Positions 1-64,000 of a DNA stretch of 64,000 nt are shown one piece after another (positions within the stretch are counted from its first letter, which is position 1; every line of letters starts with the position of its first letter). The translations under genes were made by a program, and so were the position numbers. Origin of the DNA: Blastocatellia bacterium (GTDB lineage Bacteria; Acidobacteriota; Blastocatellia; Pyrinomonadales; Pyrinomonadaceae); the NCBI GenBank assembly GCA_003168335.1, contig PMSM01000003.1, forward strand, positions 1-64,000, written 5' to 3'. The notes under the pieces are model-generated. The model was not told the origin of the DNA and did not search any database. It was given only the letters and a program-made list of their open reading frames with translations.

Positions 1-59
1 GTCGCTACCGCTCCCGGTACTGACTCCATGCCGTCCGCGGACTGTCTCACTCAAATTGA

Positions 60-135
60 GACACTACCCCAACTTTGGTTGGGTTTCTTTCTCGCTTAAT
101 AAAAGCCCGACTAAAGTCGGTACTCTGAACACCGT
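60..135. repeat. Dispersed palindromic repeat, copy 1 of 2
   Basis: The segment contains two hairpin-like parts (CCAACTTTGGTTGG and CCGACTAAAGTCGG) around a short A/T-rich middle. Its reverse complement aligns well with 26858-26940, sharing the order 'gtaccgact..agtcgg', 'attaagc', 'gaaag', 'acccaac'. It is a dispersed non-coding element. Confidence 0.7.
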
Positions 136-164
136 TTATCAAAGTAAGACACCCCCAAATCTCA

Positions 165-530
165 TTCGATAACTCGCAAATACCGTTCGATCCGTGATGC
201 GTGTTCGTCGGCACGCGACGAATATCATTGATCACTCGGAAAATATCGTCTGGTATTCGTCAAATTCCAACCGACATTTCTGACGTGTCGTGCGACACGT
301 GCCGTAAACTAACTAGTACGCCACAGATATCGTTCGACATGCGCCGCGGGTCAGACGACACGCCACAGATATTGTTCGACATGCACCACAGGTCAAACAA
401 CACGTGGCATATATCGTTCGACATGCACCACAGGTCAAACAACACGTGGCATATATCGTTCGACATGCGCCGCAGGTCAGACGACACGCGGCACATATCG
501 TCTGACATACGTGCCGTACCAACTGACATT
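165..530. repeat. 21-bp phased tandem repeat array
   Basis: A GACA-like core (GACA, AACA, GATA and variants) recurs at 168, 189, 210, 231, 252, 273, 294, 315, 336, 357, 378, 399, 420, 441, 462, 483, 504 and 525, exactly 21 bp apart. The central part (331-498) forms four well-conserved 42-bp double units; the flanks are more diverged. Because 21 is a multiple of 3, several frames on both strands stay open and would encode heptad-like peptides. No ribosome binding site supports a gene, so I treat it as a DNA repeat. Confidence 0.85.
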
Positions 531-534
531 TTCA

Positions 535-822
535 AAATGTCAGGCTGAAATTGTCCGACTTCCATTCATTCCGGGTTCTTCTGCCCTGTCATGCCTCACA
601 TGATGCCAGAGATAGCCCTTGGTGGATAAGACACCTTCGGTTGGGCGCTGATGCAAAGATAATCCCCTGAATCACGCTCAAGATGCGCCTGTTACAACCA
701 AACTGACCCACTACCCGGCGCGCCCCGCGCTTGACGTGGCGCGCCCGGGAACTGCATGATGCGCCACAATACCCGTTGCGAAGCGCACCGAGCACCGAGT
801 CCGGCATCAATGCAGCGTTGTA
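535..822. other. Intergenic stretch with no gene seen
   Basis: No convincing gene or RNA was seen between the tandem repeat and the duplicated gene pair. It holds a short motif CAAACTGACCCAC near 700 that recurs as an inverted terminal arm at 53871-53953, and a GC-rich imperfect hairpin around 717-750. Confidence 0.4.
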
Positions 823-885
823 TTGGCACAGGACGCCGGCAACGGGCGCATCGATTTTCCTACTTTCTTTCTTAGAGGATCGAAA

Positions 886-1355
886 ATGAAGACAAAATTC
901 TTAATCGGCATACTTATCGGATCGGCTCTCCTACTCGCTCAGATAGCGGTCGTCGGGACCGCCGCTCTGACCAATGAGCCAATTCCCGGCGTCGATATCA
1001 TCGTCAAGAAGAACCCCGGCGGCATCATGGTGCGCACCCAGAGCGATGCGTCAGGAAGGTTCCAGCTCGGTACTTTGTCGGAGGGCCGCTACTCGGTCGA
1101 TTTCGACTCCGCGAGCCTGGTAAGGCGATAAGCAAGATCGATCCGGAGTCGAAAGGCCCGGACCACACCATCCTTGTTGTTATCCAGCTGGACAGCCCAG
1201 CGGACCAACCTGGGAAACCGGTCGTCTCAAGCCGGCAGACCGTCCGTCGTGGCCTGGCGGGCCAGGATGTAAGCGTGACATTCACGATCCCAGACGACCC
1301 GGCGGCGGGCAAGCAAAAACATTCATATAAGGGAACCGTCACTCTGGTGAGGTAA
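886..1355 (+). pseudogene. Frameshifted copy of small secreted CNA-B-like protein
   Basis: This is the first copy of the duplicated gene. It reads like the second copy (MKTKFLIGILIGSALLLAQ...) for about 78 residues. It then loses one G in 'gcctggtaagg' (second copy 'gcctgggtaagg') near 1120 and stops at 1131. The remaining sequence to 1355 continues in the shifted frame with almost the same residues as copy 2, so the break is recent. A sequencing or assembly error in the G run cannot be excluded. If expressed, it would give an 81-residue truncated secreted protein lacking its last beta strands. Confidence 0.7.
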
Positions 1356-1435
1356 TGCCGTTCGGCCGGTTCTTGGCACAGGATGCCGGCAACGGGCGCA
1401 TCGATTTTCCTACTTTCTTTCTTAAAGGATCGAAA

Positions 1436-1909
1436 ATGAAGACAAAACTCTTAATCGGCGTACTTATCGGATCGGCTCTCCTACTCGCTCAGATAGCGGT
1501 CGTCGGGACCGCCGCGCTGATCGATGAGCCAATTCCCGGCGTCGATATCATCGTCAAGAAGAACCCCGGCAGCGGCATCATGGTGCGCACCCAGAGCGAT
1601 ACGTCAGGAAGGTTCCAGCTCGGTACTTTGTCGGAGGGCCGCTACTCGGTCGATTTCGACTCCGCGAGCCTGGGTAAGGCGATAAGCAAGATCGATCCGG
1701 AGTCGAAAGGCCCGGACCACACCATCCTTGTTGTTATCCAGCTGGACAGCCCAGCGGACCAGCCTGGGAAACCGGTCGTCTCAAGCCGGCAGACCGTCCG
1801 TCGTGGCCCCGCGGGCCAGGATGTAAGCGTGACATTCACGATCCCAGACGACCCGGCGGCGGGCAAGCAAAAACATTCATATAAGGGGCAAGTCACTCTG
1901 GTGAGGTAA
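1436..1909 (+). CDS. Small secreted protein, carboxypeptidase-regulatory/CNA-B-like fold
   Basis: The product has 157 residues. An N-terminal hydrophobic signal segment (residues 5-26) is followed by a short beta-rich domain with the pattern 'PIPGVDIIVKKNPGSG', 'SDTSGRFQLGTLSEGRYSV'. This is typical of CarboxypepD_reg/CNA-B-like immunoglobulin-type modules. The last third (KQKHSYKGQVTLVR) is charged. The start is the ATG preceded by AGGATCGAAA; an upstream in-frame extension lies in the duplicated spacer and looks untranslated. It is the intact member of a tandem pair and has no recognisable operon partner. Function is unknown; export to periplasm or cell surface is inferred. Confidence 0.65.
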   Translation: MKTKLLIGVLIGSALLLAQIAVVGTAALIDEPIPGVDIIVKKNPGSGIMVRTQSDTSGRFQLGTLSEGRYSVDFDSASLGKAISKIDPESKGPDHTILVVIQLDSPADQPGKPVVSSRQTVRRGPAGQDVSVTFTIPDDPAAGKQKHSYKGQVTLVR

Positions 1910-2002
1910 TGCCGTTCGGCCGGTTGGTAGCAAGAGGAAGACATCCATGGGTCGCAAGCCTCGCGAATGAGGTTCGCGTGCAAACGGACTAAAGGCCTGC
2001 TA

Positions 2003-2878
2003 CTAAAGCGCCGACGCGCCGGAAACGATCTCGATAATCTCACGGGTAATCGCCGCCTGACGCACTCGATTCATGTTGAGAGTGAGTGAAGAGATCAGGT
2101 CGCCGGCGTTCTTCGAAGCAGCGTCCATCGCGGTCATGCGCGCTCCCTGTTCAGACGCGATCGATTCGAGCAGGGCCCGAAAAATCTGCGTCTCGACCAG
2201 GCGCGGCAGCAAACGACTGAAAATTTCCGCCGGTGGTTGTTCGTAGATGTAGTCCTGGGAGTTGGCGGTGTCAGACTCTTCGGCGGCTTCGGTGGCGCGA
2301 GAGATGGGCAGCAGTTGCTCGATTACTATTCGCTGATTCAAGACCGTTTTGAATTCGGCAAAGATCAAAAAGACTTTGTCGATCTCTTCGTCCTCGGTGA
2401 AGCGTTTGATTATATCGTGCGCCACTTCGAGCGCTTCCGAAAAGTCAACGCGGCCTTTGCCGGTCAGGCCGACGTACTCGCCGACGATCTTACCGCGGCG
2501 CCGGAAAAAGTCGCGACCTTTGCGTCCGACCGTCAGGAATTCAATCGTCTTACCGGCATTCTCTTTCACAAATGCCTGCGCGGCTTTCAGCAAATTAGTG
2601 TTGAAGGCGCCGCACAAACCTTTGTCGGCAGTGACCAAAACGACCAGATAGCGCTGGTCGCCGCGGGCATCGAGGAGCGGATGATGGAAGTCTTCCGGCG
2701 TTTGCGCGGCCAGTTGAGTCAGCACCTCGTTCATCTTGGCGGCAAAAGGTCGCGCGCTAACCACGCGATTCTGCGCCCGCTTCAACTTCGCCGCCGACAC
2801 CATCTTCATCGCCTTGGTGATCTGCTGCGTGTTCTTTACCGACTTAATGCGCCGGCGGATGTCTAAGAGGTTTGCCAT
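2003..2878 (-). CDS. atpG: ATP synthase F1 subunit gamma
   Basis: The gamma subunit is the central rotor stalk of F1, turning inside the alpha3beta3 ring. The 291-residue protein has the conserved N-terminal helix (ANLLDIRRRIKSVKNTQQI, then TKAMKMVSAAKL) and the family C-terminus (RQAAITREIIEIVSGASAL), both lining the alpha3beta3 cavity. Length matches the family. It is the last gene of the b'-b-delta-alpha-gamma cluster. It lies 84 bp after atpA, and that gap is occupied by an inverted repeat. Unlike the common gene order, no beta or epsilon gene follows. Confidence 0.96.
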   Translation of the reverse strand: MANLLDIRRRIKSVKNTQQITKAMKMVSAAKLKRAQNRVVSARPFAAKMNEVLTQLAAQTPEDFHHPLLDARGDQRYLVVLVTADKGLCGAFNTNLLKAAQAFVKENAGKTIEFLTVGRKGRDFFRRRGKIVGEYVGLTGKGRVDFSEALEVAHDIIKRFTEDEEIDKVFLIFAEFKTVLNQRIVIEQLLPISRATEAAEESDTANSQDYIYEQPPAEIFSRLLPRLVETQIFRALLESIASEQGARMTAMDAASKNAGDLISSLTLNMNRVRQAAITREIIEIVSGASAL

Positions 2879-2882
2879 TGAT

Positions 2883-2962
2883 GTAGCACAGACTTCAGTC
2901 TGTGTATCCGGTATCCATACAAACTTGACTCAAAGTAATCACAGACCGAAAGTCTGTGCTAC
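2883..2962. repeat. Palindromic element between atpA and atpG
   Basis: Two arms each contain a small palindrome, GTAGCACAGACTTCAGTC... on the left and CACAGACCGAAAGTCTGTG on the right, and the arms are inverted to each other. The same element type occurs at 14354-14435. Transcribed, it would fold into a long hairpin inside the atp mRNA and could affect gamma expression or stability. Confidence 0.75.
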
Positions 2963-4498
<1,536 letters not shown>

Positions 4499-4500
4499 TC

Positions 4501-4587
4501 ATTTCCGATTTGCGATTGCCAATTGCCGATTTAAAGATCCCTATGGCTGTTCCGCCAATCGGAAATCGGAAATCGGCAATTGGCAAT
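4501..4587. repeat. Inverted repeat between atpH and atpA
   Basis: A perfect 18-bp inverted repeat (ATTGCCAATTGCCGATTT at 4515-4532 and its complement at 4570-4587) surrounds a 37-bp spacer. It belongs to the intergenic palindromes that interrupt this operon. There is no trailing U-run, so it is not a clear terminator. Confidence 0.7.
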
Positions 4588-4589
4588 GT

Positions 4590-5129
4590 CTATCCCGCCA
4601 TCTTTTCCTTTATCAGCTGCAAATGATTCCGCACTGAACCGTCATAAACAGTCGAGCCGATGCGCGTGACCAGGCCGCCAATCAAATCCGGATCAGTTGT
4701 AAAGTCGATACGAACCTTTTTGCCGGTCAACGACAATAGCTTCGCATGTAACTGCTGCTGCGCATTTTCCGGCACGGACCGCGCCGTGGTCACAATGGCC
4801 GCGACCATGCCCGCGCGCACGTCGAGTATTTCCGTAAACTTTTGATTAATGTCGCCCAGTTCCGTGAGCCGCTGATTCTGTAGCAGCACTTTCAGGAAGT
4901 TCGCCGTGGTCGGCCTTGGCTTGCCCCGCTCGATCAGTTTGTTGAGCACGGCGCGTTTTTTATCCAGCGCGATTGTCGGATTGCGAAAAACCTCCGGCAG
5001 CATGGGACTCGCCTGGAACATCTCTTCCCATGCCACCAGCTCTTCCTGCACTTCACGCGCCTCGCCGCGCTCCAGCGCGACATCCGCCAGCGCCGAGGCA
5101 TAGCGGCGCGCTACCGTCTGCACACTCAT
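4590..5129 (-). CDS. atpH: ATP synthase F1 subunit delta
   Basis: Delta (OSCP) anchors the peripheral stalk to the top of F1. The 179-residue protein starts with the family pattern 'VARRYASALADVALERG' and ends with 'DPDLIGGLVTRIGSTVYDGS' followed by 'VRNHLQLIKEKM', the diagnostic C-terminal motif. Its ATG overlaps the atpF stop by 4 nt (ATGA), indicating translational coupling. Confidence 0.95.
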   Translation of the reverse strand: MSVQTVARRYASALADVALERGEAREVQEELVAWEEMFQASPMLPEVFRNPTIALDKKRAVLNKLIERGKPRPTTANFLKVLLQNQRLTELGDINQKFTEILDVRAGMVAAIVTTARSVPENAQQQLHAKLLSLTGKKVRIDFTTDPDLIGGLVTRIGSTVYDGSVRNHLQLIKEKMAG

Positions 5130-5683
5130 TGCGCCGGACCTCCCAGCTCTTCAATGTTACTGGCGATCAGGCGCGCGTCGTCTTCGGGTTTCATTTCGCG
5201 CCGCACAATTTCTTCCGCCAGACGCACGCTCTGCTCGGCAGTGTAGCGCCGCAACTCTTTCCTGGCAGCCTTGCCGGCACTCTCAATTTCCCGCGCCGCC
5301 TGCTCGCTTAGTTTGACGATCTCGGCTTCAGTTGAACGCGCGATGCGCTCGCGCTCTTCCGCCGCTTCGCGTACCGACTGTTCCTTGATGCTCGCCACTT
5401 CCTTATCGAGCAAGCCCAGGCGCGCTTCAACTTCTTTCAGTTTCTGAAGCGCCGCGTCGCGCTCCTGCTCGGCCCGGGCCAATTCGCGCTTGATGCTCTC
5501 GCGCCGCGCCTTGAAAACTTCGCCTAACTTTGCCTTCCGGGTGAGAATGAAGACCAGGGCGAGAACAAAGATCGCCAGGTTGACGAACTTCCACAGCTCA
5601 AAGCCGGGATAGTCCCACCAGCGCGTTTCTTCAGCAGCGAGAGCGAGTAAGAAGTTGGTAATGATAAAAGACAGAAACATCAT
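5126..5683 (-). CDS. atpF: ATP synthase F0 subunit b
   Basis: The peripheral-stalk b subunit has 185 residues. It has one N-terminal membrane segment (about residues 28-46, KFVNLAIFVLALVFILTR) and then a long charged coiled coil rich in Glu, Arg and Ala. A preceding hydrophobic stretch (residues 2-16) could be a signal peptide. Its start overlaps the stop of the upstream b' gene by one base, and it overlaps atpH by 4 nt. The presence of b and b' implies a heterodimeric peripheral stalk, as in cyanobacteria and several other phyla. Confidence 0.92.
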   Translation of the reverse strand: MMFLSFIITNFLLALAAEETRWWDYPGFELWKFVNLAIFVLALVFILTRKAKLGEVFKARRESIKRELARAEQERDAALQKLKEVEARLGLLDKEVASIKEQSVREAAEERERIARSTEAEIVKLSEQAAREIESAGKAARKELRRYTAEQSVRLAEEIVRREMKPEDDARLIASNIEELGGPAQ

Positions 5684-6162
5684 TAATTAATATCGGCGTG
5701 CGTAATCGGGCGACTAAGAACGAGGGCGCCAATCTCGACGGCGATGCGGCGCGCATCAACTTCGAGAGTGACGCGCGCTGCCTGCGCCTGGCCCTGAATG
5801 GCTTCCTTTTCCAACGCTTTGGATGCAACCAGCTGCGCTCGCATTTCGTCCAGCTTTCGCTGACGATCCTGCATCTCTCCAGCGCGCTCGCGCTCAGTGA
5901 ACGCGTAGGCTTCCAAGCGCGCCGCCCGCAAGGCACGTTCGTACTCCGCCAGTTTTTCGCTCACGTTGCGCAGGATGTCCTGGGCTTCAGTCGAACGACC
6001 GCGAGTGCGTTTCTCGCGCGCTGCCAAAATGCGGTTGATGGGTTTGAACAGAGTTGCGTTCAGCACATAGACCATCACCAGGATGATCAGAACGTGCAGG
6101 AGCAGCGTGCCATCAGGCACAAGTTGAATTGAGTTTTCGGCCAGGCCGAGCGGAAACACCAT
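5683..6162 (-). CDS. atpF': ATP synthase F0 subunit b' (second b-type subunit)
   Basis: This 159-residue protein has one N-terminal membrane helix (about residues 20-38, LLLHVLIILVMVYVLNATL) followed by 'FKPINRILAAREKRT', a conserved b/b' feature, and a long coiled coil. It is first in the visible atp cluster and overlaps the next gene. Genes for a and c are not upstream; instead a short gap leads to the divergent rpmH gene. No clear ribosome binding site is visible before the ATG. Confidence 0.88.
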   Translation of the reverse strand: MVFPLGLAENSIQLVPDGTLLLHVLIILVMVYVLNATLFKPINRILAAREKRTRGRSTEAQDILRNVSEKLAEYERALRAARLEAYAFTERERAGEMQDRQRKLDEMRAQLVASKALEKEAIQGQAQAARVTLEVDARRIAVEIGALVLSRPITHADIN

Positions 6163-6206
6163 ACGCTTGTTCTAAGCTGGGGAATTAAGTTTTTCGGATG
6201 GTCGAT

Positions 6207-6250
6207 GTAGCGCAAGCTGCCAGCTTGCGCAGACTGGCAGTCTGCGCTAC
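6207..6250. repeat. Palindromic element upstream of atp operon
   Basis: Two adjacent hairpins (GCGCAAGCTGCCAGCTTGCGC, then AGACTGGCAGTCT) are flanked by GTAGC and GCTAC. It has the same layout as the elements at 2883 and 14354 but a different core sequence. It lies in the divergent promoter region between the atp genes and rpmH. Confidence 0.6.
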
Positions 6251-6368
6251 TTAGGCCGAAATTAAGACACTACCACTTTGTCAGCTACAGTGACTCAACC
6301 GCACGTGTCAAAAGCTTTGAAGGCTAACACGCGATTTTATAACGCGTCAAGGAGCGTTGCGGCCTTCC

Positions 6369-6397
6369 TTGACATCGCATTGCAGCGCCGTTACGCT
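6369..6397 (+). promoter_or_regulatory. Sigma70-type promoter of rpmH-rnpA
   Basis: A perfect -35 TTGACA (6369-6374) is followed by a 17-bp spacer and TACGCT as -10 (6392-6397). A strong ribosome binding site GGAGG (6415-6419) precedes the rpmH ATG at 6431. Spacing and position fit a housekeeping promoter. Confidence 0.7.
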
Positions 6398-6430
6398 AAG
6401 TCTTTTCCCTGAACGGAGGAATTATTCTCT

Positions 6431-6577
6431 ATGCCGAAGCGAACCTTTCAACCGAACAATCGCCGCCGCGCCAAGACGCACGGCTTTCGCGCGCGCATGG
6501 CGACCAAGAACGGCCGCCTGGTGATCAAACGCCGCCGCGCCAAGGGCCGCAAGCGGCTCACTCCGGCGCATTACTAA
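6431..6577 (+). CDS. rpmH: 50S ribosomal protein L34
   Basis: This 48-residue basic protein starts [19 protein letters not shown] and ends [15 protein letters not shown], the diagnostic L34 pattern. It is a structural component of the large ribosomal subunit. Upstream are a good promoter and GGAGG ribosome binding site; downstream the rnpA start follows within 6 bp, the usual pairing. The gene is too short for many automatic calls. Confidence 0.96.
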
Positions 6578-6583
6578 AAGCCA

Positions 6584-6985
6584 TTGGTCCCGAGCTTTGA
6601 TATCGCGCCGGTGAAAGTCAGCGAGGCGTTGCCAAAGCGGCGCCGGCTGCACGCTCGGGCCGAGTTCCAAAAAGTATATGCCGAAGGGCAACGCTATGAC
6701 GGCCGGCTGCTGGCCGCTTTTTTGCGCAAGAATGAATTACCTGAGCATCGTTTGGGAGTAACGGCCTCGACCAAGGCGATTGGAAAGTCGGTCGACCGCA
6801 ACCGGGCCAAGCGCTTGCTGCGTGAGCTGTTTCGCCGCAGCACCAACGACCTGAACGGCTTGCAGCAAGCGTACGACTGGGTCCTGAATGCCAAACGATC
6901 GTTGCTTGTCGCAGACGAGGAACATCGCTTTCGCGAGTTTCGTAAGATCATCGCTCAGGTAACTCAGGCCGAACGGCGCGGCTGA
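6584..6985 (+). CDS. rnpA: Ribonuclease P protein component
   Basis: RnpA binds the RNase P RNA and helps it mature tRNA 5' ends. The 133-residue basic protein has the RNP signature 'SVDRNRAKRLLRELFR' (about residues 66-81) and an N-terminal 'LPKRRRLHARAEFQKVYAEG'. The reading frame starts with TTG, 6 bp after the rpmH stop; no ATG occurs at the N-terminus, so the TTG is the likely start. It is cotranscribed with rpmH. Confidence 0.93.
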   Translation: MVPSFDIAPVKVSEALPKRRRLHARAEFQKVYAEGQRYDGRLLAAFLRKNELPEHRLGVTASTKAIGKSVDRNRAKRLLRELFRRSTNDLNGLQQAYDWVLNAKRSLLVADEEHRFREFRKIIAQVTQAERRG

Positions 6986-6991
6986 GATTGA

Positions 6992-7070
6992 GGCAGTAGC
7001 CCGACCGTGAGGGAGGGCTCCCGTAGGAAGACTTAATTTGAGCGGAGCCCGCGCTAACGCTTGGGCTGCT
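6992..7070. repeat. Dispersed repeat between rnpA and yidD
   Basis: The left part carries GCAGTAGCCCGACCGTGA followed by GGGAGGG. Near-identical segments occur at 17204-17229 (inverted) and 31222-31249. The right part contains an imperfect AGCCC...GGGCT hairpin. It is an intergenic element in the ribosome/insertase cluster. Confidence 0.6.
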
Positions 7071-7081
7071 GACCCAAAGCG

Positions 7082-7291
7082 ATGCGCGCCATTCTTATTT
7101 CGCTTTTGAAGCTCTACCAAGCAGTAATCTCGCCGTGGCTGCCGCCGTCTTGTCGTTTTGTTCCGACTTGCTCTGAATATGCGCGTGAAGCAATTGAGCG
7201 CCACGGCGCGCTACGCGGGAGCGGCATGGCCGTATGGCGAGTCTTGCGCTGTCAACCGTTTTGTCAGGGTGGACATGATCCAGTGAAGTGA
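7082..7291 (+). CDS. yidD: Membrane protein insertion efficiency factor YidD
   Basis: The 69-residue protein shows the YidD pattern 'LLKLYQAVISPWLPPSCRF', 'VPTCSEYAREAIERHG', then a tail 'RCQPFCQGGHDPV', with the conserved cysteines. YidD assists YidC-dependent insertion at the inner membrane. It lies between rnpA and yidC, as in most bacteria, but here is separated from both by repeat elements. Confidence 0.94.
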   Translation: MRAILISLLKLYQAVISPWLPPSCRFVPTCSEYAREAIERHGALRGSGMAVWRVLRCQPFCQGGHDPVK

Positions 7292-7294
7292 TTA

Positions 7295-7351
7295 TGGAGT
7301 GCGGCGACTAGTCGCCGCTTTTTAAAGCGCTGACAAGTCAGCGCACTCCAA
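7295..7351. terminator. Palindromic element with terminator-like hairpin after yidD
   Basis: A perfect palindrome GCGGCGACTAGTCGCCGC (7301-7318) is followed by TTTTT, and then a second hairpin GCGCTGACAAGTCAGCGC. The whole is bounded by GGAGTGC and GCACTCC. It could attenuate transcription into yidC. The second half recurs at 61304-61335. Confidence 0.5.
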
Positions 7352-7380
7352 AAAGGTTCGCGTTTACTTAGAAAGCTCGA

Positions 7381-9339
7381 ATGCAACAGCAACAACGATT
7401 CATTGTGGCTCTGGTCGCTTCAGCGGCGGTCCTGATTCTGTGGAATGTTCTCTTCCCGCCGGTCAAGCCTCCACAATTAAACGCCAACGCGAACAACCAA
7501 TCCGTAGCGCAGAGTTCCCCACAACCAACGTCGCAGGCAACAGGGCAACCGACCGCCAGCACCACCCCGACACCCGCGCAAGCCGGGCAATCCCCAGCGC
7601 CCACTCCAGCGGCCACGACCGACAATGTTCCGCAGCGAAAGGTCCGCATCGTAACGCCGCTTTATGAAGCCACGTTTGATACGCGCGGAGCGGTGGCCAC
7701 CAGTTGGATTGTTAAGAGAGCGAGGAGAAGCGACGGTACCTGGCGCGAGCTTTACTCAGCTTCTTCGACGAAGAACAATCCCCGGCCGTTGGAGTTGATC
7801 CTCACGCCACCCACGGGCATAGCACCTGAACAACTTTTTCGACCGTTCCAAATCGTGACCGGCGATGCCACCGCCGATAGCGTTCTGGCCGGTAGGAACT
7901 TCAAAGTTTCGGCTCCGGAATCAGGTGACGCGACCATCGATGTCCCCAGCGGATCGCGACAGATCGAGTTCACCGTTCACGACGATGCTACCGGGCTCGA
8001 CGCCACCAAGCGGATGACCTTCTTTGCTGATCGCTATGTCGCCGAGATCGAACTCAAACTCACGCGAAACAATCAGCCGGTGCCGCAAGCCCAGTTGGTG
8101 ATTGGCCCTAACATCGGGGATCAGGGCATCGATCACTTCACTTTTTATTCTTTCGCGCCCGAAGGAGTGGCCGTCGTCGCTGGTCAGGTGCGCCGCATCA
8201 ATGCCGTGGAAGTCCATTCGGATCGCCAGGGCAGCGGCGCCATCAACTGGATACTCGAGGGGATCGGTCTCAAGTCCGTCGTTAATAAGCCTCCTGATCG
8301 CGAACCAATCGAAGGCCCCGTGCGTTGGGCTGGTGTTGATGACACGTACTTCGGGATGTTTGCGGCGCCTTCGAAACCAACGTCCGGACTCGAGTACCGC
8401 ACGATCCCTTACGAGCACAAGACCAACGGCAAAACCGAGCAGCGATTTCTGATTACGGGTCTGGTTCCGGTGCCCACTGACGGCTCGAAAACTGAAATCT
8501 ACACTGGCCCGAAAGATCATCGCCTGCTGGCCGCGGCCAGCGAAGACGTCAAACAACTTGGTGGGCCACAGGTCGATCTGGGCGAAGCGATTAACTTCGG
8601 TTTTCTCGGCAGCATGCGCCGATTCCTGGCCGTGCCGATCCTTTTTGCGATCGACAGATTGCAGCGCCTGACCGGCAGTTACGGCGTCGCGATTATTCTG
8701 TTCACGATCTTCATCTACTCGCTCTTTTTCCCGCTCAAGTGGCAATCATCGCGCAAGATGAAAAAGGCGCAGAAGTACGCGCCGCGGATGAAAGAGCTGC
8801 AAGAGAAGTTGAAAGGGATGAAGTCGACTGATCCAAAAATGAAAGAGTTGCAGATGGAGCAACTGCGTTTGATGAAAGAGGCGAACCCCCTGGGCGGATG
8901 TTTGCCGTTACTGATTCAGATGCCGTTTCTGTTTGCACTTTATAGCGCCATCACCATCTCGATCGACTTTCGCCAGGCGACTTTCTTGTGGATTCCTGAT
9001 TTGTCCGGACCTGAGCCTTACATTCTTAATTTCATTCGCATCCTGCCGCTGTTGTTCGCCAGCTCGATGATTGTCCTGCAATTGATGACCCCCGCGCCTT
9101 CGGCCGATCCGATGCAGCGCAAGATGATGGCCATCGGCATGCCGATGATGATGCTCTATATTTTGTGGAGCGCGCCCGCCGGGCTTTTGATTTACTGGCT
9201 GGTAGGAAATATCGTGGGCTTCCTGCAACAGTTCATCATCAATCGCATGACCAGGTCGGAAGACGACCTACCGCCGCCTGACGGCAAGGGCGCGAAGAAA
9301 AAGCCACCGCCGAAGAAGTTAAAGCCGGCCGAGGCGTGA
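7381..9339 (+). CDS. yidC: Membrane protein insertase YidC
   Basis: YidC inserts and folds inner-membrane proteins, alone or with SecYEG. The 652-residue Gram-negative-type protein has an N-terminal membrane anchor (residues 7-25). A Pro/Thr/Gln-rich linker follows (about 30-80), then a large periplasmic beta domain (about 85-400). The conserved 5-TM core follows, with 'GVAIILFTIFIYSLFFPLKW' and 'GGCLPLLIQMPFLFALY'. A lysine-rich tail (KKKPPPKKLK) suits ribosome contact. It is last in the rpmH-rnpA-yidD-yidC cluster; no jag or mnmE gene follows. Confidence 0.96.
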   Translation: MQQQQRFIVALVASAAVLILWNVLFPPVKPPQLNANANNQSVAQSSPQPTSQATGQPTASTTPTPAQAGQSPAPTPAATTDNVPQRKVRIVTPLYEATFDTRGAVATSWIVKRARRSDGTWRELYSASSTKNNPRPLELILTPPTGIAPEQLFRPFQIVTGDATADSVLAGRNFKVSAPESGDATIDVPSGSRQIEFTVHDDATGLDATKRMTFFADRYVAEIELKLTRNNQPVPQAQLVIGPNIGDQGIDHFTFYSFAPEGVAVVAGQVRRINAVEVHSDRQGSGAINWILEGIGLKSVVNKPPDREPIEGPVRWAGVDDTYFGMFAAPSKPTSGLEYRTIPYEHKTNGKTEQRFLITGLVPVPTDGSKTEIYTGPKDHRLLAAASEDVKQLGGPQVDLGEAINFGFLGSMRRFLAVPILFAIDRLQRLTGSYGVAIILFTIFIYSLFFPLKWQSSRKMKKAQKYAPRMKELQEKLKGMKSTDPKMKELQMEQLRLMKEANPLGGCLPLLIQMPFLFALYSAITISIDFRQATFLWIPDLSGPEPYILNFIRILPLLFASSMIVLQLMTPAPSADPMQRKMMAIGMPMMMLYILWSAPAGLLIYWLVGNIVGFLQQFIINRMTRSEDDLPPPDGKGAKKKPPPKKLKPAEA

Positions 9340-9458
9340 CAACCAACGCCCGAATTAACCAAGCGGGAGGATCTAATCAAAGATCTAAGTCTCGCGGATG
9401 AAAGACGATCTGATTCCGCTCCGGTCCAGTGAGTTGTCATATCGCGCGGTTTGATTCA

Positions 9459-10247
9459 TTAAGGCTTGAAACTCCATGCAATATTGGATAGGAGCCCACA
9501 TTTATCACATCTGAAATCAAATACCTTATGCCACGGTTCTTTCGACAACCACTCACCCTCACAATGCGGACATTTCCTGTTCAACTCCAGTTTATGACTT
9601 TTGCCTGTACCACGATACAGGTAATAGTAAACAGCCCTTCCGGTTAACTCCTCAATCACATTGCAGATTTTAAGACCTCTTTGCGAAAGACTGCTGTCGT
9701 AACTTGAAAGCTGACGTATGGCAAACCGTTCTCCGGTACTGCAATTCATCTGTAAAGAATCGCAGGATTGATAATCGCTCTGCCAGCTAATGATGTCGTG
9801 GAAATCCTCTGACGGAAATCGAGGGATTCGATATAGCGGAATTGGAGAAAAGCAGGCGGCACACTTAAGGGGAGATTGTAGGGTTAAATAGGTTGTGAAC
9901 AATATAAGTGCGGGCGACTCTTTGCACACACAAGCCGAAGATTCGGAAGGGTCCTTGCCAAGAATGTCATAAATGGGCTGTGACAGACCTACTGAGCTTA
10001 ATTTCTGTAGCCTTTCCTGTATGTATTTATTGAGAGTAGCTGTATCAAAGGCATCTTCTGCGGGAATAAGAGTAAACACGACAAATTGCTCAGATTGCTG
10101 TGCTACTGGAAATTCCCTGCCAAGAATATGTCTGCCCATTCGATAAGTACCCAGTAACCATTGAATCTCATCATGCTGTATTCCTGAGTTTTCCTGGGTA
10201 TCAATCTTAAATTGTATCTGCGTTACTAACATGATTTGATTATTCAT
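9459..10247 (-). CDS. DUF2310-like Zn-ribbon protein, AT-rich
   Basis: The 262-residue protein ends in a Zn-ribbon: 'CPHCEGEW', then 'DFRCDKCGLLSNIAW', which resembles the C-terminus of the DUF2310 family (Zn-ribbon, possibly nucleic-acid binding). Two further CxxC pairs ('ACVCKES' and 'KCAACF') lie near the middle. No signal peptide is visible. The gene is clearly richer in A/T than its neighbours and uses codons such as AAT, TTA and ATA that they avoid, which suggests horizontal acquisition. It is flanked by yidC (convergent) and by palindromic repeats. Family assignment is from memory of the C-terminal pattern. Confidence 0.65.
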   Translation of the reverse strand: MNNQIMLVTQIQFKIDTQENSGIQHDEIQWLLGTYRMGRHILGREFPVAQQSEQFVVFTLIPAEDAFDTATLNKYIQERLQKLSSVGLSQPIYDILGKDPSESSACVCKESPALILFTTYLTLQSPLKCAACFSPIPLYRIPRFPSEDFHDIISWQSDYQSCDSLQMNCSTGERFAIRQLSSYDSSLSQRGLKICNVIEELTGRAVYYYLYRGTGKSHKLELNRKCPHCEGEWLSKEPWHKVFDFRCDKCGLLSNIAWSFKP

Positions 10248-10268
10248 GTAAGCGACATGAAAATGTTT

Positions 10269-10417
10269 TAGCCGCGTAGCGGCAGAATGTTTATGGAACG
10301 GTAGCCCTGATTTGTTCTGAGCTCCGGAGGAGCACAGTGTTCTGTCGCCCGTAAACGGGCTTGATAGATCGTTGGGAGGCCGGGACTATAAATATTTCGT
10401 CCCCTACGGGACTTAGC
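10269..10417. repeat. Composite nested-hairpin element
   Basis: Four short hairpins follow one another: GCCGCGTAGCGGC, GAGCTCCGGAGGAGC, GCCCGTAAACGGGC and GTCCCCTACGGGAC. GAATGTTTAT follows the first. The same arrangement recurs at 33528-33700 and 54654-54790. Confidence 0.65.
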
Positions 10418-10436
10418 ACAGCGTGCCGTTTATCTC

Positions 10437-11021
10437 TTAATTCTTATCGGACTTTTTCTTTTCGGCCTTAGTTGCTTTTTCCTTCGCCACCGCGTAGTGC
10501 AGCCGCACAACCCCATCTGAAAAACTGCGACACGAAACCAGCTTCAATGGCACGGTGCGGTGCCGCGGCGCGATCAGCGGAATACCTTCGCCAATCAGGG
10601 TTGGGATAACGTGAATGATGAATTCATCGATCGCACCCGCGTCGAGAAACGAAGCGATGATGCCGGCGCCGCCCATCATCCAGATGTTTTTTCCCGCGAG
10701 GGAGCGCAGGCGTTTGGCAAATTCGGGAATGGGTTCTTTAACGAACTCTGCCCCGGCGACCGGTTTCCGTGGCGGCCGGCGCGAAAAGACGTAGTTCTTA
10801 ACCTTGCTGTCGGATTCTGTGCCCGCATTGCCTCCAGCCTTGAGGCCCAACGCCATGTCGTACGTCTTTCGTCCCCACAGGACAGTGTCGATCGAGCGAT
10901 AGAATTCGCCCATGCCATAGTCGCCTTTGAGGCGCGGGCGATCCAGCCAATCAACGGCCCCATCACGTCGGGCGATGTAACCGTCGGCGCTGGTGGCGAT
11001 GTAAACGATGATCTTTCGCAT
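10437..11021 (-). CDS. Dihydrofolate reductase family protein (RibD C-terminal type)
   Basis: The 194-residue protein begins 'MRKIIVYIATSADGYIARRDG' with 'AVDWL', and has 'TVLWGRKTYDMAL' and 'GKNIWMMGGAGIIASFLDAG', matching the RibD_C/YwjB-like reductase family that binds NADPH. The physiological substrate is not known for these stand-alone members. A Lys-rich C-terminal tail is unusual. Its start lies 7 bp after the stop of the upstream secreted-protein gene, so both probably form one transcript. Confidence 0.85.
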   Translation of the reverse strand: MRKIIVYIATSADGYIARRDGAVDWLDRPRLKGDYGMGEFYRSIDTVLWGRKTYDMALGLKAGGNAGTESDSKVKNYVFSRRPPRKPVAGAEFVKEPIPEFAKRLRSLAGKNIWMMGGAGIIASFLDAGAIDEFIIHVIPTLIGEGIPLIAPRHRTVPLKLVSCRSFSDGVVRLHYAVAKEKATKAEKKKSDKN

Positions 11022-11028
11022 GAATACC

Positions 11029-11451
11029 CTATTGAATGCTCACCGTCATTTTATACCTTGACGTGCCTTTTGACTCAGTCGGCCGCGCGACGGTGATGAA
11101 GTAATCGCCGGTCTTTGGCAGGGTGCCGGAGTAATCCCAATTGCTGTCGAACTCCAGCCCCAGCTTGTCGTTGTCTGGACCAAGCAGTTGAAAGACTGAT
11201 GACTTCACCGGCACGGAGGTTAATTTTATGATCAGCCTCTGGCCCTTTTTCGCCCCGAGCACATACTCAGCTTGCTCGTCACCGCGCACTGTGCCGCTAA
11301 TCGCCGTCCTGGTGGTGCCGCGCGTGAACTCGATCCGGTTAGGTGCCGCTTTGCCTCCGCCCTGGGCCATAGCTGCGGAGCAGGCGACCAGGATAAGCAC
11401 AGCAGTGGGGAGTACGGCTCCAACCACTTTGATTAAGAATGGATTCTTCAC
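11029..11451 (-). CDS. Secreted protein with PPC-like domain
   Basis: The product has 140 residues. A signal peptide (VVGAVLPTAVLILVACSAAMA) is followed by a domain with 'GDEQAEYVLGAKKGQRLIIKL' and ends 'TGDYFITVARPTESKGTSRY', the pattern of bacterial pre-peptidase C-terminal (PPC)-like beta-sandwich domains. The start is GTG behind GGGGAGAA. It is likely periplasmic. Its coupling to the reductase downstream seems positional rather than functional. Confidence 0.65.
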   Translation of the reverse strand: MKNPFLIKVVGAVLPTAVLILVACSAAMAQGGGKAAPNRIEFTRGTTRTAISGTVRGDEQAEYVLGAKKGQRLIIKLTSVPVKSSVFQLLGPDNDKLGLEFDSNWDYSGTLPKTGDYFITVARPTESKGTSRYKMTVSIQ

Positions 11452-11576
11452 GAGCAGCTGTTCTCCCCTTAGACGGCTGAAGTTTAGAGTTCAAACTTTA
11501 GATTGATCGCGGCGGCATTCACAGCGCCAGCCGCAAGCTTAAGCTCGGAACCAGGATCTCCTTTGGGAAGAGCTTA

Positions 11577-13166
11577 TCAAAACTTCGGTTTCATGGTCAT
11601 CACCGCCGCCATGGTCTCTATCCCATCCCAAAGGTTCTGTAAACGAATATTTTCGTTCTCAGCATGCTGGTTGTTGTCATAATTAGCAATGGGAACGGTC
11701 ATCGTCACGGTGCGGAGATGGTCGGTAATGATTGACAACGGCAGGCTGCCGCCGGCGGTTGGCAGCCTGACGATCGGCTGCGCGGAAGTGGATTGCACGG
11801 CAGTAGTCAAAGCCACTGAGATCGGCAAATCCATCCGGGTGCGCTCAGCATTATAGCCGCCGGACCGCGTGGTCACTTTGGCAATCAGTGGATATTGTTT
11901 TCGTTCGTCTTCGTTCGGGTCGCGATCGATCACAAAGAAACCCTGCTTACGAATATGATCCACCAACCGCTGTACTTGCCTGCGGTGATCGTTTCCTTTC
12001 ACCAGTCTTAGATCGAGCACGGCCGTGGCCGTAGTGGGAATGACGTTGCGAGCCAACGCACCCACGTCGCCGCTACTCATGCCGTTGATATTCAGCGACG
12101 GTTGATTAATCAGCTCGAGCAAACTCTTGCCGGCGCCTTCCGCGCGCGCGAAACCCAGTTGTGATCTCAGCTCGTCATCATAAGCCGGAGCTTCAGCGAT
12201 CGCGCGTTGCTCGGCTTCACCAAGCGGTTGGACGCCGTCATACCATCCGGCGATCAACACTCGTCCCCCATCGCCTTTCATCGAAGCCAGCAGGCGCGCC
12301 AGGAGCATTGCCGGGTTCGGCGCCCAGTTGCCATAGTGCCCACTGTGAAGTGGCCGCTTCGCTCCATAGACTGTAACGTCAACGTTCACGTCGCCGCGCA
12401 CGCCGAAGACCACCTGCTTCCGCCCTGACTGATGTACCGGGCCGTCGCAAATAATCCAGGCATCAGCGGCGAGCAGATCCTGGTTGAGACTGATGATCTC
12501 TCCCAGATGCGGCGATCCGGCCTCTTCTTCGCCTTCGAAAATAAACTTGATGTTAAGCTCCGGCGTGATGCCCTGCGCCCGCAGCGCGTCAAAGGCGGTG
12601 AGAATCGCGGTGACGCCGGCTTTATCGTCTGAAGAAGAACGCCCGTAGAGTCGCCACTCCGAGTCAATCGGTTGACCATCATTAGCCAGCGAGACGATCC
12701 TTCCACCGGATTCCAGCGCGGCCGATCGCCAGACAGGCTGCCATGGCAACGTGCCGGTCCACTGCTTTGGATCAGTAGGCTGGCCATCGTAATGCGCGTA
12801 CAAGACGATGGAGTGGGTTGCCCCCGGTACCTTCCATTCGCCATAGACGGCGGGAGGCGATTCTTTGGTCGCGGTTTCCAGCAGGCGTGGATTAAGTCCG
12901 CGGCGCTGCATCATCCCGAGAATGAACTCAGCGTTGCGCCGGATGTTCTGACGATCGGAAGCAACGTTCGGGATGGCGAGTAACTGAGTGAACTCTGACA
13001 GGATTTGCTGTTCATGAGTTCGACGATAGTCGCGTACGGGAGATTGAGCGAAGGCGAGCGTGATGGAGACGGCCAAAATCGCCAATGCCGAAGGTCCTGC
13101 GAGCAAGGTACACGGCCGCGCTGGCAAACGAAGCCGGAAGGCTCTATTACGGAAATGATTCGACAC
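11577..13166 (-). CDS. Secreted M20 family metallopeptidase
   Basis: M20 enzymes hydrolyse peptides or N-acyl amino acids using two zinc ions. The 529-residue protein has an N-terminal signal peptide (about residues 18-41, ending FAQ). The metal-site motifs follow in order: 'LYAHYDGQP', 'GRSSSDDKAGV', 'FEGEEEAGSPH' and a C-terminal 'NQHAENENI'. The dimerisation lid lies between. The start is GTG with AAGGAG upstream; no better ATG is present. It is probably periplasmic and scavenges peptides, like the other secreted peptidases in this window. Confidence 0.9.
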   Translation of the reverse strand: MSNHFRNRAFRLRLPARPCTLLAGPSALAILAVSITLAFAQSPVRDYRRTHEQQILSEFTQLLAIPNVASDRQNIRRNAEFILGMMQRRGLNPRLLETATKESPPAVYGEWKVPGATHSIVLYAHYDGQPTDPKQWTGTLPWQPVWRSAALESGGRIVSLANDGQPIDSEWRLYGRSSSDDKAGVTAILTAFDALRAQGITPELNIKFIFEGEEEAGSPHLGEIISLNQDLLAADAWIICDGPVHQSGRKQVVFGVRGDVNVDVTVYGAKRPLHSGHYGNWAPNPAMLLARLLASMKGDGGRVLIAGWYDGVQPLGEAEQRAIAEAPAYDDELRSQLGFARAEGAGKSLLELINQPSLNINGMSSGDVGALARNVIPTTATAVLDLRLVKGNDHRRQVQRLVDHIRKQGFFVIDRDPNEDERKQYPLIAKVTTRSGGYNAERTRMDLPISVALTTAVQSTSAQPIVRLPTAGGSLPLSIITDHLRTVTMTVPIANYDNNQHAENENIRLQNLWDGIETMAAVMTMKPKF

Positions 13167-13192
13167 GGCAGCTACTCCTTTGATAGCGCTGG

Positions 13193-13525
13193 CTAAGACA
13201 AAGCAAGAAACGAGGCCTCGACATCTTCGTGGAAAATGGTGATAGCTGAGAAGTGTCTGCGCAACAGTCTTTCAACTTCTGTTGTTGAGCAATTGCCCAA
13301 TCGCACCCAAACCAGCTTCGGTGGATGGCCCAGCACGAAGCTTCGCTGATGCAGATCAGAGTCCTTCGAGACGATGATTAGACGGTTCTCTTTGGCGTAC
13401 TGCCATACCACCGGATCCTCGGCCGATTTCAAACCGACATCCCGCACATGTACTGACTGGGGAAATATGTCGGCAAGGAGATGCACCAGTTGGTGCGACA
13501 GATTTTCATCGAAGAGAAGTCTCAC
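13193..13525 (-). CDS. DUF5615 PIN-like toxin
   Basis: The 110-residue protein begins 'MRLLFDENLSHQLVHLLAD' and has 'SVHVRDVGL', 'VVWQYAKENRLIIVSKDSDL', the DUF5615 PIN-like pattern. The acidic residues D6, E7 and the 'SKDSD' pair would form the nuclease site. Its start overlaps the upstream DUF433 gene by 4 nt, the standard antitoxin-toxin order. Ribonuclease activity is inferred from the family. Confidence 0.85.
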   Translation of the reverse strand: MRLLFDENLSHQLVHLLADIFPQSVHVRDVGLKSAEDPVVWQYAKENRLIIVSKDSDLHQRSFVLGHPPKLVWVRLGNCSTTEVERLLRRHFSAITIFHEDVEASFLALS

Positions 13526-13749
13526 GCGGCTGGTACAGTAATGAGCTTACGCTCGCGGTCGGCGGCAAAGGCGATGCAGGCTTTCAGATCCTCGCGAGTG
13601 AGGTCGGGAAAATCTTCAAGAATCTGCTCTTCGGTCATATCAGAGGCGAGATATTCGAGCACCTCGTAGGCAGTAATCCGCAGTCCTCGAACGCAAGGCT
13701 TGCCACCGCGTTTGTTTGGGTCGATCGTGATGTAATCGCGATAGTTCAC
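13522..13749 (-). CDS. DUF433 antitoxin
   Basis: The 75-residue protein has the DUF433 pattern 'ITIDPNKRGGKPCVRGLRI', 'TAYEVLEYLASDMTEEQILEDFPDLTRED', a small winged-helix-like fold. It precedes and overlaps the DUF5615 gene by ATGA. It likely neutralises the toxin and represses its own promoter. Confidence 0.88.
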   Translation of the reverse strand: MNYRDYITIDPNKRGGKPCVRGLRITAYEVLEYLASDMTEEQILEDFPDLTREDLKACIAFAADRERKLITVPAA

Positions 13750-13794
13750 AACCTGAGGTTACGTCCAGCTGTTCCCTGCGTCAAGAGCCAGGTG

Positions 13795-14319
13795 TCACGC
13801 ACCCAATCCGTAACGTTCGCGCAAAACTTCCATGTGATGACGCAGGTGTCCGGCCATGATAAAGGCCAGCGCCCGCACCGATACCGGCGACTCGTTGGCA
13901 GTCCCGATGCGCAGCCACGCCTCCTCATCCAGATTGCGCAGCATGGCGATGTTCGACAGACGAACGAGACGAAACTCGCTCAGCAAATCTTCCAGGTCGA
14001 TACGATCGTAAGGCGCGGTCAACATGTAATCGTCCTGGTCAAAGCCTGGCAGATTATTTCGCTCGCCGCGCGCAAGGCAGAACGCGCGGTAGCCAAAGAC
14101 GCGTTCCGCATCGATCAGATGGCCGATGATTTCGCGAATGCTCCACTTACCCTCAGCATAGCGGTACGTCTCGCGATCCGGCGCTACTCTGCCCAGCAGA
14201 ACATCCAGAGCGTCTAGTTGTGAACGCAGCACCGGCAGAATCTCTGCCTCGGTCACGTACCCAACATAGCCGCGATAGTACGGAGCGTATTCCGTTTCGA
14301 GTGGTTGTCCTGGTGTCAT
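13795..14319 (-). CDS. DinB-like damage-inducible family protein
   Basis: The 174-residue helical protein has the DinB_2 pattern 'EGKWSIREIIGHLIDAERVFGYRAFCLARGE' and a C-terminal 'FIMAGHLRHHMEVLRERY'. The histidines (in GHLIDAER and GHLRHH) would bind a metal. DinB-like four-helix proteins often act as thiol-dependent transferases or have unknown roles. The ATG at 14319 behind GAGGACA is preferred; longer readings enter the palindromic repeat upstream. Confidence 0.82.
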   Translation of the reverse strand: MTPGQPLETEYAPYYRGYVGYVTEAEILPVLRSQLDALDVLLGRVAPDRETYRYAEGKWSIREIIGHLIDAERVFGYRAFCLARGERNNLPGFDQDDYMLTAPYDRIDLEDLLSEFRLVRLSNIAMLRNLDEEAWLRIGTANESPVSVRALAFIMAGHLRHHMEVLRERYGLGA

Positions 14320-14353
14320 AAGCTTGTCCTCGCGCGTCTTGAAGCAGCAATCA

Positions 14354-14435
14354 GGTGGCACAGACTTCAGTCTGTGATTTTCCAAAATGGAATAACGATG
14401 ACAATCTGAGATCACAGACTGAAGTCTGTGCCACC
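14354..14435. repeat. Palindromic element between DinB-like and VWA genes
   Basis: The arms GGTGGCACAGACTTCAGTC... and its near-complement lie at either end, each itself a hairpin (CACAGACTTCAGTCTGTG). It is the same family as 2883-2962. It sits between two co-directional genes. Confidence 0.75.
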
Positions 14436-14439
14436 TTTG

Positions 14440-16065
14440 TCAGTTAGCGTAATAACCCGGTCTTGAACGGGCGCTCAAATCAGGACGGTTAGGTATTTGG
14501 ATCTGTACTCTTCGCCAGGAGCCGTCGCGCTTTTCGTTCGTAGGTTTGTAACCGAGACTGTAAACCTTTCCCAGATCGTTGATGACCTGATCGTAGACGC
14601 CGTTGAGGTCCTCGATCTTGCGGGCCTGGTAGTAAAGGCCACCGCTTTCCTGCGCCAGCAGGGCCAGCGTCTTGCGCGCATTCTCATACATCCTCTGGCC
14701 GAAACTATTCATGTACTCGTGATCGCTTTCGGTATCGAGATAGATGGGAATGATCAATTCATCGCTCTTGCGGACGGCTTCCAGCAGATCGGCAAAGCTG
14801 ATTTCCGAACCGCTCGTACCGCCGCTCAGCGCATTATCAACGCCGTCGGACATGAGCACAATCGCCCGGCGTCTTTCCAGCGCCCGCGGTCCCACGACCT
14901 GATCGAGCGTGAACTTCAAAGCATCCCACAGCCGCGTGCCCCCAAAGCCCTGGATCTGGTTAGCGCCCTCCGTTAGTTTGGCGCGGTCTGCGGTCAAAGG
15001 ACAAACGACTTCCGTCGAATCTGCGAAGGTGACGATTGCCAGTCTGTCGGCCGGACGCGCGGCTGCGATAAAGCGGAGGGTGGACTTGCGGATCAAATCG
15101 CGTTTATCCGCCGTCGAACCTGACAGGTCAATCAAGAGCACTAAATCAAAAGGTACATCGGTGGTGGCAAAATAGGCGATCGATTCCTCGCGTCCGTTTT
15201 CGAGCACTTTGAAATCATTCCTTTCCAACATGCTGTCGAACGACCTGACTCTGGCGCTGAAGACGCTCACGTTCAGGCTCACCAGATTCGTATCGACGCG
15301 AATGATGTCATCTTCATCGATTGCGGGTGTATTCATCTCAGTGGCAATTGCGCGGTCAATCGAGCGCTTCAACGCCGGGACCGGCGGCCGGCTGGGCGCG
15401 ACGGCTCTGACCAGGGGCATTTGATACTGCCTTTCGAGATCACGGAGGTGCACTGCCAACGGCGGCATTCCGAATTGCTTGCGCCGGCCGTCGACTTGCG
15501 ACTCGGCCTCGATCGGAGTCAGCACGAGAAACCCATTTACGACCTTTACCTGGGTGCCGAACAACTGCTTCATCCCCGCGTCCACGCGCATCCGGTCAAC
15601 CAATCCGGCCACGTCTGATTTGTGTGCCTCACCCTTTTTTACCGCGGCGATGATTACCGGCAACAGGTCCGTTTGCAGATCCAAACGCCGGCTGTTTTTG
15701 ACCAGGTACAAAGTTGCGCCCACGCCATCTTTGCCTACCAGGGCCGAGGTGGGCCAGCCAAACTCTTTCAGAATCTGACAGAGCCGGGCATTGTTCTCAC
15801 CTCTGGCTTCACTGACGCGTTTGTTGAAAGCGTCGTTGGGCAGATCGTTTTCGATCCCGTTGTAAATAAGTTTTTCGGACTTGAGGACGAGTTTCAAAAG
15901 CTCGTCATGCAGCTTCTTGTCGAAGCCTGCATTCCGCGGCGAGTTCACCTGCGCCAGCATCGCCTTTGCTTCATCCGGACTGAGGCATATGGATTGAGCG
16001 CAGGCCACCACCGAGCAGAGAATCAGCGCCATGACCGCGACGACAGACCTGAGAGTGGGTGTCAT
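14440..16065 (-). CDS. Secreted VWFA-related protein with DUF6624-like region
   Basis: The 541-residue protein has a signal peptide (SVVAVMALILCSVVACAQS). Its N-terminal region resembles DUF6624 ('LKEFGWPTSALVGKDGVGAT', 'LVDRMRVDAGMKQLFGTQV', about residues 90-170). The C-terminal half is a von Willebrand factor A domain of the VWFA-related acidobacterial type, with MIDAS motif 'LIDLSGS' near residue 315 and 'LMSDGVDNAL'. The MIDAS binds a divalent metal and usually a protein ligand. I chose the ATG at 16065; a TTG 33 bp upstream is also in frame but would push the signal peptide inward. Specific function is unknown. Confidence 0.85.
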   Translation of the reverse strand: MTPTLRSVVAVMALILCSVVACAQSICLSPDEAKAMLAQVNSPRNAGFDKKLHDELLKLVLKSEKLIYNGIENDLPNDAFNKRVSEARGENNARLCQILKEFGWPTSALVGKDGVGATLYLVKNSRRLDLQTDLLPVIIAAVKKGEAHKSDVAGLVDRMRVDAGMKQLFGTQVKVVNGFLVLTPIEAESQVDGRRKQFGMPPLAVHLRDLERQYQMPLVRAVAPSRPPVPALKRSIDRAIATEMNTPAIDEDDIIRVDTNLVSLNVSVFSARVRSFDSMLERNDFKVLENGREESIAYFATTDVPFDLVLLIDLSGSTADKRDLIRKSTLRFIAAARPADRLAIVTFADSTEVVCPLTADRAKLTEGANQIQGFGGTRLWDALKFTLDQVVGPRALERRRAIVLMSDGVDNALSGGTSGSEISFADLLEAVRKSDELIIPIYLDTESDHEYMNSFGQRMYENARKTLALLAQESGGLYYQARKIEDLNGVYDQVINDLGKVYSLGYKPTNEKRDGSWRRVQIQIPNRPDLSARSRPGYYAN

Positions 16066-16235
16066 AAGAGGATTGGCCGAGGCTTTCAGCGGCCGCAATC
16101 GGAAAGCGAATCATATTGCGAGTTTATGACTCATGCAACGGAAGTAAGCGATCGTCGTGGCCCAGGCCCCCGAGCCTGTGACTCTATGCGCAGGATGCGC
16201 AATCAGAACTTTTTGCGTCCCAGTATCCACGTTAT

Positions 16236-16796
16236 ATGAAAGAATCGTCTCTTGCCCTTCTCATTCTTTTGTTCCTTAGCCTGGCCGCATACGGCCAGTC
16301 AGTCGTGCGCGCACAGCAATTCAACAGCGGCAACATCCCAATTGCTCAACCCGAAAATGTCGCTATCGATGAAAATACTTTGGCGGCGCGTAGCATAACC
16401 GCCGTGCAGCGGCTTGAGAAAGATGTGCTGGTTTACCGTTCACTCGGCGAATTCGAGGCGAACGGCAGACTCGCGCGAGTGTCGTTTGAAACTTTCCAAA
16501 ATGATTTGCAGGAAGTTACGGCCCAGGTAGAGCCTATACTCTCTCGCCTACCGCAAGGCAGATTGAAAACTGAAATCAGCAACGCTCTCGACTCTTATCG
16601 CGACGGTGCGTTCTGGTGGCAGAAGATTGATCAGCCGCGCGTCGTGCATGTCTCAGCGCTGACTGCTACAGAATTCAACCGGACTCCATCCGACACCGCT
16701 TTCCTTTCGACCGTTCCTTACACGGTCGCGATTCATTGGCGCCAGGCCGGCAGATATCTCAAGCGCGCCGAAGCGTTACAGAACCGGGAGCGGTAG
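16236..16796 (+). CDS. Hypothetical secreted helical protein
   Basis: I do not recognise this 186-residue protein. It has a clear signal peptide (LALLILLFLSLAAYGQS). The mature part is mostly amphipathic helix ('VEPILSRLPQGRLKTEISN', 'YRDGAFWWQKIDQPRVVHV') and ends in a charged tail. It is divergent from the VWA gene, 170 bp away. Likely periplasmic. Confidence 0.65.
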   Translation: MKESSLALLILLFLSLAAYGQSVVRAQQFNSGNIPIAQPENVAIDENTLAARSITAVQRLEKDVLVYRSLGEFEANGRLARVSFETFQNDLQEVTAQVEPILSRLPQGRLKTEISNALDSYRDGAFWWQKIDQPRVVHVSALTATEFNRTPSDTAFLSTVPYTVAIHWRQAGRYLKRAEALQNRER

Positions 16797-16812
16797 CGAC
16801 CGGGTCCCAGGC

Positions 16813-17037
16813 TCAAGCCAGGGCCATAGCCTCAAGTAATGCGTACCTAGCTTCCTGAAGCGTAGCAGTAGCAGCTTGTAGACAAACGGTCGCTATCGGG
16901 ATTGTACTTTCTGGGGAAAATCCCATAGAAATAAAATCAGGCTGGAGATTAAGCGCTGCAGTTCGCACATCGAGCACGTTAGGTAAATCTTTTTCAACCC
17001 TCGCGGCTGTTTCTTTATCGAGTCTACCTCTGCTCAT
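16813..17037 (-). CDS. Small hypothetical protein
   Basis: A 74-residue reading frame (MSRGRLDKETAARVEKDLP...) starts at an ATG without a clear ribosome binding site and ends 16 bp from the convergent upstream gene. Composition looks like a soluble small protein, with a helical N-terminus and an Ala-rich C-terminus. There is no family match that I know. Confidence 0.35.
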   Translation of the reverse strand: MSRGRLDKETAARVEKDLPNVLDVRTAALNLQPDFISMGFSPESTIPIATVCLQAATATLQEARYALLEAMALA

Positions 17038-17109
17038 CCGCTTTTATACCAGTCAAGAAAGCACATTCAGCCGTCCGCTTCACGGACTCATTTTGATTGA
17101 TAGGTATCG

Positions 17110-17236
17110 TTCCCAGCGATGAATCGCTGGGCTGTTTTCGTTCGTCCGCTGCGCGGACTGCGTCCTTCCTAACGGTCGGACTACTGCCCCGGACCCACGG
17201 GAACCCTCCCTCACGGTCGGGCTACTGCCACGTAGC
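17110..17236. repeat. Composite palindromic element near S9 peptidase 3' end
   Basis: The left half (CCCAGCGATGAATCGCTGGG, then GTTTTCGTTCGTCC) matches the arms of the inverted element at 43714-43993. The right half contains two copies of CGGTCGGxCTACTGCC, related to 6992-7017 and 31222-31249. It lies downstream of the S9 gene and may serve as a transcript end. Confidence 0.65.
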
Positions 17237-17237
17237 G

Positions 17238-19304
17238 CTACCGCTCGCTCGTCTCCGCCACATTCTTCACCGGCGCCGGATTCTTCTTCACGTATTTGTC
17301 GTACCACGCCAGATATCTTTCATAACGATCGCGGATGTAACTCGGTCGCGTGATCCCGTGGTTCTCGTTGGGATAGATGATCAGTTGCGTGTCGACGCCG
17401 AGACTGCGGAGCGCCTGATACATCTGTTGTCCGCCCTGCACCGGCACATTGAAATCGCGCTCGCCGCCGAGAAACAGCGTCGGCGTCTTGATGCGATCGG
17501 CGTGCAGAAACGGATAAGAGATCTTCTGGTAAGTCTCCCACGCTTGCGGATTCCACGGCGGGCCGATTTCGTAGTCGTACTGAATGATGTACTGATCCGT
17601 GCCATAGAAAGCAACCGTGAAGGCCGTGCCCGCGCCGCTGGTTGCTCCCTTGAACCGCGTGTCGGTGGCGATCATATAGTCGGTGAGAATTGCGCCGTAA
17701 CTCCAGCCGCCGACTCCCAGCCGATCCGGATCGGCTACGCCCATTTGCAGCACCTGATCGACTCCGGCTTGCAGGTCTTCCACTTCGTAATGACCCCAGT
17801 CAGCAAAAATCGCGCGCGAATGTTTCTGGCCGCGGCCCGAACTGCCACGATAGTTCACCGCCAGCACGGCGTATCCATTCGCCGCGAAGACTTGCCGCTC
17901 GACGCTGAACGAATGCTGATCCTGACCGTTGGGACCGCCGTGAATGCGCAGTAACAGAGGGACCCTGGTTCCCTTCACATAACCGACCGGGTAAGTCAGC
18001 AGCCCGTGCACCTCAGTCCCGTCTTTGCTCTTGAAACTGACTCCTTCGGTTTGCGCGATTTGAAGTTCAGCCAGAAGCGCCTCGTTCTGATGTGTTAGCT
18101 GACGCAGCGCACTGCCTTCCATCGCGTACACTTCCGCAGGTTTTGTGTCATCACCGGAAAGCAGGACCGTGTGCCCGCCGCCACTATTCAAACTCGAGAC
18201 CGCAACCGGCGGGTTAAGCACGCGCACAAAACCGTTGCGGGTAACACTGATTGGATAGACAGACCGATCGTCGGTCACCAAACAGTTGAGCGACTTGCCG
18301 TCGTTACTCATGCGCAATCCTGAGACGCCGCGATCGAGATCTTCGACTGCTTTCACTCGCGTGGGTGCCGCGCTGCCATCCGCCGGCACGAATACCAGAT
18401 GCTCCATGTTGTAAGCGCCGTATTTTTTCTCGTCGCCCTCGGTGAACGCGATCCATTTTCCGTCCGGGCTCCATTCGGGGCGCGCGCGTGAAGCGCGATT
18501 ATCCACCGTCGTTAATTGCTTTTCAGCCGCGCCCGCCGTGGCTTCGGCTACGAAGAGCTGCGCCGCTGGATCACGATCGGGATCGTCGGCGTGGTTGCTC
18601 ATGAAAGCGATGTGCGCTCCAGCGGGCGACCAGGATGGCGAAGACTCGTCCCACTTGCTTTTGGTCAGACGATCCAACTTCTTCGTCGCGATACCGAAAA
18701 GATAAATGTAGCTGTGGCGGCCCGACAGCAAATATCCCTGACCGTCCTGCTTGTAACGATAACGATCGATTACGATCGGCTTCGGCGGTTTAGGCGGGCC
18801 GGGAGCCGGACTGGCTGCTGCGTCGGCCTCCGGATCAGGATCGCCGATTACCAACGCGAGACGCTTTGAATCCGGCGACCACTCGTAACCCTGCAGACGC
18901 CCTTTTAATTCGGTGAGCTGGTAAGCTTCCCCGCCACTGCGGTCGAGCAGCCACACCTGACTTCCTTTCGTCTTCCCCGGCCGCGACGAAGTGAACGACA
19001 GGTACTTTCCGTCGGGACTCCAGCGCGGAGAAGTTTCGCTGTCGGTGCTGAAAGTAATCTGTCGATCGTTCTTGCCGTCATAGCCGACCATCCAAATGTG
19101 TGTGTTGCTCTTGTCCTCTTTGGTATCAACGGCCGCGACGACATACGCGACCCATTGCCCTTCAGGCGAAATTTGTGGGTCGCGGACATCGCGTAGACGC
19201 GCGAGATCGTCAAGCTTGAATGGACGCTTCGCAGTTTGTGCGAACACAGTCGCCGCGCATGCGACCAGAATCAATAAGAGATGCGAAAGTTTTTTCGAAG
19301 TCAT
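17238..19304 (-). CDS. Secreted S9 family prolyl-oligopeptidase-like peptidase
   Basis: The 688-residue protein has a signal peptide (SHLLLILVACAATVFAQ). It then has an N-terminal WD40/TolB-like propeller ('ISPEGQWVAYVVA', 'SPRWSPDGKYLSFTSSRPG', 'RPEWSPDGKWIAFTEGD') to about residue 400, and an alpha/beta-hydrolase domain. Catalytic Ser lies in 'GVGGWSYGAI', Asp in 'LGGERDFNVPVQ' and His in 'NENHGI'. It cleaves peptides, probably in the periplasm. The start ATG has GGAG upstream. It is monocistronic, flanked by repeats. Confidence 0.92.
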   Translation of the reverse strand: MTSKKLSHLLLILVACAATVFAQTAKRPFKLDDLARLRDVRDPQISPEGQWVAYVVAAVDTKEDKSNTHIWMVGYDGKNDRQITFSTDSETSPRWSPDGKYLSFTSSRPGKTKGSQVWLLDRSGGEAYQLTELKGRLQGYEWSPDSKRLALVIGDPDPEADAAASPAPGPPKPPKPIVIDRYRYKQDGQGYLLSGRHSYIYLFGIATKKLDRLTKSKWDESSPSWSPAGAHIAFMSNHADDPDRDPAAQLFVAEATAGAAEKQLTTVDNRASRARPEWSPDGKWIAFTEGDEKKYGAYNMEHLVFVPADGSAAPTRVKAVEDLDRGVSGLRMSNDGKSLNCLVTDDRSVYPISVTRNGFVRVLNPPVAVSSLNSGGGHTVLLSGDDTKPAEVYAMEGSALRQLTHQNEALLAELQIAQTEGVSFKSKDGTEVHGLLTYPVGYVKGTRVPLLLRIHGGPNGQDQHSFSVERQVFAANGYAVLAVNYRGSSGRGQKHSRAIFADWGHYEVEDLQAGVDQVLQMGVADPDRLGVGGWSYGAILTDYMIATDTRFKGATSGAGTAFTVAFYGTDQYIIQYDYEIGPPWNPQAWETYQKISYPFLHADRIKTPTLFLGGERDFNVPVQGGQQMYQALRSLGVDTQLIIYPNENHGITRPSYIRDRYERYLAWYDKYVKKNPAPVKNVAETSER

Positions 19305-19330
19305 AGTTAGTCTCCTCTTTTGACGAAGAT

Positions 19331-19543
19331 TTGGAGTGCGGCAGCTTGACGCCGCTTTCTAATAATCGTCGGCGACGCGCGGAGAGGTGAAGAAATGTTC
19401 CTTGTGCAATATAGCCGCGGTAACCATGTAAACGCCGCGCGAATCAAGTCGGTGGGTCGGCGCGTGAGGCCAACCCTTTTTCCGTGATAGTTGAGCGGCT
19501 TCCATCGAAATAAGAAAAGCGGCGTCAAGCCGCCGCACTCCAA
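19331..19543. repeat. Long-span inverted repeat
   Basis: Arms of about 29 bp (starting TTGGAGTGCGGC and ending GCCGCACTCCAA) lie at 19331-19359 and 19514-19543, with about 150 bp between them. Each arm also contains an internal hairpin. It fills the gap between the S9 and DinB-like genes. GGAGTGCGGC is shared with the element at 7295. Confidence 0.7.
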
Positions 19544-19544
19544 A

Positions 19545-20015
19545 TTACAGTTTGTTCCAGTCCCACAGGCCCCACTTCAATTCATCAGTGAGAGGATGTC
19601 CGGTTTGTTTCAGAGTCAGCAGGATGCTGCCGCGATGATGCGATTCGTGCGCGATCAGATAGCCGACCAGCGGAATGACCCCGCGCTTGAATCCCGGCAG
19701 CTTGCCGCCATTCGCCCAACCCTCGCGAATCGATGTTTCGATGCCTTTGGCTGATGCTTCCAGCGCGGTATTCAATTGCTTCTTTGTCGGCGCCTCACCT
19801 TTCGCGAAATGCGGTAGCTTCGCATTACGATTGGTTTTGGACGTCACCTCGGCATAACCCGCGCGCACTTCGTGCAGGTGCGCCAGTTGTCGCGCGACAT
19901 CGCGACCTCCACGAGTCGACAGCGTCGCCCGCAAAGCATCATCCGTCAACGCATCCAGCAATTTGAGCGTGACGCGATGATTGATCTGCCACGCCCCGAC
20001 GAGTTGTTCGAGCAT
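19545..20015 (-). CDS. DinB family protein
   Basis: The 156-residue protein resembles DinB-type four-helix bundle proteins. It has 'LLDALTDDALRATL', 'VARQLAHLHEVRAGY' and 'LVGYLIAHESHHRGSILLTL', with the metal-ligand histidines in 'HLHE' and 'HESHHRG'. It is distinct from the DinB-like protein at 13795-14319. Function is unknown, possibly metal-dependent thiol chemistry. Confidence 0.85.
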   Translation of the reverse strand: MLEQLVGAWQINHRVTLKLLDALTDDALRATLSTRGGRDVARQLAHLHEVRAGYAEVTSKTNRNAKLPHFAKGEAPTKKQLNTALEASAKGIETSIREGWANGGKLPGFKRGVIPLVGYLIAHESHHRGSILLTLKQTGHPLTDELKWGLWDWNKL

Positions 20016-20133
20016 TTGATCCTGCGTACAGACCGGGTTGAACGCGCGAAAGTTTACTGCGAAACGTGCTGCCTGACCAGAGTTACTGAGTAGATTAGAT
20101 CCTTGATCGGGAAACCGGGCACGGTGAAAATGA

Positions 20134-20227
20134 AGTCAGTACCACCTGCGTCAGCAGGTGGATCCAGCGTTCAACTGCGAATTGAGTATTTGATCCACTC
20201 GCTGACGCGAGTGGTACTGACCTCATG
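20134..20227. repeat. Palindromic element upstream of isomerase gene
   Basis: The outer arms are GTCAGTACCACC and its inverse near 20212-20224, with inner hairpins CCACCTGCGTCAGCAGGTGG and CCACTCGCTGACGCGAGTGG. A single arm also occurs at 42395-42425. Confidence 0.7.
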
Positions 20228-20264
20228 CCCCGGGCCGTGCTAAAGTCTGTGCCACCTTAAGCAA

Positions 20265-21089
20265 ATGAAACTATCACTCAACGGCGCGACGATGATGAAG
20301 GCCGATCTGGCGACGGACGTGCAAGCAGCGGCCGCGGCTGGATTCGATTATGTCGAGATCTGGGCAGCCAAGCTGCGAGAGTTCCTTAAGTCGCATTCGC
20401 TATCTGATCTGAAAAAACTATTCGATGAAGGCGGTGTGAAACCGCTCAGCATTGGTTGCATCGAACACATCACTTTCAGCGATACGGCGGCTTACGCGCA
20501 GATCAGAACTGAGTGCGAAGAGCTGGCCGCGATAGCCGAGGCGATCGCCTGTCCGTACATCGTGGTCGTGCCCGGGACGTTACCACCGGGCGGCTTGAGC
20601 AGTTATGAGGTGATCGAAGAAACCGTGCGCGTGCTCAGAGAGCTGGCCTCGATCGCCGAGAGGCATAGGGTCGCGCTCGCGTTTGAGTTCCTGGGCCAGA
20701 AAGATTGCAGCGTGCAGACATTGGAACTGGCCAATGAGATTGTGCAGAAAGTGAATCGGCCCAACATAGGTCTGGTCGTCGATAGTTTTCACTTCTATGT
20801 CGGGGGCTCGACCATCAGGATGATCGACGCGCTCGATCCCAAACGGTTGTTTGTCTTTCATATCAACGACGCCGAAGATCTGCCGCTCGACCAGCTTACT
20901 GATGCGCATCGTCTCTTGCCGGGCCTGGGTACTTTGAAGCTGAAAGAAATCATCGAAGCCTTCAAGCGGATCGGTTATGACGGGGTGGCCAGTGTCGAGG
21001 TCTTCCGGCCGGAGTACTGGGAGCGCGACCCGTTTGAGTTGGCGCGCGAAGCAAAGGCGGCGGTGGACAGTGTTCTCATGGGATCGTAA
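20265..21089 (+). CDS. Sugar phosphate isomerase/epimerase family TIM-barrel protein
   Basis: The 274-residue protein fits the xylose-isomerase-like TIM barrel (AP_endonuc_2) family: 'AAAAGFDYVEIWAAKLREFL', 'VALAFEFLGQKDCSVQT', 'NIGLVVDSFHFYVGGSTI', 'RLFVFHINDAED', 'GYDGVASVEVF'. Metal ligands would be the Glu in FEFLG, the Asp in VVDSFHF, the His in FHIND and the Glu in SVEVF. The substrate cannot be told from sequence; members include inosose dehydratases and hydroxypyruvate isomerases. It stands alone between repeat regions. Confidence 0.82.
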   Translation: MKLSLNGATMMKADLATDVQAAAAAGFDYVEIWAAKLREFLKSHSLSDLKKLFDEGGVKPLSIGCIEHITFSDTAAYAQIRTECEELAAIAEAIACPYIVVVPGTLPPGGLSSYEVIEETVRVLRELASIAERHRVALAFEFLGQKDCSVQTLELANEIVQKVNRPNIGLVVDSFHFYVGGSTIRMIDALDPKRLFVFHINDAEDLPLDQLTDAHRLLPGLGTLKLKEIIEAFKRIGYDGVASVEVFRPEYWERDPFELAREAKAAVDSVLMGS

Positions 21090-21091
21090 TC

Positions 21092-21318
21092 CCAAACTCC
21101 CTTCTCACTTTGGGAGAAGGGTTGGGGGAGGATAGCTTGTAGAGTTGGAATCCTGAATTCTTTTCCCCTCTCCCAATGGGAGAGGGGCCAGGGGAGTGCG
21201 AAGCTTAGCGCAAAGTTCTTTTGATTCACCGTAGTGTTTACCCAGGACAACGTGCGATCAAGGTAGAGTCTACGCTCAGCCCTCTCCCCAACCCTCTCCC
21301 AGGGGGAGAGGGAGTTCA
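21092..21318. repeat. Cluster of CT-rich hairpins (CCCTCTCCC type)
   Basis: At least three hairpins built from CCCTTCTC/GAGAAGGG and CCCCTCTCCCAATGGGAG occur between the convergent isomerase and TolC-like genes. This type of intergenic repeat is common in many GC-rich bacterial genomes. It may end both transcripts. Confidence 0.6.
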
Positions 21319-21322
21319 AGCA

Positions 21323-23383
21323 TCAAGGCTTCGGCTTTTGCTGCTCTTCGCGCAGACTCCGCTGCTCCTCGCGTCCCTTAACAAGTTGCGCCGCCAACAG
21401 GTCGTCGAGTTCATAGTGTGGAGCCTGATCCCCTCCGACTCCTTCGATGCCGATCCCCACGCTCAGCCGAAAGCCTTCGCATTCAATCGCCAGGTCCCTC
21501 AGATCCTCGGCGTCGCGGACGTCTTTGTTCCGCCAATCATAAAACGGCTTCCAGTCGCCCCGAATCGGAAACTTTGGCGCCATCAAGGAGAGAAATTCAT
21601 CCTTGCTTGCCCACTTGCTGGTCGCCGGATAGGCCACGCGAATGAAAGACAATCGGCCATCCGTGAATTCTAGGGCGACGCTTTCGACACCCTCGAAAAA
21701 TGAGCCGGCGCCGGCCAACTTGCCGATGTCGGCCGCTTTCAGTTGCGCGTTGGACACGCCCAGTTCGTTGGCCGCACTGATCTGGATTCCGGGCACGAGC
21801 TGCTTCATCTGGCTTTCGGTCATACCCAGATAGAGTTCGGCGATCCTTGGCGCTTGCTCACGCCCGAGGGTGCAAGGCGGTGCAGCTTTACTCTCAGGTT
21901 GGGTTGCGGGAGGAGCCGGTTTGCCAAACATCTGCGTGGGATCAACCTCAAGCCGCGCCCGCGCGGAATGATAGTCGGCAATCGCCTGGTAATACTCCAG
22001 TCGCGTCGCCGAATAGTTCGACTCAGCATCGATGATCTCCAGCAGGCTGGCTTTCTTTGAACGGTAACGCTCGAACATCAAGGCCATGTTTTGGTCAGCA
22101 GCGGTCGCGGCCTGCATCGCGATGCCGATGCGATCAAAGGCCGAGAGCGTGCCCGCGCGGGCCGCGTAAAACTCCTGCTTGAGTTGCAGCACTTCGTTTT
22201 CGCGTTGGGCGTCGAGCGATCGCGCGTGCAACTGGGCCTGCGTCGCGCGGCTCTTGCTCGCGCCGAAATTGAAGATGGGAACATTGAGCGTGACGATGGC
22301 GTCGCCTCCGGCATAGCGGCCCAAAGGCTTAAAGTTAGCCGCGTCAAAGCCCGCATTTAGCGTGTAGCTCAACTGCGGAAAAAGTTCCCGCCGCGCCGCG
22401 CGGGCGTCTTCGATGGCGGCGCGCTTTTGCGCGTCGATCTGGGCGAGTTCGGGGCGTGACATGATCGTATCTTCGCGGTAACCGAGAAGGTCAGCCGCGT
22501 GCGGCACGTTTTCAGTGAGCCGGACCACCGCGATGTATGTCGCATAGTCCACCCCAGTCAGTATTCTCAACTGGCTCATGGCGAATGACTCCGCAAACCG
22601 AGCCTGGGCCAGCTCGTCCCGCCGCGAACGCGCGGCTGAGCGGGCTCGCAGGACGTCCGTCTCTTCGGCTGCGCCGCGTTTCCCCTGCTGTTCAGTGACG
22701 CTGACAAAGCCCTCTGCCAGCGCCAGGGCTTCGTCAGCCAGTCGGCGCCGCTGTCGGGTTAGCACGAGGCCGTAATACGCGTCGATCGTAGCGAGCACCA
22801 GAGTTCGGCGCGCGGCCATCGTCCCGGCGTGGGCCGCCGCGAGCAACGCGCGCGAGCGGTGCACCGCGGCGCGCAGTCTGCCGGCGATATCGATCGTGCC
22901 GGTCGTGCTCAACACTCCCACACTTTCGTTAATGGCGCTCGACGAAACAAAACTGAATACGAGTGGATCACCAGGTTGCCGGATCATCGAAGGCGTTGTG
23001 CCCCAGTAAGTGAGCGGCAGGTTGAATTGAGGAAGCAGTGCAGCCTTGGCTTGCTTGACGTCTTCACCAGCGCTTTGCTCATCGAACTGCGCCTGCCGCA
23101 AGCTCGCGGCATTTTCGAGAGCCAGCGCCACCGCCTGCTCGACAGTCAGCGTGCGACTCTGAGTCGTCTCGCTGCCATACGCGTAATCGTAATAGGGTGG
23201 CGGCTGGTCCGAGCGCTGCTGGAACTGACCGCCCTGGCTCGGCCCAGCTTGCTGAGTTGCCGAATTAGCCGCGGGCGGCGTGGCTTGCCGAACCACAGAT
23301 GGTTGTTGGCCCACCGAATTGACCACTGCCGATATTGCGATGATCAAGATTAGTGAGCAGCGGATTAGTCCATGCTGTTTCAT
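21323..23383 (-). CDS. TolC-family outer-membrane efflux protein with extra C-terminal domain
   Basis: The 686-residue protein has a signal peptide and a Gln/Pro-rich linker (about residues 26-60), then two OEP repeats typical of TolC ('VEQAVALALENAASLRQAQFD', 'ESNYSATRLEYYQAIADYHS', about residues 75-480). TolC forms the outer-membrane tunnel for efflux or type I secretion. After residue about 500, an additional ~170-residue domain is fused ('APRIAELYLGMTESQMKQLV', 'LEFTDGRLSFIRVAY', then a charged tail). That extra domain resembles stand-alone acidobacterial 'GMTxxQ' periplasmic modules; its role is unknown. No adaptor or RND pump gene lies nearby. Confidence 0.85.
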   Translation of the reverse strand: MKQHGLIRCSLILIIAISAVVNSVGQQPSVVRQATPPAANSATQQAGPSQGGQFQQRSDQPPPYYDYAYGSETTQSRTLTVEQAVALALENAASLRQAQFDEQSAGEDVKQAKAALLPQFNLPLTYWGTTPSMIRQPGDPLVFSFVSSSAINESVGVLSTTGTIDIAGRLRAAVHRSRALLAAAHAGTMAARRTLVLATIDAYYGLVLTRQRRRLADEALALAEGFVSVTEQQGKRGAAEETDVLRARSAARSRRDELAQARFAESFAMSQLRILTGVDYATYIAVVRLTENVPHAADLLGYREDTIMSRPELAQIDAQKRAAIEDARAARRELFPQLSYTLNAGFDAANFKPLGRYAGGDAIVTLNVPIFNFGASKSRATQAQLHARSLDAQRENEVLQLKQEFYAARAGTLSAFDRIGIAMQAATAADQNMALMFERYRSKKASLLEIIDAESNYSATRLEYYQAIADYHSARARLEVDPTQMFGKPAPPATQPESKAAPPCTLGREQAPRIAELYLGMTESQMKQLVPGIQISAANELGVSNAQLKAADIGKLAGAGSFFEGVESVALEFTDGRLSFIRVAYPATSKWASKDEFLSLMAPKFPIRGDWKPFYDWRNKDVRDAEDLRDLAIECEGFRLSVGIGIEGVGGDQAPHYELDDLLAAQLVKGREEQRSLREEQQKPKP

Positions 23384-23561
23384 TACCGGGTCTCCTTGCA
23401 GAAATGAAAGCGAAAGTTTTTCGGCGGCATGCCTTGAGTGATTTGTGGTGAACGATCAGTTGTAATCATTTTGGGTGGCCCAACGGCGGCCAGGTTCGCA
23501 CAAGATTACTGCCAACTTGAGAAAGCTTTCAAGCATTATCGGATCGCAGCGGTGAGACGTT

Positions 23562-24149
23562 TCACGGCGAGGTCGAGTTGCTTTTCTTCCTGGTCTCCGG
23601 GGGATTAACGTTCGCGAAATCCACTATCTTGCGCACTGTCGTTACTTGGCGCGTCGTTGCCAACACGCCCAGTTCTTTCTCAACAAAGTTATTTGGAAAA
23701 CCAAACCAGCCACTCTTCTTGCGGCGGGCCACGATGAACGCGGCACGGTCTCTAACTTCGAATACTTCAAGTTTCTCGGTAGCTGATATCAAGGGCAGCT
23801 TCGGCTTGCTGGGCGGTTCAGCGCAGAGAAAAACCACACACAGCATTACGTCGTCGTCGGCCTTGATTTTCCTGAACGGGTTGCGTTCGACTATCGCTTT
23901 GACCTCTGCCAACGGTCTTAATATCACCGTGATCTCATAACCTAAAACATCCTGGAGCGTTCTTTCGATCTTCTTCCTGAGTCTGACCGAATTCTCCGAC
24001 GCGTGGTCAAAAATCACGTTGCCGCATTGGATGTACGTGCGGACGTTGTGGAATCCCATTGATGCGAAGATCCGGGCCAGCTTTTCCATCTTGATGAGTT
24101 TCTGGCCGGCGACATTGATGCCGCGCAGGAATGCAACGTATCTGATCAT
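23562..24149 (-). CDS. DUF1697 family protein
   Basis: The 195-residue protein has the DUF1697 N-terminal pattern 'YVAFLRGINVAGQKLIKMEKL', 'FHNVRTYIQCGNVIFD' and a C-terminal 'FPNNFVEKELGVLATTRQ'. The family is widespread, has a ferredoxin-like fold and no known function. The ATG at 24149 is preferred over an upstream in-frame TTG because family members start directly before the 'RYVAFLRG' strand. Confidence 0.92.
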   Translation of the reverse strand: MIRYVAFLRGINVAGQKLIKMEKLARIFASMGFHNVRTYIQCGNVIFDHASENSVRLRKKIERTLQDVLGYEITVILRPLAEVKAIVERNPFRKIKADDDVMLCVVFLCAEPPSKPKLPLISATEKLEVFEVRDRAAFIVARRKKSGWFGFPNNFVEKELGVLATTRQVTTVRKIVDFANVNPPETRKKSNSTSP

Positions 24150-24253
24150 AAGCCGAGCCAATATTACGCAGATTGCGGGATAAGTGAAGGGCCGTGAGGT
24201 TGGCCGCGCTTAAGAGCGTATCAGCTGCCGGCTGCCGGGCCTTTGCAAATATC

Positions 24254-24271
24254 ACGGTACCTATGTACCGT
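24254..24271. promoter_or_regulatory. Perfect inverted repeat, candidate operator
   Basis: ACGGTAC CTAT GTACCGT is a perfect 7-bp inverted repeat 30 bp before the ATG of a probable ribbon-helix-helix protein, followed by the ribosome binding site AAGGAGAAAGG. Half-sites of this size and spacing fit a small dimeric repressor. Autoregulation is inferred. Confidence 0.5.
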
Positions 24272-24300
24272 TGTACCCATAAAGGAGAAAGGACCGGACA

Positions 24301-24636
24301 ATGACTAAGACAAGGACAACGAAAACTGCGCCGCCTGAGAAGATTCTGGTCGAGCGAGTTCAGACGGGCGTGCGTTTGGAAAAGCGCCTGCTTAAGGTCC
24401 TGAAGGGACTGGCTGAATACCACGATATGACGCTCGGCGATCTGCTGGAAGGCATCGTGCTGCATGCGTTTGACGGCCGGCATCCGTTTGGCGATGAAAC
24501 CCGCCGCCGCATCGCCGACCTCAAGCGGATCTATAAATTGGATCTGGGCGCCGACGCGAGCCATCGGTTGCTGGAAGTTGAGGACCAGCAAACCAAAGCA
24601 GCGTCGAAGCACGCCCGGCAAAAACGGAAGAGATGA
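24301..24636 (+). CDS. Probable ribbon-helix-helix DNA-binding protein
   Basis: The 111-residue basic protein has a central segment 'RVQTGVRLEKRLLKVLKGLA' and 'DMTLGDLLEGIVLHAF' (about residues 20-60). It has the strand-helix-helix layout of MetJ/Arc-type ribbon-helix-helix regulators, with a Lys/Arg-rich N-terminal arm and C-terminal tail. The ribosome binding site is strong, and a palindrome lies directly upstream. Its stop overlaps the next gene by ATGA. I do not recognise a named family; DNA binding is an inference. Confidence 0.6.
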   Translation: MTKTRTTKTAPPEKILVERVQTGVRLEKRLLKVLKGLAEYHDMTLGDLLEGIVLHAFDGRHPFGDETRRRIADLKRIYKLDLGADASHRLLEVEDQQTKAASKHARQKRKR

Positions 24637-25061
24637 GTACGCCGATGACAGATGAAGAGTTGATCGAGCGCTTTGAGAATTGCACGCTTTCAGGCGCCAG
24701 CTTTCATCACCCGGACCACGTCAAGGTCGTGTGGTTGTATCTGCGCTGCAATTCAGTACTGGAAACACTCGGCAGGTTTTCCGCAGGCCTAAAACGGTTT
24801 GCCACCGCAAACGGGAAGCCCAGTCTCTATCACGAGACAATCACCTGGGCCTACGTTTTTCTAATCAATGAACGAATGCGGCGAAGTGGGCGTGAACAAA
24901 GCTGGACGGGGTTTATCGAATCAAACGCCGACCTCTTTGATTGGCAGAACAGCATTCTCAAGTCTTATTATCAGGACGATACCCTCCGCTCTGAAGTGGC
25001 CCGCAGAGTATTTGTGTTCCCGGATAAGCTTTCCACTCACTCGTCCATGTCAGAGTCGTAG
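24633..25061 (+). CDS. Conserved hypothetical protein
   Basis: The 142-residue protein has striking conserved-looking motifs 'FHHPDHVKVVWLYLR', 'LYHETITWAYVFLINERM' and 'DWQNSILKSYYQDDTLRSEV'. I recall this pattern only as an uncharacterised protein found in soil bacteria. Histidines in HHPDH and YHETI could bind a metal. There is no signal peptide. It overlaps the upstream regulator-like gene by 4 nt, so the pair is translationally coupled. Confidence 0.7.
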   Translation: MSTPMTDEELIERFENCTLSGASFHHPDHVKVVWLYLRCNSVLETLGRFSAGLKRFATANGKPSLYHETITWAYVFLINERMRRSGREQSWTGFIESNADLFDWQNSILKSYYQDDTLRSEVARRVFVFPDKLSTHSSMSES

Positions 25062-25254
25062 ACCATCGATCCACGAAGCTTCACGAAACGACTCGAATTT
25101 GGTTTTGAGACTTCAGGCGAGTTCGTGGATCGCCCTCGTCTTGGTCGGGCTGCCCGGTTGTGACGATCAACGAAGTGCCACAGCGCCAACCCCTCTCGTC
25201 CTCCCTTGAGCACACTATCAACGCGTAGAGTTCTTCGGATTCGGGAGGTTACTG

Positions 25255-25779
25255 ATGAATAGAACGAAACGCCAGGTTGAATTTGGTAAGCACCCTGACG
25301 ACGGCCTGCGCTTGTCGGTCCGTCTGGTTTTGGCGGCCGCAATTATCGTCGTTTGTGCCGGCGGGATTTTCGCGCAGACCTCGATAGTTACGACTGCTCC
25401 ACCAGCAGGAGACACCGGTACGCGGCCACGAAGATTCACGACTGAAGAGTTGAGCGTCAAGCGCCCGGCGATGCGGACCGAGCGGCGCGTCTTTGTGCGT
25501 TCGAAGTCTCTGCTGGTCCGCGCCGCGGTCGTCGAGGATAAGTTACTCAAGCGGCCGGAGTTTCGCCAGCTCGGGTTTGTGCTCACCCGCGACGAATCCG
25601 ATGCTGATCTGATTCTCGATCTGCGGCATGATCTGTTTACGATGTATGTGTTCATTGTCGTAGACGCCAAAACGAGCATCGTGGTAATGGGCGGAAAACT
25701 CAGTTCACTTGGCGGTACGGTGGCGGGAAAAGTCGCCAAGCGATTTGTGAAAGAAATGCCGGTGCCGGCCGGGCCTTAG
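25255..25779 (+). CDS. Hypothetical exported protein
   Basis: The 174-residue protein has a charged N-terminus and a hydrophobic export segment (residues 21-41, ending GGIFAQ). The mature domain contains 'RTERRVFVRSKSLLVRAAVV', 'LGFVLTRDESDADLILDLRH' and 'TMYVFIVVDAKTSIVVMGGK'. The 'ADLIL' context resembles periplasmic domains that handle envelope stress or lipoprotein assembly, but I cannot assign a family. ATG is preceded by GGGAGG. Confidence 0.6.
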   Translation: MNRTKRQVEFGKHPDDGLRLSVRLVLAAAIIVVCAGGIFAQTSIVTTAPPAGDTGTRPRRFTTEELSVKRPAMRTERRVFVRSKSLLVRAAVVEDKLLKRPEFRQLGFVLTRDESDADLILDLRHDLFTMYVFIVVDAKTSIVVMGGKLSSLGGTVAGKVAKRFVKEMPVPAGP

Positions 25780-25869
25780 GTTAATTCAAGGAGAGTTAAG
25801 CCCACGCGCGATGTGCGCAGCCCCGACGTGCGTTGTTCTCCAGCAGCGCGATCGACTCCGGGAAAGAAA

Positions 25870-26826
25870 CTACGGCTTCGACTTGCGATCTTCTACGATC
25901 TGATTGATTAGGTTCTGCAATCCGGGGTTTAGGGTGCTGTCCATCTTGAGAGCCGTCTCAAATTCCTGTTGGGCGGTGGCGTCGCGGCCCTGCAATAACA
26001 GAATTATCCCTCGATTCGCGTGCGCCTGTGCGTTTTGAGGATTCAGTTCGATGGTCTTGCCAAAGTCGCTGATCGCGCCGTCCAGATCTCCTCTCGCGCC
26101 ACGCAAAATGCCCCGTTCGTAGAAGGCATCGGCGTCTTTCTCATCGATCTCCAGTGCCTTTGTGAAGTCTGCGATCGCTCCATCGAGATCCCCTTTTTTC
26201 TTCCGAGCGAAGGCGCGATTGTAAAAAGCGAGAAAACTGCGCGGATTAAGTTCGATGGCCCTGGTGTAGTCGGCCAGGGCGCCGTCCGGGTCGCCCTTAC
26301 GCATGCGCGCATAGCCGCGGCCGACAAACTCCTTTGCCTGTTGCGGACTGAGTTCGATAGACCTGGTGAAATCGCTGATTGCGCGATCGTGCTCGCCCTT
26401 ATCATCCAAGGCGATGCCGCGGTTGTAATAGGCGTCCGCATACTTGTCATTCAGTTCGATGGCTTTCGTGTAATCGGCTATCGCTCCATCACGGTCGCCC
26501 TTGTCTTTTCGAGCGGCGCCGCGGTCGAGATATGCTTCGGCAATAGGATCGAGCGCGATCGCTTTGGTGAAATCGCTGATCGCTCCGTCATAATCAGCCT
26601 GGCGCCTCCGTAGCAGCCCGCGGTTGAAATATGGCGCGGAGTAGTTGGGATCGAGCTCGATGGCCCGGTTGAAATCCACCAGCGCGCCGTCCAAATCACC
26701 CGCTGCCAATTCTTTAGTGCCGCGGTTGAGGTGGTCGATCGCCGCGCGACGATTAACCTGCGAGCGAGTAACAACGACATTCAGCAGGAAGCACAAAAGC
26801 AGGAATGGCAGCGAGAAACGGCGCAT
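25870..26826 (-). CDS. Exported tetratricopeptide repeat protein
   Basis: The 318-residue protein has a signal peptide (RRFSLPFLLLCFLLNVVV) and then about eight 34-residue TPR units. They follow 'GDLDGALVDFNRAIELDPNY', 'AYYNRGIALDDKGEHDRAIS' and similar, ending in a short basic tail. TPRs form a superhelix for protein binding. I chose the ATG at 26826; an in-frame TTG lies 15 bp upstream. It is separated by repeats from psuG and has no obvious partner. Confidence 0.88.
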   Translation of the reverse strand: MRRFSLPFLLLCFLLNVVVTRSQVNRRAAIDHLNRGTKELAAGDLDGALVDFNRAIELDPNYSAPYFNRGLLRRRQADYDGAISDFTKAIALDPIAEAYLDRGAARKDKGDRDGAIADYTKAIELNDKYADAYYNRGIALDDKGEHDRAISDFTRSIELSPQQAKEFVGRGYARMRKGDPDGALADYTRAIELNPRSFLAFYNRAFARKKKGDLDGAIADFTKALEIDEKDADAFYERGILRGARGDLDGAISDFGKTIELNPQNAQAHANRGIILLLQGRDATAQQEFETALKMDSTLNPGLQNLINQIVEDRKSKP

Positions 26827-26857
26827 GTCTTTTCTGGGCAATGTTCTACTTTGATTG

Positions 26858-26940
26858 ACGGTGTTTCGGAGTACCGACTTCAGTCGGGTTTTGATTAAGC
26901 ACGAAAGAACCCAACTGAAGTCCGTACGCTAAACGCCGTG
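26858..26940. repeat. Dispersed palindromic repeat, copy 2 of 2
   Basis: It contains GTACCGACTTCAGTCGG and, after an A/T-rich middle, CCAACTGAAGTCCGTAC. It aligns with the reverse complement of 60-135. It lies between the TPR and psuG genes. Confidence 0.7.
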
Positions 26941-26965
26941 AAATTACGACACCACTCTTTGCCGT

Positions 26966-27877
26966 TCACGCTTGACTCAACTGGCTCCCGATCTGCGCCG
27001 CTACCCGGGCGTTGTTCTCGAGCAGCGCGATGTTCGCGCGCAGGGTCGCACCTTCGCTCAACTGGGCCATGCGCGCGAGTAAGAAGGGCGTGAGATCGCG
27101 CCCGCTAACGTTCGACTGTTCCGCGTCGGCCAGAGCCTGATCGAGGATCTTTTTCAGCGCTTCCACGGGCACCTCTGCCGCAACCGGAACTGGAACAGTA
27201 ACGAGCAAAGCGCTCTCGACGCCCAGCTCGCGTTGGGTTCTGAAAAGCTGCGTGACTTCTTCAGGTGAGTCGCCGCGCACATCGACCGCCAGACCGCTGC
27301 GGCGCGAATAGAACGCCGGCATTTCGTCACAGCCATAGCCGACGACGGTGATGCCATAGGTTTCCAACCACTCGCGCGTCGCCGGCAGATCCAGAACGAT
27401 CTTCGCTCCAGAGCAAACTACAATCATCGGCGTGCGCGCCAGTTCAGGCAGATCGGCGGAGACATCCGGCAGCGAGCCGCGATGCACGCCGCCAATGCCG
27501 CCGGTAGCAAAGATCTTTATGCCGGTGCGGTGCGCAATCCGCATTGTCGAAGCCACGGTCGTGGCTCCATTCCATGCCCGCGCCACGGCGATCGCCAGAT
27601 CGCGCGTACTCAGCTTCCTGATGTCATCGCTGCTGGCGAGCTGTTCCAGTTGTCCCTGGTCTAGTCCCACACATAGTCTTCCACTGAGCACCGCAATGGT
27701 CGCCGGAATCGAACCTTCCTGACGAACAATTTGTTCCAGGCGCTGGGCGGTCTCCAGATTCTGCGGCCGCGGCAGGCCGTGCGCGATCACGGTTGATTCA
27801 AGTGCCACGACCGCGCGATTCGCCGCGAGTGCTGACGCGACTTCAGGACTGGGTTTTAGGAAATTGCGGTAAGACAT
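26966..27877 (-). CDS. psuG: Pseudouridine-5'-phosphate glycosidase
   Basis: PsuG reversibly cleaves pseudouridine 5'-phosphate to uracil and ribose 5-phosphate, recycling RNA-derived pseudouridine. The 303-residue protein has 'VVALESTVIAHGLPRPQN', 'SRDLAIAVARAWNGATTVAST', 'KIFATGGIGGVHRG' and 'CDEMPAFYSRRSGL', the family signatures. Length matches homologues when the ATG at 27877 is used; longer readings extend into the repeat. No pseudouridine kinase (psuK) gene is adjacent. Confidence 0.94.
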   Translation of the reverse strand: MSYRNFLKPSPEVASALAANRAVVALESTVIAHGLPRPQNLETAQRLEQIVRQEGSIPATIAVLSGRLCVGLDQGQLEQLASSDDIRKLSTRDLAIAVARAWNGATTVASTMRIAHRTGIKIFATGGIGGVHRGSLPDVSADLPELARTPMIVVCSGAKIVLDLPATREWLETYGITVVGYGCDEMPAFYSRRSGLAVDVRGDSPEEVTQLFRTQRELGVESALLVTVPVPVAAEVPVEALKKILDQALADAEQSNVSGRDLTPFLLARMAQLSEGATLRANIALLENNARVAAQIGSQLSQA

Positions 27878-27908
27878 GGTTGATGATAATGAGCGAGCCT
27901 CCTCAGTT

Positions 27909-28070
27909 GCGGCTATGCCGCCCGATGTGCGGAAAGGCTCTGCCTTTCCGGTCAAGTTCTAAATTACCAAGGGGCTACGCCCCGCGCTCTTGTTCGAGGC
28001 GTAGCCTCTCAAATAAGAGAAATGCGTTTCGGAAAGCCGGAGGCTTTCCGCACATCAGACGGCATAGCCG
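27909..28070. repeat. Composite nested palindrome, copy 1 of 3
   Basis: The outer ends 'ggctatgccgcc..gatgtgcggaaagg' and 'cctttcc-like..gcacatcagacggcatagcc' are inverted to each other. In between are small hairpins, each made of 5-8 bp arms (GGAAAGGCTCTGCCTTTCC, GGGGCTACGCCCC, GAGGCGTAGCCTC). Copies are at 33347-33509 and 36520-36690. Confidence 0.8.
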
Positions 28071-28102
28071 TGACGAATCTTCCGGTTTCAAGCTGAGACA
28101 GA

Positions 28103-31100
28103 TCACGAAGCATCTTCGGTTTCCGGCGGTGGCGCGGCCAAACTCCCCGCTCCCTCCTTATGTAACCTGAACACCGTCCCGCCACCGTCGCGCTTCGCCC
28201 ACTCAACCTCGGCATCGATCATGCTCGCGCGGGCGCTAATGTTGGCCACGCCCCGACCCGGTTTTTTCTTAGCCTCGCCCCGATCAAAACCGCGCCCGTC
28301 ATCTTCAATTCGCAAATCAAACGCGCCGTCACTGGTTACGTTGGCGCTCATCTTAACGTGCTTTGCGTTTGCATGGCGGCAGATGTTGCTCAAGGCCTCC
28401 TGGGCCATGCGATAGATTTGGATTTGCATGCTCGCCGGCAAACTCAGTCTTTCATCCAAAGTATCATCACACACAAACTCATACTCGAACTTACAATCGG
28501 GTGCAGCGTGTTCCACCGCGTGGGCCAAAGCAAACTGCAAAGCAGCCGAAAGTCCGACGTTCTCCAGCGCCGACGGGCTCAGGTCTTCACAGATGCGACG
28601 CACTTCCTGCGAGATCAATTCGATTTCCGAACGCAGCGCGCCCGGCGCCGAAGGCGCGCGATTGGGACGTACGGTTTCTCTACCGTTGGCCGGAAGTTTA
28701 TCCACCAGCAGCGCCAGGTTTCTTAAGTCCGCCAACGTCTGATCGTGCAAATCGCGCGCGATGCGGCGGCGTTCGGTTTCCGTTTCATTCGCCAGTTGCA
28801 AACGCGCATCGGCCAATTCGCGGTTCGCCGAAGCCAATGCGGCGCTGGTGCGATTAATGCGCCGGTTCTGGAAATAACCCCAGCCTAAAGCGATCAAGGC
28901 GAACAACAACAGGACGCCGAGGGCGGTGGAGGTCCACGGGAAAGGTGCTCGGGCCACGGTGAACTCGAACGAGAGCGGCGTCGCCGGGGTCAGGTCTTTG
29001 GTAAACGCTCGGGCCAAAACCTTGTACGTACCGGGTTTCAGTTTTTCCATCGCGAACTGAGAATCGTGCGACAGTTTCTCTCTGATGACCTTTCCGGAAC
29101 TGTCAGAGAGCGCGAAGGCATATTGAAACTGCTCGGGAAATGTGCGACTGCTGATCGCCGTGACATCCACCAGCAAACTGTTTTGTGGATAATCAAGCTG
29201 CAAGCCGGAACGCAGTTCCTGCTGTTCATGAATGCGCTGGCTGATGATGCGCGCCGGCAACACCGTCGGCGCGATGTGTCCCGGCTCGTACCGCACCAGA
29301 CCTCGATTGGTCCCGGCGATGACACTCTCGCGGCCATCTTTGCTGCGTTCCGACAGCACTGCGAAGACACGCTGCGAAGGCAACCCCTGTTCAACATCCA
29401 GCCGCGAGATGATGGCCCCGAATTGATCATCGAGCGCCACTTTCAGCAAGCCATTGCCGACGGTGGCGCACCAGACTTGCCGGCGTGAATTGTCCGCGAC
29501 GACCGCGACCATATGAGCATTGACACCTGGAACGATCTCTTTCAATTGACCGGCTTGAAATAAGTAAAGCCCCTTGTCTGTGGCGAGCCAGGTGTCTGAC
29601 CCTTCAGAAATGATCGACCAGATCGCGCCGCCTCTTAGTTTATCGAGCGCGCTTTCCGTCGTTGTCTGCTTGCCATCGAAAAAGAAAACGCCGGCACTGG
29701 CCGTGCCAATCATCAAACGGCCGTTTGCGTCGGCGCCGAGACTCGTGACGTCACGCTGGTGCTCATCGGCATTCGCATCCGGCCACACCAGCGAACGTCG
29801 CGGGCCATCCAGTTTTTCCACCCCATAGCCGAACGTGGCGACATACGTTGCGCCGCCGGTATTGGCGATCGCCCGCACGCTGTCGCTCTGCGGCGAGCTG
29901 TCTTCCGCGCCCACGCGGGTAAAACTGATTTCATTTGTCGCTGCTGTAGCAAAGAGTCCGCTGGCCGTTGCTACCAGCACGCGTCCGCTCTTGTCTTCAT
30001 TAATGGCAAAGATTATCCGGCGACCGAGTTCCGGAATTGCGCGCCAGTGACGGGTGTCCAGGTCGAATGTGAACAAGCCTGAATTCGTGCCGGCCAGCAG
30101 ATGCCCACGCGACGTGCGCCATAACGCGCGCACGTAATTCGCGCCCGGATCGTCGGAAATGTTTTCCGCGCGCATCGCGTGCGGATCGTAACGGCAGACG
30201 CCTTTGTCAGTGGCGAACCAGACGACTTCCTCGGCATCGACGAAAACGCCGAAGATGTGATCGGAACGGAGCGCGCCGCCGGTGCCTTCAAAGGTGAAAT
30301 GCTCGATCGACTTCTCGCCCTGGAAATGAAACGCACCGCGGCCGTCGGTGGCGACCCAAATATCGTCGCGCGATCCGCGGGTGATCGCAGTCACGGGGCC
30401 GGTCGCTGCGTTGACCTTCGCCGGCTTCAGCGGATCGCCATTATCAAAAAGTCCGCTCTCTTCGGGGCGCGCGCGGGAGCCTGTCCAAAGACGTCCCTGC
30501 GAATCGACTGCCAGCGCGTTGATGAAGTAGCTGCGCACTTTGCTGACCACGTCCCTGGCTTCGCCACCTTGGATCAGGATCAGGCCACGGCTTTGAGTGC
30601 CGGCATAGAGTTTTTCACCGACCAGGGCCAGACTGGTGATCTTCAAAGGCCCGGGATGGTCCTTGTCCGAGCTTTGCAGAGGCTGATCGGGAATCGTTCT
30701 TACCACGAAGCTCACACCCTCATTTCCCTCGCCCGATCGATTCGTTGAACTAACCGTGGCTGGTTGCTTTACCTGACAATCGAATATTTGTCCGCTCTCG
30801 CTGGCCATCAGCGCGCGGCCTGGTTGGGGCGTGATGATGCTGGTGATCACTTTGCCGGCGGTTTCTTTGATGGGTTCAAACCTGGCATTGGCCAGACGCG
30901 CCGCGCCATTGTCGGTCCCAATCCATAGCCCGCCCTGTTCATCTGCTTTCAGCGCCAGGATGCGGCCGGGTGGCAACCCTTCAGCGTTGATCGCGTTCGT
31001 GCGCCGCCCGTCATAACGCGCCAGCCCGCCGTCAGTCGCAAACCACGTCACGCCAAATTCCGTCTGCGCAATAGCGTGCGTGCGATCCGATGGCAAACCA

Positions 31101-31531
31101 TGAAACGACGTCACCGCGCCCCATTGATGCAGGTTAGGCGGCGGTGTTGGCGACGGTGAAGGCGAGGGCGCCGGCGTCGGTTGAGCTTGAGGCGAGGGCG
31201 TTTCGCTTTGCGAGAAGACGCGGGGCAGTAGCCCGACCGTCAGGGAGGGCGCTAGCGCGAGCAGAAAGAAAGTGAGCAGTGAGCGGTGAGCAGTGAGCAG
31301 TGTCAGGAATCCTAGTCGCGCATGGAGACCCGCAGGGCCGAAATGAAATAGCCACGGCCGTGAGGCCGTGGATCGTGTTTCAAGAAAACTCGACTGAGGC
31401 CCGAAGGGCCGACATGAATCTGTGCCGCGCCTTCGGCGCTTGCCCGAAAACCCAAAACGCCAAAACCACGCCCTTATGGGCGTGGCTATTAAATGCCGGT
31501 CCTGCGGGCGTCGATGCGCGTCCCCTTTCAT
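28103..31531 (-). CDS. Beta-propeller sensor histidine kinase (two-component)
   Basis: The 1142-residue protein has a repeat-derived N-terminus (about residues 2-70) and a hydrophobic export segment (about 73-105). A Pro/Ser/Thr linker ('APSPSPSPTPPP') and then a large propeller sensor follow ('GVTWFATDGGLARYD', 'GGLWIGTDNGAARL', 'DIWVATDGRGAFHF', 'VVWFATDKGVCRYDP'; about 135-760). Next come a Y_Y_Y-like domain, one TM helix (about 875-895), HisKA_3 with phospho-His in 'RIARDLHDQT', and HATPase_c with 'NICRHANAKHVKM', 'DDGRGF' and 'GRGVANISARA'. It begins 5 bp after the response regulator stop, so both are co-translated. Signal unknown. Confidence 0.88.
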   Translation of the reverse strand: MKGDAHRRPQDRHLIATPIRAWFWRFGFSGKRRRRGTDSCRPFGPQSSFLETRSTASRPWLFHFGPAGLHARLGFLTLLTAHRSLLTFFLLALAPSLTVGLLPRVFSQSETPSPQAQPTPAPSPSPSPTPPPNLHQWGAVTSFHGLPSDRTHAIAQTEFGVTWFATDGGLARYDGRRTNAINAEGLPPGRILALKADEQGGLWIGTDNGAARLANARFEPIKETAGKVITSIITPQPGRALMASESGQIFDCQVKQPATVSSTNRSGEGNEGVSFVVRTIPDQPLQSSDKDHPGPLKITSLALVGEKLYAGTQSRGLILIQGGEARDVVSKVRSYFINALAVDSQGRLWTGSRARPEESGLFDNGDPLKPAKVNAATGPVTAITRGSRDDIWVATDGRGAFHFQGEKSIEHFTFEGTGGALRSDHIFGVFVDAEEVVWFATDKGVCRYDPHAMRAENISDDPGANYVRALWRTSRGHLLAGTNSGLFTFDLDTRHWRAIPELGRRIIFAINEDKSGRVLVATASGLFATAATNEISFTRVGAEDSSPQSDSVRAIANTGGATYVATFGYGVEKLDGPRRSLVWPDANADEHQRDVTSLGADANGRLMIGTASAGVFFFDGKQTTTESALDKLRGGAIWSIISEGSDTWLATDKGLYLFQAGQLKEIVPGVNAHMVAVVADNSRRQVWCATVGNGLLKVALDDQFGAIISRLDVEQGLPSQRVFAVLSERSKDGRESVIAGTNRGLVRYEPGHIAPTVLPARIISQRIHEQQELRSGLQLDYPQNSLLVDVTAISSRTFPEQFQYAFALSDSSGKVIREKLSHDSQFAMEKLKPGTYKVLARAFTKDLTPATPLSFEFTVARAPFPWTSTALGVLLLFALIALGWGYFQNRRINRTSAALASANRELADARLQLANETETERRRIARDLHDQTLADLRNLALLVDKLPANGRETVRPNRAPSAPGALRSEIELISQEVRRICEDLSPSALENVGLSAALQFALAHAVEHAAPDCKFEYEFVCDDTLDERLSLPASMQIQIYRMAQEALSNICRHANAKHVKMSANVTSDGAFDLRIEDDGRGFDRGEAKKKPGRGVANISARASMIDAEVEWAKRDGGGTVFRLHKEGAGSLAAPPPETEDAS
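31272..31299. repeat. 7-bp tandem repeat inside the sensor kinase gene
   Basis: Four copies of GTGAGCA/GTGAGCG follow one another, inside the export-signal region of the sensor kinase. Since 7 is not a multiple of 3, gain or loss of one unit would shift the frame. It resembles heptanucleotide short tandem repeats known from cyanobacterial genomes. Confidence 0.7.
31310..31525. repeat. Composite palindromic elements inside the kinase N-terminus
   Basis: Hairpins CCACGGCCGTGAGGCCGTGG, GGCCCGAAGGGCC, GCGCCTTCGGCGC and CCACGCCCTTATGGGCGTGG follow one another. They have the same style as the intergenic elements but are read through in frame as residues 2-72 of the kinase. Confidence 0.75.
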
Positions 31532-31536
31532 GTTAC

Positions 31537-32313
31537 TTATCGCTTCGTCTTCCCCGCATCCTTCTTCTGCTCTTCGCTAAACTTCTTCTGATCCCGCTCG
31601 ATCCAGCCTTCCAACTCCACCGCCGCCTTTTCCAACTCATCGTTATTCAGCAGGCCGCGGCGCAGCGCTTCGAAGAAAGCGCGCGTACGGACGTTGTAAG
31701 CAAGCTTTTCGTAAGCTTCGTTCGGCGTGCCTTCGGGCAGCGAGGTGAAAAGTTTTTCGTAGAGCGTGGCCAAACGGCTCTCAACCCCGCGCAATGAAAG
31801 ACTGCATTTGCGCGCAATGGCCCAGTTCGAAAGACCGAGCGCGAGATAGTAAAGCGCTTCCGCTTCGAACTCAGTCAGCAACGGCCGCTTGAACGAATCC
31901 TTGAACGCCGGATCGATCATGTCGGCGCCGTCTTCCAGGACCGCGGCGACGAAACGCAGAAAGCGCGACTCGGGATTGTTCTTGTGAATAAAGCCGTAGG
32001 CCGGCGGCGGATCGACCGACTTCACGATCTTACGAATCTCGTTGATATAGATCTCGTGCGGAAACTGCGTCCAGAAAATGATTCGCGCCGCGGGGTACTC
32101 GCGCCAAATAGCCCGCGCTGCTTTCACGCCGGAAAGCTTTGGCATCTGAATATCGAGGATGCAAACTTCGGGTTTGTTCTTGAGCGCCAACGCAACCGTC
32201 TCTTCACCATCACTGGCTTCGAGGATCGGTTGGTGCGCCGGAAAGTCACGCTCGAGTATCTCGCGCAGGTAAGCGCGCTGGGCCACGTTGTCTTCGGCGA
32301 TTAGGATGGACAT
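31537..32313 (-). CDS. Response regulator with LuxR/NarL-type output
   Basis: The 258-residue protein has a receiver domain ('SILIAEDNVAQRAYLREILE', phospho-acceptor Asp in 'CILDIQMPKLSG', Lys/Phe end 'AYGFIHKNN') and a C-terminal helix-turn-helix ('LTEFEAEALYYLALGLSNWA', 'IARKCSLSLRGVESRLATLYEKL'). It differs from classic NarL proteins by a long charged tail. It would be phosphorylated by the kinase encoded directly downstream. Confidence 0.88.
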   Translation of the reverse strand: MSILIAEDNVAQRAYLREILERDFPAHQPILEASDGEETVALALKNKPEVCILDIQMPKLSGVKAARAIWREYPAARIIFWTQFPHEIYINEIRKIVKSVDPPPAYGFIHKNNPESRFLRFVAAVLEDGADMIDPAFKDSFKRPLLTEFEAEALYYLALGLSNWAIARKCSLSLRGVESRLATLYEKLFTSLPEGTPNEAYEKLAYNVRTRAFFEALRRGLLNNDELEKAAVELEGWIERDQKKFSEEQKKDAGKTKR

Positions 32314-32322
32314 GACCAGAGG

Positions 32323-33291
32323 TTAGCGATTGAGTGTCTTCTTGTAAATATAGCGATAGACCGGATGGGCTTTGAGCACATCCTGCATATCAGACCTGAT
32401 CTTGGCTTTGTCGGGTAACTTGCAAGTCTCTTCAAAGAACTTCCAGCCGCGTTGCTCTTCTCCGGCAAAAATGTAATCCAACACTACCGACATGAGATCC
32501 CCGAGACGTACTTCGTGCTCACTCTGTGATCGGAATTTCTTTTCTGCTTCTGCGATGTCTTTCAAAAGGCAATCCTTGAATAGTGGGTTGGCCGGAAGGT
32601 ATCGTCCTTGTTCACCGTCGAACTTGAACACAATGCCCGGCAAGGGAGTTTCGCTTGTGGTCAGCCGACTCTTTTCAAAGCCGTAGAAGCGAGTGATGGG
32701 AACCTCTATCTCGTAAATTCCGTCGCCATCGAGGTCTGAAACCCTCAGGTCATCGCCTTCTCGACCGACGCCAAACTTCTGGCCATCGAAGATGATTTTC
32801 GCATCCTTTGCGAAATCCACTACCCACTGTCTACCGCCTTTGGGAACGTCCTGAGAAATGATCAGTTGCTTCCGCCCATTGTCTAAGAGTGAAAAGAATC
32901 CCATCTCCGTCGCGTTGCCCAGGCCGAAGTACACACCCGCATCAAATGTCGCGATCACCTTGCCTCGACGACTGATTGTCGCGTAGGAAACGTTCACCGG
33001 TGACGAGGGACCGTACTCCGGCGGAGTGTCCACTCTGACCTTCTTGTTTACCTTTTGAACTACGTAACCGCGATGAGTGAGGGTCTGAATGTCAGCGATG
33101 ATGCTCCCAGCCTGAACTCCTTCAGCGGAGTTTCCACACTTAGCATTGATTTGCGTCGAGGACGTTGACTCGTTTGCCGCGCTTAGCTTTTCATTCGGAA
33201 CCGAATTGCCCGGCGACTGTGAAATCAAAGCGCTGAGAACAGCGACAGCCGCAACGCCGAAGATAATTGAGATCATTCGCATCATGACCAT
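32323..33291 (-). CDS. Hypothetical exported protein in two-component operon
   Basis: The 322-residue protein has a signal peptide (SIIFGVAAVAVLSALI). The mature part has 'VNVSYATISRRGKVIATFDAG', 'SQDVPKGGRQWVVDFAKDAKI' and a Ca-binding-like 'VSDLDGDGIYEIEVP' (about residue 190), as seen in VCBS/FG-GAP-type modules. The last 80 residues are helical. It is 9 bp upstream of the response regulator, so it probably belongs to the same operon and might sense or report an envelope signal. Family not recognised. Confidence 0.65.
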   Translation of the reverse strand: MVMMRMISIIFGVAAVAVLSALISQSPGNSVPNEKLSAANESTSSTQINAKCGNSAEGVQAGSIIADIQTLTHRGYVVQKVNKKVRVDTPPEYGPSSPVNVSYATISRRGKVIATFDAGVYFGLGNATEMGFFSLLDNGRKQLIISQDVPKGGRQWVVDFAKDAKIIFDGQKFGVGREGDDLRVSDLDGDGIYEIEVPITRFYGFEKSRLTTSETPLPGIVFKFDGEQGRYLPANPLFKDCLLKDIAEAEKKFRSQSEHEVRLGDLMSVVLDYIFAGEEQRGWKFFEETCKLPDKAKIRSDMQDVLKAHPVYRYIYKKTLNR

Positions 33292-33346
33292 TCCTTTTTA
33301 GCTTGCCGTCCTGTCCCCGACAATGTGGCTCGCCACACTTGCGCAC

Positions 33347-33509
33347 GCGGCTGCGCCGCCTGATGTGCGGAAGGCCTTCGGCCTTCCGTGGCCGAAAAAG
33401 TTAATGATTAAGCACATTGGCGAGGCTCAGCCTCGCCAATGTGTAAGAGAGGGAAAACAACTCCTCCGGAAAGGCAGAGCCTTTCCGCACATCTGACGGC
33501 AGAGCCGCG
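33347..33509. repeat. Composite nested palindrome, copy 2 of 3
   Basis: The ends GCGGCTGCGCCGCC and 'gacggcagagccgc' flank inner hairpins GGAAGGCCTTCGGCCTTCC, GGCGAGGCTCAGCCTCGCC and GGAAAGGCAGAGCCTTTCC. The layout is the same as 27909-28070. Confidence 0.8.
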
Positions 33510-33527
33510 AATCTTACGGTGCCGATG

Positions 33528-33700
33528 GCCTTGGCCCCGTAGGGGCCGAATGTTTATAGCTCCGTCGATTCAAGAATTCTACAAGCTCCTTTAGGAGCGG
33601 AATGTGGTTGATGAACTGCGAGATGTTCCGCTCCTAAAGGAGCTTTGAGTTCATTTGGGATAACCGGTGCTATAAACATCTCGCTCCTAGCAGAGCGAAA
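33528..33700. repeat. Composite hairpin element (GAATGTTTATAG family)
   Basis: Hairpins GGCCCCGTAGGGGCC, AGCTCCTTTAGGAGC, GCTCCTAAAGGAGC and CGCTCCTAGCAGAGCG are separated by copies of GAATGTTTATAG or its inverse CTATAAACATC. Together with 33347-33509 it fills the gap of about 500 bp between divergent genes. No gene is seen here. Confidence 0.75.
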
Positions 33701-33788
33701 ACAAGACGATGCGTTCGCGCATCGGGCGGCGCAGCCGCCGAAGAACTCACTTTCTGTATTCGCCCGCTTTGTGATAAATCTCTACGAC

Positions 33789-35102
33789 ATGAAACCACGA
33801 AGAGTCTTCCGATCACTGCTGATTTCGTTTCTGATTCTTTCCTGCTTCTCATTTGCGATTCCCATCGGCGCGCAACGCACGACACAACCGGCGCAGTCGC
33901 GCGCCCGCTCAACCCGCGATGAAGCGCTTTGGCAAAAAGCTCTGGCGATTCACCGGCGGGCGATCGTCATCGACACGCACAATGACGTCACCACGCCGAT
34001 GACGAACGATGATTATGATCTCGGCGGCACGCCGCCGACTCCTTATCGCACCAGCATCGCTCGCATGAAGCAGGGCGGGGAGACCGCGGAATTCTTTTCG
34101 CTTTATATCAAGCCCTGGTACGTGGCGCATGGCGGCGCGGCGCGGCGCACGCTCGACATGATCGATTCGGTCTATCGCGCGGTTGAGCGCCATCCGAACG
34201 ATTTAATGTTTGCCACGACCTCCTCCGACATTCGCCGCGCCAAAGCGCAGAACAAAATTGCCTGCCTGATGGGCATTGAAGGCGGACACGCGATCGAAAA
34301 CTCGCTGCCGGCGTTGCGTGAGTTCTATCGCCTCGGCGTGCGTTACATGACGCTGACCTGGAACAACACGAACGACTGGGCCGACGCTGCGCGTGGTGAA
34401 AGAAAGCACAACGGCCTGAGCGACTTTGGCAAGGAAGTTGTACGCGAGATGAATCGTCTGGGCATGCTGGTCGATGTCTCGCATGTATCGGACAAGACGA
34501 TGAGCGACGCGCTGGATGTATCGAAAGCGCCAATCATTGCTTCGCATTCTTCAGCGCGCGCTCTGAGCAACGTGCCGCGAAACATTCCTGACGATCTGCT
34601 GCGCCGCATCGCGAAAAACGGCGGCGTGGTGCAGATAAATTTCTACAGCCTGTTCGTCGACCAGAAGACCGTCGCACCGCAGAGTGACGAGCGCGGGCAG
34701 AAGTTGAAAGCCCAACAAGAATCGCTCAGCGTCAAGTACGCGGACGATCCGGAACGCCTGGCCGAAGAGAGTGACAAGCTGGAAGCGCAATACCCGTTGC
34801 CCCCTCTGCCGCTTTCCAGGCTCATCGATCACATCGATCACATCGTGAAGGTCGCGGGCATCGATCACGTTGGCCTGGGTCCGGACTTCGACGGCGCCAA
34901 CGATTTTCCCGAAGGCGCGCGGGACGTTTCGATGTTTCCGAATATTACTTATGAATTGTTGAAGCGTGGTTACAGCGAACAGGACATAGACAAAATACTC
35001 GGCGGGAACTTCCTGAGGGTCTTTGCCCAGGCCGAACTGGTCGCGCGTAAGATGAGCCGATCGATCAGCGGCGGCGGGAGTACGCGACGGATTAATAAGT
35101 GA
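33789..35102 (+). CDS. Secreted membrane dipeptidase (peptidase M19)
   Basis: M19 enzymes are Zn-dependent dipeptidases of the renal dipeptidase type. The 437-residue protein has a signal peptide (SLLISFLILSCFSFAI) and the metal site 'IVIDTHNDV' near residue 60. It also has 'ACLMGIEGGHAIENSLPALR', 'LVDVSHVSD', 'PIIASHSSARAL' and 'HVGLGPDFDGA'. The upstream in-frame region lies in repeats, so the ATG at 33789 was chosen. It probably trims dipeptides in the periplasm. Confidence 0.93.
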   Translation: MKPRRVFRSLLISFLILSCFSFAIPIGAQRTTQPAQSRARSTRDEALWQKALAIHRRAIVIDTHNDVTTPMTNDDYDLGGTPPTPYRTSIARMKQGGETAEFFSLYIKPWYVAHGGAARRTLDMIDSVYRAVERHPNDLMFATTSSDIRRAKAQNKIACLMGIEGGHAIENSLPALREFYRLGVRYMTLTWNNTNDWADAARGERKHNGLSDFGKEVVREMNRLGMLVDVSHVSDKTMSDALDVSKAPIIASHSSARALSNVPRNIPDDLLRRIAKNGGVVQINFYSLFVDQKTVAPQSDERGQKLKAQQESLSVKYADDPERLAEESDKLEAQYPLPPLPLSRLIDHIDHIVKVAGIDHVGLGPDFDGANDFPEGARDVSMFPNITYELLKRGYSEQDIDKILGGNFLRVFAQAELVARKMSRSISGGGSTRRINK

Positions 35103-35103
35103 G

Positions 35104-35233
35104 TATCCGCAGATTACGCAGATTACGCAGAGCCAGAAAAGGAAGGGACCTTGAAGGGCAGAAGAAGAATCGCAGGTTCAATCAACTGCTGTTTGCTGGG
35201 TGATTGAATCTGCGACATCTGCGTAATCTGTGG
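35104..35233. repeat. Inverted repeat (CTGCGTAATCTG family)
   Basis: The left arm 'ATCCGCAGATTACGCAG' and the inverted right arm 'CTGCGTAATCTGTGGA' flank about 90 bp. Related elements are at 38516, 55765 and 56799. Confidence 0.75.
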
Positions 35234-35242
35234 AAAAATCCT

Positions 35243-36514
35243 ATGCCCGCCGGAATCTACATACACATTCCTTTCTGCCGTTCGCGTTGCTCTTACTGTG
35301 ACTTCGCTACGGGAATGTATGAGGGCGAGTTGGCAGAGCGTTACGTGCACGCTCTTACCAGCGAGATTGCGAAGTGGAGCGAAGTCGAGACGCCGTCTGC
35401 CGCAGATACGATTTACTTTGGCGGGGGAACTCCTTCACTGCTGACGCCGGCTCAGATCGCCCGGGTACTGAAAGCCGTCCACGACCGCTTTGAGATAGTT
35501 GAGGGCGCGGAAGTGACGATGGAGATGAATCCGGCGAGTATTGTCTCTGCGCCGCCTCGGCGTTCTCTGCGTCTCGGCGGTGAAATGGAGACCGAGAACT
35601 CTCACCGCAGAGACGCAGAGGTCGCCGAGACTACGCAGAGGAATGCAGTTGAGTCGGCTAACGACGAGAACCCTGAACTGTCGAGTGAAAAGCTGCGTGA
35701 CTTTCGCCGGCTCGGAATCAATCGCGTCAGTTTTGGCGCCCAGACCTTCGATGACCGCGAACTAAAGCAACTCGGCCGCACGCACACCGCGGCTGACATT
35801 CCTTCGACCTTTGGTCGTTTAAGAGAAGCCGGTTTCGAAAACATCAACTTTGATCTGATCGCCGGCTTGCCCGGACAGACGCTCGCAGGCTGGAAAAGAA
35901 ATCTCGCTGAAGCTTTGAAACTGCGACCCGATCATCTATCGCTTTATCTGCTGGACGTGCATGAAGGCACGCCGCTCGCAGATCAAATTCGTAGCGGCAT
36001 GCGGCCGACGCCCGACGACGATCTCGCAGGCGAAATGTACCAACTCATGTTGGACGAAGTCGGCGCCGCCGGCTACGAGCATTATGAGATCTCGAATTTC
36101 TCTTTGCCCGGATTTCAGTCGCGTCACAATACGAAGTATTGGAGCGGCGCTCCTTACTATGCCTTTGGTTGTTCGGCGCATTCGTACGATGGCTCGCGGC
36201 GACGCTGGGCCAATGACCGCGATGTCGCAAAGTATGTTGATTTGATCGAGAGCCAACAGGCGCCGGTTGTTGAGCGAACGGATCTGAAGGAAGAGGACGC
36301 GCGTTCGGAGTCGATATTCCTCGGGTTGCGTTTGATGCGCGGCTTGGATTTGGAAGACTACCGGAGGCGGTTCGGAGCCGATCTGCAGGATCGATACGCA
36401 GCGGATCTTGATCATCTGCTCGATGCCGGACTAATTGAGATCGATGAAGGCTGGATGCGACTTACCACGCGCGGTGCCCTGCTGTCGAATGAAGTATTTG
36501 CAGTGCTGGCGTGA
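35243..36514 (+). CDS. hemW: Radical SAM heme chaperone HemW, with repeat insertion
   Basis: HemW binds heme and is related to coproporphyrinogen III oxidase HemN. The 423-residue protein has the radical SAM cluster motif 'PFCRSRCSYCDF' (C-x3-C-x2-C), 'YFGGGTPSLL', 'GINRVSFGAQTFDD', 'FDLIAGLPGQT' and 'YEISNFSLPGFQSRHN'. Between 'NPASIVS' and 'EKLRDF' (about residues 101-148) it carries about 45 extra charged residues encoded by a long inverted repeat, in frame. The ATG at 35243 places 'AGIYIHIPFC' at the N-terminus as in homologues. Confidence 0.9.
   Translation: MPAGIYIHIPFCRSRCSYCDFATGMYEGELAERYVHALTSEIAKWSEVETPSAADTIYFGGGTPSLLTPAQIARVLKAVHDRFEIVEGAEVTMEMNPASIVSAPPRRSLRLGGEMETENSHRRDAEVAETTQRNAVESANDENPELSSEKLRDFRRLGINRVSFGAQTFDDRELKQLGRTHTAADIPSTFGRLREAGFENINFDLIAGLPGQTLAGWKRNLAEALKLRPDHLSLYLLDVHEGTPLADQIRSGMRPTPDDDLAGEMYQLMLDEVGAAGYEHYEISNFSLPGFQSRHNTKYWSGAPYYAFGCSAHSYDGSRRRWANDRDVAKYVDLIESQQAPVVERTDLKEEDARSESIFLGLRLMRGLDLEDYRRRFGADLQDRYAADLDHLLDAGLIEIDEGWMRLTTRGALLSNEVFAVLA
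35545..35640. repeat. Inverted repeat inserted in frame in hemW
   Basis: Arms of 39 bp, 35545-35583 and 35602-35640, are inverted to each other with about six mismatches and an 18-bp loop. Each contains CTCTGCGTCTC and CTCGGCG motifs, as in intergenic repeats. The reading frame of hemW passes through without a stop. Confidence 0.85.
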
Positions 36515-36519
36515 GAGGG

Positions 36520-36690
36520 TGCGGCTACGCCGCCTGATGTGCTGAGAGGCTGTGCCTTTCCGTGGACAGGTTTTCCATTTGCCGTCGAGGCTGCGCCTCG
36601 ACGAAATCTGAGGCATAGCCTCAAAAAAGCTTCCTTGAAAGTCTTGCCGGAAAGTCAGAGGCTTTCCGCACATCAGACGGCATAGCCGCA
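36520..36690. repeat. Composite nested palindrome, copy 3 of 3
   Basis: The ends GCGGCTACGCCGCC and 'gacggcatagccgc' flank hairpins GAGGCTGTGCCTTTCC, GTCGAGGCTGCGCCTCGAC and GAGGCATAGCCTC. It lies between the convergent hemW and DUF1015 genes. Confidence 0.8.
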
Positions 36691-36723
36691 GACGAAATCA
36701 CAGACCGAAGTCTGCGCTCCCTT

Positions 36724-37953
36724 CTAAATCTGATGACTGAGCAACCCATCCCTCAGCTTGGGCTCGAACCAGGTTGATTTAGGCGGCATGATCTCACCGG
36801 CATCCGACACGCGCAGCAAATCTTCGATCGTAGTCGGATACAACGAGAACGCGACCGCCGCTTTACCGTCATTCACCAAGTTCTCCAGCTCCTCAGTCCC
36901 GCGAATTCCGCCCACGAAATCAATTCGCTTGTCAGTGCGCACGTCCTTGATGCCGAGAATCGGATCGAGCAGACGATTCTGTAAGATGCTTACATCAAGC
37001 GACTCAACCACGCCAGATGGTCTTGTGGCATCGCTCGGCAACGTTAGCCCGTACCAACCGCCATCAAGATACAGCCGCCATCGACCGCGTTCTTCGGGAG
37101 ACGGCGAAGCATTGTCGGTGACCGTAAAACTCGCGCGCACGCGGGCAAGAAACTCGTCCGGCGACAATCCATTCAAATCGCGCACGATGCGGTTGTAAGG
37201 AAGGATCTGCAACTGTCTATCGGGAAACAGGACGCACTGAAAGAAGTTGTATTCTTCGTTGCCAATAAAGGAAAAGCTGCTTTCCTTCAATTCCGCGCGG
37301 GCGCGGCTGGCGCTGGCTGCGCGATGATGGCCATCAGCGATGTAGAGATAAGGAACTTCGCTGAAAGCTGCGACCAGCGGATCATAGGCCGGTACGCGCC
37401 AGATGGTGTGACGGATGTCATCGTTGGCCACAAAATCATACAGCGGCGGATTACCGACGAGCGCGTCCGCAATCAGCGAACTAATTTCAGGCCGGTCGCG
37501 GTAGGTCAGGAACACCGGTCCGGTCTGCGCCCGCAGCACCATTATGTGGCGTGTGCGATCGTCTTCTTTGTCACGCCGCGTGCGTTCGTGTTTGCGAATG
37601 ACGTTGCGGTCATATTCATCCACCGAACAGCACGCCACCACTCCAATCTGTTCGTGCTTACCCATGATCAGACGATAGAGATAAAGGCTCGGCGTTTCTT
37701 CCGTCTCGAGCGGACATTTGGTGATCAGGTTGGCAAAGTTGTCGACGGCTTTGGTATAGACCTCGTCGCTGTAGACGGGAGTGCCTGCGGGCAAATCGAT
37801 TTCGGGGCGCGAGACATGCAGAAAGCTCCAGGGGTTTCCCGAGGCCAGCGTGCGGGCTTCTTCGGTATTGACGACGTCGTAAGGGACCGCGGCGACCTGC
37901 GCCGCGCGCTCGGCTTGCGGACGAAGAGCATGGAAAGGACGAATGATGGCCAC
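36724..37953 (-). CDS. DUF1015 family protein
   Basis: The 409-residue protein has the family pattern 'PFHALRPQAERAAQVAAVPYD', 'NPWSFLHVSRPEIDLP', 'LYIADGHHRAASASRARAEL' and 'FVGGIRGTEELENLV'. In several anaerobes DUF1015 genes neighbour serA and serC, which also occur within 8 kb here. The HHR motif recalls ParB-like CTP/phosphoryl-binding kinase folds such as SerK, a free-serine kinase; that link is inference. It is monocistronic. Confidence 0.9.
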   Translation of the reverse strand: MAIIRPFHALRPQAERAAQVAAVPYDVVNTEEARTLASGNPWSFLHVSRPEIDLPAGTPVYSDEVYTKAVDNFANLITKCPLETEETPSLYLYRLIMGKHEQIGVVACCSVDEYDRNVIRKHERTRRDKEDDRTRHIMVLRAQTGPVFLTYRDRPEISSLIADALVGNPPLYDFVANDDIRHTIWRVPAYDPLVAAFSEVPYLYIADGHHRAASASRARAELKESSFSFIGNEEYNFFQCVLFPDRQLQILPYNRIVRDLNGLSPDEFLARVRASFTVTDNASPSPEERGRWRLYLDGGWYGLTLPSDATRPSGVVESLDVSILQNRLLDPILGIKDVRTDKRIDFVGGIRGTEELENLVNDGKAAVAFSLYPTTIEDLLRVSDAGEIMPPKSTWFEPKLRDGLLSHQI

Positions 37954-38077
37954 GCGTTGCTCCTGAAGAATTAGATTATTTAGAGCAGGTAAGACTAAAC
38001 CGTGTGAGAGTTGATTTGCAAAGCAGTGAGGTCTTCACTGCTGGTACGGTTTACGTTGTAGGGCGAATCAACCCGTC

Positions 38078-38210
38078 GCTGGGAGCGCGGCCGTCCCGTC
38101 CGCACCGCGCCGCAGGCGCGAATAGCCTGCGCCAAATAGTAAGAAGCTTTACCAACTGACTTTTTTTCGCGCTTCGCGCTCAGTGCGGACGGGACGTCCG
38201 CGCTCCCGGC
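38078..38210. repeat. Inverted repeat (GGGAGCGCGGACG family)
   Basis: GGGAGCGCGGCCGTCCCGTC at the left and 'gacgggacgtccgcgctccc' at the right are inverted, with a GCGCCGCAGGCGC hairpin inside. Related copies are at 42345-42425 and 50957-51066. It fills the gap upstream of the DUF1015 gene. Confidence 0.75.
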
Positions 38211-38283
38211 AATACAGTTCCTGGTTCCGGTTGAGGGCGAGAGCACTCGAGCCAGGATCAGTTCATGCCTTACAATGCTTTCG

Positions 38284-38484
38284 ATGTCATCAACTGACGA
38301 ACTCAACCGGAAACTCCGCGAACTCGATGCCGAATTTGATCGAGAGATGCTCGCTCGTGGATTTGATCCTGCCCAGGCCGAAAATGTCGCGCTGCCATCG
38401 CACCTCGCCGCGCTTTACAGTGAACGCGAGAGGATCAAAGCGGAGCTTGAAGAATCAGAAGGGAAAACCGATGACCGAGATTGA
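38284..38484 (+). CDS. Small hypothetical coiled-coil protein
   Basis: The 66-residue protein (MSSTDELNRKLRELDAE...) is rich in Glu, Arg and Leu and likely helical, with 'HLAALYSERERIKAELEES' at the end. An alternative ATG 9 bp upstream is in frame. No clear ribosome binding site is seen. It has no known family. Confidence 0.5.
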   Translation: MSSTDELNRKLRELDAEFDREMLARGFDPAQAENVALPSHLAALYSERERIKAELEESEGKTDDRD

Positions 38485-38515
38485 ACGGTTGCGATGTTGA
38501 AGAAGGGCCTAAGTT

Positions 38516-38686
38516 GATTATCCGCAGATTACACAGATTACGCAGAACAGCAAGAACGAAAGAGAGCTAGCCACAAAAAGGCACCTGAAGCACAAAAGGA
38601 AATCTCGCTCATTCGTTCCTGCGCTTTCTTGTTTCTCTTGGTGGCTTGGTTTTGTTTCTGCGTAATCTGTGTAATCTGCGGATAAG
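38516..38686. repeat. Inverted repeat (CTGCGTAATCTG family)
   Basis: Outer arms 'TTATCCGCAGATTACACAG' and the inverted 'CTGTGTAATCTGCGGATAA' enclose a middle with GCCACAAAAAGGCAC and its inverted counterpart near 38640. It is a larger relative of 35104-35233. Confidence 0.8.
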
Positions 38687-39556
38687 TCACACCGGAGTGC
38701 GTCCGAACTCTTTCAGCAGCGGCGCCAGATTCTTGATTACCATTTCGTGCGCGGCGCCGTTGGTAGCCACGATCCCATTCTGATTATCGATCCGCACGCC
38801 GTTGTAGCGCAGCGGCTGCCCGAATAGATCGGTCAAGCGACCGCCTGCCTCCGCCAGAATTGCCTCTGGCCCACAAGTGTCCCATTGCTTCGTGCTCGGC
38901 GAAAGATGAAAGTAGAGATCGGCTTGCTGTTCGGCAATCAAACCGACCTTCACGCCCACTGATCCGCGCCGCATTTCTTTCTTAAAACCAAACGCACTGA
39001 CGACTTGTTCCATGCGCGGACTGCGATGCGAGCGGCTCGATGCCAAGACCATTTCACCGGGTTTGGTCTGTTTTGAGACCGACATGCGCGCCGCCGCGTT
39101 GTCTTCGTCTTCGATCCACGCGCCGCCGCCGCGCACCGCGCGATAGAGAACTTTGCGCGTGGGTTGATAAACCACGCCCAGAACGCTCTCGCCTCCGACG
39201 GCGAGCCCGATTTGCACCGCGAAATCTCCATCACGAGCAATGAAGTTTTTCGTCCCGTCCATGGGATCGATCAACCACACTCGATCTTTCTCCAGCCGGC
39301 GATCACTGTCGGTCGACTCTTCGGCGAGCATGCCGTCCTCCGGAAATTCCGCTTGCAGCCGGTCGACGATTAGTTCATTCGCCTCGCGATCGGCGGCAGT
39401 GACCTCTTCGAGTTCGTCGAGGGCGTTAACCTTCTGCTCGATCAGAAAAGGACTGTAATAGTGCTTGAGCAAGACCGCTCCCGCGGCCCGCGCGAGCTCG
39501 ATAGCGACCTGAAGCTCACGAGTGAATCCTGATTCGGACTTATCTGCTTTCATCAA
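38687..39556 (-). CDS. Inositol monophosphatase / CysQ-like phosphatase
   Basis: The 289-residue protein has the Mg/Li-dependent phosphatase motifs 'MLAEESTDSDRR', 'VWLIDPMDGTKNFIARDGDF' and 'STKQWDTCGPEAILAEAGGR'. This family includes inositol monophosphatase and 3'(2'),5'-bisphosphate nucleotidase (CysQ). The KQWDTCGPEA context favours the CysQ side, which removes PAP from sulfate assimilation, but the substrate is not certain. Its start lies 17 nt inside the 3' end of the upstream decarboxylase gene, so the two are cotranscribed. Confidence 0.88.
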   Translation of the reverse strand: MMKADKSESGFTRELQVAIELARAAGAVLLKHYYSPFLIEQKVNALDELEEVTAADREANELIVDRLQAEFPEDGMLAEESTDSDRRLEKDRVWLIDPMDGTKNFIARDGDFAVQIGLAVGGESVLGVVYQPTRKVLYRAVRGGGAWIEDEDNAAARMSVSKQTKPGEMVLASSRSHRSPRMEQVVSAFGFKKEMRRGSVGVKVGLIAEQQADLYFHLSPSTKQWDTCGPEAILAEAGGRLTDLFGQPLRYNGVRIDNQNGIVATNGAAHEMVIKNLAPLLKEFGRTPV

Positions 39557-41075
39557 TGTCTATTTCCCGAGCCACCGCTCGCACGACCTCAACGGTAATA
39601 TCTATATCCGCGCGGGTGGTGCGAAAGTTTATGATGCAGGCACGCAGGGCAAACTTCCCGCGCAACATAGCATTTGACAAGTAAGCTCGCCCGCTGCGCT
39701 GCACGTCATGCATGATCCGCTCGTTCAGGCGATTTAACTCCGAGTTAATGCGATCGCGCTCTTCATGATCCTTCGCGGCTGCGAGTCGCGCGCGCAGACG
39801 AGGCGGCCGGTACCGAAAGCAGCAGATGCTCAGTTCTACCGGAGCCAGTAACTCAAAATCTTCCGCGGCCTGCACTCGCTCGGCCAGGTACTCAGCCATC
39901 GCTATATCGTCCGCGATGGCGTCGGCGACTCGTCGCGCGCCGTAGTATTTGAGCGTTAACCAAACCTTAAGTGCACGAAACCGGCGCGACAGCTCGATAC
40001 CATAATCCCAGAAAGCGAAGCTTTCCTCAGCTTGCTCGTGCACTTTGATATAGTCCGCCTCCATCACAAACGCTCGCCGCGCCGCAGTCGGATCGTGAAA
40101 CAGCAAGCAGCCACAGTCGACCGGTGTATAAAGCCACTTGTGCGGATCGAGAGAGATCGAATCAGCCATTGCCAGGCCCGCAAAACTCGCGCGCTTCTCA
40201 GCGACCATAGCAGCCGGTGCTCCATACGCACCATCGATGTGAAACCATAAATCGTACTCGCGAGCCACGCCGGCAATTTCTCCGAGTGGATCGATTGCTC
40301 CTGAAGCTGCGGTTCCCGCGCTCGCAATCACGCAGAAGGGCCTGAGGCCATTTTGTTTGTCGCTCTCGACAGCTTCCCGCAGCGCGCGTATGTCCAGGCG
40401 AAAGTGATCATCCGTGGGCAGCAGGCGGACGTGGCGGTGACCTAAGCCAAGAATATCTGCTGCCTTGGGGATTGAAAGATGAACCTGGTCCGATGCATAG
40501 ACGGTCATCGGGGCGCCGTCGTTCCAAAGCCCTTCAGACGCAGTCTGCGGCCCTGACTTCACCCGATGCGCGATCAGCAGCGCCGTAAGGTTCGCCATTG
40601 AACCACCACTGGTTAAGATTCCATGCGCGGCCTCGTCGAAACCAATTAGCGAGCCCAGCCAGCGAACAACTGTTCGTTCGATCTGCGTTGCCGACGGAGC
40701 TGAACGCCATGAAGTCACGCTGGGATTGACGGCTGACGCCAACAGGTCGGCGAATGCGCCCACCGGGGTTGAAGGTGAAGCTACATAGCCGAAAAACCGC
40801 GGGTGTCCATTGTGACGAGTGCCCTCAATCATCTTTTGGCAGTCGCCGAGGAGATGCTCGAGCGGTTCTCCCTCAAGCGGGGGTGGTTCATTAAACGCTC
40901 GCTCGAGTTCTTCGCCGGTGGTATGCGGGAAGACCGGCCGTTGCGAAATGCCGGCGTAGTAATTCTGCACCAGCGCCACGAACTGTTCCGACAGATCACG
41001 CAACGCATCATGACTGATGTCGAGCGACGAGCGGCGCGACTTGGACTCTTCTTCGTTGAATCCAGCAGAAGTCAT
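39540..41075 (-). CDS. PLP-dependent group II amino acid decarboxylase
   Basis: The 511-residue protein belongs to the aromatic-L-amino-acid/glutamate decarboxylase family. Signatures are 'GILTSGGSMANLTALLIAHR', 'VIASAGTAASGAIDPLGEIAG', 'WFHIDGAYGAPAAMV' and the PLP lysine in 'SLDPHKWLYTPVDCG' (about residue 310). The exact amine product cannot be told; tyrosine, tryptophan or aspartate-type activity are all possible. It is first in a two-gene unit with the phosphatase gene. Confidence 0.92.
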   Translation of the reverse strand: MTSAGFNEEESKSRRSSLDISHDALRDLSEQFVALVQNYYAGISQRPVFPHTTGEELERAFNEPPPLEGEPLEHLLGDCQKMIEGTRHNGHPRFFGYVASPSTPVGAFADLLASAVNPSVTSWRSAPSATQIERTVVRWLGSLIGFDEAAHGILTSGGSMANLTALLIAHRVKSGPQTASEGLWNDGAPMTVYASDQVHLSIPKAADILGLGHRHVRLLPTDDHFRLDIRALREAVESDKQNGLRPFCVIASAGTAASGAIDPLGEIAGVAREYDLWFHIDGAYGAPAAMVAEKRASFAGLAMADSISLDPHKWLYTPVDCGCLLFHDPTAARRAFVMEADYIKVHEQAEESFAFWDYGIELSRRFRALKVWLTLKYYGARRVADAIADDIAMAEYLAERVQAAEDFELLAPVELSICCFRYRPPRLRARLAAAKDHEERDRINSELNRLNERIMHDVQRSGRAYLSNAMLRGKFALRACIINFRTTRADIDITVEVVRAVAREIDIDESR

Positions 41076-41218
41076 TTGATTTCACACAGAATTACCCGCA
41101 CGGGCAAAGCTATCACATCGATATCATTTGATCTAAGTGTGCTTGCCGGGCGCGCGCGGCGCCGCGTATAGTCATCGCGTTAACTCTAATCGACTGATAG
41201 TTGGGAGCATTTCGACGA

Positions 41219-42328
41219 ATGCCACTTGACGGCTGGGCGACGTTGGACGGCACGGCGCGCTATTGCGAGCGCTTCCGCGCGGTCGCGGCGGCAGATCACT
41301 TTCGGAAGCAGCAGGATCTTTGGTTCTCATCGATCGGTGTGGGCACTTATCTGGGCGACGCCGATAAGGAAACGGACGCTCGGTATGCGGAAGCGGTCAC
41401 GCGCGCGGTCGAATTAGGCGCGAACGTCATCGACACGGCCGCGAATTATCGCTTTCAAAGAAGTGAACGAGCGATCGGCGCGGCGCTGCGAGAAGTAAGC
41501 GAGCGCGGATTTGCGCGCGCCGAGTTGGTGATTTGCACCAAGGGCGGTTATCTGCCCTTTGACGGTGGGCCACCGACCGACGTGCGGCAATACATCGAAG
41601 ACAATTTCGTCAAGCCGGGAATCGCGAGTTTCGCGGATATCGCCGCCGGCGCGCACTGCATGACGCCGCGCTATTTGCAGAGCCAGCTTAGTCAGTCGCT
41701 CGCGAACATGAACTTGTCGTGCATTGACGTTTACTACGTGCACAATCCCGAGTCGCAGTTGTCCGAGGTCTCGGCCGAAGAGTTTTGGCAACGTTTGCGC
41801 GCGGCGTTTGAGTTTCTCGAACAGAGTGTTGCGAACGGCAAGATCAGAAACTACGGCGTGGCCACGTGGAATGGTTTTCGCGCCGAGCCGGACGCGGACG
41901 GGTATCATTCGCTGGAACGAATGGTGGAGATTGCGAAGGAAGTTGCCGGCGACGAGCACCATTTCCGGTTTGTTCAACTGCCGTTCAATCTGGCCATGCC
42001 CGAAGCGCTGTTCTTTCAAAATCAGAAACTCGGCGACGGGTACGCGAGCACGCTGCAAGCTGCGCACGCGTTCGGGATCACCGCAATCGCCAGCGGCTCG
42101 CTCTTGCAGGGCCAGGTAGCGCGCGGTTTGCCCGAGGAGATTCGTGTCCCGTTGGGCTCGCTGGCCACAGACGCGCAAACCGGTATTCAATTTGTGCGCT
42201 CGGCTCCGGGAATTACGACCGCGCTGGTGGGCATGAGCCAACGCGCGCACGTCGAAGAGAATTTACAGCTTGCTGCGGTTCCCCCGGCACAGCCCGACGA
42301 TCTTCTGAACGTGTTCGATGAAGAGTGA
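41219..42328 (+). CDS. Aldo/keto reductase family protein
   Basis: The 369-residue TIM-barrel protein has 'SIGVGTYLGDADKETDARYA', 'GANVIDTAANYRFQRSERAIG', 'LVICTKGGYLP', 'NLSCIDVYYVHNPESQL' and 'FVQLPFNLAMPEAL'. These correspond to the Asp/Tyr/Lys/His catalytic set of NAD(P)H-dependent aldo/keto reductases. The ATG at 41219 with GGGAG upstream is preferred over the in-frame TTG at 41201. Substrate unknown. It is divergent from the decarboxylase gene. Confidence 0.88.
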   Translation: MPLDGWATLDGTARYCERFRAVAAADHFRKQQDLWFSSIGVGTYLGDADKETDARYAEAVTRAVELGANVIDTAANYRFQRSERAIGAALREVSERGFARAELVICTKGGYLPFDGGPPTDVRQYIEDNFVKPGIASFADIAAGAHCMTPRYLQSQLSQSLANMNLSCIDVYYVHNPESQLSEVSAEEFWQRLRAAFEFLEQSVANGKIRNYGVATWNGFRAEPDADGYHSLERMVEIAKEVAGDEHHFRFVQLPFNLAMPEALFFQNQKLGDGYASTLQAAHAFGITAIASGSLLQGQVARGLPEEIRVPLGSLATDAQTGIQFVRSAPGITTALVGMSQRAHVEENLQLAAVPPAQPDDLLNVFDEE

Positions 42329-42344
42329 ACCAGGTGAGAACTGT

Positions 42345-42425
42345 TCGCGCTTCGCGCTCAGTGCGGACGGGACGTCCGCGCTCCCAGCGTAATGAGGTCA
42401 GTACCACCGGCGTAAGCGGGTGGGT
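42345..42425. repeat. Half-copies of two palindromic families
   Basis: The left part GCGCTTCGCGCTCAGTGC with GACGTCCGCGCTCCCAGC belongs to the 38078/50957 family. The right part GGTCAGTACCACCGG matches 20134-20227. They lie upstream of serA. Confidence 0.65.
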
Positions 42426-42479
42426 CCTGGCGCGCGCTAACGCAAACGAATTTAGGATCTAAAACTCGAGATTGAAAAG

Positions 42480-43685
42480 ATGCTAGTCCTAATCGCAGAC
42501 AAATTCGAACCAGCGGGCCGCGATGGCTTGCAGGTGATCGGGTGCGAAGTTTCGTTTCAGCCTGATCTGAAAGACGAGGCCCTGGTCGAAGCGATCGCTA
42601 AGCACCAGCCTGATGTGCTGGTTGTGCGCGGCACGAAAGTCACCGAACCGATGCTGGCGGCCGGGCCTCTGAAGCTGATCGTGCGCGCGGGCGCCGGCTA
42701 TAATACGATCGACGTGGCCGCCGCATCGCGCCGCGGGATTTATGTTTCCAACTGTCCCGGCAAAAATTCGATCGCGGTCGCCGAGTTGGCCTTCGCGCTG
42801 ATCCTCGCACTCGATCGCCGCATCGCTGACAACGTGATCGCTTTGCGCGCAGGACAATGGAACAAGAAAGAATTCTCGAAAGCGCGCGGATTGTTTGGGC
42901 GGACGTTGGGGTTAGTGGGCTTGGGGAAGATTAGTCAGGAGATGATTCCGCGCGCCAGAGCTTTCGGTATGCCGGTCGTAGCGTGGAGCCGAAGTCTAAC
43001 CAACGAAAAGGCCACTGAGTTGGGTGTCGAAAAAATGGAAACGCCGCTCGATGTCGCCCGAGCCGCGGACATCGTCAGTGTTCATGTCGCGCTCAACCCT
43101 GATACGCGCATGTTGATTGGCTCCGACTTTTTCAAAGCGATGCGCGAGGGCGCTTATCTCATCAACACTTCGCGCGGTGACGTTCTCGATCAAACGGCGC
43201 TGGTCGAAGCAATTAAGTCGAAAGGCATTCGCGCGGGACTCGATGTGTTCGCGATTGAACCGACTTCCGCCGTGGCGGAATTCACCGATCCGATCGCGAA
43301 AGAAGCGAGCGTTTACGGCACGCATCACATCGGTGCTTCGACCGACCAGGCGCAGGAAGCCATCGCCGCTGAGACAGTCCGCATCATTCAATCATTCAAA
43401 GAAACCGGCCAGGTGCCGAACGTGGTGAATCTGGCGCAGCGTACGCCGGCGACGCACCGTCTGGTGGTGCGTCATCGTGATCGGCCGGGCGTCTTGGCGC
43501 AGGTGCTCGACGCGATCAAAGCCGAACAGATCAACGTGCAGGAGATGGAGAACATCGTCTTCGAAGGCGCCGAAGCCGCGGTCGCGCGAATTAATCTGGA
43601 TAAGGCACCGTCGCCGGCGACCTTGGATCGGCTGCGCGGATCGAACCCCGATATTATTGAATTGAACGTACTGGAAATAAGTTAG
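42480..43685 (+). CDS. serA: D-3-phosphoglycerate dehydrogenase
   Basis: SerA oxidises 3-phosphoglycerate to 3-phosphohydroxypyruvate, the first step of serine synthesis. The 401-residue protein has the substrate domain 'LIVRAGAGYNTIDVAAASRR', the NAD-binding 'LGLVGLGKISQEMIPRA', 'ADIVSVHVALNPDTRMLIG' and 'LINTSRGDVLDQTALVEAI'. A C-terminal ACT domain (about residues 325-401, 'LVVRHRDRPGVLAQVLDAIK') suggests serine feedback. serC follows 1.2 kb downstream. Confidence 0.93.
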   Translation: MLVLIADKFEPAGRDGLQVIGCEVSFQPDLKDEALVEAIAKHQPDVLVVRGTKVTEPMLAAGPLKLIVRAGAGYNTIDVAAASRRGIYVSNCPGKNSIAVAELAFALILALDRRIADNVIALRAGQWNKKEFSKARGLFGRTLGLVGLGKISQEMIPRARAFGMPVVAWSRSLTNEKATELGVEKMETPLDVARAADIVSVHVALNPDTRMLIGSDFFKAMREGAYLINTSRGDVLDQTALVEAIKSKGIRAGLDVFAIEPTSAVAEFTDPIAKEASVYGTHHIGASTDQAQEAIAAETVRIIQSFKETGQVPNVVNLAQRTPATHRLVVRHRDRPGVLAQVLDAIKAEQINVQEMENIVFEGAEAAVARINLDKAPSPATLDRLRGSNPDIIELNVLEIS

Positions 43686-43713
43686 ACGTAATCAAAAAAG
43701 TGATTGACTCTTA

Positions 43714-43993
43714 AGTCCCGCAGGGACGAACGAAAATAGCCCAGCGATTTATCGCTGGGTAGCGGCGCAAAAAAAAAGGAGCGGCAAGTTCCGTCAGGGA
43801 CGAAAGGAAAGAACATCACAGGGTCCATTCTTTCAACGATGAATTGATCGCGTTTCTCGAAAAGCACGGAATTTCATATGAACGATGGATGCTTGATTAG
43901 TTCTTTCGTCCCTGTCGGGACTGGTTGTTTCTTTGCCGCATGTCCCCAGCGATAAATCGCTGGGCTATTTTCGGTAGCCCCTAGCGGGGCTAA
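43714..43993. mobile_element. Inverted palindromic pair enclosing a transposase remnant
   Basis: The left arm (43714-43806) and right arm (43903-43993) are long inverted copies. Both contain AATAGCCCAGCGATTTATCG and a CAGGGACGAAAG end. Between them lies the 3' end of an IS200/RAYT-like transposase gene, whose stop codon is 2 bp from the right arm. The structure is a decayed REP-type element with its own enzyme remnant. Confidence 0.7.
43811..43900 (+). pseudogene. C-terminal remnant of IS200/RAYT-like Y1 transposase
   Basis: The frame reads 'EHHRVHSFNDELIAFLEK' then 'HGISYERWMLD' and stops. This matches the last ~29 residues of Y1 (HUH) transposases of the IS200/REP-associated type, whose C-termini read like 'QEEHHR..SF.DE...FL..H.I.YDERY.W'. 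The catalytic HUH motif and Tyr lie upstream in intact proteins and are absent here. No start codon is present. Confidence 0.65.
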
Positions 43994-44029
43994 AATGATG
44001 TTCACTTAGCGACTGTCGATGTGAAATTC

Positions 44030-44812
44030 ATGAACACCACCCTCATCACCGGCGCGTCTTCAGGCATTGGCGAGGTGTTTGCCCGCAGGCTCGCCGCGGG
44101 CGGGCATAGTCTTCTGCTCGTCGCGCGATCAGAGGAAAAGCTGATCAATCTCTGCAATGAACTGGGACGAATCAAGAGCACTCGCGCGCAGTACGTCGCC
44201 ATGGATCTTTCGGAACGGGATGCACCGGCGCGCCTGTTTGAAGAAACACAAAAGCGCGGGTTGGAGATCGACTTTTTAATCAACAACGCCGGCTTTGGTT
44301 CGATGGGTGACTTCGCCAAGCTCGATCCCCAGCGCGAGCTGGACATGATCGACTTGAACGTGCGCTCGCTGGTAGAGTTGACGCATCGTTTTCTCGTCCC
44401 TATGCGAGAAAGAAAGAGCGGCTCGATCATCAACGTCGCTTCGACCGCCGGATTTCAGCCCGTGCCTTTCATGGCCACGTACGCCGCGACGAAAGCGTTC
44501 GTGCTGTCGTTTTCCGAAGCGCTGTGGGAAGAGAACCGGCCGCATGGCGTGAAAGTGATGGCGCTCTGCCCTGGCGTTACCGATACAAATTTTTTCGAGG
44601 CTTCAAGGATGCAAAGACCACCCGCCCGCATTTCACAAACGGCCGCAGACGTGGTGGACACGGCCTTGCGCGGCCTGGCCCGCGGGAAGAGTTCGGTGAT
44701 TTCGGGATGGACGAATTTCCTGATGGTCGAGTCTGAACGCCTGGCGCCGCGCTCATTAGTTTTACGCACGGCGGGAATGGTTTTGCGGAAAACGGTTGGC
44801 GGCAAAGAGTAA
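44030..44812 (+). CDS. Short-chain dehydrogenase/reductase
   Basis: The 260-residue SDR has the NAD(P) motif 'LITGASSGIGEVFARRL', 'FLINNAGFGSMGDF', catalytic Ser in 'GSIINVASTAGFQPV' and the YxxxK pair in 'MATYAATKAFV', followed by 'VMALCPGVTDTNFF'. It belongs to the YqjQ/DltE-like group; substrate unknown. An in-frame GTG lies 9 bp upstream of the chosen ATG. It sits between serA and serC but has no clear role in serine synthesis. Confidence 0.9.
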   Translation: MNTTLITGASSGIGEVFARRLAAGGHSLLLVARSEEKLINLCNELGRIKSTRAQYVAMDLSERDAPARLFEETQKRGLEIDFLINNAGFGSMGDFAKLDPQRELDMIDLNVRSLVELTHRFLVPMRERKSGSIINVASTAGFQPVPFMATYAATKAFVLSFSEALWEENRPHGVKVMALCPGVTDTNFFEASRMQRPPARISQTAADVVDTALRGLARGKSSVISGWTNFLMVESERLAPRSLVLRTAGMVLRKTVGGKE

Positions 44813-44828
44813 GTAACTCGCGGGACTG

Positions 44829-44880
44829 TTTAGAGTCGGGCTACTGCCCGACCGAGCGGGCCGTAGCCCGCTCCTAAACC
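44829..44880. repeat. Double hairpin before serC
   Basis: GTCGGGCTACTGCCCGAC and GAGCGGGCCGTAGCCCGCTC stand side by side between TTTAG and CTAAA. The element has the same style as 6992 and 17204 and lies directly upstream of the serC ribosome binding site. Confidence 0.65.
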
Positions 44881-44905
44881 TCATCGAGAGGAACGATAAA
44901 CGATC

Positions 44906-45991
44906 ATGACTGAACGAATCTTTAACTTCAGCGCCGGCCCGGCGGTGATACCCGTGCCCGTTTTGGAAGAAGCGCAGAGAGATCTGCTCGCGCTTCCCGG
45001 TGTCGGTATGTCGGTGATGGAGATTAGCCATCGCTCGAAAACCTTTGACGAGATCATTTCTGGCGCGGACGCCGGCCTGCGCGAGCTGCTCAACATTCCG
45101 AAAGATTACGCGGTGCTTTTTCTGCAGGGCGGCGCCAGTTTGCAGTTCGCGATGGTGCCGATGAATTTTCTGTCGCTCGACCGAAGCGCCGACTATGTCG
45201 TCACCGGCAGTTGGGGCAAGAAAGCAGTGAAGGAAGCGCAGAAGTTTGGCCAGGTGAATCTCGCGGCCAACACGGCCGACGGTGGCTTCACGCGCGTGCC
45301 GGCACAGGACGAACTGCAACTCGACCCGGGCGCCGCTTACGTTCACATCACCTCGAACGAAACGATCGGAGGCGTCGAGTTCAAGAGCGAGCCTGCAGTC
45401 GGCGATGTGCCGCTGGTCTGCGACGCTTCATCGAATATTCTTTCGCGGCCGATTCCGGTTGAAAAATACGGCCTCATCTATGCGGGCGCGCAAAAGAACA
45501 TGGGCCCGAGCGGCGTGACGCTGGTAATCATGCGCGAAGATCTCTTGCCGCGGGTGCGCGAAGGTCTGGCCACGATGCTCGACTATCGCACGCACGTGAA
45601 AGACAAATCGCTGCACAACACGCCGAATACCTGGGGCATCTACATCATCAATCTGGTTTGCAAGTGGCTCAAAGAAAAAGGCGGTCTGGCGGCGATGCAG
45701 CGTGAGAACGAAGCCAAGGCCAGGCTGCTTTACGATGCGATCGACTCGACGGATTTTTATCGCGGTCACGCCGATCCGGATTCGCGTTCAAACATGAACG
45801 TGACGTTCCGCTTGCCTTCAGAGGATCTGGAAAAGAAATTCGCGAGTGAAGCTACGGCAGCAGGGATGGATGGCTTGAAAGGCCATCGCTCAGTCGGCGG
45901 CATTCGCGCGTCGATCTACAACGCTTTCCCGCGCGCAGGCTGCGAAGCGCTGGTTGGTTTCATGAAACAGTTTGAAGAGAAGAACGGGTAA
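44906..45991 (+). CDS. serC: Phosphoserine aminotransferase
   Basis: SerC transfers an amino group from glutamate to 3-phosphohydroxypyruvate, the second step of serine synthesis. The 361-residue PLP enzyme has the N-terminal 'IFNFSAGPAVIPVPVLEEAQ', 'VLFLQGGASLQFAMVPMNFL', PLP lysine in 'YAGAQKNMGPSGVTLVI' and 'LKGHRSVGGIRASIYNAFP'. The ATG has GAGAGGAA upstream. A phosphoserine phosphatase gene is not in the window. Confidence 0.95.
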   Translation: MTERIFNFSAGPAVIPVPVLEEAQRDLLALPGVGMSVMEISHRSKTFDEIISGADAGLRELLNIPKDYAVLFLQGGASLQFAMVPMNFLSLDRSADYVVTGSWGKKAVKEAQKFGQVNLAANTADGGFTRVPAQDELQLDPGAAYVHITSNETIGGVEFKSEPAVGDVPLVCDASSNILSRPIPVEKYGLIYAGAQKNMGPSGVTLVIMREDLLPRVREGLATMLDYRTHVKDKSLHNTPNTWGIYIINLVCKWLKEKGGLAAMQRENEAKARLLYDAIDSTDFYRGHADPDSRSNMNVTFRLPSEDLEKKFASEATAAGMDGLKGHRSVGGIRASIYNAFPRAGCEALVGFMKQFEEKNG

Positions 45992-46085
45992 CCACAGAGG
46001 GCACAGAGAAGAAAAAGAAACTAATTCTGAGCCGTCAAGAGTCAGTGTGTTTCTCTCTGATTCCTTCGTGTTCTCTGTGGTAAAA
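45991..46085. repeat. Inverted repeat (CCACAGAG family)
   Basis: ACCACAGAGGGCACAGAGAA and the inverted 'TTCGTGTTCTCTGTGGT' flank about 55 bp between serC and the TolB-like gene. Confidence 0.65.
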
Positions 46086-46128
46086 GTACTCTAATGCTAC
46101 TTTCGATCTTCGAGGGATTCTTAACTTG

Positions 46129-47184
46129 ATGAAACGCTTATTGCTAATCTTACTGATCGCGGCGGCGCCGATTATTCTCAATTCGCGATCGGAAAATGCT
46201 TCCCCCCAAGACAATAATCTCGCGCTGCCTCAGGAAAAGCATCTGCGCAACATCCGTCAATTAACCTTTGGCGGTGAAAACGCCGAAGCATATTTTTCCA
46301 GCGACGGCAAGCAGCTAATCTTTCAGTCCACGCGCGACGGCCATGAGTGCGATCAGATTTATACGATGAATATCGACGGGTCGGACGTGAAGATGGTTTC
46401 GACCGGCGCTGGTCGCACCACCTGCGCGTACTTTTTTCCGGGCGACAAAACCATTCTTTATTCATCGACGCATCTGGGCGCGAAGCAATGTCCACCGCGT
46501 CCTGATTTTTCGCAGGGCTATGTCTGGGCGGTTTATGACACGTTCGATATCTTCACGGCGAAGCCCGATGGTTCGGATTTGAAGCAACTGACGAAAGCAC
46601 CGGGCTATGATGCCGAGACCACGATCTCGCGCAACGGCAAGTTGGCATTCACTTCAAAGCGTGACGGCGACCTCGACATCTACACGATGGATCGGAACGG
46701 CAAGAACGTGAAGCGTCTGACCAACGAACTCGGTTACGACGGCGGTCCGTTCTGGTCTTATGACGGCAAGCAGATTGTCTATCGTGCTTATCATCCGCAG
46801 ACCGAAAAAGAGAAGGCTGATTACATCGCGTTGCTGAAACAGAATCTGATACGTCCGACAACGCTGGAAATTATGGTGATGAATGCCGACGGGTCGAACA
46901 AACGGCAGGTGACTCATCTGAACAAGGCCAGCTTTGCGCCGTACTTCTTTCCGGACGGTAAGCGAATAATTTTCGCATCGAACGCCGCTGATCCAAAAGG
47001 CCGCGATTTCGATCTCTACAAGATTAACGTGGACGGCACGGGTTTGGAGCGCATCACTTACAACGACACGTTCGACGGCTTTCCGATGTTTTCACCCGAT
47101 GGCAAGAAGCTGGTGTTCGCTTCGAACCGCAACGACAAAACGAAGGGCGATACGAATGTTTTTATCGCGGATTGGGTTGAGTGA
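46129..47184 (+). CDS. Secreted TolB-like propeller protein
   Basis: The 351-residue protein has a signal peptide (RLLLILLIAAAPIILNS) and WD40-like PD40 repeats ('LTFGGENAEAYFSSDGKQLI', 'GYDAETTISRNGKLAFTSKR', 'YDGGPFWSYDGKQIVYRAYH', 'FPMFSPDGKKLVFASNRND'). It forms a single propeller without a peptidase domain. Function is unknown; such proteins often bind partners or carbohydrates in the periplasm. A TTG 3 bp upstream of the ATG is in frame; GAGGG precedes. Confidence 0.85.
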   Translation: MKRLLLILLIAAAPIILNSRSENASPQDNNLALPQEKHLRNIRQLTFGGENAEAYFSSDGKQLIFQSTRDGHECDQIYTMNIDGSDVKMVSTGAGRTTCAYFFPGDKTILYSSTHLGAKQCPPRPDFSQGYVWAVYDTFDIFTAKPDGSDLKQLTKAPGYDAETTISRNGKLAFTSKRDGDLDIYTMDRNGKNVKRLTNELGYDGGPFWSYDGKQIVYRAYHPQTEKEKADYIALLKQNLIRPTTLEIMVMNADGSNKRQVTHLNKASFAPYFFPDGKRIIFASNAADPKGRDFDLYKINVDGTGLERITYNDTFDGFPMFSPDGKKLVFASNRNDKTKGDTNVFIADWVE

Positions 47185-47263
47185 GCGGGAAATATTTGCG
47201 GCTGCGCGCGTTTTCTCGGTGAGGTAAACCAATTAATTGTAGCCAGTCGGAGAGAGAGAGCAA

Positions 47264-48199
47264 ATGATTGATAAACCAATTCCACCCGCAAAGTTTTGGC
47301 AGATCATTCCTCCGAACAAGAAATACGTTTACTTCGAAGACTTCGCTAACAACCCTTTCCGATCTGACGCCACCGGCTATGAACTCGTTAATGCCGGGTG
47401 GCTGGCGGACTTTGCCCTGCTCGTTTATGGCGACGAAATTTTCATTAAAAAGCACGCGGCCGAACTGACTGCGGCGGGTTTTGCGATCAAGTTCATCAGC
47501 GTCGATACGACGCAGTGTCTGGTCGCGCACAACGACAAGTTTATCGTGATTGCAATTCGCGGGACCGAGATAGACAATTTGTGGGGCGCGATTGCTGACT
47601 GGGCGGTGAATCTGAAATTCAAATTGGAGCCGGATGAATCGGGCGGCCAGGTGCACGAAGGCTTCAGAAAGCTAATCAACCAGGCCTGGCCGGTCATCGA
47701 AGCCCAGGTTCGATCGATTCAGGCTGATGGAGTACCGCGCACGCTTTGGATCACCGGCCACAGTTTGGGCGCGGGTCTGGCCACGCTCACCGCCGAAAGG
47801 GCCAGACGCGTAGCTAACTTTGCGGTCTCTGGGGTTTACACCTGGGGCTCGCCGCGCGTGGGCGATGAGACTTTCAAACAACAGTACGGGGAGGTTGGTC
47901 TGGCCGATCGGACTTTTCGCTTCGTCAACAACACGGACATCGTGCCGAAAATCCCGCCGGGCGATGCCTACACGCATGTTGGATTGCTAAAGTACATTGA
48001 CGCCGCCGGCCACCTGCATGACGTAGCGGACGAATCCTCGATTGAGGTTGAGACTGATCCGGTTTCGCACTTCAACGCATGGAAGCTACGACTGGAAGCA
48101 CGCCTCGATATCCTCATTCCGTCGATCTTCGCCGACCACGCGCCGATTTATTATGCGAGCTATGTTTGGAACAACTATGCAAAAGGACAAAACAGCTAA
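47264..48199 (+). CDS. Lipase class 3 family protein
   Basis: The 311-residue alpha/beta hydrolase has the nucleophile elbow 'LWITGHSLGAGLATLTAERA' (Ser about residue 167), a preceding 'FIVIAIRGTEIDNLWG' oxyanion strand, 'YTWGSPRVGDETF' and 'FVNNTDIVPKIPP', all of the fungal-lipase-like (Lipase_3) family. No signal peptide is visible. Its last 23 bp overlap the start of the M28 peptidase gene, so they are cotranscribed. Confidence 0.9.
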   Translation: MIDKPIPPAKFWQIIPPNKKYVYFEDFANNPFRSDATGYELVNAGWLADFALLVYGDEIFIKKHAAELTAAGFAIKFISVDTTQCLVAHNDKFIVIAIRGTEIDNLWGAIADWAVNLKFKLEPDESGGQVHEGFRKLINQAWPVIEAQVRSIQADGVPRTLWITGHSLGAGLATLTAERARRVANFAVSGVYTWGSPRVGDETFKQQYGEVGLADRTFRFVNNTDIVPKIPPGDAYTHVGLLKYIDAAGHLHDVADESSIEVETDPVSHFNAWKLRLEARLDILIPSIFADHAPIYYASYVWNNYAKGQNS

Positions 48200-50237
48200 A
48201 CAGAGACGAAAGGGCAAACTCGTCGCCCTGCTACTCAACCTGTGTTTCATCGCCGCCGGCATCGCGGCGTTGGCGCAGCAGCCGAGTTCCAGTACACCGA
48301 GCGTCGATCGCCTCCGGCAGGTGATCTCGTATCTTGCTTCGGACGCGCTCGAAGGCCGCCGCACCGGCACGCCCGGAGCGAATGACGCCGCGCATTACAT
48401 CGCCGGCGAGTTCAACCGTTATGGCCTGCGCCCCGGTTTGCAAATAGCGCGCCCGGCGCGCACGCGCGGCGAAAACCAGGCGCGTTATCTGCAACCATTT
48501 CCCTATGTCTCTGCAGTCGAGCTCGGCAAAGACAATCTCTTTTTTGTGAATCCCGGCCGAGCGGATGACACAGCGCAGTTCCTTGTCGGCCAGGACTGGA
48601 TGCCGCTGGGCTTTTCATCAAACGCATCGGTCAAGAGTGCCGAGATGGTGTTTGCCGGCTATGGCATTTCATCCGCCGAATTGAAGTACGACGATTACGC
48701 CGTCTCGAACGCGAAGGGTCGAGTCGCGATCATATTCGCCGGCACGCCCGACGGCGACAACCCGCACGGACAGTTTGCTCGCGCCGGTGAAATTCGGTTC
48801 AAGGTTGCCGCCGCGCGGGCGGCCGGCGCCCAGGCTCTTCTGATCATCGCGAGCGAGGAAAAGCTGAAGGACGATAGGCTGTCTCGTCTTTCTTACGACA
48901 ACGCGGGTGAAGCGGGAATCCCGGTGATTGTCATCTCGCGAAAACTCGCAGCGAAACTCCTCGGAGACTCTGATTCCGACCTTTCATATTTCGAAAAGTT
49001 TGCCGATGCCCGGACCGTACCCGCAAATCGATCAGACGTTTCAGATCAACCGAAAGAAGGACTCGCCAACCCAGTTAGCCACGCCACGATCCTACGACTT
49101 CCAAGCGGACATGTAAGATTGGATTTCTCAACCAACGTCATCCGCCGCGTATCGCCTTCATTCAACGTCGTCGGCATCCTGCCGGGCAGCGATCCAAAGT
49201 GGAAGAACGAAGCGATCGTAATCGGCGCGCACTATGATCATCTTGGCCTCGGTGGAGAGGGCAGCGGTAGTCTCTCTGCGCGCACCGGCATTCATCACGG
49301 CGCTGACGATAACGCGTCTGGAGTTGCTGGTTTGATCGAGCTGGCGCGGATGTTTTCATCGCAGAATCCAAAGCCGCGCCACACGATCGTCTTCATTGCT
49401 TTCAGCGGCGAAGAAGAAGGGCTGATCGGTTCGAACTACTACGTCAACCATCCGATCATCGCGCTGGCAAACACGGTCGCGATGGTCAATATGGACATGA
49501 TTGGGCGTCTGAAAGAGAAATCCTTGATCGTCGGCGGGGTGGGCACTGCGCAGGAATGGCGCACGCTGATAGGCGCCGCCAACGACGTCCAGGGCATGAC
49601 GGTTTCACTCAACAGCGCCGGCGCTGATCGCACAAATCTGCCCAACAGTATTCCGGTCGTGACGGGTTCGAATGGCAAGCCCGTCGTGACTCTGGATCCG
49701 GGCAGGAAATTTGTTCTGACCCTCAACGAAGACGGCTTTGGCCCGAGCGATCATTCTTCTTTCTACGCGAAGCAGGTGCCGGTGCTCTTCTTCTGGACCG
49801 GCAATCACGAGGATTATCACAAGCCTTCGGACACGGCCGACAAGATCAACTATGAAGGCGAAGCGCGCATCGTCTCGTTTGTCGCGCGCATTGTTTTGGA
49901 CATCGACAAAGGCGACAAGCGGCCGACGTACGCGGTGGCCAAGAGCGAATCGCAGGGTCGCGCGGGCGGCTTTCGCGTTTATCTCGGCACGATTCCGAAT
50001 TACGCCGAGACGAATGATGGTTTGAAGCTGGATGGCGTGCGCGACGATTCGCCGGCCGCCAAAGCCGGATTGAAAGCCGGCGACCGGATTGTGAAGATGG
50101 CCGGACACGAGGTGAAGAACGTTTACGACTACACCTATGCGTTGGGTGAAATGAAAGCCGGGCAGGAATACGAAGTCGAGATCGTGCGCGGCAGCGAACG
50201 ACTGACGCTTCGGATTACGCCCGCGGCGAGGAAGTAA
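48177..50237 (+). CDS. Secreted M28 family metallopeptidase with PA and PDZ domains
   Basis: The 686-residue protein has a signal anchor (LVALLLNLCFIAAGIAALAQ) and a PA-like insert (about residues 140-300). The M28 zinc core follows: 'IGAHYDHLGLGG', 'GADDNASGVAGLIELA', 'FSGEEEGLIGSNYYV' and 'SDHSSFYAKQVPVLFFW'. A C-terminal PDZ-like domain ends it ('DDSPAAKAGLKAGDRIVKMA', last 80 residues). M28 enzymes are aminopeptidases; the PDZ domain may dock substrates. The ATG at 48177 lies inside the lipase gene. Confidence 0.92.
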   Translation: MQKDKTAKQRRKGKLVALLLNLCFIAAGIAALAQQPSSSTPSVDRLRQVISYLASDALEGRRTGTPGANDAAHYIAGEFNRYGLRPGLQIARPARTRGENQARYLQPFPYVSAVELGKDNLFFVNPGRADDTAQFLVGQDWMPLGFSSNASVKSAEMVFAGYGISSAELKYDDYAVSNAKGRVAIIFAGTPDGDNPHGQFARAGEIRFKVAAARAAGAQALLIIASEEKLKDDRLSRLSYDNAGEAGIPVIVISRKLAAKLLGDSDSDLSYFEKFADARTVPANRSDVSDQPKEGLANPVSHATILRLPSGHVRLDFSTNVIRRVSPSFNVVGILPGSDPKWKNEAIVIGAHYDHLGLGGEGSGSLSARTGIHHGADDNASGVAGLIELARMFSSQNPKPRHTIVFIAFSGEEEGLIGSNYYVNHPIIALANTVAMVNMDMIGRLKEKSLIVGGVGTAQEWRTLIGAANDVQGMTVSLNSAGADRTNLPNSIPVVTGSNGKPVVTLDPGRKFVLTLNEDGFGPSDHSSFYAKQVPVLFFWTGNHEDYHKPSDTADKINYEGEARIVSFVARIVLDIDKGDKRPTYAVAKSESQGRAGGFRVYLGTIPNYAETNDGLKLDGVRDDSPAAKAGLKAGDRIVKMAGHEVKNVYDYTYALGEMKAGQEYEVEIVRGSERLTLRITPAARK

Positions 50238-50254
50238 AAGCAGTCGGCAGGAAG

Positions 50255-50345
50255 ATGTTTAGAGGCGGGCTACCGCCCGCCCGTTATTAAGTAGGCGGGC
50301 AAAAGTGGAAATGGAGCCCTCAGCGCCCACTTCACTTTTGCCTTC
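50255..50345. terminator. Hairpin cluster between convergent genes
   Basis: GGCGGGCTACCGCCCGCC is followed by a longer inverted pair AAGTAGGCGGGCAAAAGTG / CACTTTTGCCTTCTTACTT. It lies between the M28 gene and the convergent CheW-like gene and probably ends both transcripts. Confidence 0.5.
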
Positions 50346-50357
50346 TTACTTCTACCT

Positions 50358-50882
50358 TCAGATCCGCCGCCGCCGGCGCTCCTTTCGCCGCACGGCCGCG
50401 GCGAACAAGTTATCTACTCTTAACACCGTAATTTCTTCGCCGCCATATCGGGCTATCCCGAGGACCGCACTCTCAACCCCATCGTCATCATTCGCCTGGC
50501 TCGATGGTTGAATGTCCTCGGCGGCAATCGTGATCGTGTCGCGGCAGCTTTGCGCCGCCAGCGCCAGCTGTTCATCTCCACGCAGTGCGATCACAGCGGG
50601 CAAGTTTTCCGGCCAGCCGAAAGCCTCTCCAGTTAAGATTGCGATCGGATCGAGCACCGTCAGCATGCGACCCCGCATGCACACCACGCCCAGTACTGCG
50701 GGTGGGGCGTGGGGCAAAGCTGCGGGCACCCTGGCCTCGGCAGTACCATCGACGTGGTCGGCGAAAACGGCAAAGATCTTCTCGCCGGCCAGGAATGGAA
50801 CGAGATCGTGAAGTTGAGGCTCTTCCGTTACGTCGGCCTGCTCTGCCGTTGGAGTTTCATGCTGAGATGCAGCGCCACTCAT
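50358..50882 (-). CDS. CheW-like domain protein
   Basis: The 174-residue protein shows a CheW fold: 'HDLVPFLAGEKIFAVFADHV', 'PAVLGVVCMRGRMLTVLDPI', 'LPAVIALRGDEQLALAAQSC' and 'YGGEEITVLRVDNLFAA'. CheW couples receptors to CheA in chemotaxis. The C-terminus is an Arg-rich tail. No other chemotaxis gene lies in the window, so it could serve a separate scaffold role. Confidence 0.82.
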   Translation of the reverse strand: MSGAASQHETPTAEQADVTEEPQLHDLVPFLAGEKIFAVFADHVDGTAEARVPAALPHAPPAVLGVVCMRGRMLTVLDPIAILTGEAFGWPENLPAVIALRGDEQLALAAQSCRDTITIAAEDIQPSSQANDDDGVESAVLGIARYGGEEITVLRVDNLFAAAVRRKERRRRRI

Positions 50883-50956
50883 CGTCTTGAATTGTACAGT
50901 CGAAACGCGCGGATGCCAGCATAGAAACTCGAGGGCTTAAGAAGAGGCTTCGTTTC

Positions 50957-51066
50957 GCCGGGAGCGCGGACGTCTCGTCTGCACAGCGCGGCAGCGCTCA
51001 AAATCTGTCGGATTGACTAATATTCGCGCTTTGCGCACAGTGCGGACGAGACGTCCGCGCTCCCAA
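50957..51066. repeat. Inverted repeat (GGGAGCGCGGACG family)
   Basis: GGGAGCGCGGACGTCTCGTC and the inverted 'gacgagacgtccgcgctccc' flank the segment, with the inner hairpins CGCGGCAGCG and GCGCTTTGCGC. It is a relative of 38078-38210. It occupies most of the 300-bp gap before the AhpD-like gene. Confidence 0.75.
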
Positions 51067-51183
51067 CGATGGGTTGACTTGGTTCGACACTCCCGCCTGA
51101 TTAAAGCAAAACAGTGCCCTGTGGTACATTGCCAGAGAACGCCACAAACCTACGCAGAGCAATTGTGAAAGGGCCGGAATCCA

Positions 51184-51510
51184 ATGGACGAATTTGACCA
51201 TTATCGCAGCGAGATGAACGAAAAACTTTTGGACAGCGGCCACCTCGGCATCAAAAGATTTTTTGCACTGGACGCTCAGGCATACGAAGACGGCGCGCTG
51301 GATAAGCGAACGAAAGAGTTGATGGGTCTGGTTGGCTCGGTCGTCTTGCGTTGCGATGACTGCATCACTTACCACGTGAAACAGTGCGCCGCCAATGGGG
51401 TGACGCGCGAACAATTCATGGATGCATTCAACGTCGCGCTCGTGGTTGGCGGATCGATTACGATCCCGCATCTGAGAAGAGCGGTTGAGAAGCTGGATCA
51501 GGTGCTTTGA
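51184..51510 (+). CDS. AhpD-like carboxymuconolactone decarboxylase family protein
   Basis: The 108-residue protein has the CMD/AhpD motif 'GSVVLRCDDCITYHVKQCAANG' spanning residues about 52-73, with the redox CxxC pair (C-D-D-C) and nearby His. Small members of this family act as thiol peroxidase partners. The start has AAAGGG upstream. It is followed by a repeat and then by a thioredoxin-NHL protein, possibly a shared redox theme. Confidence 0.88.
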   Translation: MDEFDHYRSEMNEKLLDSGHLGIKRFFALDAQAYEDGALDKRTKELMGLVGSVVLRCDDCITYHVKQCAANGVTREQFMDAFNVALVVGGSITIPHLRRAVEKLDQVL

Positions 51511-51582
51511 AAGTTGGGTAGATCGAGCCGACTTAAGGTCCTTTTTGGGAGAAGCCAATCAATGAGCCATCGAAGGTGGCGG

Positions 51583-51745
51583 CAGAGGGTAGCCCCGGGC
51601 GTAAGCCCGGGGATCCTCGCACGAAATAGGATTAAGCCCTCGAAGAGGGCAACAGAAATTTCTGCCGCCCCTACGGGGCTGGTGAGTCTATTAAATCTTG
51701 CGTACCCCGGGCTTGCGCCCGGGGCTACTAATATGCCGCCTGCTA
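51583..51745. repeat. Composite hairpin element (CCCCGGGC family)
   Basis: Hairpins CCCCGGGCGTAAGCCCGGGG, GCCCTCGAAGAGGGC, GCCCCTACGGGGC and CCCCGGGCTTGCGCCCGGGG follow one another. They end in TAATATGCCGCCTGC, which supplies the likely start codon of the next gene. A related element is at 57775-57973. Confidence 0.75.
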
Positions 51746-53865
51746 ACGCTGGCTCGTTGAGTTGGTCAGCTTGCGTTTCGCTTTTGAAGCGCCCCTTGGT
51801 TTCGTTAGTCGGACTGGTTTTCTTAATTCTTTCATTTGGCGCTTCATCTTCAAGAGCCCAGTCTTCATTATTTGATTCACATGAAGGTTTTGAAATGCCC
51901 GTACAGGAACGTGCCCGGGTGCGCGCACCCGAACTCAGCGGCGGTAGCGGTTGGCTGAACACCGACAAGCCTTTGTCGCTCGCCGCCTTGAAAGGAAAAG
52001 TTGTGCTGCTCGACTTTTGGACTTATGGCTGCATTAACTGCATGCACATCATTCCGGATCTGAAGAAGCTCGAAAAGAAATACCCAAACGAGCTGGTGGT
52101 TATCGGCGTGCACTCAGCCAAGTTTGAAAACGAAAAAGATACTGAGAATATTCGCCGCATCATTCTGCGTTACGAGATCGAGCACCCAATTGTTAACGAC
52201 GCCGACTTTGTGATCTGGAAATCATACGCAGTCGATGCCTGGCCGACGCGCTATTTGATCGATCCGGCGGGCTACATCATCGGCAAGTTGTCGGGAGAAG
52301 GCGGTTATGAAGCGCTTGATAAGGCTATTGCTGATTCGATAGCGGAGTTTCGCAAACGCGGAGAACTGAACGAAGCGCCGCTTCGGCTCGTGCTCGAACG
52401 CGCTAAAGTCGGCGACCTGCCGTTGGCCTTTCCCGGCAAGATACTCGCGGATCAAAAAAGCGGCCGGCTGTTCATTGCCGACTCAGATCACAATCGCATC
52501 GTGGTAGCGAAACTCGACGGCACATTGGTCGAAACCATCGGTACCGGAGCCCACGGAGCGCAAGACGGATCTTTCGACCAGGCAACTTTCTTTCGCCCTC
52601 AGGGTATGGCGCTCGACGGTGACACACTGTACGTCGCGGACACTGAGAACCATCTGATTCGTCAGGTCGATTTGAAATCGAAAACCGTGCAGACAATCGC
52701 CGGCACGGGTCAGCAGTCACGTGGATCTGGCTCAGTCGGAATGGCGCGCGCCACTGCCTTGAACTCGCCCTGGGATTTGCAGTTGGTGGGGCGCACGCTT
52801 TACATCGCGATGGCCGGGCCGCATCAGATTTGGCAGCTCGATCTCACTCTGCGAGAGGTCTCTGACTTTGCCGGCTCGGGACGCGAAGCCCGCGTTGATG
52901 GTCAGCTGAAAGAAGCGGCGTTTGCGCAGCCGTCGGGATTAGCGACAGATGGCGAGACGTTATACGTTTCCGATGCTGAGGCCAACATTATTCGGGCGAT
53001 CAATCTCGGGCCGGACGGAAAGGTGCGCACGCTGGTGGGCGGCGACCTGTTTGATTTCGGCGACGAAGACGGCCTTGGTAACGATGTACGCTTGCAACAC
53101 CCGCTCGGCCTGGCGCGTTGGAATGACAAGCTTTTGATTGCGGACACCTACAATCACAAAATCAAGGTATTGGATCCGTCGGCACGGTCGGTGAAGACTT
53201 TCGCGGGAACGGGCAAGCCGGGCCAGTCTGATGGCGCCAAACCTTCCTTCTACGAGCCGGGTGGCCTGGCTGTCGCCGGCGATAAGCTCTACGTCGCTGA
53301 CACAGACAATCACGCGATCAGAGTGGTTGATTTGAAGACGAAAGAAACCAGGACGCTGTCGATCAAAGGTCTGCAGCCGCCGGCTGCGACCGAGGTACCG
53401 GCGAGCGACGACGCCGCGCCGAATGCGGAAGAGATCAAGTTAGCGCCACAGAAATTGCGAGTAGGAAATGGCTCGCTTTCAATAAACCTGCAACTACCCG
53501 CCGGCTATCACTTGAATCCGAACGCGTCGCATCATTACCAAGTCGACATCGAGGACGGTAGGAATCGTTTGCTCTTCGTAACGAAGATGTATTCCGAATC
53601 CGGGACGGGAAAGGAAGGGCAAACGGCGATGATATTTTTTGGGGCGAAGAAGGATTTTTTTCCATTACCTGTCCGCATCCCATTAAGAGCGCTAGCCCCT
53701 GGCCCTGCTGTTTTGAAGGCCCACATCACTATCGTTTTCTGTCGCGAGGACAACACGGGCGTTTGCCGCATCAAGACCTTGGTGTGGCACGCGCCGGTGG
53801 AAGTTGTCAGTGACCCGACCGCGCCCAACGAAATCAACTTGACCAGCAAGATCAGCGGCGACTGA
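51733..53865 (+). CDS. Thioredoxin-like domain protein with NHL propeller
   Basis: The 710-residue protein has an export segment (RPLVSLVGLVFLILSFG) and a thioredoxin domain with active site 'YGCINCMHIIPDLKKLEKKY' (CxxC about residue 101). NHL-repeat propeller units follow ('GKILADQKSGRLFIADSDHN', 'GMALDGDTLYVADTENHLI', 'GLAVAGDKLYVADTDNHAIR'). A C-terminal beta domain ends it ('LSINLQLPAGYHLNPNASHH', 'VFCREDNTGVCRIKTLV'), resembling DsbD-alpha-like modules. The N-terminal two-domain layout matches NHLRC2-type proteins. A redox role in the periplasm is inferred. Start chosen at an ATG inside the preceding repeat. Confidence 0.85.
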   Translation: MPPANAGSLSWSACVSLLKRPLVSLVGLVFLILSFGASSSRAQSSLFDSHEGFEMPVQERARVRAPELSGGSGWLNTDKPLSLAALKGKVVLLDFWTYGCINCMHIIPDLKKLEKKYPNELVVIGVHSAKFENEKDTENIRRIILRYEIEHPIVNDADFVIWKSYAVDAWPTRYLIDPAGYIIGKLSGEGGYEALDKAIADSIAEFRKRGELNEAPLRLVLERAKVGDLPLAFPGKILADQKSGRLFIADSDHNRIVVAKLDGTLVETIGTGAHGAQDGSFDQATFFRPQGMALDGDTLYVADTENHLIRQVDLKSKTVQTIAGTGQQSRGSGSVGMARATALNSPWDLQLVGRTLYIAMAGPHQIWQLDLTLREVSDFAGSGREARVDGQLKEAAFAQPSGLATDGETLYVSDAEANIIRAINLGPDGKVRTLVGGDLFDFGDEDGLGNDVRLQHPLGLARWNDKLLIADTYNHKIKVLDPSARSVKTFAGTGKPGQSDGAKPSFYEPGGLAVAGDKLYVADTDNHAIRVVDLKTKETRTLSIKGLQPPAATEVPASDDAAPNAEEIKLAPQKLRVGNGSLSINLQLPAGYHLNPNASHHYQVDIEDGRNRLLFVTKMYSESGTGKEGQTAMIFFGAKKDFFPLPVRIPLRALAPGPAVLKAHITIVFCREDNTGVCRIKTLVWHAPVEVVSDPTAPNEINLTSKISGD

Positions 53866-53870
53866 GCGCT

Positions 53871-53953
53871 GTGGGTCAGTTTGGTTGTGGCACGCGCATC
53901 TTGCGCGTGGTTCACGGGCGGGACGCCCGTGCCACCTTTTCAAACTGACCCAC
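53871..53953. repeat. MITE-like element with 13-bp terminal inverted repeats
   Basis: GTGGGTCAGTTTG at 53871-53883 and CAAACTGACCCAC at 53941-53953 are perfect inverted ends. Inside are the hairpins CACGCGCATCTTGCGCGTG and CACGGGCGGGACGCCCGTG. A lone copy of one end lies near 700. Confidence 0.75.
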
Positions 53954-54044
53954 TACCTTCTGACACCTCTCCTTGCTCTGCCTGCCACCGGCTAGTAATA
54001 TCTTCACTTCCCTTTGGAAAAGCTAAAAATCAAGGAGTCACATC

Positions 54045-54584
54045 GTGGCTGATAAACCATTTCTGACTGACATCAAGACGCTCCGCAAACGAGCCCGTCA
54101 ACATATCGAGCAGGGTGCGGTAACCGAAGGCTATAAGGCCGACCGAAAGACCGTGATCAAGGTCCTGAACGAGTCGCTGGCGACTGAAATTGTTTGTGTG
54201 CTCCGCTACAAGCGGCACTTTTTCATGGCTTCCGGAATCCACGCGGAAAGTGTCGCGGCGGAATTCCTGCAGCACGCCAATGAAGAGCAGGGACACGCGG
54301 ATCAAATTGCGCAACGAATAGTCCAACTGGGTGGCGCGCCGAATTTCAATCCTGAAGGTTTGCTTTCGCGCAGTCATGCCGAATACGTCGAGGGCGACAC
54401 CTTGCTCGACATGATCAAGGAAGATCTGGTTGCCGAACGCATCGCCATTGATAGCTATCGCGAGATAATCCAATACCTCGCTAATGACGACCCGACGACG
54501 CGACGCATGATGGAAGGTATTCTGGCGATGGAAGAAGAGCATGCTGACGATCTGGTAAGCCTGCTCGGCGAAATTGGCAAGTAG
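54045..54584 (+). CDS. Ferritin-like/bacterioferritin-type protein
   Basis: The 179-residue four-helix protein has the di-iron motifs 'LNESLATEIVCVLRYKRHFF', 'HANEEQGHADQIAQRI', 'IKEDLVAERIAIDSYREII' and 'MEEEHADDLVSLLGEIG', i.e. two ExxH-type sites plus bridging Glu. It likely stores iron or scavenges peroxide in the cytoplasm. The start is GTG behind AAGGAG. It is monocistronic. Confidence 0.88.
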   Translation: MADKPFLTDIKTLRKRARQHIEQGAVTEGYKADRKTVIKVLNESLATEIVCVLRYKRHFFMASGIHAESVAAEFLQHANEEQGHADQIAQRIVQLGGAPNFNPEGLLSRSHAEYVEGDTLLDMIKEDLVAERIAIDSYREIIQYLANDDPTTRRMMEGILAMEEEHADDLVSLLGEIGK

Positions 54585-54653
54585 ACGTTCCATCGCACGG
54601 AATTACTGAGGTCAACCTGCTTCACGATTAGGGTGGAGCGGGGCAATTCGCTC

Positions 54654-54790
54654 AGCCGCGTAGCGGTGAGATGTTTATAGATCACAGTACGATGAAGAAC
54701 CATCAGCTCTGTAGGAGCGGAACGTTTTTCTGTCGCCCGTAAGCGGCCTCAAAAAAACGATGTGAGCTGCGAAGCTACGAACATTTCGTG
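54654..54790. repeat. Composite hairpin element (GATGTTTATAG family)
   Basis: AGCCGCGTAGCGGTGAGATG then TTTATAG, GCTCTGTAGGAGCGGAACG and TGTCGCCCGTAAGCGGCC, in the same order as 10269-10417. It reaches the 5' part of the rhomboid gene frame. Confidence 0.7.
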
Positions 54791-54824
54791 TCTTTCGTGT
54801 CCAGGGCACTCGCCCAGAAAACGC

Positions 54825-55763
54825 TTGCCTGATAACCAACCAAGTTACTTCGGTCGTCCCAGCGTCTGCCGCAGTTGCGGCGCGTTGATTGGCGCGGGCG
54901 AAACCAGTTGCCAGATGTGTGGTGCGCCGCTGCTCGCAGGTCCTCCGCCGGCGCTGCCTTTGCATGAACGCTACGCGATGAGCTACGCACGCGCGGTGCT
55001 CTCGCGCCCGTACATTTTCACCATCGTCTTTCTGATCGCGAACATTTTTGTTTTCATGCTGATGTGGGAGGCGAGCGGGATGAAGTCTTCCGTACTTTGG
55101 ACCGCGTTTCCTGAATCAGTGCTGTTGGCTTTCGGCGCCAAAACGAATTACCTGATCCACTACGAGCATCAGTACTGGCGCTTTGTCACGCCGATTTTCA
55201 TTCACGTCAATCTGATTCACGTCCTGATCAATATGTATAGCCTCTGGGTCATCGGTCCGTGGGTCGAGAAACTCTACGGCTCAGCAAAGTTTGTAGTTTT
55301 TTGGGTCGCGACCGGTATTGCCGGTGTGGTGGCGAGTTACTTGACGGTGATTCCCGGCGCGCATCCGGGTTTGATCGGAAGCTTCTTGATCAAGACCGGA
55401 GACCAGGTGCCTTCGGCGGGCGCATCGGGCGCGTTGTTCGGTCTGGTCGGCGTGCTGTTTGTTTTCGGCATAAAGTATCGCCACGAGCTGCCTGAAGGTT
55501 TCAAGCGCGCCTTTGGCACCGGCATGGTACCCATTATCCTGCTCAATCTCGGGATCGGATTTCTCGCCCGGGGGGTCATCGATAATGCAGCGCACATGGG
55601 CGGGTTGCTATCGGGCGCAGCCTTTGCAGCGGTGGTGAGTTACAAGCGCCCCGGCGCGTCAACCGGCGTAACCAGAGCCTGGCGCGGGTTGCAGGTCGCC
55701 GCGTTGTTGTTAGTGTTGGTGTGTTTTTTTATGGCGGCGCGACATTTCGACTTTGCGCTTTAG
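54825..55763 (+). CDS. Rhomboid family intramembrane serine protease with zinc ribbon
   Basis: The 312-residue protein has an N-terminal CxxC-CxxC zinc ribbon ('VCRSCGALIGAGETSCQMCG') and then six or so TM helices. The catalytic Ser lies in 'PSAGASGALFGLVGVLF', the catalytic His in 'DNAAHMGGLLSGAAF', and 'FIHVNLIHVLINMYSLW' forms the HxxxN region. It cleaves membrane proteins within the bilayer. I favour the TTG at 54825 because the longer GTG start at 54762 would lie in the repeat. Confidence 0.88.
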   Translation: MPDNQPSYFGRPSVCRSCGALIGAGETSCQMCGAPLLAGPPPALPLHERYAMSYARAVLSRPYIFTIVFLIANIFVFMLMWEASGMKSSVLWTAFPESVLLAFGAKTNYLIHYEHQYWRFVTPIFIHVNLIHVLINMYSLWVIGPWVEKLYGSAKFVVFWVATGIAGVVASYLTVIPGAHPGLIGSFLIKTGDQVPSAGASGALFGLVGVLFVFGIKYRHELPEGFKRAFGTGMVPIILLNLGIGFLARGVIDNAAHMGGLLSGAAFAAVVSYKRPGASTGVTRAWRGLQVAALLLVLVCFFMAARHFDFAL

Positions 55764-55764
55764 C

Positions 55765-55874
55765 TGTCCACAGATGACACAGATTTCACAGAGAAGGCAA
55801 GGGACTAATCCAGGCAGCTGTATGCGTAGTTAGACCGAGTTTGAATCGGTGTAATCCGCGCAATCTGTGGATCA
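55765..55874. repeat. Inverted repeat (CACAGAT family)
   Basis: GTCCACAGATGACACAGATT and an inverted right arm 'GTGTAATCCGCGCAATCTG' flank the segment between the rhomboid and hydroxyacyl-CoA dehydrogenase genes. It is a variant of 35104. Confidence 0.65.
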
Positions 55875-55896
55875 GATTTGATCAAAGGAGATTGGG

Positions 55897-56790
55897 ATGG
55901 AAATCAAGAAAGTTGGAGTGCTCGGTTGCGGGTTGATGGGCGCGGGGATTGCCCAGACGGCGGCGAGCGCGGGCTTTGAAACGACGGTCCGCGAAGTTTC
56001 GGAAGAGCTCTGGCAAAAAGGCTTCGCGGCGATCGAAAAGTCTTTGGAAAGGTTCGCCGCGAAAGGGACGATCACGCCCGAGCAGCAGAAGCAAACTCGC
56101 GATCGTCTGTTCGGCACAACGTCGTTTGACGACCTGGCCGATTGCGACATCATCATCGAAGCCATTATTGAGAACCTTGGAGAGAAGCAGACCACCTATC
56201 GTCAACTCGACGCGATCTGTAAGCCGGAAACGATCTTCGCGTCAAACACTTCGTCGCTTTCGATAACTGAGATGATGGCGGCGACCTCGCAGAAACGTCA
56301 GCAGCGTTTCATTGGGATGCACTTCTTCAATCCGGTGCCACTTATGAAACTGGTCGAAGTCGTCCGCACGATTCTTACCGCCCCCGATGTTTACGAAGAT
56401 TCGGTGGCATTCGGAAAGAACCTGGGCAAGGTGCCGGTGCGCGCGAGCGACAAGACGGGCTTTATTGTGAATCGTCTGCTGGTGCCGTACATGCTCGACT
56501 CGATTCGGGCGTTGGAAGAAGGCGTCGGCTCGGTCGTCGATATCGACAACGCGATGAAGTTGGGTTGCGGCTATCCGATGGGGCCGCTGACGCTTGGGGA
56601 TTTCGTCGGGCTCGACACGACCTACTACATCGCCGAGATCATGTTCAACGAATTTCGCGAGAAGCGCTTTGCGCCGCCGCCGCTACTCAAGCGCATGGTG
56701 ATGGCCGGATTGTATGGTCGCAAATCAGGCCGCGGATTTTACGACTATACGAAAGATCCGAAGAACCCGACGCCGATGAATCTGGTGTGA
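55897..56790 (+). CDS. 3-hydroxyacyl-CoA (3-hydroxybutyryl-CoA) dehydrogenase
   Basis: The 297-residue protein has the NAD-binding 'VGVLGCGLMGAGIAQTAASA', 'FASNTSSLSITEMMAATSQK', catalytic His in 'FIGMHFFNPVPLMKLVEVV' and the C-terminal 'GFIVNRLLVPYMLDSIRALE', 'GYPMGPLTLGDFVGLDT'. It oxidises 3-hydroxyacyl-CoA to 3-ketoacyl-CoA in fatty-acid or butanoate metabolism. The stand-alone short form (no enoyl-CoA hydratase domain) favours the Hbd type. The ribosome binding site AAAGGAG is strong. Confidence 0.94.
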   Translation: MEIKKVGVLGCGLMGAGIAQTAASAGFETTVREVSEELWQKGFAAIEKSLERFAAKGTITPEQQKQTRDRLFGTTSFDDLADCDIIIEAIIENLGEKQTTYRQLDAICKPETIFASNTSSLSITEMMAATSQKRQQRFIGMHFFNPVPLMKLVEVVRTILTAPDVYEDSVAFGKNLGKVPVRASDKTGFIVNRLLVPYMLDSIRALEEGVGSVVDIDNAMKLGCGYPMGPLTLGDFVGLDTTYYIAEIMFNEFREKRFAPPPLLKRMVMAGLYGRKSGRGFYDYTKDPKNPTPMNLV

Positions 56791-56798
56791 AGATAGTT

Positions 56799-56955
56799 AG
56801 CCGCGGATGAACGCGGATCAGAAAAAAGCATTAGCCACAAAAAAGGCACAAGAAGCACAAAACGGATTTCTTCATTTGTCTCTTGCGCTTTGGGCGCGTT
56901 TTCGCGGATGGCTTGGCTCTTGTCTGATCTGCGTCTATCTGCGTTAATCCGCGGC

Positions 56956-56956
<1 letters not shown>
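56799..56956. repeat. Inverted repeat (CCGCGGATTAACGC family)
   Basis: AGCCGCGGATGAACGCGGAT and the inverted 'GCGTTAATCCGCGGCT' are the ends. The inner part has TTAGCCACAAAAAAGGCACA and its counterpart. It lies between convergent genes and touches the stop of the ABC gene. Confidence 0.75.
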
Positions 56957-57696
<740 letters not shown>

Positions 57697-57774
57697 TAGT
57701 TACGCGAATTCTCTCCATTCAATCTCAGCAGCGCCATCTGCCAAGGGGCGGCAACGAAAAGGAAGTGGCTCAAC

Positions 57775-57973
57775 TAGCCCGCGTTAGCCCGGGGTTCTAA
57801 TGCCACCCCAGACAATCAGAGCCCGCGAAGCGGGCGACAGAAATTGGCTTGAGAACCATATGCGACCTGAAATCTCTTTCGCCCCTGCGGGGCTCGGAAT
57901 CCTTTCGTGCTCGTTCCCCGGGCTTACGCCCCGGGGCTATTGATATGTCGCCTGCTTCGCAGGCTGGTTGAGC
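57775..57973. repeat. Composite hairpin element (CCCCGGGC family)
   Basis: GCCCGCGAAGCGGGC, GCCCCTGCGGGGC, CCCCGGGCTTACGCCCCGGGG and GCCTGCTTCGCAGGC follow one another, with CGACAGAAATT after the first, as at 51583-51745. It interrupts the ABC operon; no gene is seen in this gap. Confidence 0.75.
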
Positions 57974-57998
57974 GTCTCTTCCAAAGTTGGAAAGATCC

Positions 57999-59525
57999 TC
58001 AAGTCGTGCCTCCATCCTCGATCGATTCCTCTTCAACCTGCCGGCGTTGTAGTCTGCGTTCAAGTCTTCGCGCCAGGTGCGCCATCGGCAAACTCATGGC
58101 GAGATAAAAGAACGAGACGGCCGTTCCCAAAAGCAGGAATTGGCCCGAGGCGTTCGCCAGTTCGCGATACGCGGTCGCCAGTTCCCAAACCGAGATGGCA
58201 TATGCCACCGAGGTATCTTTGAAAAGCGACACGAAATCATTGGTCATCGTCGGCAGCGCGATGCGAAACGCCTGCGGCAGAATGATCCGGCGAAAAGCCA
58301 GCAACGGATTCATGCCCAGCAGGTACGAAGCTTCCCACTGCCCGCGCGGAATCGCTTCGAGAGCGGCGCGATAGACCTGTGATTCGTAGGCTGCATAATT
58401 AAGGCCCAGACCCACCAGGGCGGTCAGCGAACCGGGCATAGCCAGGCCGATCGTCGGCAGACCGAAGTAGAGAAAAAGCAACTGCACCAACACCGGAGTG
58501 CCGCGAAAGAATTCGATGTAGATGGTGCACAACCATCGCAGCCAGGGCGGACCTTTTGACTGCGCGACGGCCAGCGGCATCCCCAAAATCACTGCGATGA
58601 ACATCGAGCCGAAGGCGATCAGCACCGTGACCACCGCGGCGCGCGCCAGCCGCCAGAGCGCTTCGCGCCAGTTAAATGACGTCGAAGTCATTTCATAGGC
58701 GACGTTGTTACTCAGTTGACCCGACCGGGTCGAAGTCTGTAGTTCAGTCTGAGCGTCGTTCCACAAACCCCACTTACGCAGGATTTGTTCCAGCGAGCCG
58801 TCGCGAATGATCTTGTCTATGGCCGCGTCGATTTCTTTTTTGAGGGCGTCGTCGCCTTTGCGCAGTCCGATGTTGTAGGTGCCGCGAAAGAATGGTTCGC
58901 CGGCGCGCTTCAGGGCTGTGCTCTTACTGACGTAAAAGACTTCGGCCGGTACATCCATCAGGACGGCGTCGATGCGCTTTAACTCAAGATCGCGATAGGC
59001 AGTGATCGGCTCGGCATAACCACGAAAAGGAACGCCTTCTTTTTGCAGCAGTCTGGAAGCCGCCGTGTTGCCCAGCGTGCCGACAGTGCGGCTGTGACAA
59101 TCGGCGAGCGAATGAATCTGTTGCTCGTCATTCCTGACTGTCAACGCCAGTTGAAAGATGTAGTAGGGCTTGCTGAACTGAATCTGTGTCGCCCGGTCAC
59201 CGGTTGGTTCCAGCCCATTGACGATCACATCAAACGAACCGCGCTGTAATGCTGATACCAGGGTTTCCCAGTCAGAAGCCACGAATTCGGGGCGCCGACC
59301 CATGGCCGCGGCCAGGGCATCGACCATCTCTTTTTCATAACCGATATATTGATCGGGATGGTTAGGATCGTTGAAGACATAAGGCGCACCGCCGCTCGGG
59401 TCGGCACCCCAACGCAGGACCTGCTGTGCGTTCGAGGTGACGAACGACAGCAAGCCGGCGAGCGTGACGACGATGAAGCCGATCAGTTTACGCAACGGAT
59501 GATCTCGTATCACGGCAACTCGCAA
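57999..59525 (-). CDS. Fused amino-acid-binding protein and ABC permease
   Basis: The 508-residue protein has an export segment (IGFIVVTLAGLLSFVTSNA) and an SBP_bac_3 periplasmic binding domain (about residues 35-260; 'GYEKEMVDALAAAMGRRPEF', 'SKPYYIFQLALTVRNDEQ'). A permease of the HisMQ type follows (about 290-490; 'AAVVTVLIAFGSMFIAVI', EAA loop 'EASYLLGMNPLLAFRRIILP'). Such fused importer components keep binding protein and channel together. The start is TTG, with an in-frame GTG 12 bp downstream. The partner ATPase is downstream. Confidence 0.92.
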   Translation of the reverse strand: MRVAVIRDHPLRKLIGFIVVTLAGLLSFVTSNAQQVLRWGADPSGGAPYVFNDPNHPDQYIGYEKEMVDALAAAMGRRPEFVASDWETLVSALQRGSFDVIVNGLEPTGDRATQIQFSKPYYIFQLALTVRNDEQQIHSLADCHSRTVGTLGNTAASRLLQKEGVPFRGYAEPITAYRDLELKRIDAVLMDVPAEVFYVSKSTALKRAGEPFFRGTYNIGLRKGDDALKKEIDAAIDKIIRDGSLEQILRKWGLWNDAQTELQTSTRSGQLSNNVAYEMTSTSFNWREALWRLARAAVVTVLIAFGSMFIAVILGMPLAVAQSKGPPWLRWLCTIYIEFFRGTPVLVQLLFLYFGLPTIGLAMPGSLTALVGLGLNYAAYESQVYRAALEAIPRGQWEASYLLGMNPLLAFRRIILPQAFRIALPTMTNDFVSLFKDTSVAYAISVWELATAYRELANASGQFLLLGTAVSFFYLAMSLPMAHLARRLERRLQRRQVEEESIEDGGTT

Positions 59526-59614
59526 GCACCAACAACGACAGGCTGAGCTTTAGAGCGAGACATTGTAGCTTGAGATCGAATTTTCCGCGCGTGAATTCAG
59601 TAATAGTAAGGATT

Positions 59615-59814
59615 GTGACCGCGAAGCGGTCACCGATAGTAGCTGGGAGCAACGCCCCCGGAATGGATTGCGAAAGGATTTGATGACTCTGAAAGGGTCA
59701 CAAGAACCCTCGAACCATGTGCGACCCTTTCAGGGTGGATCGAAGCTACCCGGTGATCCGTGGGCGTTGCCCACGGCGCTACTTCATCCGAGCCTTTCAG
59801 GCTCGTGGAAAACC
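59615..59814. repeat. Composite hairpin element (GACCCTTTCAGGGT type)
   Basis: TGACCGCGAAGCGGTCA, GACCCTTTCAGGGT with a preceding CTGAAAGGGTCA, CGTGGGCGTTGCCCACG and GAGCCTTTCAGGCTC follow one another, between divergent genes. Its layout parallels 57775-57973. It fills most of the 390-bp gap. Confidence 0.7.
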
Positions 59815-59917
59815 CGCACCATCTACTGCACCGCGCTGCGGCGGACCACGGAATCTCTAATCGGCGCGCCTCGAAAAGTTTGGCGCACTTCACGCGCTTC
59901 GATTACAATCTCGGCCC

Positions 59918-61213
59918 ATGTGCAAAGACAGACGAGACTTCTTACGCCTTTCCGCCGGAATTGCCGGGGCCACGCTTCTGGGCAGTAAAGTTTCCTTCGC
60001 CGGAACTGACGACGACGCAGCCATCCAACAGCGCCAGGACACACCCGATCTGATTCAGAGGCTGAAACGAATGACGGCGGGTATCGTGCCGATCACCGAC
60101 GATGAACGCAAAGCGCGCATCGCCAAGGCACAGCGCCTGATGGCTGAGCGCAAGATCGACGCCATCTATATCGAGCCGGGCACGAGCATGTACTACTTTA
60201 CCGGCATGCGCTGGGGCACCAGCGAGCGCATGTTCGCGCTGGTCATCCCCCAACGTGGCGAGATTGCCTGGGTTTGTCCGGGGTTCGAAGAAGCCCGCGC
60301 GCGCGAGTTGATCAAGATTGGCAACGACGTGCGCACCTGGCAAGAAGACGAGAGTCCTTATCTGCGCGTAGCCCAAATAATCCAGGATCGCGGCATACGC
60401 TCTGGCCGCATTGGCATTGAAGAGCGGGTGCGCTTTTTTCTCTTCGACGGGATTCGCCAGGCTGCACCGAAACTCGAGTTTGTCAGCGCCACTCCGATCA
60501 CCGCGGGTTGCCGCATGTTCAAATCGCCGGCTGAGATAGCCCTCATGCAGAAAGCCAACGACCTCACTATCGTGGCTTTTCGCGCTACGTGGGCCACGAT
60601 GCGCGAAGGGATGACGCAAACGGAATTTGCCGGCAACTGCGCCACCGCGTTTCGCAATCTCGGCGTGCAGGGTGGAATCTTTTGCAGCTTTGGCAAGTAC
60701 ACCGCATTTCCGCACGGCAGCAGCACGCCGCAGACCCTGGAAGATGGCGATATGGTCCTGATGGACGACGGCTGCACGGTCGAAGGCTATCAGTCAGACA
60801 TCACGCGCACATTTGTTTTCGGCAAGCCGACGCAGCGTCAGCGAGATGTCTGGGAGATTGAGCGCAGAGCGCAGGACGCGGGCTTTGCCGCGGCGAAAGT
60901 CGGCGCGCCTTGCGAGGCCGTAGACGACGCCGCGCGCAAAGTCCTCGCCGACGCAGGCTTTGGCCCGGACTATAAGACTCCGGGTCTGCCGCATCGCACC
61001 GGTCACGGCATCGGGCTCGACGGACACGAATGGACCTACTTTGTGCGCGGCAACAAGACTCCAATCCAACCCGGCATGTGCTTTAGCGACGAACCGACAA
61101 TAGTCATTTACGGTGAGTTTGGAATTCGACTGGAAGATTGCCTGTACATTACGCCGGACGGGCCGAAGTTTTTCACGACTCAAAGTCCCTCGATCGATAA
61201 GCCGTTCGGTTGA
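59918..61213 (+). CDS. M24 family Xaa-Pro aminopeptidase-like protein, Tat-exported
   Basis: The 431-residue protein has a twin-arginine signal ('CKDRRDFLRLSAGIAGATLL'), a creatinase-like N-domain (about 60-200) and the pita-bread fold. Metal ligands are in 'MVLMDDGCTVEGYQSDITRT', 'PHRTGHGIGLDGHE', 'FSDEPTIVIYGEFGIRLEDC'. M24 enzymes cleave Xaa-Pro bonds with two metals. Tat export suggests folding with its metals before export. The C-terminus reads 'QSPSIDKPFG', a short tail that reappears downstream at 61866. Confidence 0.92.
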   Translation: MCKDRRDFLRLSAGIAGATLLGSKVSFAGTDDDAAIQQRQDTPDLIQRLKRMTAGIVPITDDERKARIAKAQRLMAERKIDAIYIEPGTSMYYFTGMRWGTSERMFALVIPQRGEIAWVCPGFEEARARELIKIGNDVRTWQEDESPYLRVAQIIQDRGIRSGRIGIEERVRFFLFDGIRQAAPKLEFVSATPITAGCRMFKSPAEIALMQKANDLTIVAFRATWATMREGMTQTEFAGNCATAFRNLGVQGGIFCSFGKYTAFPHGSSTPQTLEDGDMVLMDDGCTVEGYQSDITRTFVFGKPTQRQRDVWEIERRAQDAGFAAAKVGAPCEAVDDAARKVLADAGFGPDYKTPGLPHRTGHGIGLDGHEWTYFVRGNKTPIQPGMCFSDEPTIVIYGEFGIRLEDCLYITPDGPKFFTTQSPSIDKPFG

Positions 61214-61303
61214 GCACCCAGACGGCGGTGTGTGGATGGGCTAGTTGTCCACAGATTACACAGAAGAAATATTGAAAGCTGCGACAAGTCGGAGGCTGAT
61301 AAA

Positions 61304-61335
61304 GCGCTGACGAGTCAGCGCAATCCAAAAAGGAG
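61304..61335. repeat. Half-element providing a ribosome binding site
   Basis: GCGCTGACGAGTCAGCGC followed by AATCCAAAAAGGAGCC closely matches 7329-7351. The AAGGAG in it is placed as ribosome binding site for the DUF1801 gene. Confidence 0.6.
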
Positions 61336-61343
61336 CCAAACAA

Positions 61344-61766
61344 GTGGCCGAAGCAAAGACCAAGCCCACCGATCAAAGCGTCGACAGCTTTATCAACAAG
61401 ATTCCTGATCCACAAACTCGCGAGGATTGCTTGGCGATCGCAAAGCTCATGAAAGAAGCCACGCGCTGCGATCCTCAGATGTGGGGCAGCAGCATCGTGG
61501 GCTTCGGCACGCGCCGTATCCAGTATGCCGGCGGCCGCGAAGGCGATTGGCCGTTGATGGCCCTCTCGCCGCGCAAACAGAACCTCACGCTATACGGCAT
61601 GACGGGCCCTGATAGTCACACCGAACTCCTGGAGAAACTCGGCAAGCACAGCGTCGGGAAGGGCTGCTTGTATATCAAGCGTCTCTCAGACATCGACCTG
61701 CCCACGCTAAAGAAACTAATTCGAGAGTCGGTCAAACAAAAGAAGCAACGCGCACAGAAAAGTTAG
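61344..61766 (+). CDS. DUF1801 family protein
   Basis: The 140-residue protein has the DUF1801 pattern 'SVDSFINKIPDPQTREDCLA', 'DPQMWGSSIVGFGTRRIQYA', 'WPLMALSPRKQNLTLYGMTG' and a basic tail. The fold is related to iron chaperone YdhG/frataxin-like proteins; function is unknown. Start is GTG with AAGGAG upstream. Confidence 0.9.
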   Translation: MAEAKTKPTDQSVDSFINKIPDPQTREDCLAIAKLMKEATRCDPQMWGSSIVGFGTRRIQYAGGREGDWPLMALSPRKQNLTLYGMTGPDSHTELLEKLGKHSVGKGCLYIKRLSDIDLPTLKKLIRESVKQKKQRAQKS

Positions 61767-61865
61767 TGCGAGATTGGCACGGGCATGCGGGGTCCCCAGC
61801 GGGGGCAGCCCCGCTGGGGTGCTCGTCTCGCGCGTGAATCGTGCGCAAGATGCGCAGGTCACAAT

Positions 61866-62153
<288 letters not shown>

Positions 62154-62175
62154 AACACTTGAGTGAAGGAGAAAC

Positions 62176-62721
62176 ATGATGCGCATTAGGTACGTTGTTT
62201 TTCTCGCAACCCTGATCCTCTGGCTCGTGCCGGTTAACTTTTCACGACCGGTTGCGGCAACTGCGACGCCCACCGCAAACACTGTCTATCTGTTTGTCGA
62301 GGTCGAAACGAAGGTCTATCGCAAGGACGTCCCCATAAGCAGCGAACACCCTTCGGAAAGGCGTTGGTACTTTTCGAACGTCATCGTGCAGCCGATGGAC
62401 GTGCCGACTTACTCGCTCATCAAGCAGAAGATCATGCCTTACTTCAGCCGCAACGTGATGGACCCGTTCGAGGCCCGCGGGTTCTCGCTTGACTACGGCG
62501 AACAAGACGTCAGGCTCAATGGCGAGTCTTCCTATGCGAACTACGAAACGCGCGAACAGGCCGAAGATCAACGCAAGAAAGAGCTCGAAATGCGCAAGGG
62601 GCAGAGCGGCAACATCTATTCTTTTGACCTCGTTTTCGGCCCGGCGAAAGGCGAAGAGACCAGCAAGCCGAAGCTGATCTATCGAGACAAGGAACAACCT
62701 AATTACGGAGATGCGAAGTAG
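62176..62721 (+). CDS. Hypothetical exported protein
   Basis: I do not recognise this 181-residue protein. It has a signal peptide (IRYVVFLATLILWLVPV). The mature part includes 'TVYLFVEVETKVYRKDVPIS', 'RRWYFSNVIVQPMDVPTYSL' and a Lys/Glu-rich stretch before 'NIYSFDLVFGPAKGEE'. ATG has AAGGAG upstream. Likely periplasmic. Confidence 0.7.
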   Translation: MMRIRYVVFLATLILWLVPVNFSRPVAATATPTANTVYLFVEVETKVYRKDVPISSEHPSERRWYFSNVIVQPMDVPTYSLIKQKIMPYFSRNVMDPFEARGFSLDYGEQDVRLNGESSYANYETREQAEDQRKKELEMRKGQSGNIYSFDLVFGPAKGEETSKPKLIYRDKEQPNYGDAK

Positions 62722-62850
62722 AATCAGCCAGGTTACGTTGTCGATTCAGCGTTGCGGAAAATTATGAACGCGCCCTCTTTTTCCCTCGGGCTACTGCACC
62801 GAGTGAGCGCTCAAGTGTCTTAATCGATCAGTTAAGCGTATACTGGCCAC

Positions 62851-63057
62851 ATGGAAAATGAATCACCAACCAGCATAGTGGGTCAGTTTTTCGTCACCCC
62901 GGACGGACAGAGAGTAGTAGTTGAGCGCGTGGGTGTCGAAGCTGACTCGTCCGCACGAGCAATAGTTCGGCGCGTCGAGGGGCCGAAAGCCGGAACTCGT
63001 TCCAGTTGTTATGTCACCAGCCTGAAGCCGCTAGGTCGTGAAATCAACCTCGAGTAG
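62851..63057 (+). CDS. Small hypothetical protein
   Basis: The 68-residue protein (MENESPTSIVGQFFVTPDGQ...) has a beta-rich, soluble composition. A TATACT sequence lies at 62839-62844, only 6 bp before the ATG, so the mRNA might be leaderless. The first codons contain GTGGGTCAGTTTT, close to the terminal repeat at 53871; this may be chance. Confidence 0.5.
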   Translation: MENESPTSIVGQFFVTPDGQRVVVERVGVEADSSARAIVRRVEGPKAGTRSSCYVTSLKPLGREINLE

Positions 63058-63327
63058 AGCGTTTCCTGGCCCAGGCAATCCAAGGTCCCGCCTAGTTTAA
63101 AATTTTCGTTTTAAGAGCGCCCGATGGGTATGGCGCCCCAGCCGAGATGTTGGGCCGGGGATCCCGCACTGCCCCGGCGGAAACTCCGCACTTGCGCAAA
63201 CGAACTGTCTGCGTTCGATAAAATAAGACACTGGAATTCTCGCCGGTTCGCCGCCTGCCGCGATCTGATATATCCTGAAAGCAAAACGGGTTTCGTCTGA
63301 CTTTTGTTTGAAGTGAAAGGGATTGGT

Positions 63328-64000
63328 TTGCTTAACTTTGCCATTCAAACTGCGCGCGATGCCGGAAGCCTGCTGGCCGAACGGTTCGGGCGCGCGCTGC
63401 GCATAACCAACAAGAGTGAGCTGGATCTGGTTACTGAGTCTGACCTGGCCTCCGAAAAACTAATCATCGATCGCATCAAGACTTACCATCCACGGCACGC
63501 GATTCTGGCCGAAGAATCAGGAGCAAGTTCGCCCGCGACTCTTGAAGCGCAAAGCGAGTGGCGTTGGATTATTGATCCGCTCGACGGCACCACCAACTAT
63601 GCCCACGGATATCCATGCTTCTGTGTTTCGATCGGACTGGAGCATAACGGACGAATGGAAGTCGGCGTGATTTACGATCCCATGCGGGACGAATTGTTCA
63701 CCGCGGAGCGAGGTGAAGGCGCGTCGCTCAATGGCCGGCGCCTTCATGTGTCCGCGATCAATAATCTAGGCGCCGCGCTGCTGTGCACCGGCTTTCCCTA
63801 CGATGTGCGTGAGCGCAGCGACTTCGCGCGCCATTTTGCTAACTTCATCATGAATGCGCAGGGAGTGCGGCGCGATGGGGCGGCGGCGCTCGATCTGGCT
63901 TATGTGGCGTGTGGCCGCTTCGATGGATTTTGGGAAGAAGGCCTGAAACCGTGGGACGTGGCGGCTGGCTCGTTGATGGTTGAAGAGGCGGGCGGGCGCG
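63328..64000 (+). CDS. suhB: Inositol-1-monophosphatase family protein (partial)
   Basis: The gene runs off the end of the window after about 224 residues. It has 'ELDLVTESDLASEKLIIDRI', 'HAILAEESGAS', the Mg-binding 'WIIDPLDGTTNYAHGYP' and 'LKPWDVAAGSLMVEEAGG', the IMPase signatures. The substrate could be inositol 1-phosphate or a related phosphate. The start is TTG behind AAAGGGA (a GTG 15 bp upstream is also in frame). It is distinct from the CysQ-like gene at 38687. Confidence 0.92.
   Translation, partial: MLNFAIQTARDAGSLLAERFGRALRITNKSELDLVTESDLASEKLIIDRIKTYHPRHAILAEESGASSPATLEAQSEWRWIIDPLDGTTNYAHGYPCFCVSIGLEHNGRMEVGVIYDPMRDELFTAERGEGASLNGRRLHVSAINNLGAALLCTGFPYDVRERSDFARHFANFIMNAQGVRRDGAAALDLAYVACGRFDGFWEEGLKPWDVAAGSLMVEEAGGR

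Follow-up and report, generated by a model that had tools for sequence, protein, structure and literature searches.

In this study, we conclude that the feature at 43713-43992 of the 64-kb stretch of DNA analysed here (the window) is very probably a copy of a Y1 (HUH) transposase element that carries an internal deletion and is catalytically dead, and whose arms are the single-stranded DNA (ssDNA) recognition ends of a REP-like Y1 system. With somewhat less assurance, we propose that Acido-Lenti-1 (RF01687) is probably no RNA gene but the ssDNA end of this phylum-crossing, REP-like Y1 system, which involves transposases of the TnpA subclass 1.2 type. REP- and TIR-associated Y1 systems are already known, and it is the reassignment of the RNA family that is of interest. 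On this proposal, Acido-Lenti-1 gains a concrete identity, and a transposase subclass reported without repeats (PMC6006769) gains its missing cognate repeat. If it is true, hundreds of annotated 'ncRNAs' are mobile-element ends, an orphan transposase subclass has a substrate, and Acido-Lenti-1 ncRNA annotations, together with the regulatory stories built on them, need revision. It would also make available to biochemistry a new pair of Y1 enzyme and hairpin with a conserved three-hairpin grammar.

A transposase remnant at the serA locus

The feature follows serA (42480-43685, +) and precedes an SDR-family gene (44021-44812, +), after which comes serC. Two inverted arms, each with three perfect or near-perfect hairpins in the order A-B-A (A, GTCCC..GGGAC; B, CCCAGCGATNNATCGCTGGG), enclose the last 31 codons of a Y1 transposase, as follows.

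43713-43809, - strand (reads outward): left (upstream) arm, triple hairpin A-B-A; arm model R1 60.3 bits, E 7e-15 in the window; inverted repeats
43714-43759, - strand: match to RF01687 (Acido-Lenti-1), made of hairpin B, CTATTTTCG and the outer hairpin A; 53.5 bits, gathering score 37
43715-43727: outer hairpin A of the left arm, GTCCCGCAGGGAC; read from the sequence
43740-43759: hairpin B of the left arm, CCCAGCGATTTATCGCTGGG; sequence and inverted repeats
43788-43801: inner hairpin A' of the left arm, GTTCCGTCAGGGAC, slightly decayed; read from the sequence
43805-43900, + strand: remnant of a subclass-1.2-like Y1 transposase, last 31 codons and stop; frame, homology and alignment to a congener
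43900-43992, + strand: right (downstream) arm, triple hairpin A-B-A; R1 73.7 bits
43908-43921: inner hairpin A of the right arm, GTCCCTGTCGGGAC, with TTC..TC before it; read from the sequence
43945-43991, + strand: hairpin B of the right arm (43945-43964), CTATTTTC and outer hairpin A (43977-43990); match to Acido-Lenti-1 (RF01687) below threshold, 34.2 bits, gathering score 37

The original prediction read the frame ending at 43900 (RKEHHRVHSFNDELIAFLEKHGISYERWMLD*) as the C-terminus of a Y1 transposase flanked by palindromic inverted arms, and both parts of this reading, with the frame and the coordinates it gave, held up. The 31 residues match the end of a Y1 transposase in a congener (G004) with 74% identity over their full length, and there are many more, weaker matches. 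The arms are evident in the sequence and as inverted repeats, and are recognized in opposite orientations by a model built from foreign genomes. The congener locus is syntenic, with the end of serA, the Y1 element, the same SDR gene and serC, and its Y1 gene is near full-length and, in what is a draft assembly, contains a single frameshift shortly after its start. This gene is flanked by GTCCCGCAGGGAC / CCCAGCGATTTATCGCTGGG / GTCCCTTCAGGGAC upstream and by the inverse order downstream. Since a near-full-length gene with the same hairpins occupies the same serA/SDR locus in the congener, the window copy has undergone a deletion, which in the alignment spans ~355 bp from the ribosome-binding-site region to the His-His that follows the catalytic Tyr. 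This Tyr was lost with it, as were the start and the HUH motif; GAAAGGA, 3' of the inner hairpin A' (43788-43801), lies where the intact relative has its ribosome-binding site. The congener (locus L042) additionally carries an extra small gene (beginning MRVWRLITHHADKDHALF) in the ~480 bp between serA and the Y1 element, which is missing from the window.

The right arm of the window is the top R1 match genome-wide and the left arm ranks 28th among the matches listed. We give next to no credence to the view that the remnant is a chance open reading frame and the arms ordinary intergenic palindromes. The remnant is only 31 codons long and, searched alone against the Pfam models, gives no match, yet an orthologous Y1 gene in the syntenic position shares 74% identity with it, the arms score 60-74 bits with the arm model, and a hairpin-grammar search of ten Markov-shuffled windows returned zero matches; synteny already refutes such a view.

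Near-intact relatives of the remnant match Y1_Tnp (PF01797) at 83-89 bits (cut-off 23), and they carry the motifs YINNQKEHH (Y-I-x-N-Q-x-x-H-H), WQEGY (WQ) and DHVH. The enzyme therefore fits TnpA subclass 1.2 by its motifs Y---Q--HH, WQ and DHxH, on which this assignment is based. Intact relatives score 53.8 with the IS200 model (cut-off 55), and the nearest solved structures are those of the IS608 and ISDra2 TnpA group (2a6m, 2vhg). The original prediction had likened the enzyme to the classical REP/RAYT type, a comparison that has to be given up. A classical RAYT, or a GTAG/CGTC REP, is excluded by the protein motif (Y---Q--HH, not Y---NP), by the score of the NCBI RAYT model NF047646 (20.6 bits for intact relatives, cut-off 80) and by the feet of the hairpins, which are TTCANYC and CTATTNTC and lack the GT[AG]G tetranucleotide (GTAG or GTGG) of RAYT / TnpAREP class 2.

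Arm grammar and gene-arm association across phyla

A collection scan queried with a five-protein alignment yielded 80 related Y1 genes. The record titles name Pyrinomonadaceae, other Acidobacteria, Verrucomicrobia, Planctomycetes, Calditrichaceae, KSB1, Thermodesulfobacteriota, Nitrospirae, Chloroflexi and others, although these names are MAG labels that may be wrong (one reads Klebsiella). The search thus turned up the full-length relatives on which the original prediction depended, and they carry the same flanking hairpins, which bears out its proposal that the dispersed palindromes are tied to a Y1 enzyme. Downstream of the stop codon, the order is TTCANYC, A (at ~+9), a variable linker of 22-26 nt, B (~+45), CTATTNTC and A (~+77). 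Stems of at least 7 bp occur at 1.06 per 130 nt 3' of the stop, compared with 0.10 in background stretches of the same loci. The intact element is a single subclass-1.2-like tnpA gene enclosed by an inverted pair of arms, and each arm is composed of A, a variable linker, B, the conserved unpaired CTATTNTC and A.

The association of gene and arms was followed with R1, a covariance model built from 24 arms of other genomes. At the genes of 77 relatives, R1 detected an upstream arm (-) in 67 cases and a downstream arm (+) in 64; arms were present on both sides, inverted, at 58 of the 77 genes, on at least one side at 73, and on neither side at four. The two B hairpins of one gene differ at 1.06 of eight positions on average, versus 3.08 between genes (0/2000 permutations), and hairpin similarity tracks protein similarity (Mantel r 0.37, 0/2000 permutations). 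Because B hairpins are alike within a gene and hairpin distance follows protein distance, gene and arms evolve together.

Acido-Lenti-1 as part of the arm

Scanning the locus with all Rfam models identified RF01687 on the left arm above its gathering score and on the right arm below it, and all four above-threshold Rfam matches in the 64-kb window belong to this family. There are at least 101 matches above the gathering score genome-wide, and none in 14 control genomes. Of the best 30 loci, 26 have an adjacent partner arm in the opposite orientation (counted by hand). RF01687 also flanks the Y1 gene in most scanned relatives, from Acidobacteria, Verrucomicrobia, Planctomycetes, Calditrichaceae and others, and in the genome of the window it lies within 400 bp of a Y1 gene six times, where 0.18 would be expected. 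In a set of 297 genomes at the Acidobacteriota level, RF01687 and the Y1 gene occur together in 49, RF01687 alone in 18, the gene alone in 17 and neither in 213 (odds ratio 34, p 2e-26, with relatedness ignored). The 18 genomes with RF01687 but without a detected cognate Y1 gene are a counterpoint to this association. In one genome (G259), at least 20 near-identical Acido-Lenti-1 copies were found and the cognate Y1 gene was not detected; this family is possibly orphaned or differently served.

The Acido-Lenti-1 'RNA' is the outer B-A half of a Y1 element arm. The outer B-linker-A half of every good arm is this motif (PMC2864571), mostly above the gathering score; whereas the catalogue has it as a stand-alone sRNA with no known function, it is here half of an element end, and its inverted pairs enclose a Y1 gene or form a gene-less unit. 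The discovery paper (Weinberg et al. 2010, PMC2864571) presents Acido-Lenti-1 as a probable non-cis-regulatory RNA, and a 2026 paper (PMC13298647) describes its function as little known and seeks a regulatory role for it. In the Acido-Lenti-1 literature covered here we found no link to a transposase, and an earlier remark may exist elsewhere. Tandem arrays of the motif also occur: in Desulfococcaceae bacterium HSG8 (L220, 555-2799), ~20 Acido-Lenti-1 copies surround a Y1 gene with a period of ~70 nt, and shorter arrays are present at L217, L246, L239 and L275.

Is the motif nevertheless an RNA? Acido-Lenti-1 could be a true small RNA, or an RNA element resembling a terminator, that was captured by a transposase element or regulates transposase expression. 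Rfam does class RF01687 as 'Gene; sRNA', tnpA has the arms in its 5' and 3' untranslated regions, so that its transcripts would include them, and hairpins 3' of stop codons could act on mRNA ends. We regard this explanation as quite unlikely, given that the motif invariably faces away from the gene or unit on either side, which makes half of its copies antisense to the gene, and given that a genome can hold at least 101 copies, mostly in gene-less inverted units. Pairing in the arms points the same way. Real RNA stems usually pass through and retain G-U pairs, and G-U pairs are nearly absent here: 150 model-aligned arms contain 488 compensatory cells and ~13 G-U pairs among ~2750 paired cells, a scarcity to which the selection of model seeds with Watson-Crick stems adds some bias, although most matches lie far above threshold and could carry G-U pairs. 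In the arm set from the genome of the window, 94.7% of cells pair and 355 are compensatory. A motif that faces outward at both flanks of a gene or unit keeps no fixed orientation with respect to transcription, and this, together with the near-absence of G-U pairs, favours DNA-level rather than RNA-level pairing of the arms.

Known Y1 enzymes recognize folded ssDNA hairpins together with a short unpaired guide and cleave nearby (PMC8266576). TnpAREP, for example, cuts at a CT beside its REP (PMC8266576), and the unpaired foot CTATTNTC begins with CT. By analogy, we infer recognition, binding and cleavage of ssDNA, and mobilisation in trans, by the same chemistry. When single-stranded, as on a replication template, the arms would fold into DNA hairpins, which the Y1 enzyme may recognize along with their conserved unpaired feet, TTCANYC 5' of A and CTATT 3' of B. 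Its tyrosine would then cleave beside the hairpins, allowing the arm-bounded unit to move. Gene-less units could be mobilised in trans and pile up as dispersed inverted two-arm repeats, analogous to REPINs.

Dispersed gene-less units and related systems

R1 finds at least 146 matches in the genome of the window at E up to 0.1; merged with those of RF01687, they amount to at least 197 arms. Neighbouring arms within 200 bp of each other are oriented -/+ in 59 of 60 pairs and ++ in one, and the dispersed pairs are gene-less inverted two-arm units, often with a centre of 0-50 nt. As in REP-like systems in general, the same palindromes therefore flank a gene and recur genome-wide. In the window itself, besides the remnant, arms occur at the following loci.

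17065-17160, + strand: gene-less dispersed arm with A hairpins of the GTCCGC..GCGGAC type and B of the CCCAGCGAT type; R1 54.9 bits, RF01687 40.6 bits
31325-31512: gene-less inverted two-arm unit of another hairpin sequence type, arms adjacent; R1 55.0 bits (-) and 35.8 bits (+), RF01687 44.9 bits
51564-51755: gene-less inverted two-arm unit; R1 46.8 bits (-) and 52.5 bits (+), RF01687 38 bits
57770-57966: two-arm unit with a strong right arm and a decayed left arm; R1 54.4 bits (+) and 16.1 bits (-)

At 17114-17160, where the original prediction placed the same hairpins as in the remnant's arms, hairpin B (CCCAGCGATGAATCGCTGGG) does recur, but the second hairpin, GTCCCGCAGGGAC, is replaced by a different A hairpin, GTCCGCTGCGCGGAC. 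The remnant had also been offered as a source of the repeats, which does not fit, because the dispersed copies have A hairpins of the GTCCGC type. It is excluded as their direct parent by this difference in the A hairpins, and its amplification as a multi-copy MITE that includes the coding piece is likewise excluded, since the genome has a single full copy. Eight further Y1 genes of the genome have arms of the same layout, mostly with other hairpin sequences, and CCCAGCGAT is absent from the arms of all eight. The GTCCGC/CCCAGCGAT units do match the arm of an intact gene in another congener (G002, locus L044), as well as a second deletion remnant in the genome of the window (C4:40670-41280), in which 29 N-terminal and 14 C-terminal residues are joined in frame. 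The direct parent of the GTCCGC family has thus been lost or has decayed in this genome. Y1 genes decay repeatedly, and arms persist. Another Y1 gene of the genome (L029, C9:548416-548760) is broken by one TGA.

The near-identical mobile copies typical of an IS200 insertion sequence were not found among the Y1 genes of this genome, which differ in protein (e.g. 40-43% identity to a reference relative) and in hairpin sequence. The system shares the HUH-Y1 fold with IS200/IS605 (IS608, ISDra2); unlike these, it includes no high-identity multicopy insertion sequence here, and its arms are inverted and multi-hairpin. As in RAYT/REP and REPIN systems (TnpAREP class 2; PMC3116915, PMC8266576), palindromes flank a Y1 gene and also occur dispersed as inverted pairs, unpaired feet are conserved, and gene and repeat evolve together; the system differs from them in its Y1 class, in lacking a GTAG/GTGG foot and in having three perfect hairpins per arm. 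TIRtrons, or TIRYTs (Di Nocera et al. 2013, PMC3733652), likewise place a Y1 gene between long inverted, partly self-complementary repeats, include Acidobacteria and form dispersed TIR families. TIRYTs are mostly of subclass 2.1, with a C-terminal HTH domain and GGGGWSAS repeats (PMC3733652), whereas the relatives studied here are proteins of ~150 aa without that domain and their arms lack that motif. With subclass 1.2 (Quentin et al. 2018, PMC6006769), the system shares Y---Q--HH, WQ, DHxH, a length of ~150 aa, low and divergent copy numbers per genome, and the specific C-terminal extension, the part that survives in the window. That subclass is listed as 'REP: no' (Table 1), without terminal structures, and mostly from Cyanobacteria and Bacteroidetes; the regular A-B-A arms described here, in Acidobacteria, Verrucomicrobia, Planctomycetes and other phyla, depart from this report.

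Another possibility is that unrelated MITEs of the DDE type carry the gene-less repeats, with the Y1 hairpins as mere passengers. A longer outer inverted repeat, GACAAACT..AGGAA.CTCTGATCAAG, is common to seven near-identical units, and at C4:40970-41240 a nested unit has GAGKCCGTGTCAAAACTCAGC at its borders and TAAA on either side. We consider this unlikely as a general account, for units of the GTCCGC type, in which the hairpins are constant while centres and linkers vary among copies, share no sequence beyond the outer A hairpin, and arms are retained with the Y1 gene in many phyla. Part of the spread of the dispersed units may be owed to another transposase, since some young units lie inside longer outer inverted repeats.

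The seven outer-repeat units (L277-L300; C10:303443, C9:67324, C9:156913, C13:276578, C13:536396, C9:233662 and C8:22587) are gene-less and two-armed, occur in both orientations, and are recently amplified composites of a hairpin unit and MITE-like ends. Y1 transposition normally leaves no target duplication. At C4:40950-41250 (L006), a two-arm unit of the GCGCC type with outer repeats GAGKCCGTGTCAAAACTCAGC is inserted in the right hairpin B of the second remnant, flanked on both sides by TAAA as if a 4-bp target had been duplicated.
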